NCBI GenBank assembly: GCA_016178305.1
Contig: JACOTM010000030.1
Location: 62,001-126,000 of the forward strand
DNA: 64,000 bases
Direction: 5' to 3'
Origin: Flavobacteriia bacterium
GTDB taxonomy: Bacteria > Bacteroidota > Bacteroidia > Flavobacteriales_D > Crocinitomicaceae
The notes below the pieces were generated by a model. The model ran no database searches, had not been told where the DNA came from, and was given only the letters and a program-made list of their open reading frames with translations. A program made the translations under genes and the position numbers. Each line of letters opens with the position of its first letter. The stretch's first letter is position 1. Below, piece after piece: positions 1-64,000 of the stretch.

Positions 1-1053
1 ATTGCAACACCTACAATTCCAACCATGTATTATGTCACCATGTTTACTACAGATAATTGTGAATTCCATGACTCTGTATTTGTAAATGTTTTTTATGATT
101 CTCCTGTTCCAATAATTGAGGATACTGTAAAATTATGTAATGGCGATACTACGTTGTTAATTGTTTCTGGAGCTGAATCATACAATTGGCTTCCCAACTA
201 TCATATCAATATTTTGACTGGAGATTCTGTTTTAGTATCACCTGACTTTAACATGTACTATTATTGTGATTTTACAAACGCATGCGGAACTATTCGAGAT
301 AGCGTTTTTATGAAAATCCAAATTCCTGTTATTACTGCAGGAAACGATACGATAATTTGCCCTGGGGATAAGGCTCTAGTATGGGCTAATGGTGGAATCA
401 ATTATCAATGGTTCCCTATGAATTCTGTTGATAATCAATTTGGACAAACAACATTCGTACATCCCAATATAAATACAAATTATTTTGTTTTAGGTACAGA
501 TATTTATGGTTGTACGGATACCGCTTTTGTAGAAGTTGATTTGTATCCTCAAATTTATATTCAAGCTTGTCCTGATATTTATGCTTTTCAAGGTGATGTT
601 GTAACATTATATGCAAATACGAACATTGGTGGAACATATACTTGGTCGCCATCAGAACATTTAAGCTGTGTAAATTGTATGACTCCCTCTGCTAATCCAA
701 ATCAAAATTATACTTATACTGTCACTTTAACAGATAGCCATGGATGCATTGCAACTGATGATGTGAAAATATTTTACGATGGTATTTTGTATGTTCCCAA
801 TACTTTTACACCCGATGGCAATATGTTCAATAATGTTTTTAAAGCTATAGGTGGAAACATCATTTCGTTTAAAATGGAAATATTTAATCGTTGGGGGGAA
901 TTAATTTTCAGCTCTAATTCAATGGATGAATCTTGGGACGGCACTTATAATGGATTACCTTGTCCAATCGGAACTTATACTTGGAAAATAGAATATAGCG
1001 ATTACAATAACTCCCGAAAAATGTTAGTTGGGCACGTAAATATTGTTAAATAA
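1..1053 (+). CDS. T9SS type B sorting-domain surface protein, 3' part
   Basis: The frame is open from base 1, so the gene begins upstream of the window and only the last 350 residues are present. They hold cysteine-containing beta-sandwich-like repeats rich in Asn, Thr and Tyr, as in large Bacteroidota adhesins. The last ~90 residues (from about base 787) carry the type B sorting signature, with VPNTFTPDG, then FNRWGELIF, then WDGTYNG. Family knowledge: this domain (gliding motility-associated C-terminal domain) sends proteins through the type IX secretion system to the cell surface. The same domain ends the protein at 57667-60339. What the repeats bind cannot be told. No gene follows closely, and a 199-base spacer without clear signals separates it from the next CDS. 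Confidence 0.9.
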   Translation: MATPTIPTMYYVTMFTTDNCEFHDSVFVNVFYDSPVPIIEDTVKLCNGDTTLLIVSGAESYNWLPNYHINILTGDSVLVSPDFNMYYYCDFTNACGTIRDSVFMKIQIPVITAGNDTIICPGDKALVWANGGINYQWFPMNSVDNQFGQTTFVHPNINTNYFVLGTDIYGCTDTAFVEVDLYPQIYIQACPDIYAFQGDVVTLYANTNIGGTYTWSPSEHLSCVNCMTPSANPNQNYTYTVTLTDSHGCIATDDVKIFYDGILYVPNTFTPDGNMFNNVFKAIGGNIISFKMEIFNRWGELIFSSNSMDESWDGTYNGLPCPIGTYTWKIEYSDYNNSRKMLVGHVNIVK

Positions 1054-1252
1054 CTAATCTAGCTTTAAAAAATTAGGTTAAAATTATTTTGAGGTTCTGA
1101 GGTTCGAATATTGAAAGTATGTAGTTAGATGCAAGTTTAGAGGTTCACGCTTTGAACTTGGGGGAAATCGGAAAATTTTAAATTTCGTTTCGGTTTAAGT
1201 TCACTGAGGAAAACTAGAAGAAAGAAAGAAATAATAAATATTTAAGTTAAAA

Positions 1253-1924
1253 ATGAGAATCTTTCTGACATTTATTTGCATTCTAAGTTACCATTTTGGT
1301 TACTCGCAAAAACAATTGACTTTGATAATAGATACAATAGATTTTATTGATGATTTTGATAAATATCATTTTAAAGTTTATCTGACCAATCAAGGTTTTT
1401 CAGATTTAGGAGAAATAGATACTAATTCTCAAATTTCAAGTCAAAATTACCCAAACTTTAAGACGACTATAAATGTAAAAACTGACTCAACTAAAATTCA
1501 GATTCCAATAGACAAACAAAATGGGGTTCTTGAACTTAGTAATATTTATTATCTGGATACTATTAGAATAAACCATCTGGAAATATACAGTAACTGTTAC
1601 AAGGACACTGTAAAAACTAGACTTGAATATTACAGCGTAAAAAACGATAGTATTTCGAACGAACCTTATAAAGTGAAATTTAAGAAAAGTATTAAAAAAT
1701 CTACGTGTAAATACAAACCTCCATACAAAACAATGTTGACTATAAATGGCCAAAAATATTATGTAAGCATCCAAAAAAAGGAGTCAAATATTAATTATAT
1801 GCATGGGCATGGCTACAAACCAAAACAAACAGAAAAAAATCATGAACACTATTCAGGTTCGAAAATTTATATATGTTCAACTACCATACACTCTATAAAT
1901 GTGATAACAATAAATATAAAATAA
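1253..1924 (+). CDS. Secreted protein of unknown function
   Basis: A 223-residue protein that I do not recognise. It starts with a typical signal peptide (MRIFLTFICILSYHFGYSQ) with likely cleavage after the Ser-Gln, a frequent site in this phylum. The mature part is rich in Lys, Asn, Ile and Thr. It looks like beta strands with no catalytic motif, and has a His-rich stretch near residues 184-200 (HGHGYKPKQTEKNHEHY). That stretch might bind metal, but this is speculation. It stands alone, between a T9SS substrate and the rhodanese-kinase pair, with long spacers on both sides. Its base composition is very AT-rich like its flanks. It is probably a real gene because of the coherent signal peptide and length. 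Confidence 0.65.
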   Translation: MRIFLTFICILSYHFGYSQKQLTLIIDTIDFIDDFDKYHFKVYLTNQGFSDLGEIDTNSQISSQNYPNFKTTINVKTDSTKIQIPIDKQNGVLELSNIYYLDTIRINHLEIYSNCYKDTVKTRLEYYSVKNDSISNEPYKVKFKKSIKKSTCKYKPPYKTMLTINGQKYYVSIQKKESNINYMHGHGYKPKQTEKNHEHYSGSKIYICSTTIHSINVITINIK

Positions 1925-2208
1925 AACCATCGCCCAATAAGTGTTATACAACAACGAGCAAAACCTGCTAGCCAGCGGACGCATAGTGCCAAAATTATAG
2001 CTAATACTTGTAGAATGTATGACCTAGAAAAATAAATAATTTATGGAAAGAATTATTATTTTTCAAGTCTAGTCCCAGCACTATCATTTGGTCTTCAAAA
2101 GCAATGCTTTTTTTTGGTTCAAGCTAAAAAGAACAAACGATAATTTTAATAACGAAGCGAAATTTTAAGCAAAAGTGAAATAATTTTAGATTTAATTAAA
2201 ATCTGAGT

Positions 2209-2235
2209 GTAAAATATCAATCGAACTGAGGTTAT
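2209..2235 (+). repeat. Left arm of 27-bp imperfect inverted repeat
   Basis: The core AATCGAACTGAGGTTAT (2219-2235) is repeated exactly in reverse complement at 4060-4076. With the ten bases outside it (GTAAAATATC here, GCAAAATATT on the other strand there) the match is 25 of 27. The two arms enclose the rhodanese and histidine-kinase genes. The promoter element of the rhodanese gene begins just inside this arm. Confidence 0.8.
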
Positions 2236-2238
2236 TAT

Positions 2239-2246
2239 TATCTTTG
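2239..2246 (+). promoter_or_regulatory. -7 promoter element TATCTTTG
   Basis: Matches the Bacteroidota -7 consensus TAnnTTTG, 75 bases before the rhodanese ATG. A clear -33 TTTG is not seen at the usual distance; the position is taken by the inverted-repeat arm. That would allow a protein bound to the repeat to affect this promoter (inference). Confidence 0.45.
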
Positions 2247-2321
2247 AATCATGAGTTCAATAAATGATTTGAACAACTGAATTAATTTAAATAAAATAAA
2301 ATCACTTTTAGAGGTAAAAAC

Positions 2322-2639
2322 ATGCATATTATTACAGTAAAAGAATTAAAATCAATGATTGATCATAAAGAAGATTTTCAATTAATTGATGTGAGAGAAG
2401 ATTATGAATATGAAACCGCTAATATTCAAGGTTTACACATTTCTTTAAGTGAAATTCCTGTTCGACATGAAGAAATTTTAAAAGATAAAAAAGTGATTAT
2501 TCACTGTCGTTCTGGAGTACGAAGTGCAAATGCAATTGCTTTTTTAGAACAAAGTTTTGGTTATGACAATTTATATAATCTTGAAGGAGGGATATTGGCT
2601 TGGGCGAGAGAAATTGATGATACTTTAGAGGTTCATTAA
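2322..2639 (+). CDS. Single-domain rhodanese-like sulfurtransferase
   Basis: A 105-residue, one-domain rhodanese. It has the opening LIDVREDYEYETANIQG block (residues 21-37), with Asp-Val-Arg typical of the fold. The active-site loop HCRSGVRS has the persulfide-carrying Cys62, and the closing NLEGGILAW block follows. No signal peptide is present, so it should be cytoplasmic. Family role: transfer of sulfane sulfur to thiol acceptors or cyanide; the physiological acceptor cannot be inferred. Only 16 bases separate it from the histidine kinase that follows, so the two are probably cotranscribed. The six-residue active loop is complete, so it is likely active. Confidence 0.92.
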   Translation: MHIITVKELKSMIDHKEDFQLIDVREDYEYETANIQGLHISLSEIPVRHEEILKDKKVIIHCRSGVRSANAIAFLEQSFGYDNLYNLEGGILAWAREIDDTLEVH

Positions 2640-2655
2640 TCTTTTCTAAAAAAAT

Positions 2656-3999
2656 ATGAAAACTAAAAATATTAAAGTAGTTATTCTATTAGGAATAGTT
2701 TCTTTGGCAAGTATATTGTTTACTCAAATGGTCTGGATACGCAAAACAATTGCTATTCAAGAAACAAACATTGCCATTCAAGAAAAAGATGACTCTTTAA
2801 AACTAAAACAGTTTTCTGAACAAACGCACATTGCACTCCGAAATGTATTGGAAATAATTACGAATCAACATGAAGATAGCGTTGATTTATACGGAGCTGT
2901 TAAACAATTGAGTACAAATTACTTTGTTGTAGATATAAGTGAAGAATTACATCCTTATTACCTCGAAAATTTACTAAAGCGAGAACTTTATAATGAAAAT
3001 ATCCGAGAAGATTTTCAATACGGAATTTACGATTGCTTTTCTGATTCAATTGTTTTTGGAAATCTAATCAAATTTACAAAAGATTCGCTATATGCCCCTG
3101 CCACAGATACCATGATTGGCATTACATCAGAAAAATTAAGGTGGAAAACAGATGGACATTATTTTACAGTTTATTTCCCTAATATTGTTGGAAAAGAAAT
3201 AAATCCTACCAATGTTGACATATATTCACCCTGGTTTTTTGTAATTATTATTGTAATTATCGTCTTATTCTTTTTTAGTTATACTTTACTTGTAATCCTC
3301 AAACAAAAAAGATTATCTGAAGTAAAAAACGATTTTATCAATAATATGACGCATGAATTAAAAACCCCTATTTCTACGATTGGATTATCGAGTGAAATGC
3401 TTTTAAAAAATGATTTCAAAGATGATCCGGAACGCTTAAAAAGATATGCTGAAATAATCTACAAAGAAAATAAAAGACTTGAAAATCAAGTTGAAAGAGT
3501 GCTCAATGTTGCAAAATTGGATAAAGAAAAATTAGTTTTGAAAAAGACTAAAATTTACATGCACGAAGTCATTGATGAAGCCAAAGAAATTTTTGAATTT
3601 AACCAAATTGAAGAAGGAACTATTCAACTACAATTAAATGCCGAAAGTGATTTAATAATAGCTGATTCTGTACATATTACTAATGTTATTTATAATTTAA
3701 TTGATAATGCAATTAAATACAGTGATAAAAATATTGACATTTTCATTAAAACTTACAATGACAAAAAAAGTTTTAATATAGAGATTGAAGACCATGGTTT
3801 AGGAATTAAAAAAGATGACCTTAAAATGATATTTGATAAATTTTATAGAGTTCCGACAGGTAACCTGCATAATGTGAAAGGTTTTGGTTTAGGACTATAT
3901 TATGTCAAATTAATCATAGATGAGCATGGAGGTTCAATCAATGTGAAAAGTAGTTATGGAAAAGGAACTACTTTTATTATTAGCTTGCCTATAAAATAA
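2656..3999 (+). CDS. Membrane sensor histidine kinase
   Basis: A 447-residue kinase. Transmembrane helices lie at about residues 8-28 and 192-215 and enclose a ~160-residue periplasmic sensor domain without a recognisable fold. No HAMP domain is evident. The dimerisation/phosphoacceptor box reads FINNMTHELKTPIS with His233. The ATPase part has the N box NVIYNLIDNAIKYS, then EDHGLGI, the F box FDKFYR, and GFGLGLYYVKLI. All catalytic motifs are intact. It follows the rhodanese gene by 16 bases. No response regulator lies next to it or elsewhere in the window, so it is an orphan kinase whose partner must be encoded elsewhere. The signal sensed is unknown. Confidence 0.93.
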   Translation: MKTKNIKVVILLGIVSLASILFTQMVWIRKTIAIQETNIAIQEKDDSLKLKQFSEQTHIALRNVLEIITNQHEDSVDLYGAVKQLSTNYFVVDISEELHPYYLENLLKRELYNENIREDFQYGIYDCFSDSIVFGNLIKFTKDSLYAPATDTMIGITSEKLRWKTDGHYFTVYFPNIVGKEINPTNVDIYSPWFFVIIIVIIVLFFFSYTLLVILKQKRLSEVKNDFINNMTHELKTPISTIGLSSEMLLKNDFKDDPERLKRYAEIIYKENKRLENQVERVLNVAKLDKEKLVLKKTKIYMHEVIDEAKEIFEFNQIEEGTIQLQLNAESDLIIADSVHITNVIYNLIDNAIKYSDKNIDIFIKTYNDKKSFNIEIEDHGLGIKKDDLKMIFDKFYRVPTGNLHNVKGFGLGLYYVKLIIDEHGGSINVKSSYGKGTTFIISLPIK

Positions 4000-4246
4000 T
4001 AAATTGCAAGTATCAAGATCTATTTATCTTCAATGAAATTAAAAAAGAAAATTATCCTTATAACCTCAGTTCGATTAATATTTTGCAATCAAATCGCCTA
4101 TAAATAGGAAGTAAATCACTTTTTATAGGTGAAATGTACAAAATGCTTTTCAATTAAATTCGAAAAGCCTTCGTTGTGTCTTCTTGATTTAGCCCGCTAA
4201 ACCTGCGAAAACACGCCTTGTCCTTTCAAATTTAAACAGCAAATCA
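4000..4246. other. Spacer between kinase and truncated yicC
   Basis: Holds the right arm of the inverted repeat (4060-4086). A possible hairpin follows at 4094-4128 (CCTATAAA pairing with TTTATAGG). Then comes a GC-richer block at about 4165-4222 that does not look like the AT-rich leaders elsewhere. The conserved 5' coding part of yicC that should be here is absent; its frame meets a TAG at 4190-4192. Confidence 0.55.
4060..4086 (-). repeat. Right arm of 27-bp imperfect inverted repeat
   Basis: Reverse complement of the arm at 2209-2235, with a 17-base exact core (4060-4076) and two mismatches in the outer ten bases. It lies 61 bases after the kinase stop codon and about 160 bases before the surviving part of yicC. 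Confidence 0.8.
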
Positions 4247-5020
4247 TTGGATTTAAATATGCGTATTGCTCCGATTTATAAAGAATTAGAACATGAGTTA
4301 CGTAAAGTTATTGGTCAAGAATTGGATAGAGGAAAAGTTGATGTTACAGTTACCATTGAAAGTACTGGTGAATCAAAAGCCTATGCAGTCAATCAAGATT
4401 TAGCAAAAGCTTATTACCAAGATTTAAAAAAAGTAAATGACGCAATTGGTGAAAAAACAGAAGATTATCTTTCTATTATTTTAAGAATGCCCGACATTTT
4501 AACAAATGAAAAAGAGGAATTAACAGAAGATGAAAAAAACTGGCTAATTGAGTTGCTGACTGAATCTACTAATCATCTAAACACTTTTAGACGTCAAGAA
4601 GGGGAAGCTCTTGAAAAAGAATTTACCGAAAGAATTGAAGATATTCGAAGATTACTTTTAGAAGTTCCTTCATTTGAGCAAGAGCGAATTTCTGTGATTA
4701 AAGAACGTATGCGTAAAAGTTTAGAAGAAATTTCAAATTCTTCCTATGATGATAATCGCTTAGAACAAGAAATGATTTTTTACATTGAAAAACTAGATGT
4801 CTCAGAAGAAAAAATGCGTTTGATGAATCATTTAGATTATTTCTTAGAAACAATGGTGTTGCCTTCAGCGGGGAAAAAATTAGGATTCATTTCTCAAGAA
4901 ATTGGACGTGAAATCAATACGCTCGGAAGTAAAAGTAATCACGGAGAAATGCAAAAATTAGTTGTTGATATGAAAGACAATTTAGAAAAAATTAAAGAAC
5001 AAATATTAAATACTTTATAA
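4247..5020 (+). CDS. yicC: YicC-family endoribonuclease/stress protein, N terminus missing
   Basis: Residues match YicC from its N-terminal domain (DLNMRIAP, then ELDRGKVDVTV) through the C-terminal DUF1732 helical part (ending in EMQKLVVDMKDNLEKIKEQILNTL-like helices). Family proteins are about 290 residues and open with a conserved MTGFG-type segment. Here the recognisable sequence begins at SNLNSKSLDLN (from about 4226), and the frame is closed by TAG at 4190. The only starts left are TTG 4247 or ATG 4259, giving 257 or 253 residues, so the first ~35 are lost. It lies 2 bases upstream of gmk, the usual order. It may be a 5'-truncated, possibly inactive gene that still provides gmk with a coupled upstream frame. 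An assembly error is the alternative. Confidence 0.8.
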   Translation: MDLNMRIAPIYKELEHELRKVIGQELDRGKVDVTVTIESTGESKAYAVNQDLAKAYYQDLKKVNDAIGEKTEDYLSIILRMPDILTNEKEELTEDEKNWLIELLTESTNHLNTFRRQEGEALEKEFTERIEDIRRLLLEVPSFEQERISVIKERMRKSLEEISNSSYDDNRLEQEMIFYIEKLDVSEEKMRLMNHLDYFLETMVLPSAGKKLGFISQEIGREINTLGSKSNHGEMQKLVVDMKDNLEKIKEQILNTL

Positions 5021-5022
5021 CA

Positions 5023-5601
5023 ATGTCAACTGCGAAAACCGGTAAATGTGTTATTTTTTCAGCTCCATCAGGTGCCGGAAAAACGACTATTGTACATCAT
5101 TTATTGGGGCAAAATTTAGATTTAGAATTTTCTATTTCAGCATGTAGTAGAGAGCCACGCCCAAATGAAATAAATGGAAAAGATTATCATTTTTTAGGGG
5201 TCGATGGTTTCCAAAAAGCGATAAATGAAAATGCTTTTATTGAATGGGAAGAAGTATATACTGCAAATTATTATGGAACATTAAAAGCTGAAATTGAAAG
5301 AATTTGGGAAAAAGAAAAAATAGTTATTTTCGATGTTGATGTAATAGGTGGTTTAAATTTAAAAAGAATTTTCGGTGCAAATGCCTTGGCAATTTTTGTC
5401 CAACCTCCAAGTTACGATGAATTAGAAAAAAGGCTAAGGCATCGAAGTACTGAGACAGAAGATAAAATTCAACAACGAATGTCTAAAGCTAAAACAGAAT
5501 TGACACATGCGGATGAATTTGATTTTGTTTTGGTAAATGACGATTTAGAAAAAGCATGCTTAAAAGCAAAAGAACTGATTTTAGATTTTAAGCAAAAATG
5601 A
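5023..5601 (+). CDS. gmk: Guanylate kinase
   Basis: 192 residues. Phosphorylates GMP to GDP with ATP in the cytoplasm. The P-loop APSGAGKTT lies at residues 14-22. The GMP-binding segment follows (SREPRPNEINGKDYHF, with the Arg pair and Tyr of the family), then FIEWEEVY and YYGT. The length is slightly short of the ~205 residues usual for bacterial enzymes, but all motifs are present. It follows yicC by 2 bases, and its stop overlaps the nadD start by 4 bases (ATGA), so translation of yicC, gmk and nadD is probably coupled. Confidence 0.97.
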   Translation: MSTAKTGKCVIFSAPSGAGKTTIVHHLLGQNLDLEFSISACSREPRPNEINGKDYHFLGVDGFQKAINENAFIEWEEVYTANYYGTLKAEIERIWEKEKIVIFDVDVIGGLNLKRIFGANALAIFVQPPSYDELEKRLRHRSTETEDKIQQRMSKAKTELTHADEFDFVLVNDDLEKACLKAKELILDFKQK

Positions 5602-6212
5602 AAGTAGGACTCTATTTTGGAACATTCAATCCCATTCATGTTGGACATTTAGTTATTGCTAATTACATGGCTGATTTTACAGATTTAGATCAAGTTTGGC
5701 TGATTGTTTCTCCTCAAAATCCTTTGAAAATAAAATCTTCATTATTGCCAGATTATCATCGTTTGGCGATTGTAAAAGAAGCGATTGAGAATAACCCTAA
5801 ATTACGAGCAAGTGACATTGAATTTCATTTATCTAAACCAAGTTACACCTCAACAACCTTGGCTTATTTAAAAGAAAAATATCCTGAAAATGAATTTTCT
5901 TTAATCATGGGTGAAGATAATTTGAGAACATTGCATAAATGGTATAACTATGAAATCTTATTAAAAAACTATACTTTTTATGTCTATCCAAGAGTTTTAA
6001 CCATGCAAGAAGAGCAAGAAGTTGTTGCGATTGGTTTTAATTCTAAAAATAATTTTTCAGAATTGGAAAATATAAAAATTTGCAATGAAGCACCTGTCAT
6101 GAAAGTTTCAGCGAGTTTTATTCGGCAAGCAATTAAGGAAGGTAAGGATGTTCGATATTTATTGACAGAGCCTGTACGAAAATACATTGAAGAGATGAAT
6201 TTCTACAAATAA
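5598..6212 (+). CDS. nadD: Nicotinate-nucleotide adenylyltransferase
   Basis: 204 residues. Joins nicotinate mononucleotide and ATP to give deamido-NAD in NAD synthesis. The nucleotidyltransferase fold shows GTFNPIHVGH near the N terminus (the GxFxPxHxGH signature), then a SLIMGEDN block, and the C-terminal VSASFIRQAI that stands for the ISxTxxR motif. The start overlaps the gmk stop by 4 bases, and recO follows 2 bases after its stop, so the cluster yicC-gmk-nadD-recO behaves as one transcription unit. No membrane segment is present. Confidence 0.96.
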   Translation: MKVGLYFGTFNPIHVGHLVIANYMADFTDLDQVWLIVSPQNPLKIKSSLLPDYHRLAIVKEAIENNPKLRASDIEFHLSKPSYTSTTLAYLKEKYPENEFSLIMGEDNLRTLHKWYNYEILLKNYTFYVYPRVLTMQEEQEVVAIGFNSKNNFSELENIKICNEAPVMKVSASFIRQAIKEGKDVRYLLTEPVRKYIEEMNFYK

Positions 6213-6214
6213 CA

Positions 6215-6913
6215 ATGAAGCAAACCGATAAAGCAATTTTGTTAAATCGTATTTCATATAGTGAAAGCAGTTTTATCGTTACCTATTATACGTTTGAGAA
6301 TGGAGTTCAAAAATTTATTTTTCAAGGGGCAAAAAAGAAAAAAGTTCCTTTATATCCATTGTTAATTTCTGAAATCACTTATTATAAAAGACCTGATAGT
6401 GAATTAGGTAAATTAACATCCGCCGAATCTACCAATACATTAACAACCCTTTCTTTCAATCCTATTAAATCTACAATTTCGTTTTTTATCGCAGATGTTT
6501 TAATAAAATGCTTAAAATCAGAAGAAAAAGATGAGGAATTGTTTCAATTTTTAGAACAATTCATTTTAACCTTTAATACGACTGAAGAACTTAGTCATAT
6601 CCCTGTTTTTTTCATGACAGAATTTTCAAAACATTTAGGGATTTCTCCTATTATTCATGATCCGAATACAAACTACTTCAACATTTTTGATGGCGAAATT
6701 ACAGCAATCAAACCTATTGGAGATGTATATTATAAACAGGAAATTGCAACATTGATAGCAAATTATTTAAACTATAAATTTGACCATGAAACCTTTACTA
6801 AAACGATAAGAAAAGAAGCTTTAAGAACAATGATTCATTATTATCAAGTTCATATTCCAAGGTTTAATGATTTAGTTTCATTACCAATAATTGAAGATAT
6901 TTTATATAACTAA
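6215..6913 (+). CDS. recO: DNA repair protein RecO
   Basis: 232 residues. Acts with RecF/RecR to load RecA on gapped DNA. The N-terminal OB-fold part is recognisable (AILLNRISYSESSFIVTYYT, then FIFQGAKKKK and YPLL). A helical C-terminal domain follows. The four-Cys zinc site seen in some RecO proteins is absent, as is common in this phylum. It is the last gene of the yicC-gmk-nadD-recO run, and its stop faces the stop of the peptide-binding lipoprotein 82 bases away. No strong terminator hairpin was found in that gap. Confidence 0.92.
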   Translation: MKQTDKAILLNRISYSESSFIVTYYTFENGVQKFIFQGAKKKKVPLYPLLISEITYYKRPDSELGKLTSAESTNTLTTLSFNPIKSTISFFIADVLIKCLKSEEKDEELFQFLEQFILTFNTTEELSHIPVFFMTEFSKHLGISPIIHDPNTNYFNIFDGEITAIKPIGDVYYKQEIATLIANYLNYKFDHETFTKTIRKEALRTMIHYYQVHIPRFNDLVSLPIIEDILYN

Positions 6914-6995
6914 ACACCTATTCTGTATTATTTTATCAGGAATTCAGACGAAATATTTAGAAACAATTTCTCAACTTCATTAAAAATGAAATACA

Positions 6996-8708
6996 TTATT
7001 TCGTGTCTTTGATATATGCTTTTGAAAAATCAATTGTTTCCATGGAATTGGTTTTAAAGTCTCTCAAACGAGCATTTACCATAATGATAAAATCATCTGT
7101 AAGAATTGGCATTACAGGGCTTTTATCAATAATTAACTGATCACATTTGACCATTAAAGCATTTCGCTTATCTGGATTCAATTCTCTTAAAGATTGTTCG
7201 TATAATTTATCATACATTTCATTTTTGAATTTTGTATTATTCAATAAATAATTTGAACCATGAATATTTCCACCATAGAAAACAGATAAAAAAGTTTCTG
7301 GATCTGGATAATCTGCAATCCAGCCAGCTCTCCAAATTTTCGCTTTTCCTGATGCGATGGCTTCATTACGTTCTTTAATTGTACACAATATTATTTTTAA
7401 TTTCAACTGTAAATTTTTATTCAAATCATCAACGACACCTTGCACCATTTTATGAATACTCGATCCTTCTTTAGCGTTTACATAAATAGATAATGCAGGA
7501 AAATTTTTACCATTTGGATAACCCGCTTTTGCCATCAATTCCTTAGCCTGCTCTGGATTATAAGTAAATCCTTTCACTTGCTTATTAGGGTAAATATCCA
7601 TCGGGGGAACAAATCCATTTGTAGCTGGGTAACCCTCTCCCTCTAGATAAGTTTCAACAATGTTTTGTCTATTTATTGCTAAATTAAAAGCTCTACGCAC
7701 ATTTTCATTTTTGAACTCTTTACTTTGACAAGCAAAAGCAATGTAAGCTGTGCTCAAACTCGATTCATTTTCAATTTTATGTTTTACATTTAATCCTTTT
7801 AGAGCGTCTTGCAAAGTCCCTAAAATGTGTTCGATTTCTTCTACCGGAATTTCTAAGACTAAATCTATTTGTTTTTTTCTAAACGCAATTAACTCGCTTT
7901 TTTTATCTTTTGAATACATTAAATTAATTTTATCCAAAAAAGGTAATTGATTTCCAAAATTATCTTTTAACCAATAATTCGGATTTCTTTTCAATACAAT
8001 TGATTCATTTGTATATTTTTCTAGCATAAATGGTCCTGTACCAACAGGATGATTCTTCACGTCTTTTCCATATTTATCATAAGCTTCTTTTGGAAAAATA
8101 CTTAATCCTGTATGAGAAAGCACTTTATCTAATCCTGAAAATGGTTCGGAAAGTTCTATTTTTAAAGTATATTCATCTATCACTTTAATACCAGCTACCC
8201 CTCCTTCTATCAGACTGTTTTGGGTTTTTTCTAAATACTCTTTAGCTCCTTTGATATGATTTGCTAACAAATAACTTACTTGATTTTCTGGTAATCCTGA
8301 ACAAGCAATATCCAATGAAAATTTAACATCTGCAGCTGTTACATCCCGCACTCCACTACTGAAACAAGCATCTTCATGAAATTTTACACCTTTTCGAATT
8401 TTAAAAGTATAAACAGATGCATTGCTATTTGATTCAAACGACTCAGCAATACAAGGTACAACTTTCATTGTTGTTAAATCAATTTTAAACAAGGGTTCAA
8501 ATATCTGATTTAAAATTCTTTGAGAAAATACATCTATTGATTCTATTGGGAATAAAGAAGAAATTTTTTCAGACGACATAAATTTCAATTCGCCTCCATA
8601 TTGTTTTCCTCCAACAGCAATTAAATCAGATGTGTTTTTTTCTGTTCCAGAGCATGAAAAAAATAATACTGTAAAGAGTGAATATATAAAATAGTGTTTT
8701 ATATGCAT
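6996..8708 (-). CDS. Extracellular solute-binding lipoprotein, family 5 (peptide type)
   Basis: 570 residues. The signal peptide ends in a lipobox (LFFSC, Cys19), so the protein is a lipoprotein. The body is the bilobal SBP_bac_5 fold of oligopeptide/dipeptide transport. It shows the YTFKIRKGVKFH segment, the GTGPFMLEKY block, and a late RAGWIADYPDPETF motif typical of OppA/DppA relatives. It should capture peptides or similar solutes and hand them to an ABC permease. No permease or ATPase gene is adjacent; in this phylum such binding proteins often stand alone. It is convergent with recO and ends 82 bases from it. Confidence 0.92.
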   Translation of the reverse strand: MHIKHYFIYSLFTVLFFSCSGTEKNTSDLIAVGGKQYGGELKFMSSEKISSLFPIESIDVFSQRILNQIFEPLFKIDLTTMKVVPCIAESFESNSNASVYTFKIRKGVKFHEDACFSSGVRDVTAADVKFSLDIACSGLPENQVSYLLANHIKGAKEYLEKTQNSLIEGGVAGIKVIDEYTLKIELSEPFSGLDKVLSHTGLSIFPKEAYDKYGKDVKNHPVGTGPFMLEKYTNESIVLKRNPNYWLKDNFGNQLPFLDKINLMYSKDKKSELIAFRKKQIDLVLEIPVEEIEHILGTLQDALKGLNVKHKIENESSLSTAYIAFACQSKEFKNENVRRAFNLAINRQNIVETYLEGEGYPATNGFVPPMDIYPNKQVKGFTYNPEQAKELMAKAGYPNGKNFPALSIYVNAKEGSSIHKMVQGVVDDLNKNLQLKLKIILCTIKERNEAIASGKAKIWRAGWIADYPDPETFLSVFYGGNIHGSNYLLNNTKFKNEMYDKLYEQSLRELNPDKRNALMVKCDQLIIDKSPVMPILTDDFIIMVNARLRDFKTNSMETIDFSKAYIKDTK

Positions 8709-8791
8709 TTTTGGTTTTTTTGTTTTTACAATGTTTGAATATAATATTCTAAAATTAAAATTCCTAATTTCTGAAGTCTTTTCGAAAATAT

Positions 8792-9763
8792 TTATATAAA
8801 TCCAACTTTTAACCGAACTCTTTTCAAAACATCTTTGGCGATTTTTCGAGCTTTATCAGCCCCTAATGCCAAGGCTTCATCTATTTTAAATGTATTAGAC
8901 ATCAAATCATTATACATCAATCGTTCTTTTGAAAATTTTTCCAAAATTAATTCAAACAAAGCAATTTTTGCATGGCCATATCCATAATTTCCAGCTAAAT
9001 AATTGGAACGCATTGTTTCGATTTCATCATTCGAAGCTAACAATCTATATAAAGCAAAAATGTGGCAAGTATCTGGGTCTTTGGGTTCTTCCAACTCTTT
9101 ACTATCTGAGACAATTGACATCACTTGTTTTTTCAATTCTTTTTCAGGTAAAAAAACATTAATGAAATTGTTACGTGATTTACTCATTTTCTCACCATCT
9201 GTTCCTGGAACTATTTTAGTTTCTTCACTAATTTTAGATTGAGGCCTTACAAAAGTCTCTCCCATAGCATGATTAAATCGATCAGCTACATCTCTGGTAA
9301 ACTCCAAATGCTGTTCTTGATCTTTTCCAACAGGAACTATTTCGGCATCATATAATAAAATATCAGCAGCCATTAGCATCGGATACGTAAATAAACCCGC
9401 ATTCACATCTCCTAATCGATCTGATTTATCTTTAAATCCATGTGCTAAAGTTAACCTTTGATATGGAAAATAGCTCAATAAATACCACATCAATTCTGTC
9501 ACTTCAGGCACATCACTTTGCCTATAAAAAGTAGTAATTTCAGGGTTTATCCCAAAAGCCAGCCACGTTGCAGCGGTTGAATAAGTGTTTGATTTAAGCA
9601 ATTCTCCATCTTTAATTTGGGTCAAAGAATGCATGTCAGCAATAAACATAAATGATTCATTTTTAGAATCATTTGCCATTTCGATAGCAGGAATAATTGC
9701 GCCTAATAAATTTCCTAAATGTGGTGTTCCTGTACTTTGAACCCCTGTTAGAATACGAGCCAT
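8792..9763 (-). CDS. trpS: Tryptophanyl-tRNA synthetase
   Basis: 323 residues. A class I synthetase that charges tRNA-Trp. It opens with ILTGVQSTGTPHLGNLLGAI, where TPHLGN is the HIGH-type motif, and continues with FIADMHSLTQ and AADILLYDAEIVPVGKDQ, the tryptophan-binding region. The signature GEKMSKSRNNF holds the KMSKS loop. The length is normal for bacterial TrpRS. It reads away from plsC, with an 89-base divergent spacer between the two starts. Confidence 0.97.
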   Translation of the reverse strand: MARILTGVQSTGTPHLGNLLGAIIPAIEMANDSKNESFMFIADMHSLTQIKDGELLKSNTYSTAATWLAFGINPEITTFYRQSDVPEVTELMWYLLSYFPYQRLTLAHGFKDKSDRLGDVNAGLFTYPMLMAADILLYDAEIVPVGKDQEQHLEFTRDVADRFNHAMGETFVRPQSKISEETKIVPGTDGEKMSKSRNNFINVFLPEKELKKQVMSIVSDSKELEEPKDPDTCHIFALYRLLASNDEIETMRSNYLAGNYGYGHAKIALFELILEKFSKERLMYNDLMSNTFKIDEALALGADKARKIAKDVLKRVRLKVGFI

Positions 9764-9819
9764 TTCTGATTAATTTTGTGCTAAATTACTGATAATTTTA
9801 CCAAATTTTTATATCATTG

Positions 9820-9848
9820 TTTGGTTGTATTCGATTTTTGTATATTTG
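9820..9848 (+). promoter_or_regulatory. Bacteroidota-type promoter for plsC
   Basis: A TTTG at 9820-9823 and a TATATTTG at 9841-9848 are separated by 17 bases, a perfect match to the -33/-7 consensus of this phylum. The only start that fits the reading frame (GTG 9853) is five bases after the -7 element, which implies a leaderless or nearly leaderless transcript. Confidence 0.7.
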
Positions 9849-9852
9849 GTAA

Positions 9853-10626
9853 GTGAAGATTTGGAAATTTATTGGTGGTAATACATGGAAATTATATGTA
9901 GGAATTGTTTTTTTTCTTACAGGAATTTTATTGTATCCCATTTTTTTAATTTTTTTATATTCAGAAAAAGGTAAAAAATTCTGTTTTAAACTTTCGGTTT
10001 GTTGGAGTTGGTTAATTCGAATTTTTTGTTGTTATCATGTTCACAAGGTAAAAAAATCAGAATTGCCTAATGGTCCTTATATTATCATTTCAAATCATGC
10101 TTCTTATTTAGATATTTTTTTAATGTGCACCATTTTACCTGAACATCCCTTTATTTTTTTAGGCAAAAGTGAACTTTTAAAATATCCCATTTTAGCAACC
10201 TATTTCAAAAAACTACATATCCCTGTTTTTAGGCACGACAAAAGAAAAGCAGCGCAATCATTTATTCAAGCTAAAAAAGCGGTTAAAAATGGCTGGAGCT
10301 TGATGATTTTTCCAGAAGGAGGAATAGCAGATGAACATTTACCGAAAATGATGCCTTTTAAAGATGGTGCTTTCAAATTAGCGAAGTCACTTCATGTATC
10401 AATTGTTCCATTAACATTTACAAACAATCACCTCTTATTTTCAGACCCGAGTATGTGGTTTGGCGGAGCATATCCTGGGATTTCAAAAGTGCATATTCAT
10501 CATTATATCTCTGCTGAAGAAATTCAAAATATGGATGAAAAAGTATTACTGAAAAAATGCTTTGACATCATCAACCAACCTTTATTAGAAAAATATCCAG
10601 ATATGGAATCTTGGACTCTTAAATGA
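9853..10626 (+). CDS. plsC: 1-acyl-glycerol-3-phosphate acyltransferase (PlsC family)
   Basis: 257 residues. Adds the second acyl chain to lysophosphatidate in membrane lipid synthesis. The N terminus has a hydrophobic segment (about residues 15-37) that anchors it to the inner membrane. The catalytic motif NHASYLD gives the H(X4)D pair His82 and Asp87, and the second conserved block is IFPEGG. The start is taken as GTG at 9853 because no in-frame ATG lies nearby and the hydrophobic anchor follows immediately. A strong promoter lies directly upstream. The gene is monocistronic or shares little with the cysteine desulfurase, which has its own promoter. Confidence 0.9.
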   Translation: MKIWKFIGGNTWKLYVGIVFFLTGILLYPIFLIFLYSEKGKKFCFKLSVCWSWLIRIFCCYHVHKVKKSELPNGPYIIISNHASYLDIFLMCTILPEHPFIFLGKSELLKYPILATYFKKLHIPVFRHDKRKAAQSFIQAKKAVKNGWSLMIFPEGGIADEHLPKMMPFKDGAFKLAKSLHVSIVPLTFTNNHLLFSDPSMWFGGAYPGISKVHIHHYISAEEIQNMDEKVLLKKCFDIINQPLLEKYPDMESWTLK

Positions 10627-10669
10627 ATTTTTATACCTCCAAATTATCGTATGTTTCAAACGAATCACG

Positions 10670-10699
10670 TTGAATGAATCTTACTTTTTCTTATCTTTG
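10670..10699 (+). promoter_or_regulatory. Promoter for the cysteine desulfurase gene
   Basis: TTGA at 10670-10673, an 18-base spacer, and TATCTTTG at 10692-10699 match the Bacteroidota promoter form. Transcription would begin near 10705, which rules out the in-frame GTG at 10699 and points to ATG 10714 as the start codon, with a leader of about ten bases. Confidence 0.65.
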
Positions 10700-10713
10700 T
10701 GAAAATTTTTTCT

Positions 10714-11853
10714 ATGAGAGTTTATTTAGATAATGCAGCAACAACACCCGTAGCACCAGAGGTAGTAGAGGTTATGATTCCAGTTTTAAGAAACGAATTT
10801 GGTAATCCTTCTTCCACTCACTTTTACGGCAGACAAGCAAAAGCATCCATCGAAACATCTCGTAGAAGTATTGCTAAAATCTTGAATTGCCAACCTTCTG
10901 AAATCATTTTTACTTCAGGAGGAACAGAAGCAGATAATATGGCTCTTTTCTCATCTGTTAATCTCATGGGCGTTAAACATATTATTACTTCAGCAATTGA
11001 GCATCATGCAGTTGGACATACAGCTGAGGCACTTGAAAAATCGTTAGGTGTTCGGGTAAGTATCGTAAAATTAGACTCCAAAGGAAATGTAGATTTAAAA
11101 GATTTAGAAAATCTATTAATTACAGAAGATAAAACTTTAGTTTCATTGATGCATGCAAATAATGAAATTGGAACACTTTTGCCTTTGAAAAAAGTTAGTG
11201 AAATGTGCCGTAAATACAATGCTTTGTTTCATTCTGACACTGTACAAACGATGGGACATTATCATTTTGACTTACAGGAGTTAGATATTGATTTCATTAC
11301 ATGTGCTGCCCATAAATTCCATGGTCCAAAAGGAGCCGGATTTTTATATGTTAATAAAAAAGCAAAAGTTGAATCTTTAATCCATGGGGGATCTCAAGAA
11401 AGAGGTTTACGAGGAGGAACTGAAAATGTTTATGGGATTGTTGGTTTAGCAAAAGCAATGGAACTAGCTTATGAAGATGTGGGAGGGCATCAAAGACATG
11501 TACAATCTTTGAAAAACTACATGATTGAAAAATTACAAAATACTTTCAGTGACATTTCATTTCATGGAGAGATTAATCCTGAGAAAAGTTTATATACAGT
11601 ATTAAATGTTTGCTTTCCAAAAACTGAAAAAGGGGGAATGTTGCTTTTTACTTTAGATTTAAAAGGAGTTGCTTGTTCGGGAGGAAGTGCTTGTACATCT
11701 GGAGCAGCAAAAGGATCTCATGTTTTAGAAGGAATTGGAGCAGATACAACAAAGCCAAATGTTAGATTTTCATTTTCACGATACACCACGAGAGAAGAAA
11801 TTGATTTTGCATTAGAAAAAATTGTTGAAGCCTTTGAAGTAACTCTTGCCTAG
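10714..11853 (+). CDS. Cysteine desulfurase (IscS/NifS family)
   Basis: 379 residues from ATG 10714, preferred over an in-frame GTG at 10699 because the -7 element ends there. A PLP enzyme that takes sulfur from cysteine for iron-sulfur clusters and thiolated tRNA. It begins MRVYLDNAATTP, the family N terminus. The PLP lysine lies in CAAHKFHGPKG, followed by HGGSQERGLRGGTENV, and the mobile-loop catalytic Cys is in GGSACTSGA. No iscU or other cluster genes are adjacent, so its exact partner is not evident. It is most similar in layout to IscS-type rather than SufS-type enzymes, which is a family-level judgement. Confidence 0.93.
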   Translation: MRVYLDNAATTPVAPEVVEVMIPVLRNEFGNPSSTHFYGRQAKASIETSRRSIAKILNCQPSEIIFTSGGTEADNMALFSSVNLMGVKHIITSAIEHHAVGHTAEALEKSLGVRVSIVKLDSKGNVDLKDLENLLITEDKTLVSLMHANNEIGTLLPLKKVSEMCRKYNALFHSDTVQTMGHYHFDLQELDIDFITCAAHKFHGPKGAGFLYVNKKAKVESLIHGGSQERGLRGGTENVYGIVGLAKAMELAYEDVGGHQRHVQSLKNYMIEKLQNTFSDISFHGEINPEKSLYTVLNVCFPKTEKGGMLLFTLDLKGVACSGGSACTSGAAKGSHVLEGIGADTTKPNVRFSFSRYTTREEIDFALEKIVEAFEVTLA

Positions 11854-11911
11854 TTGATATAGACAGTTTCTATATCATTCGCAATAATATTTAATATTCT
11901 ATCCTTTGAAA

Positions 11912-11942
11912 TTTGCTTAATCTAAAACTTTATGTATTTTTG
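11912..11942 (+). promoter_or_regulatory. Promoter for the glycosyltransferase gene
   Basis: TTTG at 11912-11915, a 19-base spacer and TATTTTTG at 11935-11942 fit the Bacteroidota consensus. The expected transcription start is just before the TTG start codon at 11959. Confidence 0.6.
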
Positions 11943-11958
11943 ATTAAAGTGAAATTAT

Positions 11959-13110
11959 TTGAAAGGCGTAAAACACATATTAATTTTAAGCTCTTGGTAT
12001 CCATCAAGAAACAGACCTTTTTTAGGGAATTTTATTCAACGGTTCGCCAAATTAATTTCTAGTAAATATCGTGTAACTGTTTTATATACTTGCTCTGATA
12101 TTGCACTAAATAAAATTGAAATTTCAGAAAATTTAAAAGGAAATTTACGGGAAATTATTGCTTACCATCCTAAGGGTAAAACACCTTTTCATACGTTATA
12201 TTATCAATATAAAGCTTTTAAAAAAGGATTAAACATTATTCAAAAGGTAGATATTATTCATGCCAATGTTTTATTAACAAAAGGAATTCAATTTCTCATT
12301 GCGAAACGGAAATTTAAATGCCCGCTTTTAGTTTTAGAACATGCGTCATATTACAGACCTGAAGTCAAAGAATCTCGTAATATTTATGAAAAAATGATTT
12401 TTGCTTTAGTAAAACCAAAAATTGATCAGCTTGCTGCGGTTTCTGAACTATTGAAAAGTGATTTAAAAAGTGATTTTCCAAATAAAGACATTCAAGTTCT
12501 TCCTTATCATGTTGATTTAACCTTATTTAAACCTAAAAAAATAAGCGCTGATGAAAAAATATTACACGATAACTCCCATTTTAAATTTATACATATTTCA
12601 ACATTAGACGAAACAGTAAAAGATCCAAAAGGAATTATTGATGCGTGTAAATTATTAATAAATGGAGGGATAACCAATTTTCATTTAACATTCATTAGTG
12701 ATGAACCTTATGGAAAATGGGAAACCTATGCTTATTCAAAAAAATTAACCGATTATATTTCATTCATAGGACCCTTACAATGGGGTGAATTAGTACCGCA
12801 TTATCAAGAATCTGACGCTTTTATTTTATTTTCAAAGTATGAAACTTTTTCAATTGTTTTAGCTGAAGCATGGTCTTGTGGTATTCCAGTAATTACTACC
12901 CCTGTCGGTATTGGAAAAGATTTACCTGCTGAATTAGGATCACAAGTAGAGGTAAATAATCCCGAAAGTTTAGCAAAAGCCATGCATCGTATGATTATTC
13001 GAAAAAGAGAATTTGATTCTGTTGCTATTCGAAAATATGCGAATCGATTTTCTCCAAAAAATGTTTTAATGACTTATGATGGCATTCTTCAAAAAATAAA
13101 TATTAAATAA
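11959..13110 (+). CDS. Glycosyltransferase, GT4-like (GT-B fold)
   Basis: 383 residues. Likely transfers a sugar from a nucleotide donor to a glycan or lipid acceptor. The N-terminal half begins HILILSSWYPSRNRPFLGNF, a usual opening of Bacteroidota GT4 enzymes (strand, then the acceptor-binding loop). The C-terminal donor half contains ESDAFILFSKYETFSIVLAEA, which includes the E(X7)E motif, followed by CGIPVITTPVG. The start codon is TTG 11959; no in-frame ATG lies close. No transmembrane segments are present. The acceptor is unknown. It lies upstream of the GreA-like gene by 5 bases, so the two are probably cotranscribed, without an obvious functional link. Confidence 0.88.
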   Translation: MKGVKHILILSSWYPSRNRPFLGNFIQRFAKLISSKYRVTVLYTCSDIALNKIEISENLKGNLREIIAYHPKGKTPFHTLYYQYKAFKKGLNIIQKVDIIHANVLLTKGIQFLIAKRKFKCPLLVLEHASYYRPEVKESRNIYEKMIFALVKPKIDQLAAVSELLKSDLKSDFPNKDIQVLPYHVDLTLFKPKKISADEKILHDNSHFKFIHISTLDETVKDPKGIIDACKLLINGGITNFHLTFISDEPYGKWETYAYSKKLTDYISFIGPLQWGELVPHYQESDAFILFSKYETFSIVLAEAWSCGIPVITTPVGIGKDLPAELGSQVEVNNPESLAKAMHRMIIRKREFDSVAIRKYANRFSPKNVLMTYDGILQKINIK

Positions 13111-13115
13111 AATTA

Positions 13116-13562
13116 ATGAACAAAAATTTGGTTCATACAGAAGTTGTACTTCACCTTCAATCAAAAATTGATGCATTATCAGTATTATTGAAAGATGTTT
13201 GTAACTCTACATCCGAAGATTCTAAAAGTTCTGCTGGAGACAAACATGAAACTTCAACATCAATGGCTCAATTGGAACAAGAAAAATTATCAAATCAGAT
13301 CCAAGAATTTCTAAAAATGAAAGCTGTTTTATTGAAATTAAATCCTGAAAAAAACCATATTAAAATTGAGCTTGGAAGTTTAGTAGAAACAAATAAAGGT
13401 TGGTTCTATTTTTCAGTTGGTTTAGGTTTAATAAAAATAAAAGAAATAGGTGTTTTTTGTTTGACTCCTATTTCCCCTATTGGTCAACTATTAAATGGAA
13501 AAATGGCAGGAAATTCAATTTCTTTTAACAACTCAGAAACGAATGTTATAAATGTTTTGTAA
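13116..13562 (+). CDS. GreA/GreB C-terminal-like small protein
   Basis: 148 residues. The first half is a charged helical region with the motif SSAGDKHETSTSMAQLEQEK, which resembles the coiled-coil of transcript cleavage factors. The second half (IELGSLVETNKGWFYFS, then ISPIGQLLNGKMAGNSI) matches the C-terminal Gre-type FKBP-like domain that docks on RNA polymerase. Relatives in this phylum are often labelled 3-oxoacyl-ACP synthase in databases, a label the sequence does not support, since no ketosynthase motif is present. Whether it acts on RNA polymerase is inference. It follows the glycosyltransferase by 5 bases, and a hairpin repeat lies downstream at 13728-13757. Confidence 0.75.
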   Translation: MNKNLVHTEVVLHLQSKIDALSVLLKDVCNSTSEDSKSSAGDKHETSTSMAQLEQEKLSNQIQEFLKMKAVLLKLNPEKNHIKIELGSLVETNKGWFYFSVGLGLIKIKEIGVFCLTPISPIGQLLNGKMAGNSISFNNSETNVINVL

Positions 13563-13727
13563 AACTCCTTTATAATATGAACCAAGTTCGAATAAAATAT
13601 TCTTCAAATCTACTTCGCCACCGATTTTAATTTCCTGTAATCTCTGAAATCTAAGCGATGATTCATGATTTGATTTGGTTGATAATTGGAATTATATAAT
13701 TCATAAACTCAGTCATTGTAAGGACAT

Positions 13728-13757
13728 AAAGGTTTCTAACGGATAGAAACGACTAAA
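13728..13757 (-). repeat. Short hairpin repeat, copy 1
   Basis: On the minus strand this copy reads TTTAGTCGTTTC, then TATCCGTTAGAAACCTTT. The core GTTTCTATCCGTTAGAAAC is a hairpin with 7-base arms. Copies 2 and 3 lie at 28249-28280 and 28351-28379 with few mismatches. This copy lies between two convergent genes, 165 bases after the GreA-like stop. Confidence 0.7.
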
Positions 13758-13775
13758 TTCGGCTAACTATTTTGC

Positions 13776-15227
13776 TCAATAATTACGGTAATCATTCCAT
13801 AAACAGCTACGAATCCCTACCGTTAAATAATAAGTCGGTTCATGAATATAGGTGTTAATTCTCAATTGATTTTCCATGAAAATTTGCAAGTTCGTTGCAC
13901 TGTCTATTCTGTATGCCGTTGATAAAATTATTCGCGAACCATTATTTCCATTTCCTTGACCAATCAAGTTGTTATATTCATGTGGACGATTATTATACGA
14001 TTGATAAATATCTCCACCATAACTTAATCCATCTTTTTTATCATACCCTTTTAAAAAATAACTGGCAAAAAATTTAATAATCCAATTCTCTCTTTGCCAT
14101 TTTGCTTCCACTAAAAGTTCTGCAAAACTTCCTCCATAAGGATGAGCTAACGCATAACCTTGATTTCCATAATTTTCTGAATAATGTGCATGTGAATAAG
14201 TGTAAGGTCTAGCAAAATTAAACTCAGATCTGTAAAATATTTGACCCATTTTCGTTTTAACTCTACCTTTAATACCTAATTGTGCTCCGTATTTATTTCC
14301 CCACCATTTAGACCTGGCTTTTAATTCTCCCAATAAAAATTCATCCAAAACAATTTGTCCGTAGAGTGTATGTTTTTTATATTTTGCAGAAAAATGAAAG
14401 CCCATTATAATATTATCGGAAGAACCCATTGAATATTCTTGCGGTCTATAAAAAATAATTGGATTCAGGTATTCAGCATCAAAACCTCTGTTTAAAGTTG
14501 TATCTTTTGGCTGAAAAACAACCGTCTCAAAAAATCCCAAATTTAGCCATTTTGTAGCATTGATGCTTAAATAATGAGTCCCTGCATATTTAGATTTCCA
14601 ATTTTTTTTAACTTCTTCTCTGTAAAATTGATACAACATTAAGTATTCAATCCTCCAAAACTTTGCTCTAATTTGAGCAAAAGGAGATGCAACTGAATAA
14701 TCGCTTAATAACAATGACCGGTTGCCTTCTCCGATAAAATTATTATCAATTCCTGCTTGGAAATTAAAAATATGATTCGGTGAAAAAGAAATGCGTCCTC
14801 GAATATCAGTATATTGAATACTACTGTTTTTTGCTCTTGAAAACACATAAGCTTTTGGTTCTAAAAAAGAATTATCAACTTTCCCTAAACCTTCAATTGC
14901 AGCCACACGGAAAAACCATTTATTTGCAAACTGGCTTTCTATAGATGCTCCTAAACCTGTTCTATATTGTAGATTAGAAGGTGTAAATCCAATATCCAAC
15001 AAGCCATTTATTGTGAAATAATTTGAACTTATTCCTTTTGAAATAAAACCTATTTTAGATTTAGTGGGTATTTGTGTGTTTGAAATTGCAGGTAATATTT
15101 CTGAATGAAATGATAAATCAGTTGTTTGAATTGTATCGCAAGGTAATTCTTCATACAAAGGTTTTACTTGTACTTGAGCAACAGACAAATGAGAAATAAA
15201 AAAAACAACTAATAAAAATACTTTCAT
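13776..15227 (-). CDS. Outer-membrane beta-barrel protein, Wzi/RemB-like
   Basis: 483 residues from ATG 15227, whose A is the last base of the upstream stop (TGATG), so translation is coupled. An earlier TTG at 15230 is possible but less likely. The signal peptide is VFLLVVFFISHLSVAQ. The remainder shows alternating aromatic strands of an outer-membrane barrel and the motif FIGEGNRSLLLSDYS. The upstream fusion protein carries nearly the same motif, so the two are paralogues. Similar motifs occur in Wzi-like capsule-surface proteins and in RemB-type proteins linked to gliding in Flavobacterium; this assignment is from memory of the families. The substrate is unknown. Confidence 0.7.
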   Translation of the reverse strand: MKVFLLVVFFISHLSVAQVQVKPLYEELPCDTIQTTDLSFHSEILPAISNTQIPTKSKIGFISKGISSNYFTINGLLDIGFTPSNLQYRTGLGASIESQFANKWFFRVAAIEGLGKVDNSFLEPKAYVFSRAKNSSIQYTDIRGRISFSPNHIFNFQAGIDNNFIGEGNRSLLLSDYSVASPFAQIRAKFWRIEYLMLYQFYREEVKKNWKSKYAGTHYLSINATKWLNLGFFETVVFQPKDTTLNRGFDAEYLNPIIFYRPQEYSMGSSDNIIMGFHFSAKYKKHTLYGQIVLDEFLLGELKARSKWWGNKYGAQLGIKGRVKTKMGQIFYRSEFNFARPYTYSHAHYSENYGNQGYALAHPYGGSFAELLVEAKWQRENWIIKFFASYFLKGYDKKDGLSYGGDIYQSYNNRPHEYNNLIGQGNGNNGSRIILSTAYRIDSATNLQIFMENQLRINTYIHEPTYYLTVGIRSCLWNDYRNY

Positions 15228-17557
15228 CAAAAATCGTTATAATGATTAATAATTCCGGTTCTTAACCCAAAATTCAAAAAATTTGTTTTGAAATTATCAC
15301 TATTAAAATCAACTCGTTGAACCCATGTTGCAAAAACGGTAAAATTTATTTTTCGATTTATTCGATAACCAGCTTCAATTTGATGATGATAAATTTGTTT
15401 GTTTTGAATGGGATTATTTTTTGAAACTGCTAATAAAAAATTAGCTTCATAATTTCTTAATTGATACATAATTGTTTTATAATCAATGTAAAACCTTTTA
15501 TATTCATAATTAAAACGAATAATAAATTCTTGAAATCCATTTCCTTTCGTATGTGCTAATGGCAAATTGCATTGGGAATAATTTAATCTTCTATTTACAG
15601 TAGCAACATATAATGAATTAGGAACATCATTGTATTCTAATTGTAGCATCAAGTTTTTAATTTTAAAAAAATTATACCCTCTAATTCCAAATTGAAAACC
15701 AAAATGTTTTGAATTTAAATTAGACATTGCAATTTGAGAATATACTCTATAATTTTTCAATAAAACGCCTTCTATATTTAATCCTAGTATAGAATTCATC
15801 TGATTGTAATTTGAATATAATGCTTCCGTTAAACCAGGAATAGGATTATAAAAAAAATTATTTACTTTGTGCGAAGTTACAGAATCTCCTTTACTCCATA
15901 TAATTCCTTCAAAAGCACTGATTGAAAAAAAATCAAATGGTTTAAATGTTGCATAATTAACCGAATATCCTTTAGGTTCATAATATGCTTCATCTGTTGT
16001 TTTAATTGGTCTTCTCAATAAATTAAACATTTTTTCACGCATGCAAACTATCGAAAATCGTTTACTCAAATTATAATTAATCTGAAAATATGGTCCATTA
16101 ATACTATTATCTGACAACAATAACGAACGATGGCCAGCCCCAATGAAATGGGAATTATTTCCTACTGCGATTTGAATTTTTTTAATCGGTGAATAAACAA
16201 TACTTCCTATTGCATAAGCATAATCATAACCATTTTCTTTAAACGGCTTCGTACGTGCAGCTCCTGGAATCACGGCATTTAAAGTACTGTAGCCTCCATT
16301 ATTTGGATATAGTTCACCTATCGAATTATAATATGCCCGTTCATAATCTAAAAAACGTGCTTGGTTTTCATAAAATGCAGTTGAATAAGAAAAATTTTTA
16401 AATAAATCTCCTTCTATTTGCAACCCTCTTGTATTTTGATAATATTTTGTTGGTACGGTATCAGCTCTGTTTTCACCTTTTGAAATATCCATTAAAGGAG
16501 TGATTGAAAAATTATAATTTTCGCCTTTTACTTGAATTAAATAATTTTTCAAGAGCATTTCAGTAAAATCATAATATTGAATAGAAGTATCGGCATTTAG
16601 CGTCTGTAAATCAAATTCATTTTCTGAAACAGGAAAAAAAGAGCCATTTAAAAAACTTTTACCTTTTAACGGAGAATAAATTTTATCTTTAAAATAGGAA
16701 TGAATCGGAGCAAAATTTTGTTGTGACCAACTCAATAAAAAACAAAAGCAAAATAATATACTTAATAACGGTTTTGTTTTAGCAATAAAAAATGGATTGA
16801 ATAAACTTTCTTTATTATAAATTAATGAATTCCCCGTTTCTACGTCATAAATTACTCCTCCTAAAGCTTCTAAAATTGCTTGGCCTGCAGCAATGTCCCA
16901 TTCCATTGTGGGTGTAAAACGAGGATATACATCTGCCGTTCCTGTTACCAAATCAAAAAATTTTAGGGCGCTTCCTTTTTTAAGAAATTCTATTTCAGAA
17001 TGTTTCACTTTTAATTCTTCAATAAAATCAGCAGAAGCTCCTGAATGTGGTGATCGTGATGTCGCCATAATTAATGGAGAATTATATTGGGTTTTAGCCT
17101 CAATCTTTTTCCATTTACAAACATCGTTGACATCTTCAAAAAGAGAGATATACACTCCTATTTCTTTGCTTCCAAACAATACTTTTTGTTCTACTGGCCA
17201 TGCAATTACTCCAAAAATCGCTTTCCCTTCATCAATTAAGGCAATATTTACAGCAAATTCGCCATTTCTTTGAATATATTCTTTTGTCCCATCCAATGGA
17301 TCAACACACCAATTTAATTTCCAATTTTTGCGAATTTCATAGGATTCATGAACACTTTCTTCTCCTAAAACAGGAATATTTGTTTCTTTAAGAATCTCTA
17401 AAATCAATTGAGAAGAAGCATAATCAGCCTCTGTTACTGGTGATCCGTCTGTTTTAATTTTTGAATCAAAACCTTTTTCATAATAATGCATAATCACCTC
17501 CGATGCTTTGATCGACGCTTCAATTGCTTTTTGATATGTGAAAGATAAAATATTCAA
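15227..17557 (-). CDS. cysQ: In-frame fusion: CysQ-type phosphatase plus outer-membrane barrel
   Basis: 776 residues in two unrelated parts. Residues 1-260 are a complete CysQ (3'(2'),5'-bisphosphate nucleotidase), with the metal site GEES (65-68), WCVDPLDGTKEY (84-94) and EWDIAAGQAIL (219-229). This is a cytoplasmic enzyme that removes PAP from sulfate assimilation. Residues 263-280 (PLLSILFCFCFLLSWSQQ) look like a lipid-free signal peptide. From 281 on is a beta-barrel with FIGAGHRSLLLSDNS, a paralogue of the next gene. No ATG, GTG or TTG start lies just before the signal-like stretch. The start TTG 17557 is supported by a TATCTTTG element 17 bases upstream and a stop in frame before it. 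Probably an ancestral cysQ and a barrel gene that lost their junction, or an assembly error. Confidence 0.8.
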   Translation of the reverse strand: MNILSFTYQKAIEASIKASEVIMHYYEKGFDSKIKTDGSPVTEADYASSQLILEILKETNIPVLGEESVHESYEIRKNWKLNWCVDPLDGTKEYIQRNGEFAVNIALIDEGKAIFGVIAWPVEQKVLFGSKEIGVYISLFEDVNDVCKWKKIEAKTQYNSPLIMATSRSPHSGASADFIEELKVKHSEIEFLKKGSALKFFDLVTGTADVYPRFTPTMEWDIAAGQAILEALGGVIYDVETGNSLIYNKESLFNPFFIAKTKPLLSILFCFCFLLSWSQQNFAPIHSYFKDKIYSPLKGKSFLNGSFFPVSENEFDLQTLNADTSIQYYDFTEMLLKNYLIQVKGENYNFSITPLMDISKGENRADTVPTKYYQNTRGLQIEGDLFKNFSYSTAFYENQARFLDYERAYYNSIGELYPNNGGYSTLNAVIPGAARTKPFKENGYDYAYAIGSIVYSPIKKIQIAVGNNSHFIGAGHRSLLLSDNSINGPYFQINYNLSKRFSIVCMREKMFNLLRRPIKTTDEAYYEPKGYSVNYATFKPFDFFSISAFEGIIWSKGDSVTSHKVNNFFYNPIPGLTEALYSNYNQMNSILGLNIEGVLLKNYRVYSQIAMSNLNSKHFGFQFGIRGYNFFKIKNLMLQLEYNDVPNSLYVATVNRRLNYSQCNLPLAHTKGNGFQEFIIRFNYEYKRFYIDYKTIMYQLRNYEANFLLAVSKNNPIQNKQIYHHQIEAGYRINRKINFTVFATWVQRVDFNSDNFKTNFLNFGLRTGIINHYNDF

Positions 17558-17573
17558 TAAATTTCAATTGATT

Positions 17574-17581
17574 CAAAGATA
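17574..17581 (-). promoter_or_regulatory. -7 promoter element for the cysQ fusion
   Basis: Minus strand TATCTTTG, 17 bases before the TTG start at 17557. It lies directly after the terminator of the thioredoxin operon, so the fusion gene has its own transcript. Confidence 0.6.
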
Positions 17582-17593
17582 ATAAGATAAAAT

Positions 17594-17624
17594 AAAAAAA
17601 GAGACTTATCACTAAATCTCTTTT
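17594..17624 (-). terminator. Rho-independent terminator of the tlpA-DUF6029-omp28 operon
   Basis: Minus strand stem AAAAGAGA pairing with TCTCTTTT, followed by more T residues, 27 bases after the Omp28 stop. Confidence 0.7.
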
Positions 17625-17650
17625 AAAATAACCAAAAGTTAATTTTGAAA

Positions 17651-18589
17651 TTACTCAATTATTTTTTGCTCAATCACTTGATAAATTTCATCTGTGTTTA
17701 CATCTCGTATATAAATCAAAAGATGCATATTCTCAGGAACATAAACATGTCCAGAAGTTGGGTGTGCGGCTGGAATAATGTAACTGTAGTGTAATCTATA
17801 GTTACCACTTACATCCTTGTCATCTTCTGTAATTGTTCTCCCAAAAGGTTTATTATCTATTGTTGCTCTTAAAATATCTTTATGTACATACGTTTCATTA
17901 TGCACATTTCCTATCATTTTTTGTGGGCCAACTATTGAATCTTCAATTAAACAGACAACCATTTTTAATTTATCTACAGTAACACCAACTGGGGCTATAT
18001 CTGTATGCAAGTATAAACCTCGCATTGCTGGATTGTAATAAATTTGTGACCTCAATTTAACTTTTAAATCATTTGCATTGATTAATTCCGTTGTTTTTGC
18101 TGCCCAATTCGCTGCACCATACGTAATTTGACCATTTAATTTAGAGCGACTTACATTTCCATTCGGATTACCCGTAAATCCATTTCCAGCTATAGCTCCA
18201 AAATATTGTCCAATTGCAATACCATCTGGACACGTCCAATCAATCGGATATTCTGCATCTGTTGACTGGAAATCGCCTATACCAGTATTGTCACTGTGTA
18301 TCGTAGCGATAGAAACACGACCTAGATTATTTGCTACGATAGCATGAGCCTCATCTGCCGCAAATGGACAATAAATACATTTATGGCCTGTAAAGTCCTC
18401 TATTAATACGTTTCTATTGGTACTTGCAGGAGTTGTAAAATCTGGATTTGCATTATAATCTGCATAATTACCATCATAAATAGTTGTATCCAATTCATAG
18501 CTAACAACACCAACTGGGTATTTATTTTTCACTCTATCACAAGAAAATAATGAGAGCATTAAAACACTGATAAAAAGTACTTTTTTCAT
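17651..18589 (-). CDS. Omp28-related outer-membrane lipoprotein
   Basis: 312 residues. Signal peptide with lipobox LSLFSC (Cys17). From residue ~60 comes VLIEDFTGHKCIYCP, the Omp28 family block that resembles a thioredoxin active site, with Cys71 and Cys74 as CxxC. A beta-rich C-terminal part follows (from about 180). The family was first known as a Porphyromonas outer-membrane protein; a redox role is suggested by the fold only. It is the third gene of an operon after a TlpA-like thioredoxin and a DUF6029 barrel, 10 bases after the latter, which strengthens the idea of surface or periplasmic thiol chemistry. A terminator follows. Confidence 0.85.
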   Translation of the reverse strand: MKKVLFISVLMLSLFSCDRVKNKYPVGVVSYELDTTIYDGNYADYNANPDFTTPASTNRNVLIEDFTGHKCIYCPFAADEAHAIVANNLGRVSIATIHSDNTGIGDFQSTDAEYPIDWTCPDGIAIGQYFGAIAGNGFTGNPNGNVSRSKLNGQITYGAANWAAKTTELINANDLKVKLRSQIYYNPAMRGLYLHTDIAPVGVTVDKLKMVVCLIEDSIVGPQKMIGNVHNETYVHKDILRATIDNKPFGRTITEDDKDVSGNYRLHYSYIIPAAHPTSGHVYVPENMHLLIYIRDVNTDEIYQVIEQKIIE

Positions 18590-18599
18590 AACTTAAAAA

Positions 18600-20252
18600 T
18601 TAAAAACTATGTGTAAATGTGAAAGTTAAACCATTTTGAGCTGGCACTACACGGCAAACACCTCCAACGCAAAACATACCTGCTCTTTGTCTTCCTACAC
18701 TAACAATAAAAGTCGTTGATTCATGAACATAACTAAATGAACCAACAATATAATGAATTTGTAGTTTGGTGTTTGGATTTCCATAATTGTATTGATCCAT
18801 CACACTAAAGCACCAATTTGATTTCCAGTTATATTCAAATAATAATGTCGCCCAATTTCCTCTATCTACCTTCGTAATTAAACTTTGAAGTTCTGTTCTA
18901 AAAGCATTATTTTTATTGATTTTATAACCAACTTCCAAAACATTAATATGCGAGTTAATGATTCCTTTTGCTATTGCCACTTTAGATACATCATTATTAA
19001 TTTTAATGTTATAATAGGACAGAATAAAATTTAATTTTTTATTGATTTTTTTATTGATACTAACATTGATATCTTGCCAATATAAACTATCACTCATATC
19101 AAACAATTTACCTTTGTAAGTGATCCCACTTGAATCATTTACTTGTCCTGCAACAGAATGGCGCATAGGTCTATAAGTAGTTGACATATTTCCCATGATA
19201 GTCATTCCTGTTTTTCCACCAATTTTTGAATCCTTTTTAAAAGTATAAATTAAATCCCCTTGAAAAGCAACCTCTCCTTGAAGTTGAGTAGCATAAGGAT
19301 AAAGAGAAGACACTAAATTATAGGTATGTGTTTTATTCAAAGAAGGAATATAATTTATTAAAGCATTCGCTAAATTTTGATTTCTATCCGATCTATAACT
19401 CATATTATCTGTTGATTTAGCCGAAAAATTAACTCCGAAACCTTTTTGAGAATATCCTGCATTAATCAAACATGCATGACCCGTATTGTAATTTTTACCA
19501 TTATCAGCTGAGGGGTCATTTTCTTTCATCACATATTCACCATCTAAAAATAATTTACCATATTTCAATTTTAATCTTCCTCCATAACTTCCTACATTTT
19601 GAGGTAAAACTAAATTTTCATCATCATCTTTTTGAAATTTACTTACGAAAGTTCCGCCAATAGTTACATCGAACTTTTTCTCATTCATAAATTTAACCAA
19701 CTCATTTATATGCACTTCTCCATCCATTCCTCTCACTATACCATCAGCATGTTGAATTTTTCCATCCACAAAACTTAAACGTTGATATCCATAAACTCCT
19801 TTCAAAGTTACACCTGGTTTTGGCCTCACTATTAATCGCATTCCATCCATGGCATTATCATAACCTAATTGCCTGTTTTCATAACTTCTAAACAACAATC
19901 CTGATCCAAATTGTTCGTAAAAATTACCCAAAGTTACATCTACAAATTGGCTTGCATATTGAACGTAACGCATCCCAATCCCAGAGCCACTAAACATATT
20001 AGGATACCCATTAATTCTTGGTAAATAAGATTCAAAACGCATACCTGCTTTAAAATTTCCATTGGTATAAAAAACATTCATATATGAGTTTAACAATGCT
20101 TTTTCAGCTGGAAGCTTCGCTCCTATTAAGGAATCGGCTTTTAAAATTTGAAAATTACTTTCAATATTTCCTGTAAATGACCCAGAATTTGTTTGTGAAA
20201 ATATTGAGATAATATTTAATATAAATAAAGAGAAAAGTGCTTTTTTTAACAT
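18600..20252 (-). CDS. DUF6029-family outer-membrane protein
   Basis: 550 residues. Signal peptide (ending ISIFSQ), then a protein made mostly of amphipathic strands, with the conserved stretch GNFYEQFGSGLLFRSYE and the end FTFTHSF, an aromatic C terminus as in outer-membrane barrels. The family has no known biochemical role. Its place between the TlpA-like thioredoxin (20 bases upstream) and Omp28 (10 bases downstream) recurs as a set in this phylum, as far as I recall. It could be a porin or scaffold for the Omp28 lipoprotein, which is inference. Confidence 0.8.
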   Translation of the reverse strand: MLKKALFSLFILNIISIFSQTNSGSFTGNIESNFQILKADSLIGAKLPAEKALLNSYMNVFYTNGNFKAGMRFESYLPRINGYPNMFSGSGIGMRYVQYASQFVDVTLGNFYEQFGSGLLFRSYENRQLGYDNAMDGMRLIVRPKPGVTLKGVYGYQRLSFVDGKIQHADGIVRGMDGEVHINELVKFMNEKKFDVTIGGTFVSKFQKDDDENLVLPQNVGSYGGRLKLKYGKLFLDGEYVMKENDPSADNGKNYNTGHACLINAGYSQKGFGVNFSAKSTDNMSYRSDRNQNLANALINYIPSLNKTHTYNLVSSLYPYATQLQGEVAFQGDLIYTFKKDSKIGGKTGMTIMGNMSTTYRPMRHSVAGQVNDSSGITYKGKLFDMSDSLYWQDINVSINKKINKKLNFILSYYNIKINNDVSKVAIAKGIINSHINVLEVGYKINKNNAFRTELQSLITKVDRGNWATLLFEYNWKSNWCFSVMDQYNYGNPNTKLQIHYIVGSFSYVHESTTFIVSVGRQRAGMFCVGGVCRVVPAQNGLTFTFTHSF

Positions 20253-20272
20253 TTACTTTTTAATTTAAGAGT

Positions 20273-20779
20273 TTATTTTTTTACCAACTTCAATAATTCT
20301 TCATATAAAAGATCCTCATCACCTGGAGCATAATTATTATGAGAAAAAACAATTGTACCATCTGTATCAATTAAAAAAGTATGTGGTACATTGTTCACAC
20401 CCATTGCTCTTTTAAAATCACCATTTGGATCCATCAAGACTAAATAAGTCCATTCTTTCCCATCAACGTACATCGGCACTGAACCTGCCGTTTTAGAATC
20501 ATCGATTGATACTGCGACTAAATTCACTCCTGTTTCTTTTTGCCAATCTTCATAAACATCATGAATGGTATTTAATTCTCTTTTACAAGGTGAGCACCAA
20601 GTAGCCCAAAAACTAATAATAACTGGTCCTTCAAAACCTAATTCTGCCGTATTAATAACTTTTCCATTTACATCTTTCAACTGAACTGATGGTAATTTTT
20701 TTCCTGTTTCTGTGCTTTCTTGTGCGAAAGATGTTAGCACAATCCCAAGACCAAAAAATAATAATGCTATTTTTTTCAT
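20273..20779 (-). CDS. TlpA/ResA-like periplasmic thioredoxin
   Basis: 168 residues. The cleavable signal peptide ends LTSFAQ. The thioredoxin-like fold has active site FWATWCSPCKREL (Cys62, Cys65) and the cis-proline region NNVPHTFLID. Such proteins reduce disulfides in the periplasm, for example in cytochrome c maturation. No cytochrome or CcdA gene is near. It is the first gene of the operon with DUF6029 and Omp28 proteins, so its partner may be the CxxC of Omp28 (inference). A TATATTTG element lies 52 bases upstream on the minus strand. Confidence 0.93.
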   Translation of the reverse strand: MKKIALLFFGLGIVLTSFAQESTETGKKLPSVQLKDVNGKVINTAELGFEGPVIISFWATWCSPCKRELNTIHDVYEDWQKETGVNLVAVSIDDSKTAGSVPMYVDGKEWTYLVLMDPNGDFKRAMGVNNVPHTFLIDTDGTIVFSHNNYAPGDEDLLYEELLKLVKK

Positions 20780-20830
20780 AATTATAAAGTTTTAATTTTA
20801 TTTTAACCTCTTCAATTTTCTTGCCGAAAT

Positions 20831-20838
20831 CAAATATA
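20831..20838 (-). promoter_or_regulatory. -7 promoter element for the thioredoxin operon
   Basis: Minus strand TATATTTG, 52 bases before the ATG at 20779. No clear -33 TTTG at the usual distance. Confidence 0.45.
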
Positions 20839-21156
20839 GGTCTTATTTATTTCTTCTCTTCTATTAATCATTGAAATTAACTTGAAATCCTATTCCATAT
20901 TTGCTTTTAGAATAATTTTAATAAAAATCTGTTTATCAATGTTTTAAATTCTATTTTTATTTACTCATTGTAGTTTCTTTAATGCAAATTTCACTATTTA
21001 ATAATTATTCTAAATGAATGTTATTTCTAAATATCTTTGAACTCCTATAGATAGGAAAATTGTATTTAAATAAGCATAATTTTTTGATTTTAAATATGTT
21101 AGGCATTACACATTATTATACACCTTAAATTTTTGAATATGAAACTATCCTCCATT

Positions 21157-21191
21157 TTTGACAAAAATTTAAATTTCATTTCTTATATTTG
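21157..21191 (+). promoter_or_regulatory. Promoter for the first twin T9SS gene
   Basis: TTTG at 21157-21160 and TATATTTG at 21184-21191, with a 23-base spacer at the long end of the usual range. The leader is about 30 bases. Confidence 0.55.
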
Positions 21192-21226
21192 TGATTACAC
21201 TGTAATTCAAACAAATACAATTTTAT

Positions 21227-21970
21227 ATGAAAAAAATATTACTTAGTTTAATTTTGGGTACATCTCTTTATTCAAATGCTCAGAATATTACCATTTTTGT
21301 AGGCTCAGGAACTACTGATATGTCTGGTCAAACAATATCAATTAATGTTGACAATACAAATCAAATTGCTACTTCAATGACATTCAACAATAATTCAGGT
21401 GCAACTCAAAGTTGGAGAATGACTGTCAAAGATTTAACAAATACAGCTGGATGGGAAGATGGTTTTTGCTGGGGTAGTACTTCAAATCCGCTTATCGGAA
21501 ATTGTTATGGAAATTCTCAAGTAAATTCAAATCCATGGACAACTCCAAACACAAATACAGGACACCCTTCAGTTGACAATGGTAGTTCAGGTACATTATT
21601 ATCGGATATTACTCCAGGTGGGGCAGGTCAAGGTCATTATAGATATTTAATATCTTTGGATGGTACTACATTTATTGATTCTGTTGATATTTTAGTTACA
21701 AGTACTGCTGGAATCAAAGACATCAAAAATAATCCATCTTTTTCAATGTCCCCTAATCCAGCTAATGATATCATTTCTTTAGATGTAAATGACTTAAATG
21801 TTACTGGGATTAAAATGTTAGACTTATTAGGAAATATAGTTTATACTGAAAACAATGTTTCTGATAACAAAAAAGTAGATGTTTCTAATTTTAAAAATGG
21901 TGTTTACTTTGTTGTAATCGAAATCAATGGAAAAGCTACTTTAAATAGAAAATTAGTGGTAAAACATTAA
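21227..21970 (+). CDS. T9SS type A sorting-domain protein, twin 1
   Basis: 247 residues. Signal peptide (ending LYSNAQ). A ~145-residue beta-rich domain of unknown role follows, with Gly/Ser/Asn repeats and the pattern TAGWEDGFCWGSTSNPLIG; two Cys (about residues 80 and 91) may pair. The last ~75 residues are a type A sorting domain, with MSPNPANDIISLD, then MLDLLGNIVYTE, then FKNGVYFV and RKLVVKH. Such proteins are exported by T9SS and can be attached to the surface. The neighbour at 22031 is a close paralogue, and a terminator lies between them. Confidence 0.9.
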   Translation: MKKILLSLILGTSLYSNAQNITIFVGSGTTDMSGQTISINVDNTNQIATSMTFNNNSGATQSWRMTVKDLTNTAGWEDGFCWGSTSNPLIGNCYGNSQVNSNPWTTPNTNTGHPSVDNGSSGTLLSDITPGGAGQGHYRYLISLDGTTFIDSVDILVTSTAGIKDIKNNPSFSMSPNPANDIISLDVNDLNVTGIKMLDLLGNIVYTENNVSDNKKVDVSNFKNGVYFVVIEINGKATLNRKLVVKH

Positions 21971-21993
21971 AAAAACAATTCAATATATCAATC

Positions 21994-22016
21994 AAAGGGA
22001 GTTTTACTCCCTTTTT
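21994..22016 (+). terminator. Terminator between the twin T9SS genes
   Basis: Stem AAAGGGAGT / ACTCCCTTT with a TTT loop, then a T run. It sits 24 bases after twin 1 and 15 bases before twin 2, so twin 2 depends on read-through or on an unseen promoter. Confidence 0.75.
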
Positions 22017-22030
22017 TACTATCTAAAAAA

Positions 22031-22777
22031 ATGAAAAAATTAATCTTTTCTCTAATTTGGAGTGCATCATTTTATTCAAACGCTCAAAATATTACAATTA
22101 TTGTTGGGTCAAATAATGCAACGAATATGTCTGGTCAAACATACATTACTAATGTAAACAATGTCGATCAAGTTAATACCTATATCACTATTAACAACAA
22201 TACTGGCGCGACTCAAAGTTGGTATATGACAGTAAAAAATCTAACAAATACCTTTGGATGGGAAGATGCTTTTACTTGGGGAAGTACTTCAAATCCATTA
22301 CTTGGAGGCTGTTATTCACCAATAATTATGAATACAACTCTTTGGACGACTCCAAATAATTCTTCTGGACACCCAGCAATTGAAAATGGAAACTCAGGGA
22401 CATTAGTCTCTGAAATAACACCTAATGGTACGGGACAAGGTAGATATAGATATCTTATTTCATTAGACGGGGCAACATTTATTGATTCTATTGATGTGCT
22501 AGTTAACTATTCTGCTGGTTTAAATGATTTCATAAATAATCCATCTTTTTCAATGTCTCCAAATCCAGCTAATGATATCGTTTCTTTAGATGCAAATGAT
22601 TTAAATGTTACTGGAATTAAAATGTTAGATTTATTAGGGAACATCGTTTATACTGAAAACAATGTTTCTGATAACAAAAAAATAGATGTTTCTAATTTTA
22701 AAAATGGTGTTTACTTTGTTATCATCGAAATCAATGGAAAAGCTAGCTTAAATAGAAAATTAGTCATAAAACATTAA
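22031..22777 (+). CDS. T9SS type A sorting-domain protein, twin 2
   Basis: 248 residues, a tandem paralogue of the protein at 21227. The N-terminal domain has diverged: it keeps FGWEDAFTWGSTSNPLLGG, but one of the two Cys of twin 1 is changed to Thr. The C-terminal ~75 residues are almost the same in protein and DNA (22535-22775 against 21728-21968). This points to recent duplication or gene conversion of the sorting domain. Signal peptide ending FYSNAQ. Function of the N-terminal domain unknown. Confidence 0.9.
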   Translation: MKKLIFSLIWSASFYSNAQNITIIVGSNNATNMSGQTYITNVNNVDQVNTYITINNNTGATQSWYMTVKNLTNTFGWEDAFTWGSTSNPLLGGCYSPIIMNTTLWTTPNNSSGHPAIENGNSGTLVSEITPNGTGQGRYRYLISLDGATFIDSIDVLVNYSAGLNDFINNPSFSMSPNPANDIVSLDANDLNVTGIKMLDLLGNIVYTENNVSDNKKIDVSNFKNGVYFVIIEINGKASLNRKLVIKH

Positions 22778-22798
22778 TAAATTGTCTAAATTTATTAA

Positions 22799-22826
22799 TC
22801 AAAAGGGAGTTATACTCCCTTTTTTG
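22799..22826. terminator. Bidirectional terminator between convergent genes
   Basis: Stem AAAAAGGGAGT / ACTCCCTTTTT with a TAT-type loop and T runs on both strands. It ends twin 2 and can end the TonB-DUF4249-VWA operon from the other side. Its stem repeats that at 21994. Confidence 0.75.
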
Positions 22827-22843
22827 CTGTTTCAAACATCTTT

Positions 22844-24253
22844 TTATTTTTTAAACGCTATAAACCTCATCTCTTGCTTCAAATTGTTTTGCGCATCTAC
22901 CAATTTAAAAATTGGAACATATCTACCTCCTCCTAAATCAGCAACTTCTACCATATTGATTTTATCTTTTTCACTGTTCTGTATTCCTACTACAGACATA
23001 TTTACTCCTTTTTTCTTATATTTTTTTATAACTTTTTTATAATCCCCTGAATTTCTATTAAACGCACCGTCAGTAATGATAACAATTTGATTAACGCCAT
23101 CATTTAAATAATTTTTTAATGCTTCTTTGTAACCAAGTTTAATCCCTTCCCCTCCTGCCGTAAATCCTTCAGCTTTGATTCCTTCTACTTTCGCAATAAT
23201 TTCCTCTTTTTGATCTCCTCTCATTGTTTCCATCAATACTATTGCATTGGAAGAATAAGTAACGATGGTAATTTTATCTTGAGGTCTTAAAATAGCAATT
23301 AATTGATAAAGAGAATATTTCATTAATTCTAATTTTTCGCCGGCTTTCATAGATGCAGAAACATCTAATACAAAAACTAAATTGACAGGTTTAAAAAGAG
23401 AGGCATCAAAATTGTTCTTATCAAGCTCATCAAATGCAAGTGACTTTGTTTCAGATATTGGTGTTGCTTGTTCATTTGCCAATTCATTTTCCAAATTGAC
23501 AACTACTTCATGCTCTGGAATAATTGTGTCGTTTACTTTTTCATTTTGATTCGGTGGAGGAAGAATAATGTCTGGATTTTTTGTTAATTCGATAACTATT
23601 GTATTTCTTTGAAAATTAACATAAGCACCCATTTCTGCTGGTAAATAACCGTTGTGAGTTGCATAAAAATAGGTAAATCCTAAAGGGAATTTCTTTGTAA
23701 AAGTTCCTTTTTGATTCGTTATAAAAGCATCTGTTGGGCGTCCATTTTGAATCATTGTCACTGAAGATTCAGCTAAAATTGCTTTTGTTTGTTTATCAAT
23801 CGTTAAAACCGTCAATACAAAATCATTTGAGTTTTTATCCTTTAATTTTGTATTAAAATCCGGACAAGCTTGTAAAAAGGCATTTGTTTCAACTGAAAAT
23901 TCTTTCAAATTACCAGTCAATTTTATAATCGTTGCTTCTGCCTTATCACTAGTGAAAATAGAAACTTCATAAGTAAATCTCCCTTTTTTAGTAGGATTAA
24001 CTTGAAGTCGAACAGTAATGGAACTATCTTTTTCAATAAATTGTCCACTAACGATATAAACTACCTCACCAGGTTTTTTTACAGTTAGTATATATCCTTT
24101 TTTAGGGCCTATATTTGTGAGTTTAATATCAGCAAATCGTTCACTTAACATTGTAAGTTCTCCAAAATCAACTTTTGTTTTATCAAACGTAATTTGACAT
24201 TGAATTGATCCAGAAATCAAAAAAGTAATATATAAAATAAATTTTCTCATCAT
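22844..24253 (-). CDS. von Willebrand factor A-domain secreted protein
   Basis: 469 residues. Signal peptide (ending SIQCQ, not a lipobox); residues ~20-115 form an Ig-like/DUF1573-type domain (FDKTKVDFGEL, then LTNIG). Residues ~140-225 form a carboxypeptidase-regulatory-like strand domain, then a Pro/Glu linker. The vWA domain is at about 287-465, with the metal-binding (MIDAS) motif DVSAS (297-301), TAGG and ITDGAF. vWA domains bind protein partners through a metal ion. It is the third gene of an operon with a TonB receptor and a DUF4249 lipoprotein, 2 bases after the latter. Its role is unknown; an extracellular binding part of that complex is a guess. Confidence 0.85.
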   Translation of the reverse strand: MMRKFILYITFLISGSIQCQITFDKTKVDFGELTMLSERFADIKLTNIGPKKGYILTVKKPGEVVYIVSGQFIEKDSSITVRLQVNPTKKGRFTYEVSIFTSDKAEATIIKLTGNLKEFSVETNAFLQACPDFNTKLKDKNSNDFVLTVLTIDKQTKAILAESSVTMIQNGRPTDAFITNQKGTFTKKFPLGFTYFYATHNGYLPAEMGAYVNFQRNTIVIELTKNPDIILPPPNQNEKVNDTIIPEHEVVVNLENELANEQATPISETKSLAFDELDKNNFDASLFKPVNLVFVLDVSASMKAGEKLELMKYSLYQLIAILRPQDKITIVTYSSNAIVLMETMRGDQKEEIIAKVEGIKAEGFTAGGEGIKLGYKEALKNYLNDGVNQIVIITDGAFNRNSGDYKKVIKKYKKKGVNMSVVGIQNSEKDKINMVEVADLGGGRYVPIFKLVDAQNNLKQEMRFIAFKK

Positions 24254-24255
24254 AA

Positions 24256-25203
24256 TTAGTTACAAAACAAAGTGTCATAAGACGGTGAATAGCCTGCCCA
24301 AAGTCCAAGTGCTCCTCCAGAAATATTTGAAGGGATGTTAATCGGAGTAGCGAAAGGATTACCTTGCGTTTGCAGTTGAGCATATTTTTTTTCCATATAA
24401 TTATATACCACTTTATCCATTTTCGAAAACTTAATAACTATTGAATCCCCTTTATGATAAAAACCTTTGTATTCTGTGGGTAAAGAGGTATCATTAAAAG
24501 ATATCGGATTTTCAAAATAAAAATCAAATGTTATACCATTAATAAATTCATCGTCAAAAACTGGCATAAAAGTCTTTGTGAAAGTAGAATTCATTGGCTT
24601 TCCATCTTGGCCAATATTAATTTGCTTAACTTCCCATAAATAGGCATCATAAGAAGATGGATTATCTGATAATTTAGCCCAGGAAAACCCATAATCAAGA
24701 TATTTATCATCTGGTTTCCAATACACAGAATCTAAGGTTGTAGGTTGATTTATTGTAGTCGTTGAAGTAAATTCTTGTCCATTATATTTTACACTTAAAG
24801 AATACGTTTTTCCAATTTCTCCCCAAATAGCAGGATTAAAAGATGTGTAAGCACATAAATGGTATTTTACTAAATCTTCAACTGGAATACCGAAAAGATT
24901 AGCGGCAATTTGTTCCGTTCCTGGAGGTAAATTGTCTGTACATATTTCATCTAATTGGACCGAAGTAATACCATTATTTACTGTAACTATTGCACCAGAA
25001 ATAAATCCAGATAAGTATGCCGATAAATCAGTTGCAGAATAAATATCTTTGGAAGTTGATATTAATACAATGGGAGGTTGACCTGTTTGAATAGATCCAT
25101 CGATCACTATTTTTTCTTGATAACCAGGTATATCAATTTTTACTTCTTTTGTACAAGAAGAAAAGATAAAAAATAAACTAGAAATTAGGACTAATATTTT
25201 CAT
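24256..25203 (-). CDS. DUF4249-family outer-membrane lipoprotein
   Basis: 315 residues. Lipobox FSSC with Cys17, then the DUF4249 opening EKIVIDGSIQTGQPPIVLIS and GAIVTVNNG. The family is nearly always next to a TonB-dependent receptor and is thought to act as its surface lipoprotein partner, as SusD does for SusC. Here the receptor gene ends 12 bases upstream. The ligand is unknown; nothing nearby (no hydrolase, no siderophore gene) hints at it. Confidence 0.88.
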   Translation of the reverse strand: MKILVLISSLFFIFSSCTKEVKIDIPGYQEKIVIDGSIQTGQPPIVLISTSKDIYSATDLSAYLSGFISGAIVTVNNGITSVQLDEICTDNLPPGTEQIAANLFGIPVEDLVKYHLCAYTSFNPAIWGEIGKTYSLSVKYNGQEFTSTTTINQPTTLDSVYWKPDDKYLDYGFSWAKLSDNPSSYDAYLWEVKQINIGQDGKPMNSTFTKTFMPVFDDEFINGITFDFYFENPISFNDTSLPTEYKGFYHKGDSIVIKFSKMDKVVYNYMEKKYAQLQTQGNPFATPINIPSNISGGALGLWAGYSPSYDTLFCN

Positions 25204-25215
25204 ATAAACTCACAA

Positions 25216-27615
25216 TTAAAATTCAAAATTCCATGTTACGCTTGGTATGATTGGAAATAATGTAACTTGTTTTATTTTTAAGCTAAAATCTCCTTTAAAA
25301 ATGTTGCCGCTACTATCTACATAAAGGAAAAAAGGGTTCGCTCTATTGTAAACGTTGTAAACTGAAAAAGACCAATTGCTTCTACATCTTTTAGGGATTT
25401 TTTCAACAAGTCCTTCTTCATTTGTTCTAGTTTTATATAATTTTCCATACCAAGTTGCAGAAATATCTAAACGATGATAAGGTGCCATTCGCGTTGAATT
25501 TCTTGCTCCATAATCAAATAATAATTTACTATCCTGAACATACCATGCCGTTGGTAAAGTAAGTGTATTACCTGTAGCATAAATAAATGTCCCACTAAAT
25601 GCCCATCTTGCATTTAATTTATAAGTTCCGACCAGAGATAAATCATGTCTTCGATCATATTTTGCAGGATACACTTTTCCACCATTTATTTCAGGAAATT
25701 TTCTTTCCGTTTTAGCCCACGTATATCCAATCCAACCTGTAAATTTTCCAAAAGTTTTTTTTACAAAAAATTCAATTCCATAACTCCATCCTTTTCCAAA
25801 AGTCAATAAATTATCTGTATTATCTTTGACGTTATCCGCTGGAAGAACTCCTTCTTTAAACTCAATTAAATTACGCATTCCTTTGTAATAAATTTCCACA
25901 GAAGTTTCAATTTTCCCATTCATAAAATTTTTGAAATAACCTGCTGTTGCCTGCCATCCTTTTTGTGGTTTCGCAATTGAAGTGCTGGGGTACCAAATAT
26001 CTGTAGGCAAAGAAACGGCGCTCATGGAAGTTAAATGAACATATTGATTGTTATACGAATAGCCTGCTTTAATTGAACTATTTTCATCTAAAATAAATCG
26101 GAAAGAAATCCTAGGTTCTAATCCATTATAAAATTGAATCACTTCTCCTTTTTTATAATTAATACTGGTATCTGGTTTACTAATATTTCCTTTAATATAT
26201 CTTGTAAATGGTCCTGTTTGCTGATACATACTATATCTTAAACCAATATTCATTTTAATCTTGGAAGACAATTCAATTTCATCTAGTAAATAAATTGCGG
26301 ATTCGTGACCAAAAACTTTTTGAGGAACTCCCATATCCAATTTTACATCAGCTGCTGAAACGGCAACGCTTGAAGGTACAAATGTGTGAAAAGTATAATC
26401 TAAACCCCATTTTACCTTATGCTTCGAATTTGGATAATATGAAAAATCTATTTTACCTCCAATATCGCTAATTCCTGATGAAAGTTTAAATTTAAATTGA
26501 TCTTGTTGTGAACCAAAGCTAAATTGATAATTAGAATATGTTGAGCTAACATTCAAAAATAATTTACCATTAAAAACATGATTCCAACGTAAGGAAGCGA
26601 TACCATTCCCCCAAGGCATATCAACCTGAAAATCATCCTCTTTATTTCCAAAAAAGAATAAATCCTTTCCATAATATCCGCTTAAATAGATTTTATCTTT
26701 TTTACTTAAACGATAATTCGCTTTAAAATTATAATCATAAAAAAAGTAACCTGATCCAGCAAAAGGTGACATTTTTGGAATTAATGCTTTCATCAATACG
26801 TCTATATAAGTTCTACGAGCTGAGATTACAAATGATCCTTTATCTTTTTTCAAAGGACCCTCAACGGTTAATCTGGAAGAAATTAAACCTAAACCGCCTT
26901 TCACTTTAAATTTTTTATTATTCCCTTCGTTCATGTTGACTTCCAATACTGACGACATTCGTCCGCCAAAGTTTGCGGGCATTGTACCTTTTGTAAGATT
27001 GACATTTTTTACAGCATCCGAATTGAAAACGGAAAAAAATCCAAATAAATGAGAAGCATTGTAAACAACTGCTTCATCGAGAAGTACTAAATTTTGATCA
27101 GGTCCTCCACCTCTTACATAAAAACCTTGCCCCCCTTCACTTACAGATGAAACACCAGGAAGTAATTGTATTGTTTTCAAAACATCTACCTCTCCCATAA
27201 AAGCTGGCAATAATTTAATTTCTCCAATATCTAAAGACATCTGTCCAATTTTCGTACTGTTAACATTTTCGCTTTTTTTGGCATTTATGACAACCTCTTC
27301 AATTGCTTTTTCTATTGGAAATAACTCAACATTGATAATTGTATCATGTACTATTTGTATTTCTTTCGTAAGGGATATTAGACCTGTTGACCGAAATTCT
27401 ATAACGGACAAACCACTTGGAATATTTAAAGAATAAAATCCATACGTATTAGTAACAACTCCGATTTTTAAATTAGGCACATAAATTTGTGCTCCAATTA
27501 ACATCTCTCCACTAATTCCATTCGTTATTGTACCACTTACTGTTACAGTATTTTGAGAAATAACTACTTGTGTACAAAAAAGAATCACTATGAACAATAA
27601 AATCTTCACTTTCAA
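25216..27615 (-). CDS. TonB-dependent outer-membrane receptor
   Basis: 799 residues. Signal peptide, then a carboxypeptidase-regulatory-like domain (about 24-108, GTITNGISGEMLIGAQIYV), and a plug domain (about 120-225, with VLKTIQLLPGVSSVSEGGQG and YVRGGGPDQNLVLLDEA). The 22-strand barrel ends in WNFEF with a terminal Phe. It imports a ligand through the outer membrane using TonB. The start is TTG 27615 or GTG 27609 (the signal peptide fits both); a TAAATTTG element overlaps 27613-27620, which favours the GTG. The DUF4249 lipoprotein and vWA protein follow in an operon. Ligand unknown. Confidence 0.93.
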   Translation of the reverse strand: MKVKILLFIVILFCTQVVISQNTVTVSGTITNGISGEMLIGAQIYVPNLKIGVVTNTYGFYSLNIPSGLSVIEFRSTGLISLTKEIQIVHDTIINVELFPIEKAIEEVVINAKKSENVNSTKIGQMSLDIGEIKLLPAFMGEVDVLKTIQLLPGVSSVSEGGQGFYVRGGGPDQNLVLLDEAVVYNASHLFGFFSVFNSDAVKNVNLTKGTMPANFGGRMSSVLEVNMNEGNNKKFKVKGGLGLISSRLTVEGPLKKDKGSFVISARRTYIDVLMKALIPKMSPFAGSGYFFYDYNFKANYRLSKKDKIYLSGYYGKDLFFFGNKEDDFQVDMPWGNGIASLRWNHVFNGKLFLNVSSTYSNYQFSFGSQQDQFKFKLSSGISDIGGKIDFSYYPNSKHKVKWGLDYTFHTFVPSSVAVSAADVKLDMGVPQKVFGHESAIYLLDEIELSSKIKMNIGLRYSMYQQTGPFTRYIKGNISKPDTSINYKKGEVIQFYNGLEPRISFRFILDENSSIKAGYSYNNQYVHLTSMSAVSLPTDIWYPSTSIAKPQKGWQATAGYFKNFMNGKIETSVEIYYKGMRNLIEFKEGVLPADNVKDNTDNLLTFGKGWSYGIEFFVKKTFGKFTGWIGYTWAKTERKFPEINGGKVYPAKYDRRHDLSLVGTYKLNARWAFSGTFIYATGNTLTLPTAWYVQDSKLLFDYGARNSTRMAPYHRLDISATWYGKLYKTRTNEEGLVEKIPKRCRSNWSFSVYNVYNRANPFFLYVDSSGNIFKGDFSLKIKQVTLFPIIPSVTWNFEF

Positions 27616-27723
27616 ATTTAAAAATATGGTCTAAATTAACAATAATAAATGTTTGAAATTAGCATTATTGTTATTACCCGTTAAAATATTATTTTAGTGG
27701 GTAAACGACGATTTATTTTAAAA

Positions 27724-28164
27724 TTAAATGGCTAGAATTGGAAACTGTTTTAGCATTCGTTTGAATAAGAAAGGTGTAATAATAGACTCTTCTTTATTTC
27801 TCATAATTACCACTTTATCATATTTCGTGATGTAATAAATATAATTATAAATCCCAAAGTTAATAAATGAATGATTCGAATGAACACTCGTGATTGCTCC
27901 AAAATCAAACCCTAATCGTTGTAACGTCAACTTTTTAACTGTTACTTGATTGTAGTCTTTCGTCATCATACTTGTTAATATAGCCCAATTTTTATTTATG
28001 ATCTTTACAGTTTCAGCACTAATAGTTTTAGTTATTTTTCTAACTTCTGAATGATAATGATTTTTACAGTTTATCCCACAAAAAATTTTATCAGACCTAC
28101 CATGGATTGATTTTTCACAGACTAAACACCTTCTTTCTTTTTGATAAATGGCTGTTTTACACAT
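27724..28164 (-). CDS. Small protein with N-terminal zinc-ribbon-like motif
   Basis: 146 residues. The start MCKTAIYQKERRCLVCEKSI holds a CxxC, followed by FCGINCKNHYHSE (Cys-x4-Cys and His), a likely zinc site of four Cys. The rest is a helical/strand region with repeated hydrophobic Tyr-rich strands, NYIYYITKY. Similar short proteins are common in Bacteroidota, and I know of no function. No signal peptide, so cytoplasmic. Alone between the TonB operon and pheT. Confidence 0.7.
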   Translation of the reverse strand: MCKTAIYQKERRCLVCEKSIHGRSDKIFCGINCKNHYHSEVRKITKTISAETVKIINKNWAILTSMMTKDYNQVTVKKLTLQRLGFDFGAITSVHSNHSFINFGIYNYIYYITKYDKVVIMRNKEESIITPFLFKRMLKQFPILAI

Positions 28165-28248
28165 GTTTTGAGTTTTATTATTTATAATTCTCTATTGAAT
28201 TTAAGAAAAAAGTTGAGATGATAAAAGCGAAAATTGGTAAATATTCGG

Positions 28249-28280
28249 TTTTAGTCGTTTTTATCCGTTAGAAACCCCTT
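28249..28280 (+). repeat. Short hairpin repeat, copy 2
   Basis: TTTTAGTCGTTTTTATCCG continuing TTAGAAACCCCTT; matches copy 1 with one mismatch over about 27 bases. Copy 3 starts 97 bases later in the same direction. Confidence 0.7.
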
Positions 28281-28350
28281 TACCCTTATCAATACAAGGA
28301 TTTGGGTAATTTTTTTAAAAAAATCATTAAAAATATACGATCTAAAAATT

Positions 28351-28379
28351 AGCGGTTTTTATCCGTTAGAAACCCCTTA
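28351..28379 (+). repeat. Short hairpin repeat, copy 3
   Basis: AGCGGTTTTTATCCGTTAGA continuing AACCCCTTA. Its core TTTTTATCCGTTAGAAACCCC is identical to copy 2; the outer bases differ. It is followed by a C-rich run. Confidence 0.7.
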
Positions 28380-28546
28380 GCCCCCACACCCCCTATCTTT
28401 CCCAAAAATTCTTAGTTAATTGTTTTCCTCTTCTATAAATGTGTCACCAATCATTTTTTTTATAATTCTAACATGCATAAATCCATCTTTTCATTCAGAT
28501 TCATTAAATTCGCATTGATTTTAAAAATCAAGTAAAAAAAATTAGC

Positions 28547-30982
28547 ATGAAAGTATCTTACAACTGGTTAAAGCAATACGTTAATACATCTGTAACGCCG
28601 CAAGAAATGGATCAAATCTTAACGGATACAGGTCTTGAAGTTGAAAGCGTTGAGAAAATTGAAGCTGTTAAAGGTGGCTTAGAAGGAGTAGTTGTAGGAG
28701 AAGTCTTGACCTGTGAAAAACATCCAGATGCTGATAAGTTAAAAGTTACGACTGTTAATATTGGTTCAGGTGAACCATTACAAATTGTGTGTGGAGCTCC
28801 AAATGTTACTGCTGGACAAAAAGTAATCGTTGCTACAGTTGGATGTACACTTTATCCAAAACCAGAAGAGGCTTTTAAAATTAAGTTGTCAAAAATTCGA
28901 GGTGTGGAATCTCAAGGAATGTTGTGTGCTGAAGACGAACTTGGTTTAGGAGAATCACATGCTGGAATTTTAGTGTTAGATCCAGCGATTGAAGTTGGAA
29001 CAAAAGCGGCAACTTATTTTGAGTTGGAAGATGATTATGAAATCGAAATTGGCTTAACTCCAAATAGAGCTGATGCGATGGGACATATCGGAGTAGCAAG
29101 AGATTTAATTGCTTACTTGAATGTGCACAACAATGAAAATTTAAAATTAAACTGGCCATCAGTTGATGCTTTCAAAAAAGGAAATACTGATTTGAAAATC
29201 GATGTTTCAAACGAAACAACTGAAACGTGTCCAAGATATATGGGAACTTCTATTCAAGGAGTTACCGTGAAACCATCTCCAGCTTGGTTACAAAAAAGAT
29301 TAAGAGCGGTAGGTTTGTCCCCAATTAACAATGTGGTAGACGTTACGAATTATGTTATGCGTGAATTAGGAACACCATTACATGCTTTTGACGCAGCTGA
29401 ATTGAATGGTAAAGTAGTTGTAAAACTAGCGAAAGAAGGAGAGAAATTTATAACATTGGACGGTGTTGAAAGAACTCTTTCTGCTTCAAATATGATGATT
29501 ACAAATGGAAATGAAAACCTTTGTATAGCAGGTGTTTTCGGTGGAAAAGATTCTGGAATTAAAGATCAAACAACAGATGTCTTCTTAGAATCTGCTTATT
29601 TTAACCCAGTTTCGGTTCGTAAAACAGCTAAATTTCATGGTTTAAATACAGATGCAAGTTTCCGTTTTGAAAGAGGAGTTGATCCAGGTTTAACAGAATA
29701 TGCGTTAAAACGTGCTGCTTTGTTAATTCAAGAAGTAGCAGGAGGAGAAATTGGAATGGATATCGTTGATATTTATCCTTCAAAAATTGGTAATCAACAA
29801 ATTGAATTTAGTTTTGAGCGTTGTAACACTTTAATTGGATATGCAATTCCTAAAGAAAAAGTAATTCAAATTTTAGAGAATTTAGATATTAAAGTACTTT
29901 CTGAAACAAATGGGATTGCTCAGTTAGAAGTGCCTGCTTACAGAGTAGATGTTACAAGAGAAGCAGATGTTATCGAAGAAGTATTACGTATTTTCGGATT
30001 CAACAATGTTCCTTTACCTGAAAAATTAAATACTTCTATTTTGAATTTTGCTAAACCAGATGTAGAAAAAGTGCAATCTGTGATTTCAGAATTTTTAGTG
30101 GGGAAAGGATTTGTGGAAATGTTAAACAACTCGTTGACTTCAAGCACTTACATTGAAAAATTTGGAGGAGAAGCATTTTCTGCAAATAGAAATGTGGAGA
30201 TTTTAAATCCATTGAGTCAAGAATTGAGTGTAATGAGACAATCATTGATTTTTAATACGTTAGAGGTAGTTGAACACAATCAAAATAGACAAAATCCTGA
30301 TTTAAGAGTTTATGAATTCGGAAAAGTGTACCATAAATACGAAAGTGGGTATGCTGAAAATAAACGTTTCATTTTAGCCGTTACAGGACGTAAAGAAAAG
30401 GAACAATGGAACTCTAATAACGATTTACTTTCTTACTATTCAATTAAAGGATATGCTAAAGCAATCTTTGCACGTTTAGGTTTGGACAGCATGCTTTCTG
30501 AAACTGCATTAAAAAATTCTTTGTTGCAAGATGGAGTTCAATTATCTGTTTTGAAGAAAAAAGTAGGGGAAATTGGTTGGATTTCTCCAGCTTTGAAAAA
30601 ACAATTTGGAATTAAAAACGATGTTTTCATCGCTGATTTAGATTGGGACGCAATTATCGAATGTTTAAATTACGCTAAAATTAAATACACTGAATTACCA
30701 AAAACATTCGAAGTTCGAAGAGATTTTTCTTTATTACTAAACAAGAAAGTGACTTTCTCAGAAATTGAGACCATCGCTAAAAATTGTGATAAAAAGATTT
30801 TACGACAAGTTGGTTTATTTGATGTATACGAAGGAAAAAATTTAGAAGAAGGAAAAAAATCATACGCTGTTTCATTTATTTTCCAAGATCCTGAACAAAC
30901 ATTAAAAGACAATCAAGTTGATGCTGTTATGGATAAAATACGTAAGGAATTGGAAACGAAATTAGAAGCGCAATTGAGATAA
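28547..30982 (+). CDS. pheT: Phenylalanyl-tRNA synthetase beta subunit
   Basis: 811 residues. The beta subunit of the alpha2-beta2 class II synthetase, with the editing site for misacylated Tyr-tRNA. It begins MKVSYNWLKQYV, then the tRNA-binding OB domain (EVLTCEKHPDADKLKVT), the B3/B4 editing domain (NNVVDVTNYVMRELGTPLHAFD), a B5 DNA-binding-like domain, a catalytic-like core, and the C-terminal anticodon-binding FDX-ACB domain (RRDFSLLLNK, then FDVYEG). The length is usual for the phylum. The alpha subunit (pheS) is not in the window. A strong terminator follows. Confidence 0.98.
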   Translation: MKVSYNWLKQYVNTSVTPQEMDQILTDTGLEVESVEKIEAVKGGLEGVVVGEVLTCEKHPDADKLKVTTVNIGSGEPLQIVCGAPNVTAGQKVIVATVGCTLYPKPEEAFKIKLSKIRGVESQGMLCAEDELGLGESHAGILVLDPAIEVGTKAATYFELEDDYEIEIGLTPNRADAMGHIGVARDLIAYLNVHNNENLKLNWPSVDAFKKGNTDLKIDVSNETTETCPRYMGTSIQGVTVKPSPAWLQKRLRAVGLSPINNVVDVTNYVMRELGTPLHAFDAAELNGKVVVKLAKEGEKFITLDGVERTLSASNMMITNGNENLCIAGVFGGKDSGIKDQTTDVFLESAYFNPVSVRKTAKFHGLNTDASFRFERGVDPGLTEYALKRAALLIQEVAGGEIGMDIVDIYPSKIGNQQIEFSFERCNTLIGYAIPKEKVIQILENLDIKVLSETNGIAQLEVPAYRVDVTREADVIEEVLRIFGFNNVPLPEKLNTSILNFAKPDVEKVQSVISEFLVGKGFVEMLNNSLTSSTYIEKFGGEAFSANRNVEILNPLSQELSVMRQSLIFNTLEVVEHNQNRQNPDLRVYEFGKVYHKYESGYAENKRFILAVTGRKEKEQWNSNNDLLSYYSIKGYAKAIFARLGLDSMLSETALKNSLLQDGVQLSVLKKKVGEIGWISPALKKQFGIKNDVFIADLDWDAIIECLNYAKIKYTELPKTFEVRRDFSLLLNKKVTFSEIETIAKNCDKKILRQVGLFDVYEGKNLEEGKKSYAVSFIFQDPEQTLKDNQVDAVMDKIRKELETKLEAQLR

Positions 30983-30991
30983 GATTTAGAA

Positions 30992-31025
30992 AAGAAAGCT
31001 ACCCAATACAGGTAGCTTTCTTTTT
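30992..31025. terminator. Bidirectional terminator after pheT
   Basis: Twelve-base stem AAGAAAGCTACC / GGTAGCTTTCTT with a 7-base loop, then a T run. It also ends the Fic gene on the other strand. Confidence 0.85.
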
Positions 31026-31037
31026 AATTATTTATTT

Positions 31038-32138
31038 TTAGAAACTAACCAGCTCATAATTCGTACTTCTACCGCCTTCAGATTCTTGTTTTAATACTCC
31101 TTTTTCAATTAAATCTTTAATATCTCTTAATGCTGTATCAGTGGAGCATTTTGTCATTTTCGCCCATTTAGATGTTTTTAGTTTTCCTTCAAAATCATAA
31201 AGTAATTTATTGATAATAAATCGTTGTCTTTCATTAAATGAGGTATTTTCATGGATTTTCCAGAAATGGGCTTTATTCAGAATTTTTTGAAGTGATAGTT
31301 CGGTTTCTAACAATGCATTTTTTAGGCAGTATAAAAACCATTTTAACCATTCTGTAATGTCTCCATCGCTGTATTGAACTTTTTGTAGGACTTCATAATA
31401 GTTTTTCTTATCCACCAATATTTGATTTGACATACTATAAAATCGTTCGCTACTTTTATCTGATCTGGCTAATAATAAATCAGAAATAGCTCTAGCAATT
31501 CTTCCGTTTCCATCATCAAAAGGGTGTATAATGATGAACCAAAAATGCGCAATGGCCGTTTTCAATACTGGATCAAGTTCATTTTTTTCATTGTTTATCC
31601 AATTCAAAAATACATTCATTTCTGCTTTTACCATTTTCGGTCCAGGTGCTTCAAAATGAATTTTTTCTTTTCCTATTGGTCCCGATACAACTTGCATTTC
31701 ACCAGTTCTATATTGTCCTACTTCTATTTTATACATTCCACTCCAACCCGTTGGGAAAAGACAAGAATGCCAGCCAAATAATCGTTCTTCTGTAAGTGGT
31801 TGCTGAAAATTTTGAGTTGCATCAAGCATCATTTCAACAACTCCTTCAACATTTCGATCACTTGAAACTAAACCTGCAACATCCATACCTAGACGTCTGG
31901 CTATTGAAGAACGGACTTGATTATAATTGAGTATTTCTCCTTCAATTTCGGATGACTTAATAACATCAAGCGTAAGTGTTGTTAAGGAAGCTTCTTCTTT
32001 CATCGAGAATCCCAATGCATTCATTTGACCATTTACCTTTCCTTGAAGGTTTCGGACCTCCCCAAATAGTAAATTGATCTCCTCACTTTTCCAAGTGAAA
32101 TCAGTCCAATTTTCAGATTGATAAATATACTTAGCCAT
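31038..32138 (-). CDS. Fic-domain protein (AMP transferase) with HTH-like C terminus
   Basis: 366 residues from ATG 32138. A longer frame exists, but its extra 24 residues come from the operator-like direct repeats and are not credible. The N-terminal DUF4172-type helical domain contains SSEIEG, which fits the inhibitory (S/T)xxxE(G/N) motif of class II Fic proteins. The Fic core has HPFDDGNGRIAR, the canonical active site with its catalytic His. The C-terminal part from about 290 looks like a winged helix (WAKMTKCSTDTALRDIKDLI). Fic proteins attach AMP or other nucleotides to target proteins. The start region is overlapped by repeats that suggest self-regulation. It is convergent with pheT. 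Confidence 0.9.
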   Translation of the reverse strand: MAKYIYQSENWTDFTWKSEEINLLFGEVRNLQGKVNGQMNALGFSMKEEASLTTLTLDVIKSSEIEGEILNYNQVRSSIARRLGMDVAGLVSSDRNVEGVVEMMLDATQNFQQPLTEERLFGWHSCLFPTGWSGMYKIEVGQYRTGEMQVVSGPIGKEKIHFEAPGPKMVKAEMNVFLNWINNEKNELDPVLKTAIAHFWFIIIHPFDDGNGRIARAISDLLLARSDKSSERFYSMSNQILVDKKNYYEVLQKVQYSDGDITEWLKWFLYCLKNALLETELSLQKILNKAHFWKIHENTSFNERQRFIINKLLYDFEGKLKTSKWAKMTKCSTDTALRDIKDLIEKGVLKQESEGGRSTNYELVSF

Positions 32139-32151
32139 AATAAAAGATTCC

Positions 32152-32214
32152 TTGCGGTAAATATACAACTTATTCGATGCAAATTTGCGGTAAATAAATA
32201 ATTTATTCACCGCA
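32152..32214 (-). promoter_or_regulatory. Repeat/dyad operator-like site upstream of fic
   Basis: TTGCGGTAAATA occurs twice as a direct repeat (32152-32163 and 32185-32196, 33 bases apart). The second copy is also the left half of a 29-base dyad (32186-32214, TGCGGTAAATAAAT pairing with ATTTATTCACCGCA) with one mismatched pair. On the minus strand the first copy overlaps TATATTTA, a -7-like element 20 bases before the fic ATG. The site lies between divergent genes. The Fic protein's HTH-like end makes it a candidate for the binding protein (inference). Confidence 0.65.
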
Positions 32215-32350
32215 TTCTAAAAAAGAATGAATGCTAAACAGTAGATTTTGGAAATTTGTTATTGTTGAATATCAAAATAAATTAAGCTTTTTTTATCTTG
32301 TAGGCAACCTTTTAAATTTAGAAAATGTAATGAAAGAAAATAGATTCATT

Positions 32351-33328
32351 ATGAAAAAACTAACTTTAATTCTGTGTATCGCTTTAGCTACTTTAATAGT
32401 AGTATCGTGTAAAAAAGAAAACGTTGAAACAACAACTAATCCAACAGGAAATGCCACTCAACTTTCTAATTTCTTTAGCTCTAATTTAGAAAATAACAGA
32501 CAAACTTTTACAATCAATGCTTCAAATGGTGGAGTCATTATTGGCTCAAAAGGAACACGAGTATATATTCAACCAAATGCATTGTTAAATAGTAATAACC
32601 AAGTTGTTTCCGGGAATGTAACTGTTGAACTTGTAGAGATTTATGATCGGGCTTCAATGCTTTTCTTGAATAAACCGACAATGGGAGTTTTACCTGATGG
32701 CAAACACGCTGCATTGATTTCAGGTGGAGAATACTTTCTAAAAATAACTCAAAATGGAGCTTTACTTCATTCTGATAATGGTGTAAATGTATTGTTGCCT
32801 GCTTCTAATACGGGTGGAGTTCAAAATGGTATGAACCTATTTAATGGTGTATTAAATGATCAACAAAATTTAGAATGGAATTTGTTAACTGACACAGTAA
32901 ATGTTGTGCAAGATACAACTGGAACTGGTGGTGGAACATTTACTACATCCTATTCGATTTTAGATGGAAATTGGGGTTGGACAAATGTTGATCGCTTTTA
33001 TTCTGATCCTCGTCCAAAAACTACTCTAAAAGTAAAAGTACCGACTGGTTTTGACAATACAAATTGTGAAGTTTACTTGACGTATGATGGTGAACAAACT
33101 GCTTTAGCTTCATTAGACACATATACTACAGATGGATTTTTCTCTGAACATTATGGTCAAATTCCAATTGGATTAAATGTACATTTCATTGCTGTTACAA
33201 TGATTGATGGTCAATTAAATTATGCTATTCATGCAGCTACAATTACTGATAATTACATTGAATACATAAATTCTTTCACACCAATTTCGCAAAGTGATTT
33301 AGCAACTCTGATTAATAATTTGCCTTAA
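32351..33328 (+). CDS. Lipoprotein of unknown function
   Basis: 325 residues from ATG 32351, chosen over an upstream start at 32231 because the lipoprotein signal MKKLTLILCIALATLIVVSC begins there and no signal is served by the extra 40 residues. Cys20 is the lipid site, followed by a KKEN charged stretch and a Thr/Asn linker. The mature part is beta-rich with Gly-Asn turns, including GGVIIGSKGTRVYIQPNAL, similar to the carbohydrate-binding or ZU5-like strands of some surface proteins, though I cannot assign a family. It is divergent from fic and ends at a terminator. Confidence 0.75.
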   Translation: MKKLTLILCIALATLIVVSCKKENVETTTNPTGNATQLSNFFSSNLENNRQTFTINASNGGVIIGSKGTRVYIQPNALLNSNNQVVSGNVTVELVEIYDRASMLFLNKPTMGVLPDGKHAALISGGEYFLKITQNGALLHSDNGVNVLLPASNTGGVQNGMNLFNGVLNDQQNLEWNLLTDTVNVVQDTTGTGGGTFTTSYSILDGNWGWTNVDRFYSDPRPKTTLKVKVPTGFDNTNCEVYLTYDGEQTALASLDTYTTDGFFSEHYGQIPIGLNVHFIAVTMIDGQLNYAIHAATITDNYIEYINSFTPISQSDLATLINNLP

Positions 33329-33351
33329 AGGATTCAAATAATAATACTGAA

Positions 33352-33378
33352 ACGTCAAGTTCGCTTGGCGTTTTTTGT
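33352..33378 (+). terminator. Terminator after the 32351 lipoprotein
   Basis: Stem CGTCAAG / CTTGGCG (one G-U pair) with a TTCG loop, then TTTTTT. Confidence 0.8.
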
Positions 33379-33419
33379 TATATGATATATTCTTAGTATA
33401 ATTGGAAAAAATCTATATT

Positions 33420-33947
33420 ATGAAGAATATAATCCTGACTATTTTTATCATCATTTCACAAAATTTTCTTTTTTCACAAGATTATAACCTAAGAGATACT
33501 ACTATTAATTGTGACTTAGAATATAGTTTTATTTATTTTCATAGTGGGTACAATATGAAAAATCAAAAAAAGAAAAAACTTATTAGAAATTATGAAAATC
33601 AAATAGCAAACAATGAAAAGGGGTATGATTTAATGATATATAAATTTTTAAAACAAAATAATCGAATTAATAGTCCTTATGTTATTATCAGCACAAGAAA
33701 TAATCATGGTAAAATAAATTTTTATGATGAAATTCTATATATTGATTCTAGCAATTATCAGAAATTAAAATGCTACAAATACGAAGATTTAAAAAAGCAA
33801 AAACAAAAAATTGAAATTACTTGCAAAGTCAAATATTCATTCGATAATGTATACCTTTTTGAAGAATTTTTAGAAATAAAAAAAGTTGACGATAATACGT
33901 ATTCTGAAGAAGAAGATCCTGAATTTAAAGTATTAAATTATGAATAA
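33420..33947 (+). CDS. Secreted protein of unknown function
   Basis: 175 residues from ATG 33420; a TTG 18 bases upstream is also in frame but lies before the hydrophobic signal. Signal peptide NIILTIFIIISQNFLFSQ. The mature part is Lys/Asn/Tyr-rich and ends in an acidic tail (EEDPEF). No family recognised. The last 8 bases overlap the start of the next gene (ATGAATAA), so the two are coupled. Confidence 0.6.
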   Translation: MKNIILTIFIIISQNFLFSQDYNLRDTTINCDLEYSFIYFHSGYNMKNQKKKKLIRNYENQIANNEKGYDLMIYKFLKQNNRINSPYVIISTRNNHGKINFYDEILYIDSSNYQKLKCYKYEDLKKQKQKIEITCKVKYSFDNVYLFEEFLEIKKVDDNTYSEEEDPEFKVLNYE

Positions 33948-34605
33948 AATAATCTATTTATCTCTTTCGTTATTTCTAACAAGTTGTTATTGTTTTAATA
34001 AAGTATCGAAACCTGATGTTCGATTTTTATCACAAGGTCCTAAAATAGATTTATGTAATATGCACGATAAAGGTGGAAATGCAATTCAGATAAATCCCTA
34101 TTTTGGTTTTCCATTACAAGAAAAAATGATCATAAATTCACATTACAAACAATTTACTAATTTTCAATTTCAACAAATAGGTCAGTTCGGAATTAAAACT
34201 GAAAAGTATATTCATTTTATTTCTGTGCCTTTCAAAACTTTAGGTTTAGGAATAGACGTTTCGGAATCATTCTTTTCTTTTAAATATCAAGAAGTTCCAA
34301 TAGCACCAATTTCGAATTTCATAAAAGTAAACCAAACAAGATTAATGTTAAGTGCTAGTTTTATTTCACTTGTTCAGAAAAATCTAATAGGTTATTTTAG
34401 TTTACAAGGAGGTAAAAACATTACAAATTATCACAATTCAAACTCAACTTCTAGTTATAATAATTCTCAAAATATTCTGCCAAATATTTCATATAGAATT
34501 GGTTATGGTATGCACTATTATATTAAGAATTTATATGCTTTTAATTTAGAAGTTGGATATGGAAATGCTGGATATGTCAGAATGGGCATAGTAAAATGGT
34601 TTTAA
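33940..34605 (+). CDS. Outer-membrane lipoprotein of unknown function, barrel-like
   Basis: 221 residues. Lipobox LFLTSC with Cys16. The mature part has alternating strands such as FFSFKYQEV and IGYFSLQGG, and it ends GYVRMGIVKWF with a terminal Phe, features of an outer-membrane barrel. It overlaps the previous gene by 8 bases and likely works with it. No family is recognised. The combination of a lipobox and a barrel-like C terminus is unusual, though the first Cys may simply lie at a normal signal-peptidase site. Confidence 0.6.
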   Translation: MNKIIYLSLSLFLTSCYCFNKVSKPDVRFLSQGPKIDLCNMHDKGGNAIQINPYFGFPLQEKMIINSHYKQFTNFQFQQIGQFGIKTEKYIHFISVPFKTLGLGIDVSESFFSFKYQEVPIAPISNFIKVNQTRLMLSASFISLVQKNLIGYFSLQGGKNITNYHNSNSTSSYNNSQNILPNISYRIGYGMHYYIKNLYAFNLEVGYGNAGYVRMGIVKWF

Positions 34606-34739
34606 GTTAAAGTTTTGAAAGGAAATTTTTATTCATACTCACAAAAAACCTTACCTTTGACCACAAATTGAAATGATACTAAGAACGACTATTTAAGAAT
34701 TAATTGATTAGAAATTCAAGTATTTTAAAAATATAAAGT

Positions 34740-35930
34740 ATGATTATTGAACCAAGAATGCGCGGATTTATCTGCTTAACAGCTCATCCAAAAGGATGTG
34801 AGCAAAATGTAATCAATCAAATTAATTATGTAAAATCTAAAGGTGCAATCAATGGCCCTAAAAAAGTACTTGTTATTGGTGCTTCAACAGGATTTGGTTT
34901 GGCTTCTAGAATTACAAGTGCTTTTGGATCAGATGCAGCTACAATTGGTGTATTTTTTGAAAAACCTGCTGCTGAAGGTAAACCTGCTTCTCCTGGATTT
35001 TATAATTCAGCTGCTTTTGAAAAAGAAGCGCATGCTGCTGGACTTTATGCTAAAAGTATCAATGGCGATGCGTTCTCAAATGAAATTAAAGATAAAACAA
35101 TCGATTTAATCAAAGCTGATTTAGGTCAAATTGACTTAGTAATTTATAGTTTGGCTTCTCCTGTGAGAACAAATCCAAACACTGGAATTACGCACAAATC
35201 TGTTTTGAAACCAATAGGTCAAAACTTTACGAATAAAACTGTTGATTTCCATACTGGAAATGTAACACAGGTTTCTATCGATCCTTGTAACGAGGAAGAT
35301 ATTGAAAACACAGTTGCTGTAATGGGTGGAGAAGATTGGGCAATGTGGATAGAAGCAATGAAAAAAGCTGGGGTTTTAGCTCCAGATGCTCAAACAGTTG
35401 CTTATTCTTATATCGGCCCTGCTTTAACTGAACCTGTTTACCGTAAAGGTACAATCGGTCGTGCAAAAGATCATTTAGAAGCTACTGCGTTTGAAATTAC
35501 TAAATCATTGGCTGATTTGAATGGTAAAGCATTTGTATCTGTAAATAAAGCATTGGTAACACAAGCAAGTTCTGCAATTCCTGTGATTCCATTATACATT
35601 TCTTTATTATACAAAGTAATGAAAGCAGAAGGAATTCACGAAGGTTGTATCGAGCAAATTCAACGTTTATTTGCTGAAAGATTATATACTGGTTCTGATG
35701 CTCCAACTGATGAAGCGGGTCGTATTCGTATCGATGACTGGGAAATGCGTGCTGACGTTCAAGCAAAAGTTGCTGAATTATGGGAACAAGCGACAACTGA
35801 ATCTTTACCAACAATTGGTGATTTAGCCGGATATAGCGATGATTTCTACAATTTATTCGGTTTCAAAGTTGACGGAGTAAATTACACAGATGATGTAAAC
35901 GAAATAGTGGAAGTACCAGGTTTGGTATAA
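34740..35930 (+). CDS. fabV: Trans-2-enoyl-CoA/ACP reductase FabV
   Basis: 396 residues. NADH-dependent reduction of the enoyl double bond in the last step of fatty acid elongation. It starts MIIEPRMRGFICLTAHPKGC, the FabV N terminus. The nucleotide site is KKVLVIGASTGFG, followed by YSLASPVR, and the active-site segment YSYIGPALTEPVYRKGTIG with AKDHLE holds the Tyr(X8)Lys pair of the family. FabV is an alternative to FabI and resists triclosan in other bacteria (family knowledge). A terminator follows. There is 134 bases of spacer upstream without a clear consensus promoter. Confidence 0.96.
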   Translation: MIIEPRMRGFICLTAHPKGCEQNVINQINYVKSKGAINGPKKVLVIGASTGFGLASRITSAFGSDAATIGVFFEKPAAEGKPASPGFYNSAAFEKEAHAAGLYAKSINGDAFSNEIKDKTIDLIKADLGQIDLVIYSLASPVRTNPNTGITHKSVLKPIGQNFTNKTVDFHTGNVTQVSIDPCNEEDIENTVAVMGGEDWAMWIEAMKKAGVLAPDAQTVAYSYIGPALTEPVYRKGTIGRAKDHLEATAFEITKSLADLNGKAFVSVNKALVTQASSAIPVIPLYISLLYKVMKAEGIHEGCIEQIQRLFAERLYTGSDAPTDEAGRIRIDDWEMRADVQAKVAELWEQATTESLPTIGDLAGYSDDFYNLFGFKVDGVNYTDDVNEIVEVPGLV

Positions 35931-35948
35931 GTTCATTAATAATTATTC

Positions 35949-35984
35949 TAAAAGCCTTGAAATGTTTGTTTCAAGGCTTTTTTG
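35949..35984 (+). terminator. Terminator after fabV
   Basis: Stem AAAAGCCTTGAAA / TTTCAAGGCTTTT with a 6-base loop and a T run, 19 bases after the stop. Confidence 0.85.
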
Positions 35985-36082
35985 ATTTTATTTAAACTTC
36001 AATTACCGTGAACAGAATTTTGAGCATGTGGAAAAAGTGTTTTCTTTTTGTGTTTATTGTTAAGGACTTAAAAATCTTGATA

Positions 36083-36619
36083 CTAATTTTTTTCCCAAGT
36101 TATATTTCTTGAATATTCTAAAATAATTGTTGATTGAGGATATGAAACTGGCTCACTCAACCAATAAGCTTCAAAAACATATCCTTTATGTGGACGAATT
36201 GATGGATCAATAGATAATTGATTCCTATTATTTATATACTTTCTACCCTGATAAGTTGAGTCTACTTTTACATAAAAAATGGTATCATTAAAATTTCTAA
36301 TATGCACATTTGAATCTGGGCTTACCATAAAAACATCACTATGTACTAATAACTCTATATATTCTTCCTTCCATTTCGTTCTCCATTCTACCCATGTATT
36401 AAAAGGATAAGCATTATCATAGGCGTCATTTACCCAATCAATACTTAAGTTACCCGGTTTACCAAATCCTTTAGAAACGGTGAGTGTATCATTATTGATA
36501 ATTAACTGGTTATCTGATTTATTTCCACATTTTTTAATCTTAGAACTACATGATTCAATTAATAATATCAATAGCAAAATTCCGAAGTGTAAATTTTTTA
36601 TGTTGAGTTTTATATTCAT
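36083..36619 (-). CDS. Small lipoprotein of unknown function
   Basis: 178 residues from ATG 36619; an ATG at 36637 adds six residues and cannot be excluded. Lipobox LLIESC with Cys24, followed by SSKIKKCG. The mature part has strands and a Trp-rich stretch (NTWVEWRTKWKEEYIEL). No family recognised. The nucleotidyltransferase gene ends 20 bases upstream, so it may be cotranscribed with it, though no functional link is known. Confidence 0.65.
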   Translation of the reverse strand: MNIKLNIKNLHFGILLLILLIESCSSKIKKCGNKSDNQLIINNDTLTVSKGFGKPGNLSIDWVNDAYDNAYPFNTWVEWRTKWKEEYIELLVHSDVFMVSPDSNVHIRNFNDTIFYVKVDSTYQGRKYINNRNQLSIDPSIRPHKGYVFEAYWLSEPVSYPQSTIILEYSRNITWEKN

Positions 36620-36639
36620 CAAGTAAATACATTTCAATA

Positions 36640-36945
36640 CTATGCAGCATAAACAAGTTGTTTTGTTTTTTCTACACTTTGAATAAAATAAGGATTTGAA
36701 AGAGATCTTTCTGTAATTAAATCTACTTTTCTATTGAATAATTTTTCAAGTTCAAGATGTAGGTTAAAATAATTGTCGGTATATTTTTCAAACGAAATTT
36801 CTTTGAAAGAAATTAGAATATCAATGTCACTTTTATCATTAAAATGATTAGAAGTTGCAGAGCCAAACAAATACATTGTCTTAATGTCATAATTGACACA
36901 AAGCCTTTGGATTTCATCTTTACATTTTACTATTAAATCTAACAT
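36640..36945 (-). CDS. Minimal nucleotidyltransferase (MNT-type)
   Basis: 101 residues. The nucleotidyltransferase motif is LFGSATSNHFNDKSDIDILI, where Gly-Ser and Asp-x-Asp form the metal and nucleotide site; a third acidic residue may be in KVDLITE. Such small domains often pair with a HEPN protein as toxin-antitoxin modules. No HEPN gene is beside it; the neighbour is a lipoprotein. It may act alone or have lost its partner. Confidence 0.8.
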   Translation of the reverse strand: MLDLIVKCKDEIQRLCVNYDIKTMYLFGSATSNHFNDKSDIDILISFKEISFEKYTDNYFNLHLELEKLFNRKVDLITERSLSNPYFIQSVEKTKQLVYAA

Positions 36946-37037
36946 AGATACTTTTTTTCAAGTATACAAAATTCAAATTTTAATGTTTTTTTCTGAAAGT
37001 TTTCATTGACTGAAATTAATATCATTTATAAATCAAT

Positions 37038-40000
37038 TCACCTCACCAAAACCTTCATCCCCCCACTAACTCCACGGTACATTGGTGCGTACATGCTTTC
37101 TACTTCAGCAGTTCCAACAGTTAATGATCCTTTTTCGGTTACAAACAGTTCATATTCAAAAAGATGATTTCCTTTTGGTAAATAATCGATGAACAATTCC
37201 GTGGAAGCATCTTTGTTGATTTGATAATACGAAACTGTCGAATACTTGTAAGAAGAAACTTTTTCTCTCGATTCAAATCCGGAAGCTTTTGAATCTTTGA
37301 TGTGCACAAATTCCATGGCTTGATTGCTTCGAATGGTCATTTTCACAATGATTTTTGTTCCGATTGGAAGTGTTGTTGTTGCCAAAACTTCTTCTTCTTT
37401 TCCGTTATTCATCCAATAATAATGACGTTCGATGCGCATTTCACCTGTAGATTTCTCGATGTTATCCATCTTCTCTAAATACTTCAAGTACATGGCTCCA
37501 AAAACAGGTTGATCGGCGGTAGTTGAAACGTTTACAGTTGATTTTCCTGCTGTAATTTCAATTCCATTATACACAAATGTTGAATTGGCATCTTTCTTCA
37601 AAACCCCCAAATTGGTTCCATCGTTGAAACGGACAGAAACTTCTTGGTTGAGTTGGTTGGCAATACTCATTTTATTAATCAATAACGCATGACAAGCCAA
37701 GGTTGTTGCTTTTGTCGTTTCCCAAGCATTCGCTTGTTTGTTTCTCAATAACCACAATTGCATTTGTTGAACTTCCTTGTCTAAACCACTCATTGCAGTG
37801 AAAAACTGAATGATATAACTTTGCGTTTCAATAGGCGATTGATTCCAATAATAACCTGATTTGTTAGCGTTCCAATACATTCCCATTTCTGGTTTTTGAG
37901 TTGCACGGTCTAAAATTGAATTTTTTATTTTCTCAGCAAATGCTTTATTTCCAGTTTTTAAGAACGAAATTCCAGCCAATACTTGTGTTTGTAAATCGAA
38001 GTTTTTCCATTCTTTTTCTAAACATTTATGATAATATTTACTCGCTTCTGTTTCTTTCATATCGAAATACGAACGAGCAGTTAACCAATGAACATGCAGA
38101 GATGACAAACCAACTAATTTCTCACGATTTTCTTTTTTAATATCGTTGAATTCTTTCATATAGGCTTGTTCTAAAAATGCAACCGCTGATTGAACCATCT
38201 CTTCATCATACGGAATTCCCAATTGTTTTAATTGTCCAAATCCAGAAACGATGTGTTGCGTGATATAGACATTCGATTCATGATTCCCAAACCAAGACCA
38301 ACCGCCATCTGTCGATTTCAAAACAGATAATTTCTCAATCGCACCGTTGATGTTGTTTTGTAACGTATTTTCATCAAATAACGTTGCTAAATGATTGCGT
38401 TGAGCCGTTTCATTTTGAGCATCCAATAACCATGGAGTTTCGGTTAAAAGAATCGATTTTAATTCTTTATTTTTCTCTAATTCACTTAAAAAAGCATTTG
38501 GATTCGTTTGTTTCCACGTTTCAATAATGCGTTTAAAAGCTGGATTATCTTTGATGATTTTTTGAGCTAATACATTTCCAAAATATCGTGCAAATGTTTG
38601 TTCAGCACATTCGTAAGGGAATTCTATTAAATATGGTAAACTCATTAAAGTCGTCCACATTGGTTGTGTTTGCATTTCCAACGTATAGGATATTTTTTGA
38701 GCAGTAGAAGATAGATTTTTTAATTTTTCCAATGTAAAAGCTTGTTCGCCCTTACTTGTTTTCACGAAAGGCATCGCTTCTACAACCAACTGCTTGTTGG
38801 AAAGAATTGGAATTGCTTTACGTTCAGCATCACCGAATTGCGCATTTGAAGCTTCAATTTGATAAGCGATTAATGAAAATTTATCTTCTGGAATATTAAT
38901 TTTCCAAGAAACCTCAGCGCTTGAATTTGCCGGAACTTTCACTTTTTGATCGTTGATTGAACCAAATAAAGCAGTTGAAACTTTGTCTGTCATCGGATCG
39001 ATAAATGTCAATTTCATTGTTACTTCCTGTATTTTCTCCGTCATATTGACAACTTTCGAAGAAAATACAAATTCATCATTTTCTCTGAAAAAACGCGGTT
39101 CATTTGGTTCCACCATCAATTCTTTTTTCGCTTCAAATGAATGTTCGTAGTAACCAACTTTTAAATCTTTGGTTGTTGCTAGCGCCCTAAATTGCCAAGT
39201 TGTCAAGGCATCTGGGAGCGTAAATTCAAAACGATAATTTCCAGAACTGTCAGTATAAATCGAAGGATAAAAGAAAGCTGTTTCATTGAAATTTGTTCTA
39301 GGAGTTACTGGTTTTGCTTCTTCGTCTTTTGATTTTTTGGATGCTCCTAAACCTTTCCCTCCACCAGAACCAGCTGAGTTTCCAACACTTTGCAATTGTA
39401 CTTCTTCCAATGCCATAATTGGTTCTGAAAATGCCATTTCATCTGAAGCACTTGAATCTTCTCCATACCTATTTGCTAAAGGTGCTCTGCTATAATTATA
39501 TGCCTTTCCAATATAATTATTCCCTTCATATTCCGTAAACATATAATAATTATTCCAATGATTATTTTGATAAAGCAAATTACTACCAACTGAATTGCTC
39601 CAATCAATCGAAAAACCTGGATAATAGTAAAATGAACGATCCCAATAAGTCTCATTCAATTGATTCAAAGAAGCATCGTGCATTGCCACTAAAAGTTCAG
39701 AGGGAATATTTTTTAAGATATTATCTTTAATCGTTACGCTCCATTTTTCTTGACTACCTGGCTTTAAATAATCTTTTATTGAAGCTAACTGAACTTTCAA
39801 TTTTTTATCTTCATTTATAAATTGAATTGTTTGCTGTTGTTGGTAAAATTGATTGTTTTTAAAAGTCAAAATATTGAATGTCAAACCATTTTTATCTTTC
39901 TCAGTTATCTTATATTTAATGATTTTACGCCCTTTTAATTTGATCCATTTTCCAGTAGTAACAGATTGATCATTTTTGATTTCAAAATAGACATTCAACT

Positions 40001-42941
40001 TTTTGTGTGAACTTCCGATGATCAATTCAATTTCATCACCTGCTTTCACCGTCGTTTTACTTGCAATCATCCATAAATTACTTGAATGTTGCCCTTTTTT
40101 TGAAGTTGGAATAATGTAATTAATTGTTCGTTCTGCAACTGACTTTTCACCATTCTCATCTATTGTTGTGAATTGAATTTTATATGCTCCTTGTTTTTGT
40201 ATAAATTGATTTAAATAAAGTTGGTCACTCGATTTTAATTTCCCACTTGAAAGAGTATCCGTTTGAGGCTCTAATTTCTTGCTAAAATAAATATAAGATG
40301 GGAATAAATTTTGAAATTCTTTTTCATTAAAATTCTTGTACTCAGCTTCTTCTAATGAAGTCAATAAGTTGTCTTTTTGATTTAATTTAACGATTGAGTA
40401 AGTCAGAAAAGCGTCTTTAATTTCGATATTTTCACTATTCGTCACCATCGGTTGAATACTATTTTCTTTTGTAGAAAGAATGTTTTCATCAACATCAAAT
40501 TGAATCGAATAACTTTGATTTCCGACAAAAATAGAAGTTGTATTTTCTTGTACTTCCCCCGAAATATCGGTCACAATCGCATTCATTCTGAAATTAGAAC
40601 CGTAACTGTATTTTTTGTTTTTAGGTAAAAAATGAATATTAAAATTTCCATTTTGATCCGTTGAGATTAAGGTATCGAAATAAGAAATTCGATCCTCGTA
40701 ATTCACATCGCACCAACGTGGGAAATAATTGGATTGCGTAATGTTCACATGCACCTTCGCATTTGAAATAGGATAACCTGCAAATGCTTTTACCGTACCA
40801 ACAACTTTCAACGAATCTCCTAATTTCACTTTCCCTGTGATTTCCTCAAAATCAACTTTAAATGTTGGTCGTTTGTATTCTTCAACCTTAAACGATTCAA
40901 TGTATTCGCCATCCAATAAAATACTTAAATTTCCGAATAAAAATCCACTCGATGGAAGTTGAAAAGCAACAAAAGCTGTTCCGAATTCATTTAGATTTAT
41001 TTCTTTTTGAAAGAGAACCTGGTCATTATTATCTTTGATTTCAAGTTCAATTGCTTCTTCATCTGCATTAACTTTAAAATCATTATCTTTCCCATGAAAG
41101 CCTAAAATTTTGATAAATCCATTTTGACCAGGACGATAAATACCCCTATCTAAATAGGCTTTATAAGTGTAAACCGTGTCTTGCTCATAATTTCTATAAG
41201 CATAGAATCGTCCATCAAGACTATCTTTCTCATATTTTACTTGGTATTTGTATGAACTAAATGCTTTAAACGTTGCCATCCCATTTTTATCCGTAAAAAT
41301 GATTTTAGAAGCTTCCTGATTCTGTTCCGAATAATAATGATCTTGAGTTAAGGTAATTGTTGCATTGTGTATTGGCAATCCATTCTTTTTATTGGTAATT
41401 AAAAAATGAATTGTTCCATTATCATTGTTTGTAATTGAATTTATTTCTGAAAGATTATAAACTTGATACGCAAAATGATTTTTTTTATACAATGAGTCAA
41501 CTACTAAAATAGATTCTATTTCAGCGGCATCTTTTGCTAGAATAAACAAATATTTTCCTGTTTCTGTTATTTTCGGAAGAATAAAATCAATATCGTGATT
41601 CAAATAAAAAGAATCTTTCTCAAGTGTAATCTCTTTTGAAAAATAGGGTGTTAATGTATAATTTTTAAGTGGGTTACTGTTAGAATTTGTAATTTTTTCA
41701 TTTTCAATTTTGTAAATTTTCAATAAAGATGAGGATACATTTCGATAATTTACATTTAAAAGAATAGATTGATTTAATACTAGTTCATTTTTAATAGAAA
41801 AACTCAAACGATTACTTAAAATATGATTTTTTAATCTAGTTAATTCTACTTTGAAATCATTATCTGGAAATTTTTTCGAAGTCGTTTCAATTTTTGTTAA
41901 AGCAAGAAGATTATTATTTTTAAACTTGCTATTGTTTTTCCAATGATAAGTGTCTGCTTTCTTCGATAAATTATTAACTATCTGCAAAGTAAATAAAATT
42001 GAAGCTTTAGATTGAGATAATAATTCTTCAAATCGTAAAAAGGCATCATCTAATAAACGGTCTTTATCAAAATCATTTATTTTTTCAGCTGTTGAAAATT
42101 GATAAACATCATTTAATCGTTTGCCAACCCAATAAGCATAAGCAGTATAACGATTATTCGTTAAGGTTAATTTTTCTAGATGATAATATAATTGGAGTGT
42201 GAAATGTTTTAATTCATAAAAATCTGTAGCTGTTGGAAGCTCATCAGTATAACCGTAATAAAGTGAATCCTTAATATTATTCTCTGAAAAGTAACTATCC
42301 GTTTCACTAATGATAGAATTGGCAAAGAATTCAAAAAGAGATTCCATTGATTTAGGCTCAGTTAATTCATTTTTTTCAAGTATGGAACTCAACTCTATTT
42401 TCATCAATTCAGAAGGTTTATCCAAAAGCATTTTTTGATGATAATGTATTAAATCCACAAGATTTTCATTTACCAACTTCACTTGTTTTCCATCAATTGG
42501 CCAAAGTAAACTTTCATCATCAAATGTGAATAAATTTTCATTCCAACGATTTGTTTCAACCCATTTATATAAATGAAGGTGAAGAATATTGTTAAATGGA
42601 AACTCTAATTTTTCAGCTTGATTGGCATAATCCCAAATTATTTTTTGATGTTCCTCTTGTTCGAATTGAGCTTGATTTATTATCAGTGATAACTCCGAAA
42701 GAATGGCCCAATATGCTTTGACATTTTTTGTCGTTATCGCTTCTTTTTCTAATCGTCTTAATTCATCATAAGCTTTACGTGGCAAGCCGTCACTTATTAA
42801 TTTTTCACACGTCGATAAATCCAGTTTAGAATAAGTCGTTTTTAAACTTACAGGAGGATATTCCGCTATATTTAATTGAAATTGGCTAAATGAATTAAAA
42901 TTTAGAACATAAAGAAAGAAAAGAAGGAGAAAGTGTTTCAT
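37038..42941 (-). CDS. Alpha-2-macroglobulin family protein with thioester
   Basis: 1967 residues, secreted (signal peptide NFNSFSQ, no lipobox). The first ~590 residues are helical and not recognised. An MG2 domain begins near residue 600 (DRGIYRPGQ). A Gly/Ser/Lys-rich loop at about 1185-1205 (GSGGGKGLGASKKSKDEE) sits where a bait region would be. The A2M domain follows (FFYPSIYTDSSG, then LPDALTTWQFRALA). The thioester motif CAEQ is at Cys1445-Gln1448, in PYECAEQT, followed by helical toroid repeats. Such proteins trap proteases; in bacteria they are thought to guard the periplasm. Usually a pbpC gene accompanies them; none is here. Bordered by the Wzy gene and the nucleotidyltransferase. 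Confidence 0.93.
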   Translation of the reverse strand: MKHFLLLFFLYVLNFNSFSQFQLNIAEYPPVSLKTTYSKLDLSTCEKLISDGLPRKAYDELRRLEKEAITTKNVKAYWAILSELSLIINQAQFEQEEHQKIIWDYANQAEKLEFPFNNILHLHLYKWVETNRWNENLFTFDDESLLWPIDGKQVKLVNENLVDLIHYHQKMLLDKPSELMKIELSSILEKNELTEPKSMESLFEFFANSIISETDSYFSENNIKDSLYYGYTDELPTATDFYELKHFTLQLYYHLEKLTLTNNRYTAYAYWVGKRLNDVYQFSTAEKINDFDKDRLLDDAFLRFEELLSQSKASILFTLQIVNNLSKKADTYHWKNNSKFKNNNLLALTKIETTSKKFPDNDFKVELTRLKNHILSNRLSFSIKNELVLNQSILLNVNYRNVSSSLLKIYKIENEKITNSNSNPLKNYTLTPYFSKEITLEKDSFYLNHDIDFILPKITETGKYLFILAKDAAEIESILVVDSLYKKNHFAYQVYNLSEINSITNNDNGTIHFLITNKKNGLPIHNATITLTQDHYYSEQNQEASKIIFTDKNGMATFKAFSSYKYQVKYEKDSLDGRFYAYRNYEQDTVYTYKAYLDRGIYRPGQNGFIKILGFHGKDNDFKVNADEEAIELEIKDNNDQVLFQKEINLNEFGTAFVAFQLPSSGFLFGNLSILLDGEYIESFKVEEYKRPTFKVDFEEITGKVKLGDSLKVVGTVKAFAGYPISNAKVHVNITQSNYFPRWCDVNYEDRISYFDTLISTDQNGNFNIHFLPKNKKYSYGSNFRMNAIVTDISGEVQENTTSIFVGNQSYSIQFDVDENILSTKENSIQPMVTNSENIEIKDAFLTYSIVKLNQKDNLLTSLEEAEYKNFNEKEFQNLFPSYIYFSKKLEPQTDTLSSGKLKSSDQLYLNQFIQKQGAYKIQFTTIDENGEKSVAERTINYIIPTSKKGQHSSNLWMIASKTTVKAGDEIELIIGSSHKKLNVYFEIKNDQSVTTGKWIKLKGRKIIKYKITEKDKNGLTFNILTFKNNQFYQQQQTIQFINEDKKLKVQLASIKDYLKPGSQEKWSVTIKDNILKNIPSELLVAMHDASLNQLNETYWDRSFYYYPGFSIDWSNSVGSNLLYQNNHWNNYYMFTEYEGNNYIGKAYNYSRAPLANRYGEDSSASDEMAFSEPIMALEEVQLQSVGNSAGSGGGKGLGASKKSKDEEAKPVTPRTNFNETAFFYPSIYTDSSGNYRFEFTLPDALTTWQFRALATTKDLKVGYYEHSFEAKKELMVEPNEPRFFRENDEFVFSSKVVNMTEKIQEVTMKLTFIDPMTDKVSTALFGSINDQKVKVPANSSAEVSWKINIPEDKFSLIAYQIEASNAQFGDAERKAIPILSNKQLVVEAMPFVKTSKGEQAFTLEKLKNLSSTAQKISYTLEMQTQPMWTTLMSLPYLIEFPYECAEQTFARYFGNVLAQKIIKDNPAFKRIIETWKQTNPNAFLSELEKNKELKSILLTETPWLLDAQNETAQRNHLATLFDENTLQNNINGAIEKLSVLKSTDGGWSWFGNHESNVYITQHIVSGFGQLKQLGIPYDEEMVQSAVAFLEQAYMKEFNDIKKENREKLVGLSSLHVHWLTARSYFDMKETEASKYYHKCLEKEWKNFDLQTQVLAGISFLKTGNKAFAEKIKNSILDRATQKPEMGMYWNANKSGYYWNQSPIETQSYIIQFFTAMSGLDKEVQQMQLWLLRNKQANAWETTKATTLACHALLINKMSIANQLNQEVSVRFNDGTNLGVLKKDANSTFVYNGIEITAGKSTVNVSTTADQPVFGAMYLKYLEKMDNIEKSTGEMRIERHYYWMNNGKEEEVLATTTLPIGTKIIVKMTIRSNQAMEFVHIKDSKASGFESREKVSSYKYSTVSYYQINKDASTELFIDYLPKGNHLFEYELFVTEKGSLTVGTAEVESMYAPMYRGVSGGMKVLVR

Positions 42942-43009
42942 ATATTAAATAGTTTGATTTTATATAACATTCCGAATGTTGAAGCTAAGAAATAAAGCTG
43001 AAAGTTGAT

Positions 43010-44443
43010 TTATTTGAAGGTTAAATTTTTCTTTTTTAATTGAATTTCTAAGGCAATAAAACAAGCACTAAATCCCCAAATTGGAACAGCTGCTTTATCT
43101 GTATCTAAAAAATTATTCAAAACAGCATGAATAAAGTATGTGACCAAAGCTAATATCATGGACAAAATCAAAATACGTATTTCATTATCTTCTATTGGCC
43201 AATTGTTATACAACATGATTCCCTTATAAAAAATGGTTGCAACAATTAGTAAAACAGAAACCAAACCTAAAATTCCCATTTCAGCCATTGGCCCTAAATA
43301 TTCACTGTGTGCATTTCCTGCATTTCCAAAATTTGTAGAAATAATAGTCAGATTTTCAGGTTCTTGAAAACGTGCATATTCAAAAGCATAAGTCCCAGGT
43401 CCAAATCCAAAAACAGGTCTTTCACTAAACATCGCAATTGCACAACTCCATCTGTTCAATCTTTCTAGATTGGAAGCATCCGTTGTTACATTTGTTGCAC
43501 TTTGCAAACGTTCTCCAAACTCTTCCGTTGTATGTTCTGATTTATTTCTTGCCATTTCTATTTGAATAGCATCCCAAGAAAAAAAGAGGGTAATGCCAAT
43601 AAACCCAACAATAGAAACAATTAAACTGAATTTAATTTTAAAATGAATCAGTCCCCATACCCCAACTGCCGCAAAAATACTTAGCCAAGCAGCACGTGTG
43701 TATGAAAAAAATAAAGCAATAAATGTTAATACAATAAATGAAAGTAAAATTACCTGAATAAGCAGCGTATGTTTTTTAGAAAAATATAACCCAATTACAA
43801 GAGGTACAATAAAAGCAACCATACATCCATAAATAGTATGATCTTTAAAGAAAGGCCACATGACCCAATGTCCTTCTTTTTCGCCAAAACCATAGCCCGC
43901 ATGAATAATAAGCGTATAAGCCATTGCAATCATCATTCCGATACAATACAACCATATAAACGCTTTAATATTTTTAAGTTTGGCAAATACAATTGTACCA
44001 AATAATAGCATTGGTACAATAAACCAAAGTCTTGCTAACAAAAACTTAAAGGAAGCTAAAACATGCGTACTAGTTATTGAAGTGATGATAATCCAAAAAA
44101 GATAAAACCCAACAGCCCAAATAATTGGATTACGCCAAATATCTTTAGGTAAAATTTTAGATTTTAATTGTTGGAATGTAAGTAACAACATCAAACCAAA
44201 TAACATCGGTTCTGTAGGCAGAAATAATCCAAAACTTTGAGTATATTCCTCAATATTAATTGAAATTGGTGCTAAAAATGCAATTCCTAAAAACGTCCAC
44301 TCCGTATAATAAACAGCAAAAAAGATGGCTAATAATCCAAGAGAACTTAACGAAAAATATGCTTGATCTTGCCAAACAAAATAGAGTGTTAGCAAGGCAT
44401 ATAATAATCCTAAGGATATAGCAATGACACTTTTATTAAACAA
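43010..44443 (-). CDS. O-antigen ligase/polymerase-like membrane protein
   Basis: 477 residues with about twelve predicted membrane helices and a large periplasmic loop (about 290-365) containing RPVFGFGPGTYAFEY, the region that carries the conserved Arg and His in WaaL/Wzy proteins, here with NAHSEYLG. It joins or polymerises surface polysaccharide units. The start is TTG 44443, three bases after the stop of the Wzz-like gene, and no nearer ATG fits, so the two are coupled. It is one of three polysaccharide genes in a row. The sequence cannot tell ligase from polymerase. Confidence 0.85.
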   Translation of the reverse strand: MFNKSVIAISLGLLYALLTLYFVWQDQAYFSLSSLGLLAIFFAVYYTEWTFLGIAFLAPISINIEEYTQSFGLFLPTEPMLFGLMLLLTFQQLKSKILPKDIWRNPIIWAVGFYLFWIIITSITSTHVLASFKFLLARLWFIVPMLLFGTIVFAKLKNIKAFIWLYCIGMMIAMAYTLIIHAGYGFGEKEGHWVMWPFFKDHTIYGCMVAFIVPLVIGLYFSKKHTLLIQVILLSFIVLTFIALFFSYTRAAWLSIFAAVGVWGLIHFKIKFSLIVSIVGFIGITLFFSWDAIQIEMARNKSEHTTEEFGERLQSATNVTTDASNLERLNRWSCAIAMFSERPVFGFGPGTYAFEYARFQEPENLTIISTNFGNAGNAHSEYLGPMAEMGILGLVSVLLIVATIFYKGIMLYNNWPIEDNEIRILILSMILALVTYFIHAVLNNFLDTDKAAVPIWGFSACFIALEIQLKKKNLTFK

Positions 44444-44446
44444 AAT

Positions 44447-45442
44447 TTATACTGCTTTTTTAAGTTCTTTATATTTTTCAAGAATCAACAATATGAAAAT
44501 CATAAAAAAGAATGTTCCAATTGTTGATAAAAGCACTATTATCATCCGTTTAGGTTTGTCTTTTTTATCCGCAACTACTGCTTTTTCAACCACAAACTTA
44601 TGTGTAAAATTGGTGTAAGCGTCTGATTCTGCTTGCTCATAAGAATCTAAGAATTTTTCTAATTTGATGATTTTTTCATCTCTAATTTGTTCTAAAGCAT
44701 CAAATTTTGCTCCATATTTTAGATTAACATCTATCTGTTTTTTCAAAAAATCTCTATCTTCTTTTGATTTTGCTTCAATATATGCTTGAAATAAATTCGT
44801 TCGACCATCTAATGAAACAACTCCTAAATCAGCTAAAGTATCCATTTGAACCAATACCATTTTCAAATCCTGATCCAACAAATCCTTTTTACGCTTATTA
44901 ATTTCATAAGCTGGAATCGTTCTTTCAGCTACCATGTTGTTTTTCACAGTATCAATCAAATCTACTATCTTATTTGCAATTTCTGCTGCTAATTCTGGCT
45001 TTTCATCCAAAACATCAATTTGAATTGAACCATAACGCGTACGAGTGAAACTAATATGTTCCTCGTATTCCTTCATTAATTTAAAATATTTATTTTTATC
45101 TGTTTCTTCAATTTCGTAATGTTTCATCAATTCAAATTGTGAAATTATACGATCTCGAATTCTTGAAGATTGTAATATCTGAACTAATTGCTCTGCTTGT
45201 TCTTCTTCTCCAAAATCCATCGAAGATGCTTTTGCATTCCGTTGTTCAGAAAATGAAACGGTACTTGTAGCAGCAGGAAAAACGATTGCTGATGAAAGGT
45301 ATAATGGCGTGATTAAAAAAGAAACGATTCCAGACAATACCATTGCTATTGCACAAACAATCAAAATCATTTTTCGCTTTTTCCAAATAAAAAGGAGGAG
45401 GTTTTGTCTGTCTTTGTCTAATTCACTTTGTGTTTGTTCCAT
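44447..45442 (-). CDS. Polysaccharide chain-length determinant (Wzz-like)
   Basis: 331 residues. Two membrane helices (about 26-50 and 300-322) enclose a coiled-coil periplasmic part, the polysaccharide co-polymerase layout. The opening LLLFIWKKRKMILIVCAIAM and LSSAIVFPA match the Wzz N-terminal segment. The tyrosine-kinase domain found in some relatives is absent. It controls the length of surface glycan made by the polymerase. The next gene (O-antigen ligase/polymerase) starts 3 bases after its stop. Confidence 0.88.
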   Translation of the reverse strand: MEQTQSELDKDRQNLLLFIWKKRKMILIVCAIAMVLSGIVSFLITPLYLSSAIVFPAATSTVSFSEQRNAKASSMDFGEEEQAEQLVQILQSSRIRDRIISQFELMKHYEIEETDKNKYFKLMKEYEEHISFTRTRYGSIQIDVLDEKPELAAEIANKIVDLIDTVKNNMVAERTIPAYEINKRKKDLLDQDLKMVLVQMDTLADLGVVSLDGRTNLFQAYIEAKSKEDRDFLKKQIDVNLKYGAKFDALEQIRDEKIIKLEKFLDSYEQAESDAYTNFTHKFVVEKAVVADKKDKPKRMIIVLLSTIGTFFFMIFILLILEKYKELKKAV

Positions 45443-45644
45443 TCTAACTTTTTTTGCGCTACTAAATTAATGTTAAATTTTTGTTTTTATGAAATCTATA
45501 ACTGTAAAGACTGCTTTTTATTGTACAATTATGTAGAAACAGTCCTTATTTATTCTAATTCACAAATATTAACCTCTCCCTTTCATAAATTGAGATATAT
45601 AAATTCATTCAAAATTTAATAGACTTTAAGAAATCTGTCTAAAT

Positions 45645-47072
45645 TTATTTTATGAATTGATTTTTCAATGAGCGTATATCTATCATTTTTGTAGCCATTA
45701 ATACAGCTACACTTAAAAATAATTCTAGAACAAGCATATATACTGTTGTTTTGCTACTACTTAAATAAGTATGCATTAATACGATCAACCCTAAAAACAA
45801 AAGATATCTGCCAATTAATTGAAAAGAAAAATGAAATTTAAAATTAGAAGCACAATAAAGAAATTGAATAATTGCAATCGTGGTTTGAGTACAAAAAGTT
45901 GCAAATGCGGCGCCAGTTGCTCCATATAATGGTATCAAATAAAAATTTAAACCAACATTCATTATTATTCCAAAAAAGGAAGAAATATTTAAAAATTTTA
46001 AACTTCCATTTGCTGTTAACAGTGTTCCAAAAATTAAAGAAAAACACATTCCAATAAAACTCAGCATTAACCATTGAAAGCTACCTATCGTTTGTTGAAT
46101 ATCATTTTTATAAATCAATGATAATATATATTCACTATTGAAGTAACAAAATATTGCAATTACGATAGAGCCTCCTATCAACAAATTTCCTGCTGTTGTC
46201 AATAAAGGTAATATGGACTCTCTCATTTTTAAAATATGTGAAAATAAAGGGAATAATAAATTTGAAAATATCATTCCAAATAAAAAACAAGCATCTAACA
46301 ATCTAAAACCTTGAGCATATATTCCAGCTTGCTCTTGCCCATTTGGATGAATCCGTTCTATCATCACTGAATCTATTCTAGTATAAAACATCATTAATAT
46401 TATTAATAATGCATAGGGGATACTTTTCTTAACAATTGCTTTAGAAAACGTCCAATGCCATGTAAATTTGGGCATTCCGATTTCTTTTACTAATAAAAAA
46501 AAGGCTAAAAGTGCTACGATAAAATAACAGAACGTTTGAATCCATACAAACCATTCTATTTTAAATTCATTTTTAGAATATATAAAAACGAAACCACAAA
46601 AAACAATCAGTAAAAATCGATCTAAAACTGAAATTATAGACTCTGTTTTAAAAAGCAGTAAACCTGAAAAATGACTTCTAAAATACGCGATTATTGTGGT
46701 TAAAAATTGATTAAAAATGAAAAATATCAATAATCCAAATTCAACTTTTTTATATCCCAAAATAAATGCGATAATAATGGTTATACAAGCATATATTACA
46801 AATAATAATAATCTAAAGGATAATAACTTTCCCATATATCTTGTGACAATATGAGGATATTGAGCAATATTTTTAGTTGTGAAATTATTAATTCCTAAAT
46901 CAAGTAGGATATTGAATAAAAAAGAAAGATTTAGTAATGAAAAGTAAATTCCATAATTTTCTGCACCTACTTTATTTTGAACAGTTGCATCAATTCCAAA
47001 AATCGCAATTGGTTTAATCAATAGATTAAGTACCAACATTAAAAATAAATTTGAAATGAATTTTTTTTGCAT
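45645..47072 (-). CDS. Oligosaccharide flippase (Wzx-like)
   Basis: 475 residues from ATG 47072 (a TTG at 47075 is three bases earlier). It has about twelve to fourteen hydrophobic helices and the conserved N-terminal IDATVQNKVGAENYGIYFSL typical of Wzx/MATE-type polysaccharide exporters. It would flip lipid-linked sugar units across the inner membrane. It lies in the same direction as the Wzz and polymerase genes, with a 202-base gap to Wzz. Confidence 0.9.
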   Translation of the reverse strand: MQKKFISNLFLMLVLNLLIKPIAIFGIDATVQNKVGAENYGIYFSLLNLSFLFNILLDLGINNFTTKNIAQYPHIVTRYMGKLLSFRLLLFVIYACITIIIAFILGYKKVEFGLLIFFIFNQFLTTIIAYFRSHFSGLLLFKTESIISVLDRFLLIVFCGFVFIYSKNEFKIEWFVWIQTFCYFIVALLAFFLLVKEIGMPKFTWHWTFSKAIVKKSIPYALLIILMMFYTRIDSVMIERIHPNGQEQAGIYAQGFRLLDACFLFGMIFSNLLFPLFSHILKMRESILPLLTTAGNLLIGGSIVIAIFCYFNSEYILSLIYKNDIQQTIGSFQWLMLSFIGMCFSLIFGTLLTANGSLKFLNISSFFGIIMNVGLNFYLIPLYGATGAAFATFCTQTTIAIIQFLYCASNFKFHFSFQLIGRYLLFLGLIVLMHTYLSSSKTTVYMLVLELFLSVAVLMATKMIDIRSLKNQFIK

Positions 47073-47160
47073 CAATTAGAAAATTTCTAAATTTATTATA
47101 ATTTTCATTATTTTAATATGTTATCCATTAAGCATTTACAAACAAATGTTTTGAATAAAT

Positions 47161-47889
47161 CTAATGTGCTATAAATATAAAATTTTGGCTAGTATGCAGT
47201 TCTTTATTAAAGACTTCCAAAGTATCATTTACAACAATATATGGAACGTATTTAAACTCTTCCAATAAATCAATGCAATTTATTCTATTTTGATTATCCC
47301 ATAACTCCGCATAAATAATCGGATGATTTTGCTCTAAAATTCGTCTTCCTCCTTTCAAAGCATAATATTCAAAATTCTCAATATCTATTTTAATACCTTG
47401 AATTGGCTCGCCATTTAATACATTGTCCAATGTATCTAAAGGAACATCAAATTCAGTTCCATGATTCCATTCTGTAATTGATTCATGCTTAACATGACTT
47501 AATCCTTGCATTTTTGTTTTTCCATTTTCAGGTAAAATCATTTTTACCTTCCCTTTTGATTCTCCTAATGCAATTTCGTGTAATTGTACTGTTTTTAATT
47601 TAAATTTAGAAACAATTTTCTGTAAAACACCAAAATTACTTGGCATTGGCTCAAAAGCATGAATTGTCGAATTTGGTAATTTTTGAGCTAAATGTACTGT
47701 CATAATGCCAATGTTTGCCCCAACATCTAACACGGCTCCTTGACCATCTTTTAATAATGATAAAAAATGAAAAAAATCTTTTTCTTTATTGTCTGAATGC
47801 AAAGTTTGAATTTTAAAAACAGAAAATACAAACAAATAGGTTTGAAATCCTAGAATTTTTTGCAAGATATATTTAACTCTGTTTTTCAC
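47161..47889 (-). CDS. FkbM-family SAM-dependent methyltransferase
   Basis: 242 residues. The SAM-binding loop is VLDVGANIGIMTVHLAQ, followed by IHAFEPMPSNF, the typical FkbM start. The FkbM C-terminal part shows IKIDIENFEYYALKGG. The family methylates sugars or polyketides; beside a flippase it may modify a surface glycan (inference). Start GTG 47889, supported by TATTTTTG on the minus strand 18 bases upstream; a longer start is not available. The short first 40 residues are more hydrophobic than usual. Confidence 0.88.
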   Translation of the reverse strand: MKNRVKYILQKILGFQTYLFVFSVFKIQTLHSDNKEKDFFHFLSLLKDGQGAVLDVGANIGIMTVHLAQKLPNSTIHAFEPMPSNFGVLQKIVSKFKLKTVQLHEIALGESKGKVKMILPENGKTKMQGLSHVKHESITEWNHGTEFDVPLDTLDNVLNGEPIQGIKIDIENFEYYALKGGRRILEQNHPIIYAELWDNQNRINCIDLLEEFKYVPYIVVNDTLEVFNKELHTSQNFIFIAH

Positions 47890-47906
47890 TTTTCTATATA
47901 ACGTTA

Positions 47907-47914
47907 CAAAAATA
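47907..47914 (-). promoter_or_regulatory. -7 promoter element for the FkbM gene
   Basis: Minus strand TATTTTTG, 18 bases before the GTG start. A clear -33 TTTG was not found. Confidence 0.45.
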
Positions 47915-48015
47915 GGAAAAGTTGGTGAAGAATTAGCTTATTTCTACGTTTGATATGAAAACATTTTTTGTGTTAGCAATACAAGAGTTAAAATAATCGA
48001 TTTAGGGAATTTATA

Positions 48016-48843
48016 TCATCCTAATTTCACATGTTCAGATTTTATAGCATATCCTAAAAATTTAGAGGCATTTTTATCAAAATCTTCACTATTTTCTGTA
48101 GTTAAAAATTGTACTTCCCCATTTTTCGTGCATTTTTTATCTAATTCTTGATGACGTACTAAATAATCTTCTAATTTTTCAGCAATTATTGCTCCTTGAG
48201 CGACAATTTTCACATTTTTAGGAACTAAAGTTTGTATATAATCTTTTAATATTGGAAAATGCGTACAAGCTAAAATGATGACATCAATGGTTGAATCCTT
48301 TGCCATTATTTTTTGAATATCTTCTTGAATAAAAAATTTACCTCCCTCTGACAAATGTCTTCCATTCTCAATCAAAGGGACCCACATTGGACAAGCATGT
48401 TGATGTACAATCGTCTCAGGAGAAAATTTAGCTAATTCAAGGGGGAAGGATAATGATTTAACAGTACCTTCAGTCGCTAAAATCCCGACATGATTTGTCT
48501 GCGATAATTGTCCAATAATTTCCGTACTTGGGCGAATGACACCTAAAACTCTTTTATGGGGAGCTAATTGTGGTAAATCTTTTTGTTGAATTGTTCTTAA
48601 TGCCTTTGCTGATGCCGTATTACAAGCCAAAACAACTAATTCGCAACCTCTTGAAAATAATTCTTTGACAGCTTCAAGCGTAAATTCATACACAACATCA
48701 AACGAACGAGGTCCGTAGGGTGCACGTGCATTATCACCTAAATAGATGTAGTCGTATTGAGGAAGTTTTTTTATTATTTCCGCTAATACTGTTAAACCAC
48801 CATATCCTGAATCAAAAACACCAATTGGATTTTTTCTTTGCAT
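48016..48843 (-). CDS. murI: Glutamate racemase
   Basis: 275 residues. Converts L- to D-glutamate for peptidoglycan. It has IGVFDSGYGGLTVLAEI with the first Asp/Ser, YLGDNARAPYG, the first catalytic Cys in VLACNTASAKAL, and the second in LACTHFPIL. Both active Cys are present. Cytoplasmic. It lies just downstream of the Skp/BamA cluster on the same strand, but a terminator (48871-48900) separates it from that cluster, so it probably has its own promoter. Confidence 0.97.
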   Translation of the reverse strand: MQRKNPIGVFDSGYGGLTVLAEIIKKLPQYDYIYLGDNARAPYGPRSFDVVYEFTLEAVKELFSRGCELVVLACNTASAKALRTIQQKDLPQLAPHKRVLGVIRPSTEIIGQLSQTNHVGILATEGTVKSLSFPLELAKFSPETIVHQHACPMWVPLIENGRHLSEGGKFFIQEDIQKIMAKDSTIDVIILACTHFPILKDYIQTLVPKNVKIVAQGAIIAEKLEDYLVRHQELDKKCTKNGEVQFLTTENSEDFDKNASKFLGYAIKSEHVKLG

Positions 48844-48870
48844 ATACTATATTAGATTTTAAAATAAACC

Positions 48871-48900
48871 AAAAAGGGCAACCTTTTGGATGCCCTTTTT
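48871..48900 (-). terminator. Terminator after the uppS-bamA-skp-skp operon
   Basis: Minus strand stem AAAAAGGGCA / TGCCCTTTTT with a 10-base loop, ending in a T run, 35 bases after the stop of the second Skp. Confidence 0.85.
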
Positions 48901-48934
48901 ATATGATAACTTAAATACCGTTAATTAGACAATC

Positions 48935-49483
48935 TTATTTAGGCATTTCCACAGAAGGAGGAGTTACTGGTTTCATCGCTTCAGCATCTAACTTTAACAA
49001 TTCAACCATCACTTCTTTTGTAAGATTAATCCCTGTTTTATGATACAATGTAGCTGTAACATCTATGACATAATTCAATTTTTTTCTATCCGCAACAATT
49101 GCAACTGCTTGTTCAATTCGTTTTAAAATTGGTTGCATTAATTCATTATTAATTGCTTGTAATTCTTCTTGTAATGTTTGCTGACGTTCTCTCAAGCGCT
49201 GTTCTTTTTCTTGAATAGCACGTTCCGCCATTTGCTGTCTCAAAGGTGTTAAAGTTGGTTTAATTTTTTCATACTCAACATACGCTTTTTCTAAATCAGC
49301 ATTCATTTCTTGTAATTCTTTAATCCCATTTTGGTTTAAGGCTTGTAACTCATCATCGGCTGCTTTTTTAGATGGCATCGCATTTAATAATGAATCTGAA
49401 TTAACATGCCCGATTTTTTGTTGTGCAACCGCAGTTGAAATTGTGAAGATTGCTGCTATTGCAACTAAAAATAATTTTTTCAT
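48935..49483 (-). CDS. skp: OmpH/Skp-family periplasmic chaperone, second copy
   Basis: 182 residues. Signal peptide MKKLFLVAIAAIFTISTAVA, then QQKIGHVNSDSLLNAMPSKK, the Skp N-terminal strand, and a long charged helix with Gln/Glu/Arg repeats (Skp tentacles). Binds unfolded outer-membrane proteins on the way to BamA. It follows a sister skp gene and bamA; the pair is common in Bacteroidota. C-terminal Pro-rich tail (VTPPSVEMPK) is extra. Confidence 0.93.
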   Translation of the reverse strand: MKKLFLVAIAAIFTISTAVAQQKIGHVNSDSLLNAMPSKKAADDELQALNQNGIKELQEMNADLEKAYVEYEKIKPTLTPLRQQMAERAIQEKEQRLRERQQTLQEELQAINNELMQPILKRIEQAVAIVADRKKLNYVIDVTATLYHKTGINLTKEVMVELLKLDAEAMKPVTPPSVEMPK

Positions 49484-49510
49484 TTTCTCTTTTTATTATT
49501 TATTTTAATT

Positions 49511-50023
49511 TTACTTTTTAACGCCTAATTCTTTTAGGACCTCATTACTAACATCCATTTTTGGATCTGCATAAACCAAATTACTTTGGTTTGCTTTATC
49601 AAATACAAAACTAAAGTTTCTTTTAGTTGCTACCGTTTGAATTGCTTCAAAAATTTTATCCTGTATCGGTTTAATTAATTCCTGTCGCTTCTGAAAATAA
49701 TCACCCTTCACACCAAAGCGCATTTTTTGCATTTCCATTGCTTCAGTTTCCAATTTTTCTAACTCTGATTTTCGCTTTTCGCGTTCTTCATTTGGTAGTA
49801 AAACTTCTTCTCTTGCAAAATTATCTCTTTTTATTTGAATTTGAGCATAACGTTCCTCAATTTCTTTGGTCCACCTTTCTGCTAATTTATCAAGTTTCTC
49901 TTTTGCATCCTTATATTCAGGCATATTTTCTAAAATATAATCCGAATCTATATAAGCATATTTTTGACTAAAGACAAATCCTGTGCCAAATACTAGTAAA
50001 ATAGATAAAATAAATGATTTCAT
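49511..50023 (-). CDS. skp: OmpH/Skp-family periplasmic chaperone, first copy
   Basis: 170 residues. Signal peptide ending TGFVFSQ, then KYAYIDSDYILENMPEYKDA and an alpha-helical charged middle, the Skp pattern. It carries the EWTKEIEERYAQIQIK-like coiled coil. A paralogue of the next gene (27 bases downstream) with moderate identity; both follow bamA by 74 bases. Expected to act as a trimer in the periplasm. Confidence 0.93.
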   Translation of the reverse strand: MKSFILSILLVFGTGFVFSQKYAYIDSDYILENMPEYKDAKEKLDKLAERWTKEIEERYAQIQIKRDNFAREEVLLPNEEREKRKSELEKLETEAMEMQKMRFGVKGDYFQKRQELIKPIQDKIFEAIQTVATKRNFSFVFDKANQSNLVYADPKMDVSNEVLKELGVKK

Positions 50024-50097
50024 TGTTGTAAGTTTTTCGAATCAAACGACCAAATTAGTGAATTATTGTATAATAGGTATAAAGACAACATTAACTT

Positions 50098-52710
50098 TTA
50101 TAATTCTCCTAAATTCATCCCAATTGAAAAAGTCATTTTAGGATAAAATCCTCTTCTTTCAATTGAATTATTAATTGTTCCGGAATTATAACCAGCTGCC
50201 CATGGGTCTAATTTATCAAATCCCCAACCATAATCCAGACCTAACATCCCGAACATTGGTAAAAAGACTCTCAAACCTACTCCGGCAGAACGTTTAACAT
50301 TCATTGGATTGAATTGCTTAAATGTTGGAAAACAATTACCCGCTTCTCCAAATGCCAAGACATAAAATGTAGCTTGTGGATTTAAAGAAATGGGGTATCT
50401 TAATTCGACCGTGTATTTAGCAATAATTGGATCACCAGATTGAGATGAAACTTGATTATCTTCATATCCCCTCAACGCAATAATTTCACGACCACCCATT
50501 TGGCTAACACCTGACAAACCGCTACCTCCTAAAGAATATCTCTCAAATGGAGATAAATTTTTGGTAGCATTATATTTTCCTAAGAAAGCAAAACCAAAAC
50601 GGGTTCTTAAAACCAATTTTTTATCTAAGGTTAAGGGTGTAAACCATTCTCCTGTTAATTTAATTTTAAAATATTCTAAATATTTAAACATCTCTTGCTG
50701 AGTAGCCGTTGTAAAATCAGTTCTTCCTCCTAACAATGAATAAGGAATAGAAGATTTTGCTGTAAATGAAATATTTGTTCCGCTTTGTGGATAAATCGGT
50801 GCACTGATTGAATTTCTTTGTAAGACATACTTCATACTAATATCATTGGCATATCCTGTTGGAAAATTCTGAAATATTCCATAGTTTGTTGGTACATAAT
50901 ATTGGTATGCCAACTCATAATAAGCACTGAAATAATCATCTGGAAATTTTTTTCTTCTCCCTAAACCAATTGCCATACCTGTTATCGTTACACCAGTATA
51001 TTTCGGGTTTGATTTCAAATATCCATAAGATGATATAGCTGTATGATTAAACGAATAAGATAATGAATTTGGTTTTTTTCCTCCCAACCAAGGTTCTGTA
51101 AAAGAGAATATATAACTTTGATAATACTTACCATTTGTCTGTGCCCGAATAGACAAACGCTGTCCATCTCCTCCTGGTAAAGGAGACCATGAATCTTTTT
51201 TAAAAAAGTTTTTAGTAGAGAAATTATTAAACGTCAAACCTAAAGTTCCTATTAAACCAGAACCTCCCATTGAACTTCCACTAGTTGAAGATAATCCTGT
51301 TAATCCTCTACCCCCATATCCACCTGATAATTCAATTTGATCTGACGATTTTTCCTCAACGGTATATTCAATGTCAACCGTTCCATCTGCAGGATTAGGG
51401 ATTGGGTTTATTTGAAATCCTTGCTCATTGAAATAACCCAATTGTGCCAATTCACGTTGTGTCCGAATAATATCATTTCTACTGAATAAATCGCCTGGCT
51501 TTGTTCTGATTTCACGGCGAATTACATAATCGTTTGTTTTTGTATTTCCTTTTATTCTAATTCTTTTAACTCTGGCTTCTTTACCTTCAATAATTCGCAT
51601 TTGATAATTGATGTAATTATCCGTAACATTTGTTTCAATCGAATTTATTTGAAAAAACAAATATCCTCTATCCATGTATAAAGAGGAAATATCACGACCA
51701 TCTTCGCTCATTCTTAATCTCTTTTCTAAAAGAATTTTATCATAAACATCGCCTTTTTTAATCCCTAAAACAGTATCTAAATAACTGGAACGGAATTTCG
51801 TATTTCCCATCCACTCAATGTTTCCAAAATAATACTTTTGTCCTTCATCAATAATTAAATTAACTACCAAATTTTTTTTATCGTAATTATATACGGTATC
51901 AAAACTAATCGCTGCATCACGTAAACCAATGGAATTATATTTATCTAATATCGCTTGTTTATCTCGTTCATAAGCAGAACTTGTAAATTTAGATCGTTTG
52001 AAAAATCTCCAAAATTGTTTCTTTTTTGTGTCTTTCATTGCCATAGACAATTTCCAAGTTGAAATCGAGGTATTTCCTTCAATATTTAACTCTTTAATTT
52101 TTACTTTATTATTTTTAGCAATGTCAATTATGAAAATTTCAGAGTTATTTATTAAAGTATCTTTTTGTCTGGAAATATTTACTTTCACATCGTAATATCC
52201 TTTGTCTCTAAAATACCCTTTTATTTTATTTTCTGTAATGAACACCAAATTTTCAGTAATTGTTTTTCCCGTAAATAAATTGATTTCTTCTCGAACTTTA
52301 TCTGCTTCTCGTTTATTAACTCCTTTGAATTTGTAACGCGATAATTTTGGTCGAGGAGCTAATTTAATTGTTAAATATACTATTCCATCAATTTCTTTAT
52401 CCACTGAAATTTCTGCATCTGAAAATAATTCTTCTTTCCATAAATTTTTTATTGCTTTCGAAAACCTTTCTCCAGGAATCATAATTCTTTCTCCTGTTCT
52501 TAAGCCTGTAATTAATTTTATGGCTTGGTGATCAAAATTATCCGCTCCTTCAACACGTATTGGTCCAATTTCATATTGTCTTGGATTTTGATAATCAATT
52601 ACAAATTCTCCTCCAATTGCTGTCACTCCTGATGAGTCACTCTGAGAAAAAGTGTAACTTGATATAAAAATTAAAGCGATATATGTAAAAAATTGTGCGG
52701 TAAATTTCAT
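50098..52710 (-). CDS. bamA: Outer-membrane assembly factor BamA
   Basis: 870 residues. Inserts beta-barrel proteins into the outer membrane. Signal peptide (ending YTFSQ), then five POTRA-like repeats (about 45-440, for example YEIGPIRVEGADNFDH and IKELNIEGNTSIS), and a 16-strand barrel from about 480. The conserved loop 6 motif is in IIALRGYED, the VRGF/Y equivalent. It begins 2 bases after the uppS stop; two skp genes follow. The length is typical for Bacteroidota BamA. A Gly/Ser-rich loop (about 465-490) lies at the first barrel strand. Confidence 0.97.
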   Translation of the reverse strand: MKFTAQFFTYIALIFISSYTFSQSDSSGVTAIGGEFVIDYQNPRQYEIGPIRVEGADNFDHQAIKLITGLRTGERIMIPGERFSKAIKNLWKEELFSDAEISVDKEIDGIVYLTIKLAPRPKLSRYKFKGVNKREADKVREEINLFTGKTITENLVFITENKIKGYFRDKGYYDVKVNISRQKDTLINNSEIFIIDIAKNNKVKIKELNIEGNTSISTWKLSMAMKDTKKKQFWRFFKRSKFTSSAYERDKQAILDKYNSIGLRDAAISFDTVYNYDKKNLVVNLIIDEGQKYYFGNIEWMGNTKFRSSYLDTVLGIKKGDVYDKILLEKRLRMSEDGRDISSLYMDRGYLFFQINSIETNVTDNYINYQMRIIEGKEARVKRIRIKGNTKTNDYVIRREIRTKPGDLFSRNDIIRTQRELAQLGYFNEQGFQINPIPNPADGTVDIEYTVEEKSSDQIELSGGYGGRGLTGLSSTSGSSMGGSGLIGTLGLTFNNFSTKNFFKKDSWSPLPGGDGQRLSIRAQTNGKYYQSYIFSFTEPWLGGKKPNSLSYSFNHTAISSYGYLKSNPKYTGVTITGMAIGLGRRKKFPDDYFSAYYELAYQYYVPTNYGIFQNFPTGYANDISMKYVLQRNSISAPIYPQSGTNISFTAKSSIPYSLLGGRTDFTTATQQEMFKYLEYFKIKLTGEWFTPLTLDKKLVLRTRFGFAFLGKYNATKNLSPFERYSLGGSGLSGVSQMGGREIIALRGYEDNQVSSQSGDPIIAKYTVELRYPISLNPQATFYVLAFGEAGNCFPTFKQFNPMNVKRSAGVGLRVFLPMFGMLGLDYGWGFDKLDPWAAGYNSGTINNSIERRGFYPKMTFSIGMNLGEL

Positions 52711-52712
52711 GT

Positions 52713-53456
52713 TTATTTGGTAATTTGTTCAGAGACCATTCCAAAACGGCGTTCCCTAGATTGATAATCCAAAATTGCTTTGTAAAAATCTTCTTTCTTA
52801 AAATCAGGCCATAACACTTCCGTAAAATATAATTCGGTATATGCTATTTGCCACAATAAGAAATTGCTTATTCGATGTTCTCCACTCGTTCTAATTAGTA
52901 ATTCAGGATCTGGGATAGAATTTGTAGAAAGAAAATTTGTAATTGTTAATTCATTGACATCATTCGCTTTTAATTCTCCTGATTCAATTTTAGCAGCAAT
53001 CTCATGAACAGCATTTGTTATTTCCCATCTTGAACTATAATTCAGCGCCAAAACTAAATTGATTTCTTTATTTTTTGAAGTAATGGTTTGTGCTTTTTTT
53101 AATTCCTCTCGACATCCTTCAGGTAATCCTTCAATATTACCAATACTCATTAAACGAACACCTCCTTCGTTCAATTCATCTACTTCACCTGCAATAGTCC
53201 GAATTAATAAATCCATTAAGCCTTCCACTTCTTCTTTTGGTCTGTTCCAATTTTCAGTAGAAAAAGCATATAAAGTCAAATATTTGATTTTCATTTCTTT
53301 TGCTGCTTTCAATACTTCACGCACTGATTCAACACCAAAATTATGTCCATATAATCTGATTTGACCTTGTTTTTTCGCCCATCTTCCATTGCCATCCATA
53401 ATGATAGCTACATGTTCTGGGGTATTATTTAAATCTATTTGTTCTAATAAATTCAT
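52713..53456 (-). CDS. uppS: Isoprenyl transferase (undecaprenyl diphosphate synthase)
   Basis: 247 residues. Makes the C55 lipid carrier for cell-wall and surface-glycan units. The first motif VAIIMDGNGRWAKKQG holds the catalytic Asp, followed by YLTLYAFSTENWNRP and, near the end, PDPELLIRTSGEHRISNFLLW. Cytoplasmic. First gene of the operon uppS-bamA-skp-skp, only 2 bases before bamA. TATTTTCG on the minus strand, about 20 bases upstream, might be its -7 element. Confidence 0.97.
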   Translation of the reverse strand: MNLLEQIDLNNTPEHVAIIMDGNGRWAKKQGQIRLYGHNFGVESVREVLKAAKEMKIKYLTLYAFSTENWNRPKEEVEGLMDLLIRTIAGEVDELNEGGVRLMSIGNIEGLPEGCREELKKAQTITSKNKEINLVLALNYSSRWEITNAVHEIAAKIESGELKANDVNELTITNFLSTNSIPDPELLIRTSGEHRISNFLLWQIAYTELYFTEVLWPDFKKEDFYKAILDYQSRERRFGMVSEQITK

Positions 53457-53544
53457 TGACTTGTTTTAATACGGGAACGAAAATAGTGAAAGATTCGCAA
53501 ATAGAGTGCATTCTTATGAAATAGGTTAACATACCTTAACAAAA

Positions 53545-53575
53545 AAGAGGGATATGGAAAATCCAATCCCTCTTA
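53545..53575 (-). terminator. Terminator after atpD-atpC
   Basis: Minus strand stem AAGAGGGA / TCCCTCTT with a nested short stem, followed by a run of T. 20 bases after the atpC stop. Confidence 0.75.
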
Positions 53576-53594
53576 AATATTATGATTGAAAATA

Positions 53595-53885
53595 TTATTC
53601 AGCTAATAATATGATTTTATCACCTAACATTTCCAATACACCACCATTGATATCAACTCTGATAACTTTATTATTCGAAGAATCTTTAATCACTAATTCA
53701 GACAAATTTTCATGTGTTTCATGACTTGTTGTCAAATCAATTTTTACAGTTCCTTTTCCTAATGCTGAAATAATCGGAGCATGGTTTTTCAATACTTGAA
53801 ACGATCCATCTAAACCTGGCAATTGCACTGCGTCAACTTCTCCTTTGAAGATTTTCGTGTCTGGTGTAATTATTTCTAAATGCAT
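53595..53885 (-). CDS. atpC: ATP synthase F1 epsilon subunit
   Basis: 96 residues. Begins MHLEIITPDTKIFKGEVDAVQLPG, the epsilon beta-sandwich N terminus, with SFQVLKNHAPIISALG. It is shorter than the ~135-residue E. coli protein because the C-terminal helical hairpin is missing, as is common in this phylum. It couples F1 to the rotor. It follows atpD by 20 bases; the rest of the atp operon is elsewhere, also usual in Bacteroidota. Confidence 0.95.
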   Translation of the reverse strand: MHLEIITPDTKIFKGEVDAVQLPGLDGSFQVLKNHAPIISALGKGTVKIDLTTSHETHENLSELVIKDSSNNKVIRVDINGGVLEMLGDKIILLAE

Positions 53886-53905
53886 TTTATTCTAATTTTG
53901 AATTC

Positions 53906-55468
<1,563 letters not shown>

Positions 55469-55657
55469 TTAAAGTAACATAGATTTTTTTACTTTTTTAG
55501 GGAATATTTTATTTTGATTCTATTATATAAATTTTCAACTAGAAATAAGTCTATTCTCTTTCTATAAATAGACAACTTAATATTTATTCTGTTTTGATTG
55601 AGATTTTAAAATCCCGATTCAATTTTAATTGATTATTAAAGTAAAATAATTTTAAAA

Positions 55658-55692
55658 TTTGCACATTTATTTTCTGAAATTTACTAGCTTTG
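55658..55692 (+). promoter_or_regulatory. Promoter for the SPFH gene
   Basis: TTTG at 55658-55661 and TAGCTTTG at 55685-55692 with a 23-base spacer; ATG 55716 follows 23 bases later. Confidence 0.55.
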
Positions 55693-55715
55693 AATAGAAC
55701 TTTAAAATTAACATT

Positions 55716-56645
55716 ATGCCAATCTTTCTAATAATAACTGTATTAATTATTTTTTTCATTATTTCATGTTTTGTAACTGTTCAACAAGGAACTATTTCTG
55801 TTGTAACTATGTTTGGAAAATACAAGCGTATTATGCATCCTGGATTGAATTTTAGGATTCCTTTTATTGAAATGATTAATAAAAAAGTGTCCATTCAAAA
55901 TCGTTCTTTTGAAATTGAATTTCAAGCGATTACTCAAGACCAAGCGAATGTTTATTTCAAAGCGATGTTGGTTTATTCTGTTTTGAATGCCGAAGAAGAG
56001 ACTATTAAAAATGTAGCGTTTAAATTTGTTGATGAGCGTAGTTTTTCTCAAGCTTTAATTCGCACAATTGAAGGCTCTGTTCGCGGTTTTGTTGCAACTA
56101 AAAAACAAGCAGAAATTCTTCTTTTAAGAAGAGAAATCGTAGATGACGTAAAAGATAGTTTAGACAACACATTGGAAAGTTGGGGTTTTCATTTAATTGA
56201 CTTACAATTGAATGATATTACATTTGATGAAGAAATCACATCGTCAATGGCAAAAGTGGTTGCATCTAATAATTTAAAAGCAGCAGCTGAAAATGAAGGA
56301 CAAGCTTTATTAATTACGAAAACAAAAGCAGCTGAAGCTGAAGGGAACGCTATTAAAATTTCAGCTCAGGCAGAACGTGAAGCGGCTCAGCTAAAAGGAC
56401 AAGGAATTGCATTATTTCGCGAAGAAGTTGCAAAAGGGATGAGCGAAGCTGCTGAAAAAATGCGGGAAGCAAATCTTGACACTTCTTTAATCTTATTTTC
56501 TATGTGGACAGAATCGGTTCGAGAATTTGCTGAAAAAGGGAAAGGAAATACAATTTTCTTAGATGGTTCAACAGAAGGAATGGATAAAACCTTGAAACAA
56601 TTGATGGCAATTGAACAGTTGAAATTGACAAAAGATAAAAAATAA
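55716..56645 (+). CDS. SPFH/Band 7 (stomatin-like) membrane protein
   Basis: 309 residues. One N-terminal membrane helix (about 4-25), then the SPFH domain (VTVQQGTISVVTMFGKYKRI, then HPGLNFRIPF) and a long alanine/glutamate-rich coiled coil (about 190-255). Proteins of this family form ring-like oligomers in membranes and control proteases or membrane order. No NfeD-type partner gene is nearby. Highly charged helical end typical of the family. Confidence 0.93.
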   Translation: MPIFLIITVLIIFFIISCFVTVQQGTISVVTMFGKYKRIMHPGLNFRIPFIEMINKKVSIQNRSFEIEFQAITQDQANVYFKAMLVYSVLNAEEETIKNVAFKFVDERSFSQALIRTIEGSVRGFVATKKQAEILLLRREIVDDVKDSLDNTLESWGFHLIDLQLNDITFDEEITSSMAKVVASNNLKAAAENEGQALLITKTKAAEAEGNAIKISAQAEREAAQLKGQGIALFREEVAKGMSEAAEKMREANLDTSLILFSMWTESVREFAEKGKGNTIFLDGSTEGMDKTLKQLMAIEQLKLTKDKK

Positions 56646-56721
56646 TATGTTGATCTACATTACAAAATACTAGTTAAACGATTTTTAGAAACTAATAACT
56701 TACCTTTTTTAAAAATAAATA

Positions 56722-57339
56722 ATGAAAAAATACCTAAATATCTTTATAATTATTAGTAATCTTTCATTTGCTCAAGACTCGACAATTAATAGATCCTTTA
56801 TTTCCGTATCTGCTGGAGCTACTTTTGATGATAATCTTGTTTTTGCTATAAGTTATGGCTACTATTTCAAAAAACATTTTGGAATTGAGTTTTTTGTCAA
56901 TAATTTTCGATCAAAAGCTGGTTATTCATCAGAAAATTTTGGAATATTTTTCTCAAAAAAAGAGTATGTTTACGATGAATTAAGCAGTTATTCAATGCTT
57001 GCATCTATAGGATCTAAAACAAATGGAAATGTGAATATTTCTCTTAAAATCGGACCATCTTACAACTCTTATATTTACAATGATAATTTCAAATATGAAC
57101 AAATCTCAAATTCTAATTCTATAGGACATTACACACAAAATCACATATATTTTTGGGGAATGATACTGAAATCTGATCTATCTTTAGCTCTATCAGATGT
57201 AATCGCATTGAACGTCTCTGTGTTTGAAGATATTAATCCAAAAATTTATTTTGGAGGTATTCTTTTAGGTCTAAATTGGGGAATTGTTAAGGAACGTCCT
57301 GTTTCCAAAAAAACAATAAAATTAAAATTGGGCGAATAA
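56722..57339 (+). CDS. Outer-membrane beta-barrel protein of unknown function
   Basis: 205 residues. Signal peptide ending SNLSFAQ, then repeated amphipathic strands (FISVSAGATFDDNLVFAISYGYYF), as in small 8-strand porin-like barrels. The end ILLGLNWGIVKERP is a further strand with a charged tail of ~15 residues, which is unusual for an outer-membrane protein. No family assigned. 76 bases after the SPFH gene, possibly cotranscribed. Confidence 0.7.
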   Translation: MKKYLNIFIIISNLSFAQDSTINRSFISVSAGATFDDNLVFAISYGYYFKKHFGIEFFVNNFRSKAGYSSENFGIFFSKKEYVYDELSSYSMLASIGSKTNGNVNISLKIGPSYNSYIYNDNFKYEQISNSNSIGHYTQNHIYFWGMILKSDLSLALSDVIALNVSVFEDINPKIYFGGILLGLNWGIVKERPVSKKTIKLKLGE

Positions 57340-57666
57340 AAACATTTGCTCAAACAGATAAAATACATCTTGTTTTTATTTTATTCTCAAAAAATAATCA
57401 ATATCAATACCTTGTTCTTTAATATCATGACTGCTTGTTCTCAAAAGATTTTCTCCCTAAAAATAGCTCTGAATTGATTTTAAAATCCTATAAATTTATT
57501 ACGTAACTCTATTTGATCCATCGAGGTACGAAAATCGCTATAAGAAAATTTAGTACGCTAAATAATTCTTAGTCGTTTTATTACCAAACATATAAGATGT
57601 TAATTAATTCTTAAAATTAGTTTTTATAAAACAAAACGATTAATTTTACGTAACCATTGAAATACG
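57340..57666. other. 327-base intergenic region
   Basis: AT-rich, with no coding or RNA gene and no clear promoter found. A stretch near 57569-57586 (TTAGTCGTTTTATTACCAAA) faintly resembles the short hairpin repeats. Confidence 0.4.
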
Positions 57667-60339
57667 ATGAAATCATTTTTAGTAATTATATCCTTATTTA
57701 TTATTCAATATGCAAATGCCTCACATATTGTAGGTGGAGATATTTACTATAATTATTTAGGTGGAAATAATTATCAAATCAATGTTACTTTATATCGTGA
57801 TTGCTTTTCATCAGGCGCTGCTTATGATGATCCTTTACATTTATCTATTTACAATGCCTCCAATGTTGAAATAACTACTTTAGAAGTTCCGTTTCCTGGG
57901 AGTACTAATGTTCCCATTGTATTTAACAATCCTTGTGTCACTGCTCCAGGAGGAATTTGTGTCGAAAAAGCAACTTATTCCGTTACGGTAAATTTACCAC
58001 CAACACCTGGAGGCTATACAGCATCTTATCAACGATGTTGCAGAGGTCCAAATGTTTCGAATTTAATTACTCCTGAAGATACTGGACTAACTTTAACGAC
58101 ACATATTCCGGGGTCTGAAACTGGAAATATTGCCAATAGTTCTCCTCATTTTGTAAATTATCCGCCAATTGTAATATGTAACAATGATCAACTTGTATTT
58201 AATCACTATGCTATTGATCCTGATGGTGATAATTTAGTTTATTCATTAGTGACTCCTTTTGCAGGAGCATCTTCTGTGACTCCAATGCCTCTTGTTATTC
58301 CGCCACCCAATTATGCAAATGTAAATTGGTCTGGAGGATATTCAGGTGCAAATCCTTTAGGACCAGGCGCAACAATCAGTATCGATCCTGTAACGGGAGT
58401 ATTAACAGCTCAACCTTTGTTGCAAGGATTATTTGTTGTTGGTATTCGTGTTCAAGAATATCGAAATGGTGTTTTAGTAGGACAAACCGTCAGAGATTTT
58501 TTATTTAAAGTAATCAGTTGTAATATTTCAATGCAAGCGATTGTTCCTTTACAAGTTGATATGGACTATTTTGTTTCTTACTGTCAAGGTTTAACCGTTA
58601 CATTTGATAATAATTCTTACGGAGCAACATCATATAGTTGGGATTTTGGTGTTCCTGGAATTACAAATGATGTGAGTACCAATTTTGAACCTACTTATAC
58701 CTACCCAACTCCCGGAACATATAATGTTACTTTAATTGCAAATCCTGGATGGCCTTGTACAGACACGACCATTCAAACGATGATTGTAAACGAAGAACTT
58801 TCTGTTTCATTTACTTCAAATGATTCTTTATGTATCGTAGGAAATAATTTTAATTTTGATGGTTCTGTAGTTGGGACGAATAATGCTGCTTATAATTGGG
58901 ATTTTGGTCCACATGCCAATATTTCAAATGCAACAACTCTTGATGTAAACAATGTTGTTTTTGATACCTCAGGTTACATCACAATTACATTAAACTCTAC
59001 GATAGGAACGTGTGCTACTGGCTATACTGATTCTATTTATATTTTCCCATTTCCAAATGTTGCTTTTTCACCACCGCCTAATTATTTATGTGAAGGGCTG
59101 ACAACAACTTTTATTAATAACACATCTGGTGGCAATTATTATACTTGGGATTTTGGCGTCAATAATATTACAACAGATATTGATTCCATTTTTAGTCCAA
59201 CATATACTTACCCAACCTCTGGAACATATTTAGTTCGGTTAATTGCTGGATCAAATGGTAGCTGTATAGATACTGCTTTTCAAACATTAATTATGAATGA
59301 AATACTTAACGTATCATTCACTTCAAATGACTCTATTTGCATTACAGGAAATAGCTTTAACTTTGACGGTAGCTATGTAGGTTCAACAACTACAAATTTT
59401 AGTTGGAATTTCGGACCCAATTCAAATATACAAAATGCAACAACTTTAGACGTAAATAATGTTCATTTTAATCAATCAGGTGTAATACCGATTACTTTGA
59501 CTGGTACTTATGGACAATGTATTGATAGCTACACAGCTTCGATATATATATTTCCAGAACCAACCATCAATTTTGATATTCAACCAGGGTTACAATGCGT
59601 CCCTTTTGAGGCACATTTTATAGATTTATGCACTTCTCCATTTCCTTTACACTATTCTTGGAATTTTGGTGATGGAAACACTTCTAATCAAGCAAATCCT
59701 CTAAATATTTATACGAATGTTGGCACCTATGACGTAAGTTTATCTATTCATTCTGATTTGGGTTGTATCGATACTTTATACTTAACAAAATTTGATTTAA
59801 TTCAAGTTCACCCTAGTCCAGTCTCTAATTTCAGTGTTGATAAATATGAAGCGTCTATATGCAACTCCACAATTCAATTTACTGATTTATCGATAGGGGG
59901 AAATTCTTATTTTTACATGTTTGATCACATTGAAGGTACAACAGAACAAAATCCATTTTATTCCTTTCATGATGATGGGACATTTACACCTATTCAATAC
60001 GTTACGAATGAGTTTTTATGCACGGATTCAAGTTTCGTAAATATTTATATTTCCCCATTTACCGTCTATATTCCAAATACATTTACTCCAGATGGTGATG
60101 AATTTAATAATATCTTCAAACCGATAGTAGAACTGTTTGCTCCTTTTTGGGAATTTAAAATATACAATCGTTGGGGAGAAATCATTTTTGAAACAAATGA
60201 CCAATATGAAGGTTGGGATGGGACATATTTAGGAAAGATGGTTCAAGATGGTGTTTATAACTACACCATTAGATACCAATCATGTGAAAACTCTGATAAT
60301 TGGCATGAATTAACTGGACATTTTAATAAAATTCGTTAA
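57667..60339 (+). CDS. PKD-repeat T9SS type B surface protein
   Basis: 890 residues. Signal peptide then SHIVGGDIYYNYLGGNNYQI, a domain often found at the start of large gliding-associated proteins. Several PKD domains follow (WDFGVPGI, WDFGVNNI, WNFGDGNTSN). Two ~170-residue units, about 305-470 and 475-640, are near-duplicates with VNEELSVSFTSNDSLCI and MNEILNVSFTSNDSICI. The last ~90 residues are the type B sorting domain, with YIPNTFTPDGDEFNN, FKIYNRWGEIIF and WDGTYLGK. Exported by T9SS to the surface; target unknown. Ends 7 bases from the convergent DUF5686 gene. Confidence 0.92.
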   Translation: MKSFLVIISLFIIQYANASHIVGGDIYYNYLGGNNYQINVTLYRDCFSSGAAYDDPLHLSIYNASNVEITTLEVPFPGSTNVPIVFNNPCVTAPGGICVEKATYSVTVNLPPTPGGYTASYQRCCRGPNVSNLITPEDTGLTLTTHIPGSETGNIANSSPHFVNYPPIVICNNDQLVFNHYAIDPDGDNLVYSLVTPFAGASSVTPMPLVIPPPNYANVNWSGGYSGANPLGPGATISIDPVTGVLTAQPLLQGLFVVGIRVQEYRNGVLVGQTVRDFLFKVISCNISMQAIVPLQVDMDYFVSYCQGLTVTFDNNSYGATSYSWDFGVPGITNDVSTNFEPTYTYPTPGTYNVTLIANPGWPCTDTTIQTMIVNEELSVSFTSNDSLCIVGNNFNFDGSVVGTNNAAYNWDFGPHANISNATTLDVNNVVFDTSGYITITLNSTIGTCATGYTDSIYIFPFPNVAFSPPPNYLCEGLTTTFINNTSGGNYYTWDFGVNNITTDIDSIFSPTYTYPTSGTYLVRLIAGSNGSCIDTAFQTLIMNEILNVSFTSNDSICITGNSFNFDGSYVGSTTTNFSWNFGPNSNIQNATTLDVNNVHFNQSGVIPITLTGTYGQCIDSYTASIYIFPEPTINFDIQPGLQCVPFEAHFIDLCTSPFPLHYSWNFGDGNTSNQANPLNIYTNVGTYDVSLSIHSDLGCIDTLYLTKFDLIQVHPSPVSNFSVDKYEASICNSTIQFTDLSIGGNSYFYMFDHIEGTTEQNPFYSFHDDGTFTPIQYVTNEFLCTDSSFVNIYISPFTVYIPNTFTPDGDEFNNIFKPIVELFAPFWEFKIYNRWGEIIFETNDQYEGWDGTYLGKMVQDGVYNYTIRYQSCENSDNWHELTGHFNKIR

Positions 60340-60346
60340 AAGATGG

Positions 60347-62755
60347 TCATTCTAATTTCATGGTAAAACTTACTTTATACATGAAATTTTCCAACACATT
60401 AAAACTTGCATATTCTCCATATCTATAAAAAACACCTAATCCAAAACCTGAAAAACCAGAATTTATCAAACCATCTAAAATCATTCCTGTTTCACAATAT
60501 CCTTTATTCATGGTATTAAATTTTATCGAATGTTCCGTTTTATTCGTAAAATAACCATATCCTAATCCATGATGTAAAGTAATTTTAGGTTTAAAAATTT
60601 TAAATTTAGTTTTCATTTCTCTGAAAGAAAAGCGTGTAAACAAATTGAATTGTTGTTTGGAATAAAAAGTTGCAGGAAACATCGTTTCAAAAGTGTTTTT
60701 AACAGAAATGTTCCAATTGCCACCTGTTCCAATAGCAACTTGTTGTAATAATAACGGAACATCTCCTATTGTTTGTCCGAAATGAAACATCCAATTAAAC
60801 TTTCCAATTGTTCTGATTGGAATCTCTTGATTTACATCGAAATGAAGACGAATGTAATTATAAGCTGAAAATTCAATATTCTTAAACCCCTTAGTAATTT
60901 TTAAAGCTATGCATGGATATTTAGTACCTTTTCCTATTCTTAATTCGCCCAATTGAACCATTTTTTCTTTGATATTCCACTTAATTTCAGCATATCCTTC
61001 AGCTAAATCATAACTAGACAATGTTGTGTATAAAGTCGTATTTAAAGGTTTAAAAAGATAGTCTTCCGTGCTCCAGATACGTTGATAATTTGTACCAATA
61101 CATACGTTGAAATTAGAAGATATATACGTTGAAAATGAAAGGTCCACTAATCTTTGATAATCCATTGACTTAATATATAGCTGCCTATAATTCAGTGTTG
61201 AATTTAAATTAAAGGCTTCTTTTTGAAAAGTATATCCACCGCGTTCAACAATATCATTTTGATATTTTAAATTTAATAGACCACTCTTTTTTTGATACAA
61301 TTTTATTTCTGTAAAAGCTCCATATTTCCAAGCTTGATCCTTCGTTCCATAAGCGAAATAGCCGCCAAACTTTATTCTTTTAGATATTTTAGAAGACGTT
61401 TCAATTCCTGACCCAATTCGATAACCTTCGTAAAGTTTATAATCAATAATTTTCGTTAAATCTAGATTAATATATCCTAAAGGAAGTTTTCCAACCATCA
61501 AAGACTGAATTGCTTTAATCTTCAAATTTAAATTAAATTCCTTTGAAATACTATCCATCGTTTTATAAGTATTTTTCTCTTTTAATGTTATTCCATAAAT
61601 ACGAGTTGAATCCCATTCAGAATCTTTTTTATTAGCCGCGTCATCATTCGTAGATAAAGAAGTGTTATTCAAATTTATTTTTTTTAATCCACTAGGATTT
61701 AATATGATATTGTTAATATACATACTTCCTTTTGCAACGATATAACCATTTTTTAAATCCGAAATTTCAAAACCAGGTAATTTCATTTCAGTACTCAATT
61801 TTATTGGAAACCATTTTTTATGTTCAATAAATTGATATTCTTGAATTACTTTTATTTGAGAGGATGATGTCGTATCGGCAGGTTCAACTATTACTTTCTC
61901 AATCGCGTAGCCATTTGTATTGATATATAAAAATCCTTTTAAACCATCAAAGTTTTTGTTTTTTCTTGGTCTAAATGAAATTGTAAACGTAGTATCAGTC
62001 AAATTAATTATCGTGTCTTCGATAAGAAATAAATACCGTTTTATTCCGCCAAAAGCAATCGGATTAATATAAGATTTCCCGTTAATCGTGAATTGATTCT
62101 CATAAAAGCTAAAGGATTGTAATTCATTCGCAAAAGAAGAAAATAAAGGATCGTTAAATCCTGATGTTTTAAAGGCCGTAATTTCTTCAACATCTAAAGA
62201 CGGTGGTTGAAACGTTCGTTTTGAAATATTTTCAATTAAAAATAAATGATTATCATTAAAATAATTTTTCAACTTTATAAGGTGTGCATCTACATTTGAG
62301 TCAGCTGTGTCAATCGTTTGGAGGGCTTCTTCATTAATATCAAATATATATTTGCTGTAAGAATTATATGTAAAAGCATCACCGTGAGTAGGACTATTTT
62401 TTTTTTTGTTTTCAATGACAATATTCATGATTCGATGGGCGGGATTTTCACCAGGAATAATATTAATTTCATCAATAAGTGTCGTAGATTCTGTCAAAAA
62501 AATACAATTATCTGTTATTAAATTAGAAAAAAGGGTAGTGTCCTTATAACCAAAAGAACTGATTTTTAATTTGAAAACTAATGAATCCATCGTAAAAAAC
62601 CCATCAATATCAGCTAAAACAGGAGTTAATTCATTAAATATTATTTTGGCGAATGGTATAGGTTCATTTGTAGTTATATCTTTAATTTGGTATTTATCTT
62701 GTGCATAATCAGCGAATGAAATCACTAAAAAAAGAAGGGTTGTTAATCTATTCAT
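60347..62755 (-). CDS. DUF5686 outer-membrane protein with carboxypeptidase-like domain
   Basis: 802 residues. Signal peptide ending SFADYAQ. Residues ~20-90 are a carboxypeptidase-regulatory-like domain (DITTNEPIPFAKIIF, then DIDGFFTMDSL). The DUF5686 region begins at NPAHRIMNIVIENKKKNSP, a strong family signature, and continues as an outer-membrane barrel to the end. The family is Bacteroidota-specific and of unknown role. Convergent with the T9SS gene; its start and metK are divergent with 143 bases between. Confidence 0.9.
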   Translation of the reverse strand: MNRLTTLLFLVISFADYAQDKYQIKDITTNEPIPFAKIIFNELTPVLADIDGFFTMDSLVFKLKISSFGYKDTTLFSNLITDNCIFLTESTTLIDEINIIPGENPAHRIMNIVIENKKKNSPTHGDAFTYNSYSKYIFDINEEALQTIDTADSNVDAHLIKLKNYFNDNHLFLIENISKRTFQPPSLDVEEITAFKTSGFNDPLFSSFANELQSFSFYENQFTINGKSYINPIAFGGIKRYLFLIEDTIINLTDTTFTISFRPRKNKNFDGLKGFLYINTNGYAIEKVIVEPADTTSSSQIKVIQEYQFIEHKKWFPIKLSTEMKLPGFEISDLKNGYIVAKGSMYINNIILNPSGLKKINLNNTSLSTNDDAANKKDSEWDSTRIYGITLKEKNTYKTMDSISKEFNLNLKIKAIQSLMVGKLPLGYINLDLTKIIDYKLYEGYRIGSGIETSSKISKRIKFGGYFAYGTKDQAWKYGAFTEIKLYQKKSGLLNLKYQNDIVERGGYTFQKEAFNLNSTLNYRQLYIKSMDYQRLVDLSFSTYISSNFNVCIGTNYQRIWSTEDYLFKPLNTTLYTTLSSYDLAEGYAEIKWNIKEKMVQLGELRIGKGTKYPCIALKITKGFKNIEFSAYNYIRLHFDVNQEIPIRTIGKFNWMFHFGQTIGDVPLLLQQVAIGTGGNWNISVKNTFETMFPATFYSKQQFNLFTRFSFREMKTKFKIFKPKITLHHGLGYGYFTNKTEHSIKFNTMNKGYCETGMILDGLINSGFSGFGLGVFYRYGEYASFNVLENFMYKVSFTMKLE

Positions 62756-62898
62756 GAATTAATATTAATTCTCATTTTTGGTAAAAGAAAATGTAAAATA
62801 AACTAAATTTTTTGATTCGCATAGATTTGTTACAATTCCCTTCCTGTTTTTGAATAAATTTTATTAAATTCGCCGTTCTAATTTTTAAAGAATAGATA

Positions 62899-64000
62899 AT
62901 GTCATATTTATTTACATCAGAATCGGTTTCTGAAGGACATCCTGATAAAGTAGCTGATCAAATATCAGACGCATTAATTGACAATTTCATGGCATTTGAT
63001 CCAACATCAAAAGTTGCCTGTGAGACATTGGTTACAACTGGTCAAGTTGTGTTGGCTGGTGAAGTAAAAACAAACACCTACTTGGATGTACAAAGTATTG
63101 CTAGGGAGGTGATTAGAAAAATCGGATATACAAAATCTGAATATATGTTTGAAGCGAATTCTTGTGGAATTCTATCTGCAATTCATGATCAATCTGATGA
63201 CATAAATCAAGGGGTTGATAGAGTTGTAGCAAATAATGATTTTGAAGCTAAAGCAAATGCTCAAGGAGCTGGTGACCAAGGGATGATGTTTGGTTATGCT
63301 TCAATTGAAACAGATAATTATATGCCCTTGGCTTTAGATTTAGCACATAAAATATTACAAGAATTATCTTACATCAGAAATAACGAACCAAATTTAATTA
63401 GTTATTTACGTCCTGATGCTAAATCTCAAGTAACTATTGAATACTCTGATGATAATGTTCCGCAAAGAATTGATTCAATAGTAGTTTCTACACAACATGA
63501 TGATTTCGCTACAGAATCTGAAATGCTTGCTAAAATTAAAAATGATATTATTTCAATTGTAATTCCAAGAGTAAAAGCTAAATTAAAACCAGAATTACAA
63601 GTATTATTTACAGATCAAATCCAATATCATATCAATCCAACAGGAAAATTCGTAATTGGAGGGCCTCACGGAGATACTGGATTAACTGGAAGAAAAATCA
63701 TCGTTGATACATACGGAGGTAAAGGAGCTCACGGTGGTGGTGCTTTTTCAGGAAAAGATCCATCAAAAGTTGACCGTTCAGCAGCGTATGCAACAAGACA
63801 CATAGCTAAAAACTTAGTTGCTGCAGGTTTATGTGACGAAGTATTAGTACAAGTTTCATATGCAATTGGAGTTGCTAAACCATGTGGATTATACATTAAC
63901 ACTTATGGTACAGCAAAAGTTAATAAAACAGATGGAGAGATTGCTAAAATTGTAGAAGGAATTTTTGATTTACGCCCTTATGCAATTGAACAAAGATTAA
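62899..64000 (+). CDS. metK: S-adenosylmethionine synthase, 5' part
   Basis: 367 codons are visible before the window ends; the frame is still open. Makes SAM from ATP and methionine. The start [20 protein letters not shown] is the family N terminus with the ATP-binding His. Further motifs are [12 protein letters not shown], the metal/phosphate loop [20 protein letters not shown], and [19 protein letters not shown]. The protein is normally about 420 residues in this phylum, so about 50 residues are cut off. Start ATG 62899. It would supply SAM to enzymes such as the FkbM methyltransferase. Confidence 0.97.

Follow-up and report, generated by a model that had tools for sequence, protein, structure and literature searches.

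How can one open reading frame encode an enzyme that belongs in the cytoplasm and a barrel that belongs in the outer membrane, and still yield two working proteins? In the window (the whole 64,000-nucleotide stretch of DNA analysed here), a single frame reads from a CysQ-like phosphatase through a signal peptide into an outer-membrane barrel, with neither stop nor start between. A preliminary description of the locus had argued that such a chain must be cut or translation restarted inside it, and this dilemma was rightly put; the evidence gathered below favours cutting. Judging from sequence comparisons, we consider it highly probable that the fused gene is a natural polyprotein gene whose internal signal peptide is cut by signal peptidase I to give CysQ and the barrel.

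The fused frame and its two halves

The fused gene and its immediate neighbourhood are laid out as follows.

17574..17581, minus strand: promoter-type box TATCTTTG, upstream of the TTG start
15227..17557, minus strand: fused gene, 776 codons plus TGA, with a TTG start
16772..17557, minus strand: CysQ-like phosphatase, residues 1-262, motifs GEE, DPLDGT and WD
15230..16723, minus strand: mature outer-membrane barrel, residues 279-776, last residue Phe (low-confidence model)
13776..15227, minus strand: second barrel gene, a distant paralogue, its ATG sharing one base with the fusion's TGA

That CysQ, signal peptide and barrel share one frame, as first described, holds: the frame is open over its 776 codons and the fusion also occurs in five further species, a recurrence that is far more than chance. 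Upstream of the TTG, five of the six fused genes carry TATCTTTG and one carries TACCTTTG. The Bacteroidetes-type -7 promoter box has the consensus TAnnTTTG, and from its sequence TATCTTTG is likely such a box.

Evaluating the first half, we found that residues 8-247 match Pfam PF00459 (155.4 bits against a gathering cut-off of 27) and residues 9-262 match the solved CysQ structure 3b8b (190.5 bits), so that the CysQ is complete as had been claimed and only its end moves, from residue 260 to about 262. The best model, the NCBIfam CysQ equivalog TIGR01331, is covered at positions 3-249 of 250 and scores 210.5 bits, under its cut-off of 228.8, and we therefore label this half CysQ-like. The motifs GEE, DPLDGT and WD, which we take to be the metal-binding motifs of the CysQ / inositol-monophosphatase superfamily, are invariant in all five aligned fused proteins (G65 E66 E67, D86-T91, W220 D221), and 3b8b has DPLDGT and EWD with SEE in place of GEE. 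In five of the six fused genomes no further CysQ turned up, the sixth having only a 50-residue match; two of these genomes are 92% or more complete and four are 76-83% complete.

The barrel half yielded a structure model of low confidence (pLDDT 39.9, pTM 0.44). VIA-align of this low-confidence model gave Wzi (2ynk) as best match (Z 16.4, rmsd 5.0, 277 aligned), with AlgE tying at 15.1-16.0 and general barrels still at Z 13.9 at rank 50, while Foldseek on the same low-confidence model placed Wzi fifth (TM 0.39/0.43). PF14052, the profile of Wzi capsule-assembly barrels, had no match to the window barrel even at E 10 and matched one of 20 relatives (E 2.5e-4), and a search of PDB sequences with the barrel profile gave no match up to E 10. 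The full-length AlphaFold model of the fused chain is poor (pLDDT 28.8).

Distribution and history of the fusion

The in-frame fusion is present in 6 of the 12 genomes of the genus, the window's included, and the other five fused genes are 65-75% identical to the window gene. In the remaining six congeners the two genes are separate, the stop of one overlapping or adjoining the ATG of the other (-4 to +1 nt), and 17 of 18 relatives with separate genes have the ATG at -14 to +23 nt from the cysQ stop; on these sequences we take the stop/ATG pair of the six unfused congeners to be the ancestral state. Set against one unfused congener, the fused gene keeps the native CysQ tail (...AKTKPLL) and has lost the stop, the barrel Met and the barrel n-region, a net loss of 10 codons. 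The preliminary description had reckoned with relatives in which a normal start codon fills the gap; such a start does exist, in the unfused sister group only and as the ancestral state, and the fusion stands. Of the three origins then proposed, this half-and-half distribution supports the first, a genuine fusion that arose when the junction was deleted.

The fused species occupy one side of a branch in the trees of rpoB (98) and of the barrel (99); in that of CysQ, which has several weak inner branches, the fused genes do not fall together and three changes are needed. No further fusion beyond the six appeared among the matches listed from 240 genomes of the family, nor among those listed from 355 genomes of the order, a set held to completeness of 80 or more that left out G003, G008 and G011. 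Open frames of unusual length marked out four loci (G062, G045, G013, G035), and by their ORF lists none joins cysQ to the barrel.

Another of the proposed origins was a sequencing error, to which an error of assembly may be added, by which a stop and a start were lost, and the material does leave room for error in that the genomes are drafts, at least four of the six are MAGs (two apparently from one project and two carrying the titles of unrelated organisms) and the window's assembly is in 124 contigs. Such an error would nevertheless need to have arisen six times, in frame and once per genome, and the six assemblies, four of which are distinct records, have the same frame and the same junction length along with many synonymous differences; we regard it as having next to no probability.

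The internal signal peptide

Three elements make up the junction, the last of them ending at the predicted cut.

16769..16783, minus strand: AKTKP, residues 259-263, native CysQ C-terminal tail, now the basic n-region
16733..16768, minus strand: hydrophobic core, residues 264-275, by hydropathy in the six fused proteins
16724..16732, minus strand: c-region S-W-S, residues 276-278, with the predicted signal peptidase I cut before Q279

The hydrophobic segment comprises residues 264-278 and ends in S-W-S followed by Q-Q. Within the signal-peptide-like stretch first placed at residues 263-280, the probable cut falls after residue 278, between window positions 16724 and 16723. Residues 252 to 281 align without a gap across the six fused proteins, in all of which the best 12-residue hydropathy of the gap-free core is 2.4-3.0; the h-region varies in sequence and is kept in length and hydropathy. 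Position -1 is S in five and A in one, and +1 and +2 are QQ in all six. A259, K260 and T261 are invariant in the six, each written with two or three codons, and residue 262 is K in five, while at this place the CysQ tails of the unfused congeners read AKTKA, ARTKP or ALTKP (three), AITQS (two) and VLTNP (one).

All six fused proteins therefore have the features of the Q-rule (basic n-region, hydrophobic core, small -1, Gln +1), and Gln at +1 is given as the rule for Bacteroidetes SPase I substrates in two papers (PMC5837995, PMC10653852). The signal peptide is not N-terminal in the chain: some 260 residues of the frame precede it, with no shared start closely before it. A home-made scan for a basic n-region, a hydrophobic core and small-x-small-Q over the window's 44 ORFs of 150 aa or more returned seven matches, six N-terminal and one internal, the latter in the fused gene.

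Internal starting weighed against cutting

An internal translation start at a non-canonical or distant codon, with barrel and CysQ made separately, would solve the same problem, and we think it unlikely. Stop and start abut or overlap in the unfused relatives, so that translational coupling may be ancestral; an ATT at residue 258 precedes AKTK in the window, and TTG stands at residue 265 in four of the six fused genes. As first described, no ATG, GTG or TTG lies just before the signal stretch, and none is in frame between residues 219 and 274 of the window gene. The only in-frame canonical starts common to all six between residues 150 and 300 are M164 and M218; neither is at the signal peptide, and M218, lying within the TMEWD motif, tells against internal starting. 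The codon of residue 258 reads ATT, ATT, GTT, GTC, GTT and ATA across the six, the window's ATT being replaced in four of the five other genes, and a start there, ATT or otherwise non-canonical, was rejected, which leaves the earlier suggestion of an alternative or ATT start without support; a non-canonical start might still differ from species to species. A TTG start at residues 264-265 was likewise rejected, the window having TTA and G011 TTT, and it would leave no basic n-region. An internal promoter fails too, since the TAnnTTTG box is absent between codons 106 and 591 in all six fused genes.

Among the four closest species, divergence at synonymous sites peaks in the 25-codon windows that start at codons 230-245 (ranks 147-151 of 151); in those that start at codons 250-275 it is middling to lowish (ranks 20-110 of 151), and we therefore see no strong RNA signal for internal starting. 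Counted from the lowest of the 151 windows, three of the six at and after the junction have ranks 20, 28 and 40, which would suit an internal start, but synonymous sites upstream of the junction are unconstrained. A conserved RNA element at the junction was rejected, as divergence stays unlowered upstream and falls no further than middling to lowish in the junction windows.

Over the 15 pairs of the six fused genes, dN/dS is 0.058-0.265 for the CysQ half and 0.032-0.170 for the barrel half (0.058-0.100 and 0.032-0.053, respectively, in the four closest species), and these ratios indicate that both halves are under purifying selection. The 23 junction codons, for which dN/dS was computable in 11 of the 15 pairs, reach 0.89 in one distant pair, a value that may be expected of a loose h-region and equally of relaxed selection. 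The chain might also stay whole with one half working, either with CysQ fastened to a barrel precursor that has lodged in the inner membrane, or with a barrel in decay. Cleavage is read from sequence, which leaves room for this, but purifying selection on both halves, the kept cut-site residues and the want of a second CysQ in five of the six genomes (a 50-residue match in the sixth) make it very improbable in our estimation.

A proposed polyprotein mechanism

Returning to a polyprotein cut by signal peptidase I, we propose that in the ancestor of the clade a short in-frame deletion took the cysQ stop and, from the barrel gene next to it, the start codon and the basic n-region. CysQ, signal peptide and barrel would then leave one ribosome as a single chain; the CysQ part would fold on the cytoplasmic side, the internal signal peptide, whose positively charged n-region would be AKTKPLL, would enter SecYEG N-in/C-out, and the remainder of the chain would be translocated. 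In ToxR-segment-beta-lactamase chimeras (PMC4786438), chains that run from a cytoplasmic domain through a hydrophobic segment into a periplasmic enzyme are inserted with the correct orientation. Signal peptidase I would cleave after residue 278, the N-terminal Gln of the barrel would be cyclised by Bacteroidetes machinery and the barrel would pass to the outer membrane, while CysQ would keep a short hydrophobic tail and so be tethered to the inner membrane, unless the tail is clipped later. With somewhat less assurance, we think it likely that this lineage has made enzyme and barrel only as a polyprotein since before its species diverged to 65% identity at the level of this protein, with the enzyme tail as n-region, SPase I maturing both products, and an inner-membrane enzyme produced at one copy per exported barrel.

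These observations suggest that a single small deletion is enough to make a working polyprotein out of adjacent genes whose products belong in different compartments, and that about 260 residues of folded domain in front of the signal are tolerated by the Sec/SPase I route of Bacteroidetes. Signal peptides are usually sought at the N-terminus, and a soluble enzyme ahead of one is easily taken for an error; further genes of this kind could be sought through internal Q-rule sites. The fusion offers a test, provided by nature, of how Sec deals with an internal signal when an outer-membrane barrel follows, and the polyprotein would be an unusual route by which a cell supplies each of two compartments with its own protein.

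Comparison with known systems

A literature search for a bacterial enzyme-barrel polyprotein, or for this gene, gave none among the matches listed. FbcH of the Bradyrhizobium type is a cytochrome b/c1 precursor whose internal signal sequence is cut by signal peptidase; the first of its two proteins is a polytopic protein of the membrane, and the two end up in a single complex. The likeness lies in one bacterial gene giving two proteins through an internal signal sequence cut by signal peptidase, whereas here a soluble enzyme comes first, followed by an outer-membrane barrel without known link to it. The name 'cytochrome b/c1 subunit' occurs in PMC12456017. The separate cysQ and barrel genes of the family encode the same two proteins in the same order, with stop and ATG overlapping or close, whereas the fusion lacks stop, start and n-region and has the CysQ tail acting as n-region.

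ToxR-segment-beta-lactamase chimeras are laboratory constructs meant to stay whole. As described in PMC4786438, they resemble the fusion in that a single chain leads from a cytoplasmic domain over a hydrophobic segment to a periplasmic part. They differ in that a cut site follows the segment in the fusion, and the remainder would go on to the outer membrane. Some viral polyproteins, which belong to the eukaryotic secretory pathway, are also cut by signal peptidase. Bunyavirus Gn/Gc (PMC5113920) is an example, and it shares with the fusion the use of an internal signal peptide as the point of cutting.

Structure of the fused gene

As the preliminary description held, a CysQ phosphatase, an internal signal peptide and a barrel share one open frame, which is uninterrupted throughout.

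Parts of the fused gene
Window 15227-17557, minus strand: fused gene, open frame of 776 codons with a TTG start
Residues 8-247: CysQ-like part, matching PF00459 (inositol-monophosphatase family) at 155.4 bits (cut-off 27)
Residues 264-278: internal signal peptide, a hydrophobic core ending S-W-S, then Q-Q-N
Residues 279-776: barrel, with a C-terminal Phe

For the enzyme half, the closest solved structure is CysQ 3b8b (over residues 9-262) and the top NCBIfam model is TIGR01331 (CysQ), at 210.5 bits and under its 228.8 cut-off. Scanning the window's 44 ORFs of at least 150 aa with a home-made signal-peptide search, we obtained seven matches, six N-terminal and a single internal one, at the CysQ/barrel junction.

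The barrel model, built from 10 sequences, is of low confidence (pLDDT 39.9, pTM 0.44), with 15 predicted strands across barrel residues 174-490 and nothing useful before them. Its top VIA-align match was Wzi (2ynk; Z 16.4, rmsd 5.0, 277 aligned), with AlgE tying (Z 15.1-16.0), and Foldseek placed Wzi fifth (TM 0.39/0.43); the Wzi profile PF14052 matched one of 20 relatives (E 2.5e-4) and did not match the window barrel. Because nearly all of the best 50 VIA-align rows are outer-membrane barrels, the fiftieth still at Z 13.9, the model supports an outer-membrane barrel and only hints at one of the Wzi or AlgE kind. The downstream gene is a distant barrel paralogue (hhalign probability 99.8, 21% identity), whose ATG shares one base with the TGA of the fused gene (window 15227-15229, minus strand), so that the other junction of this gene run still has a stop-start overlap.

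Conservation and selection

Whole-genome searches recovered the uninterrupted fused frame in five further genomes, G003, G008, G009, G010 and G011 (73%, 74%, 74%, 75% and 65% identical to the window gene), giving 6 of the 12 genomes of the genus with the window genome, G000, counted; four of the contigs carrying it are MAG records. This recurrence of the same frame disposes of sequencing error, which had been raised as a possible cause. All six fused proteins align without gaps over residues 252-281, with one gap per row elsewhere, at column 419 or 654 (0-based). Among the matches listed for 240 genomes of the family and 355 of the order, no fusion was found beyond these six.

Over all 15 pairs of fused genes, dN/dS spanned 0.058-0.265 in the CysQ part (residues 1-258) and 0.032-0.170 in the barrel part (residues 282-776), the distant-pair values being rough because synonymous differences are many (proportion 0.5-0.7); the four closest species gave 0.058-0.100 and 0.032-0.053, respectively. 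The 23 junction codons ranged from 0 to 0.89, with 4 of 15 pairs not computable. In the six proteins the h-region varies freely in sequence while keeping its length and hydropathy (2.4-3.0), the predicted cut site is always preceded by S or A (-1) and followed by QQ (+1/+2), and A259, K260 and T261 are unchanged although their codons differ.

Origin of the junction

Comparison with close relatives found the genes separate, cysQ and the barrel being two genes in six congeners (G001, G002, G004, G005, G006, G007), each with a barrel ATG near the cysQ stop (-4 to +1 nt from its end). Of 18 unfused relatives, those with both genes together on the fetched locus, 17 have an in-frame barrel ATG at -14 to +23 nt (G108 has two that qualify, the +3 one being counted) and one, G017, has only TTG starts for the barrel; G018, with a weaker CysQ match and another frame after it, was left out. 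The cysQ start codon (window 17555-17557, minus strand) is TTG in 12 of 12 congeners, fused and unfused alike, and in the six fused genes the stretch from the upstream stop to this TTG contains neither ATG nor GTG.

Among the unfused CysQ tails are NPHFVARTKPLVL-stop (G007) and NPHFVAKTKAMLLQKT-stop (G005); three of the six congeners have a lysine/arginine pattern (AKTKA, ARTKP, ALTKP), and the remaining tails are AITQS, AITQS and VLTNP. Fused genes retain the CysQ tail AKT[KN][AP]LL or FF and then run into the hydrophobic core, and by hand count their junction is 10 codons shorter than that of G007, from the TKP proline to the Gln pair. This shortening, with the tail kept, indicates that the stop, the barrel Met and the n-region were lost and that the CysQ tail acts as n-region, which supports the earlier proposal of a fusion by junction deletion. 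Fused genomes fall on one side of a branch in both the rpoB and the barrel tree (18 rows each; support 98 and 99), and the CysQ tree, several of whose inner branches are weak, needs three changes for the fused state; a single origin is the simplest reading.

Cutting or internal initiation

The preliminary description had offered an ATT codon as a possible internal start; across the six genes this codon is ATT, ATT, GTT, GTC, GTT and ATA, which removes it as a common start. The only in-frame canonical starts common to all six between residues 150 and 300 are M164 and M218, the latter within a TMEWD motif. A TTG at residue 265 was rejected, being present in four of six and leaving no basic n-region. 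We took TAnnTTTG as a promoter-type consensus; each of the six fused genes has this box ahead of its cysQ TTG, and none has one within codons 106-591. Among the four closest species, synonymous divergence peaks in windows that begin at alignment codons 230-245 (ranks 147-151 of 151) and takes intermediate to fairly low values in those beginning at 250-275 (ranks 110, 28, 79, 47, 20 and 40 of 151), which speaks against a strong initiation signal at the junction; a weak one may lie directly after it. The missing start is stronger evidence than the missing stop, the latter being weak by itself in so few junction codons. Given no common start, box or strong initiation signal there, these sequences favour signal peptidase I cutting over internal initiation.

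Metabolic and genomic context

Whole-genome search found no second CysQ in five of the six genomes with the fusion; this absence can be relied on for G000 and G010 alone, since the other four are just 76-83% complete. G008 has a 50-residue CysQ-like match on a contig also bearing an APS kinase match, which outscores those of other congeners; the CysQ-like match (G008:C81:6002-6829) holds a stop and is close to the kinase match, and may be MAG contamination or a broken second cysQ. APS kinase is matched in 9 of 12 congeners. As G000 (99.99% complete) has two PAPS_reduct-family matches and no match to APS kinase (PF01583), other sources may supply its PAP.

In G045, of another family, cysQ, two further genes and the barrel form one run (locus L069, 783-5227); the two are presumably GDP-sugar enzymes, resembling a GDP-mannose dehydratase and a GDP-fucose synthase. 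A polysaccharide cluster may be the ancestor of the cysQ-barrel arrangement, and from this gene order and the Wzi/AlgE resemblance we would guess at a surface-polysaccharide role for the barrel. Two tandem secreted proteins (window 21227-21970 and 22031-22777, plus strand) have near-identical C-terminal tails (NPSFSMSPNPAND...) and look to us like type IX secretion cargo; similar genes stand just upstream of the fusion in fetched loci L032-L035.

Predicted products and known systems

Cutting at the predicted site would yield CysQ with a 15-residue hydrophobic tail (~31 kDa) and a 498-residue barrel (~57 kDa), masses being from residue counts. Bacteroidetes signal peptidase I substrates as a rule carry Gln directly behind the cleavage site, at ~71% across the phylum (PMC10653852; PMC5837995). 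In ToxR-segment-beta-lactamase chimeras, a cytoplasmic domain is joined through a membrane segment to a periplasmic enzyme in one chain, and the C-terminal part reaches the periplasm (PMC4786438); by analogy, a domain that precedes the hydrophobic stretch should be no obstacle in principle.
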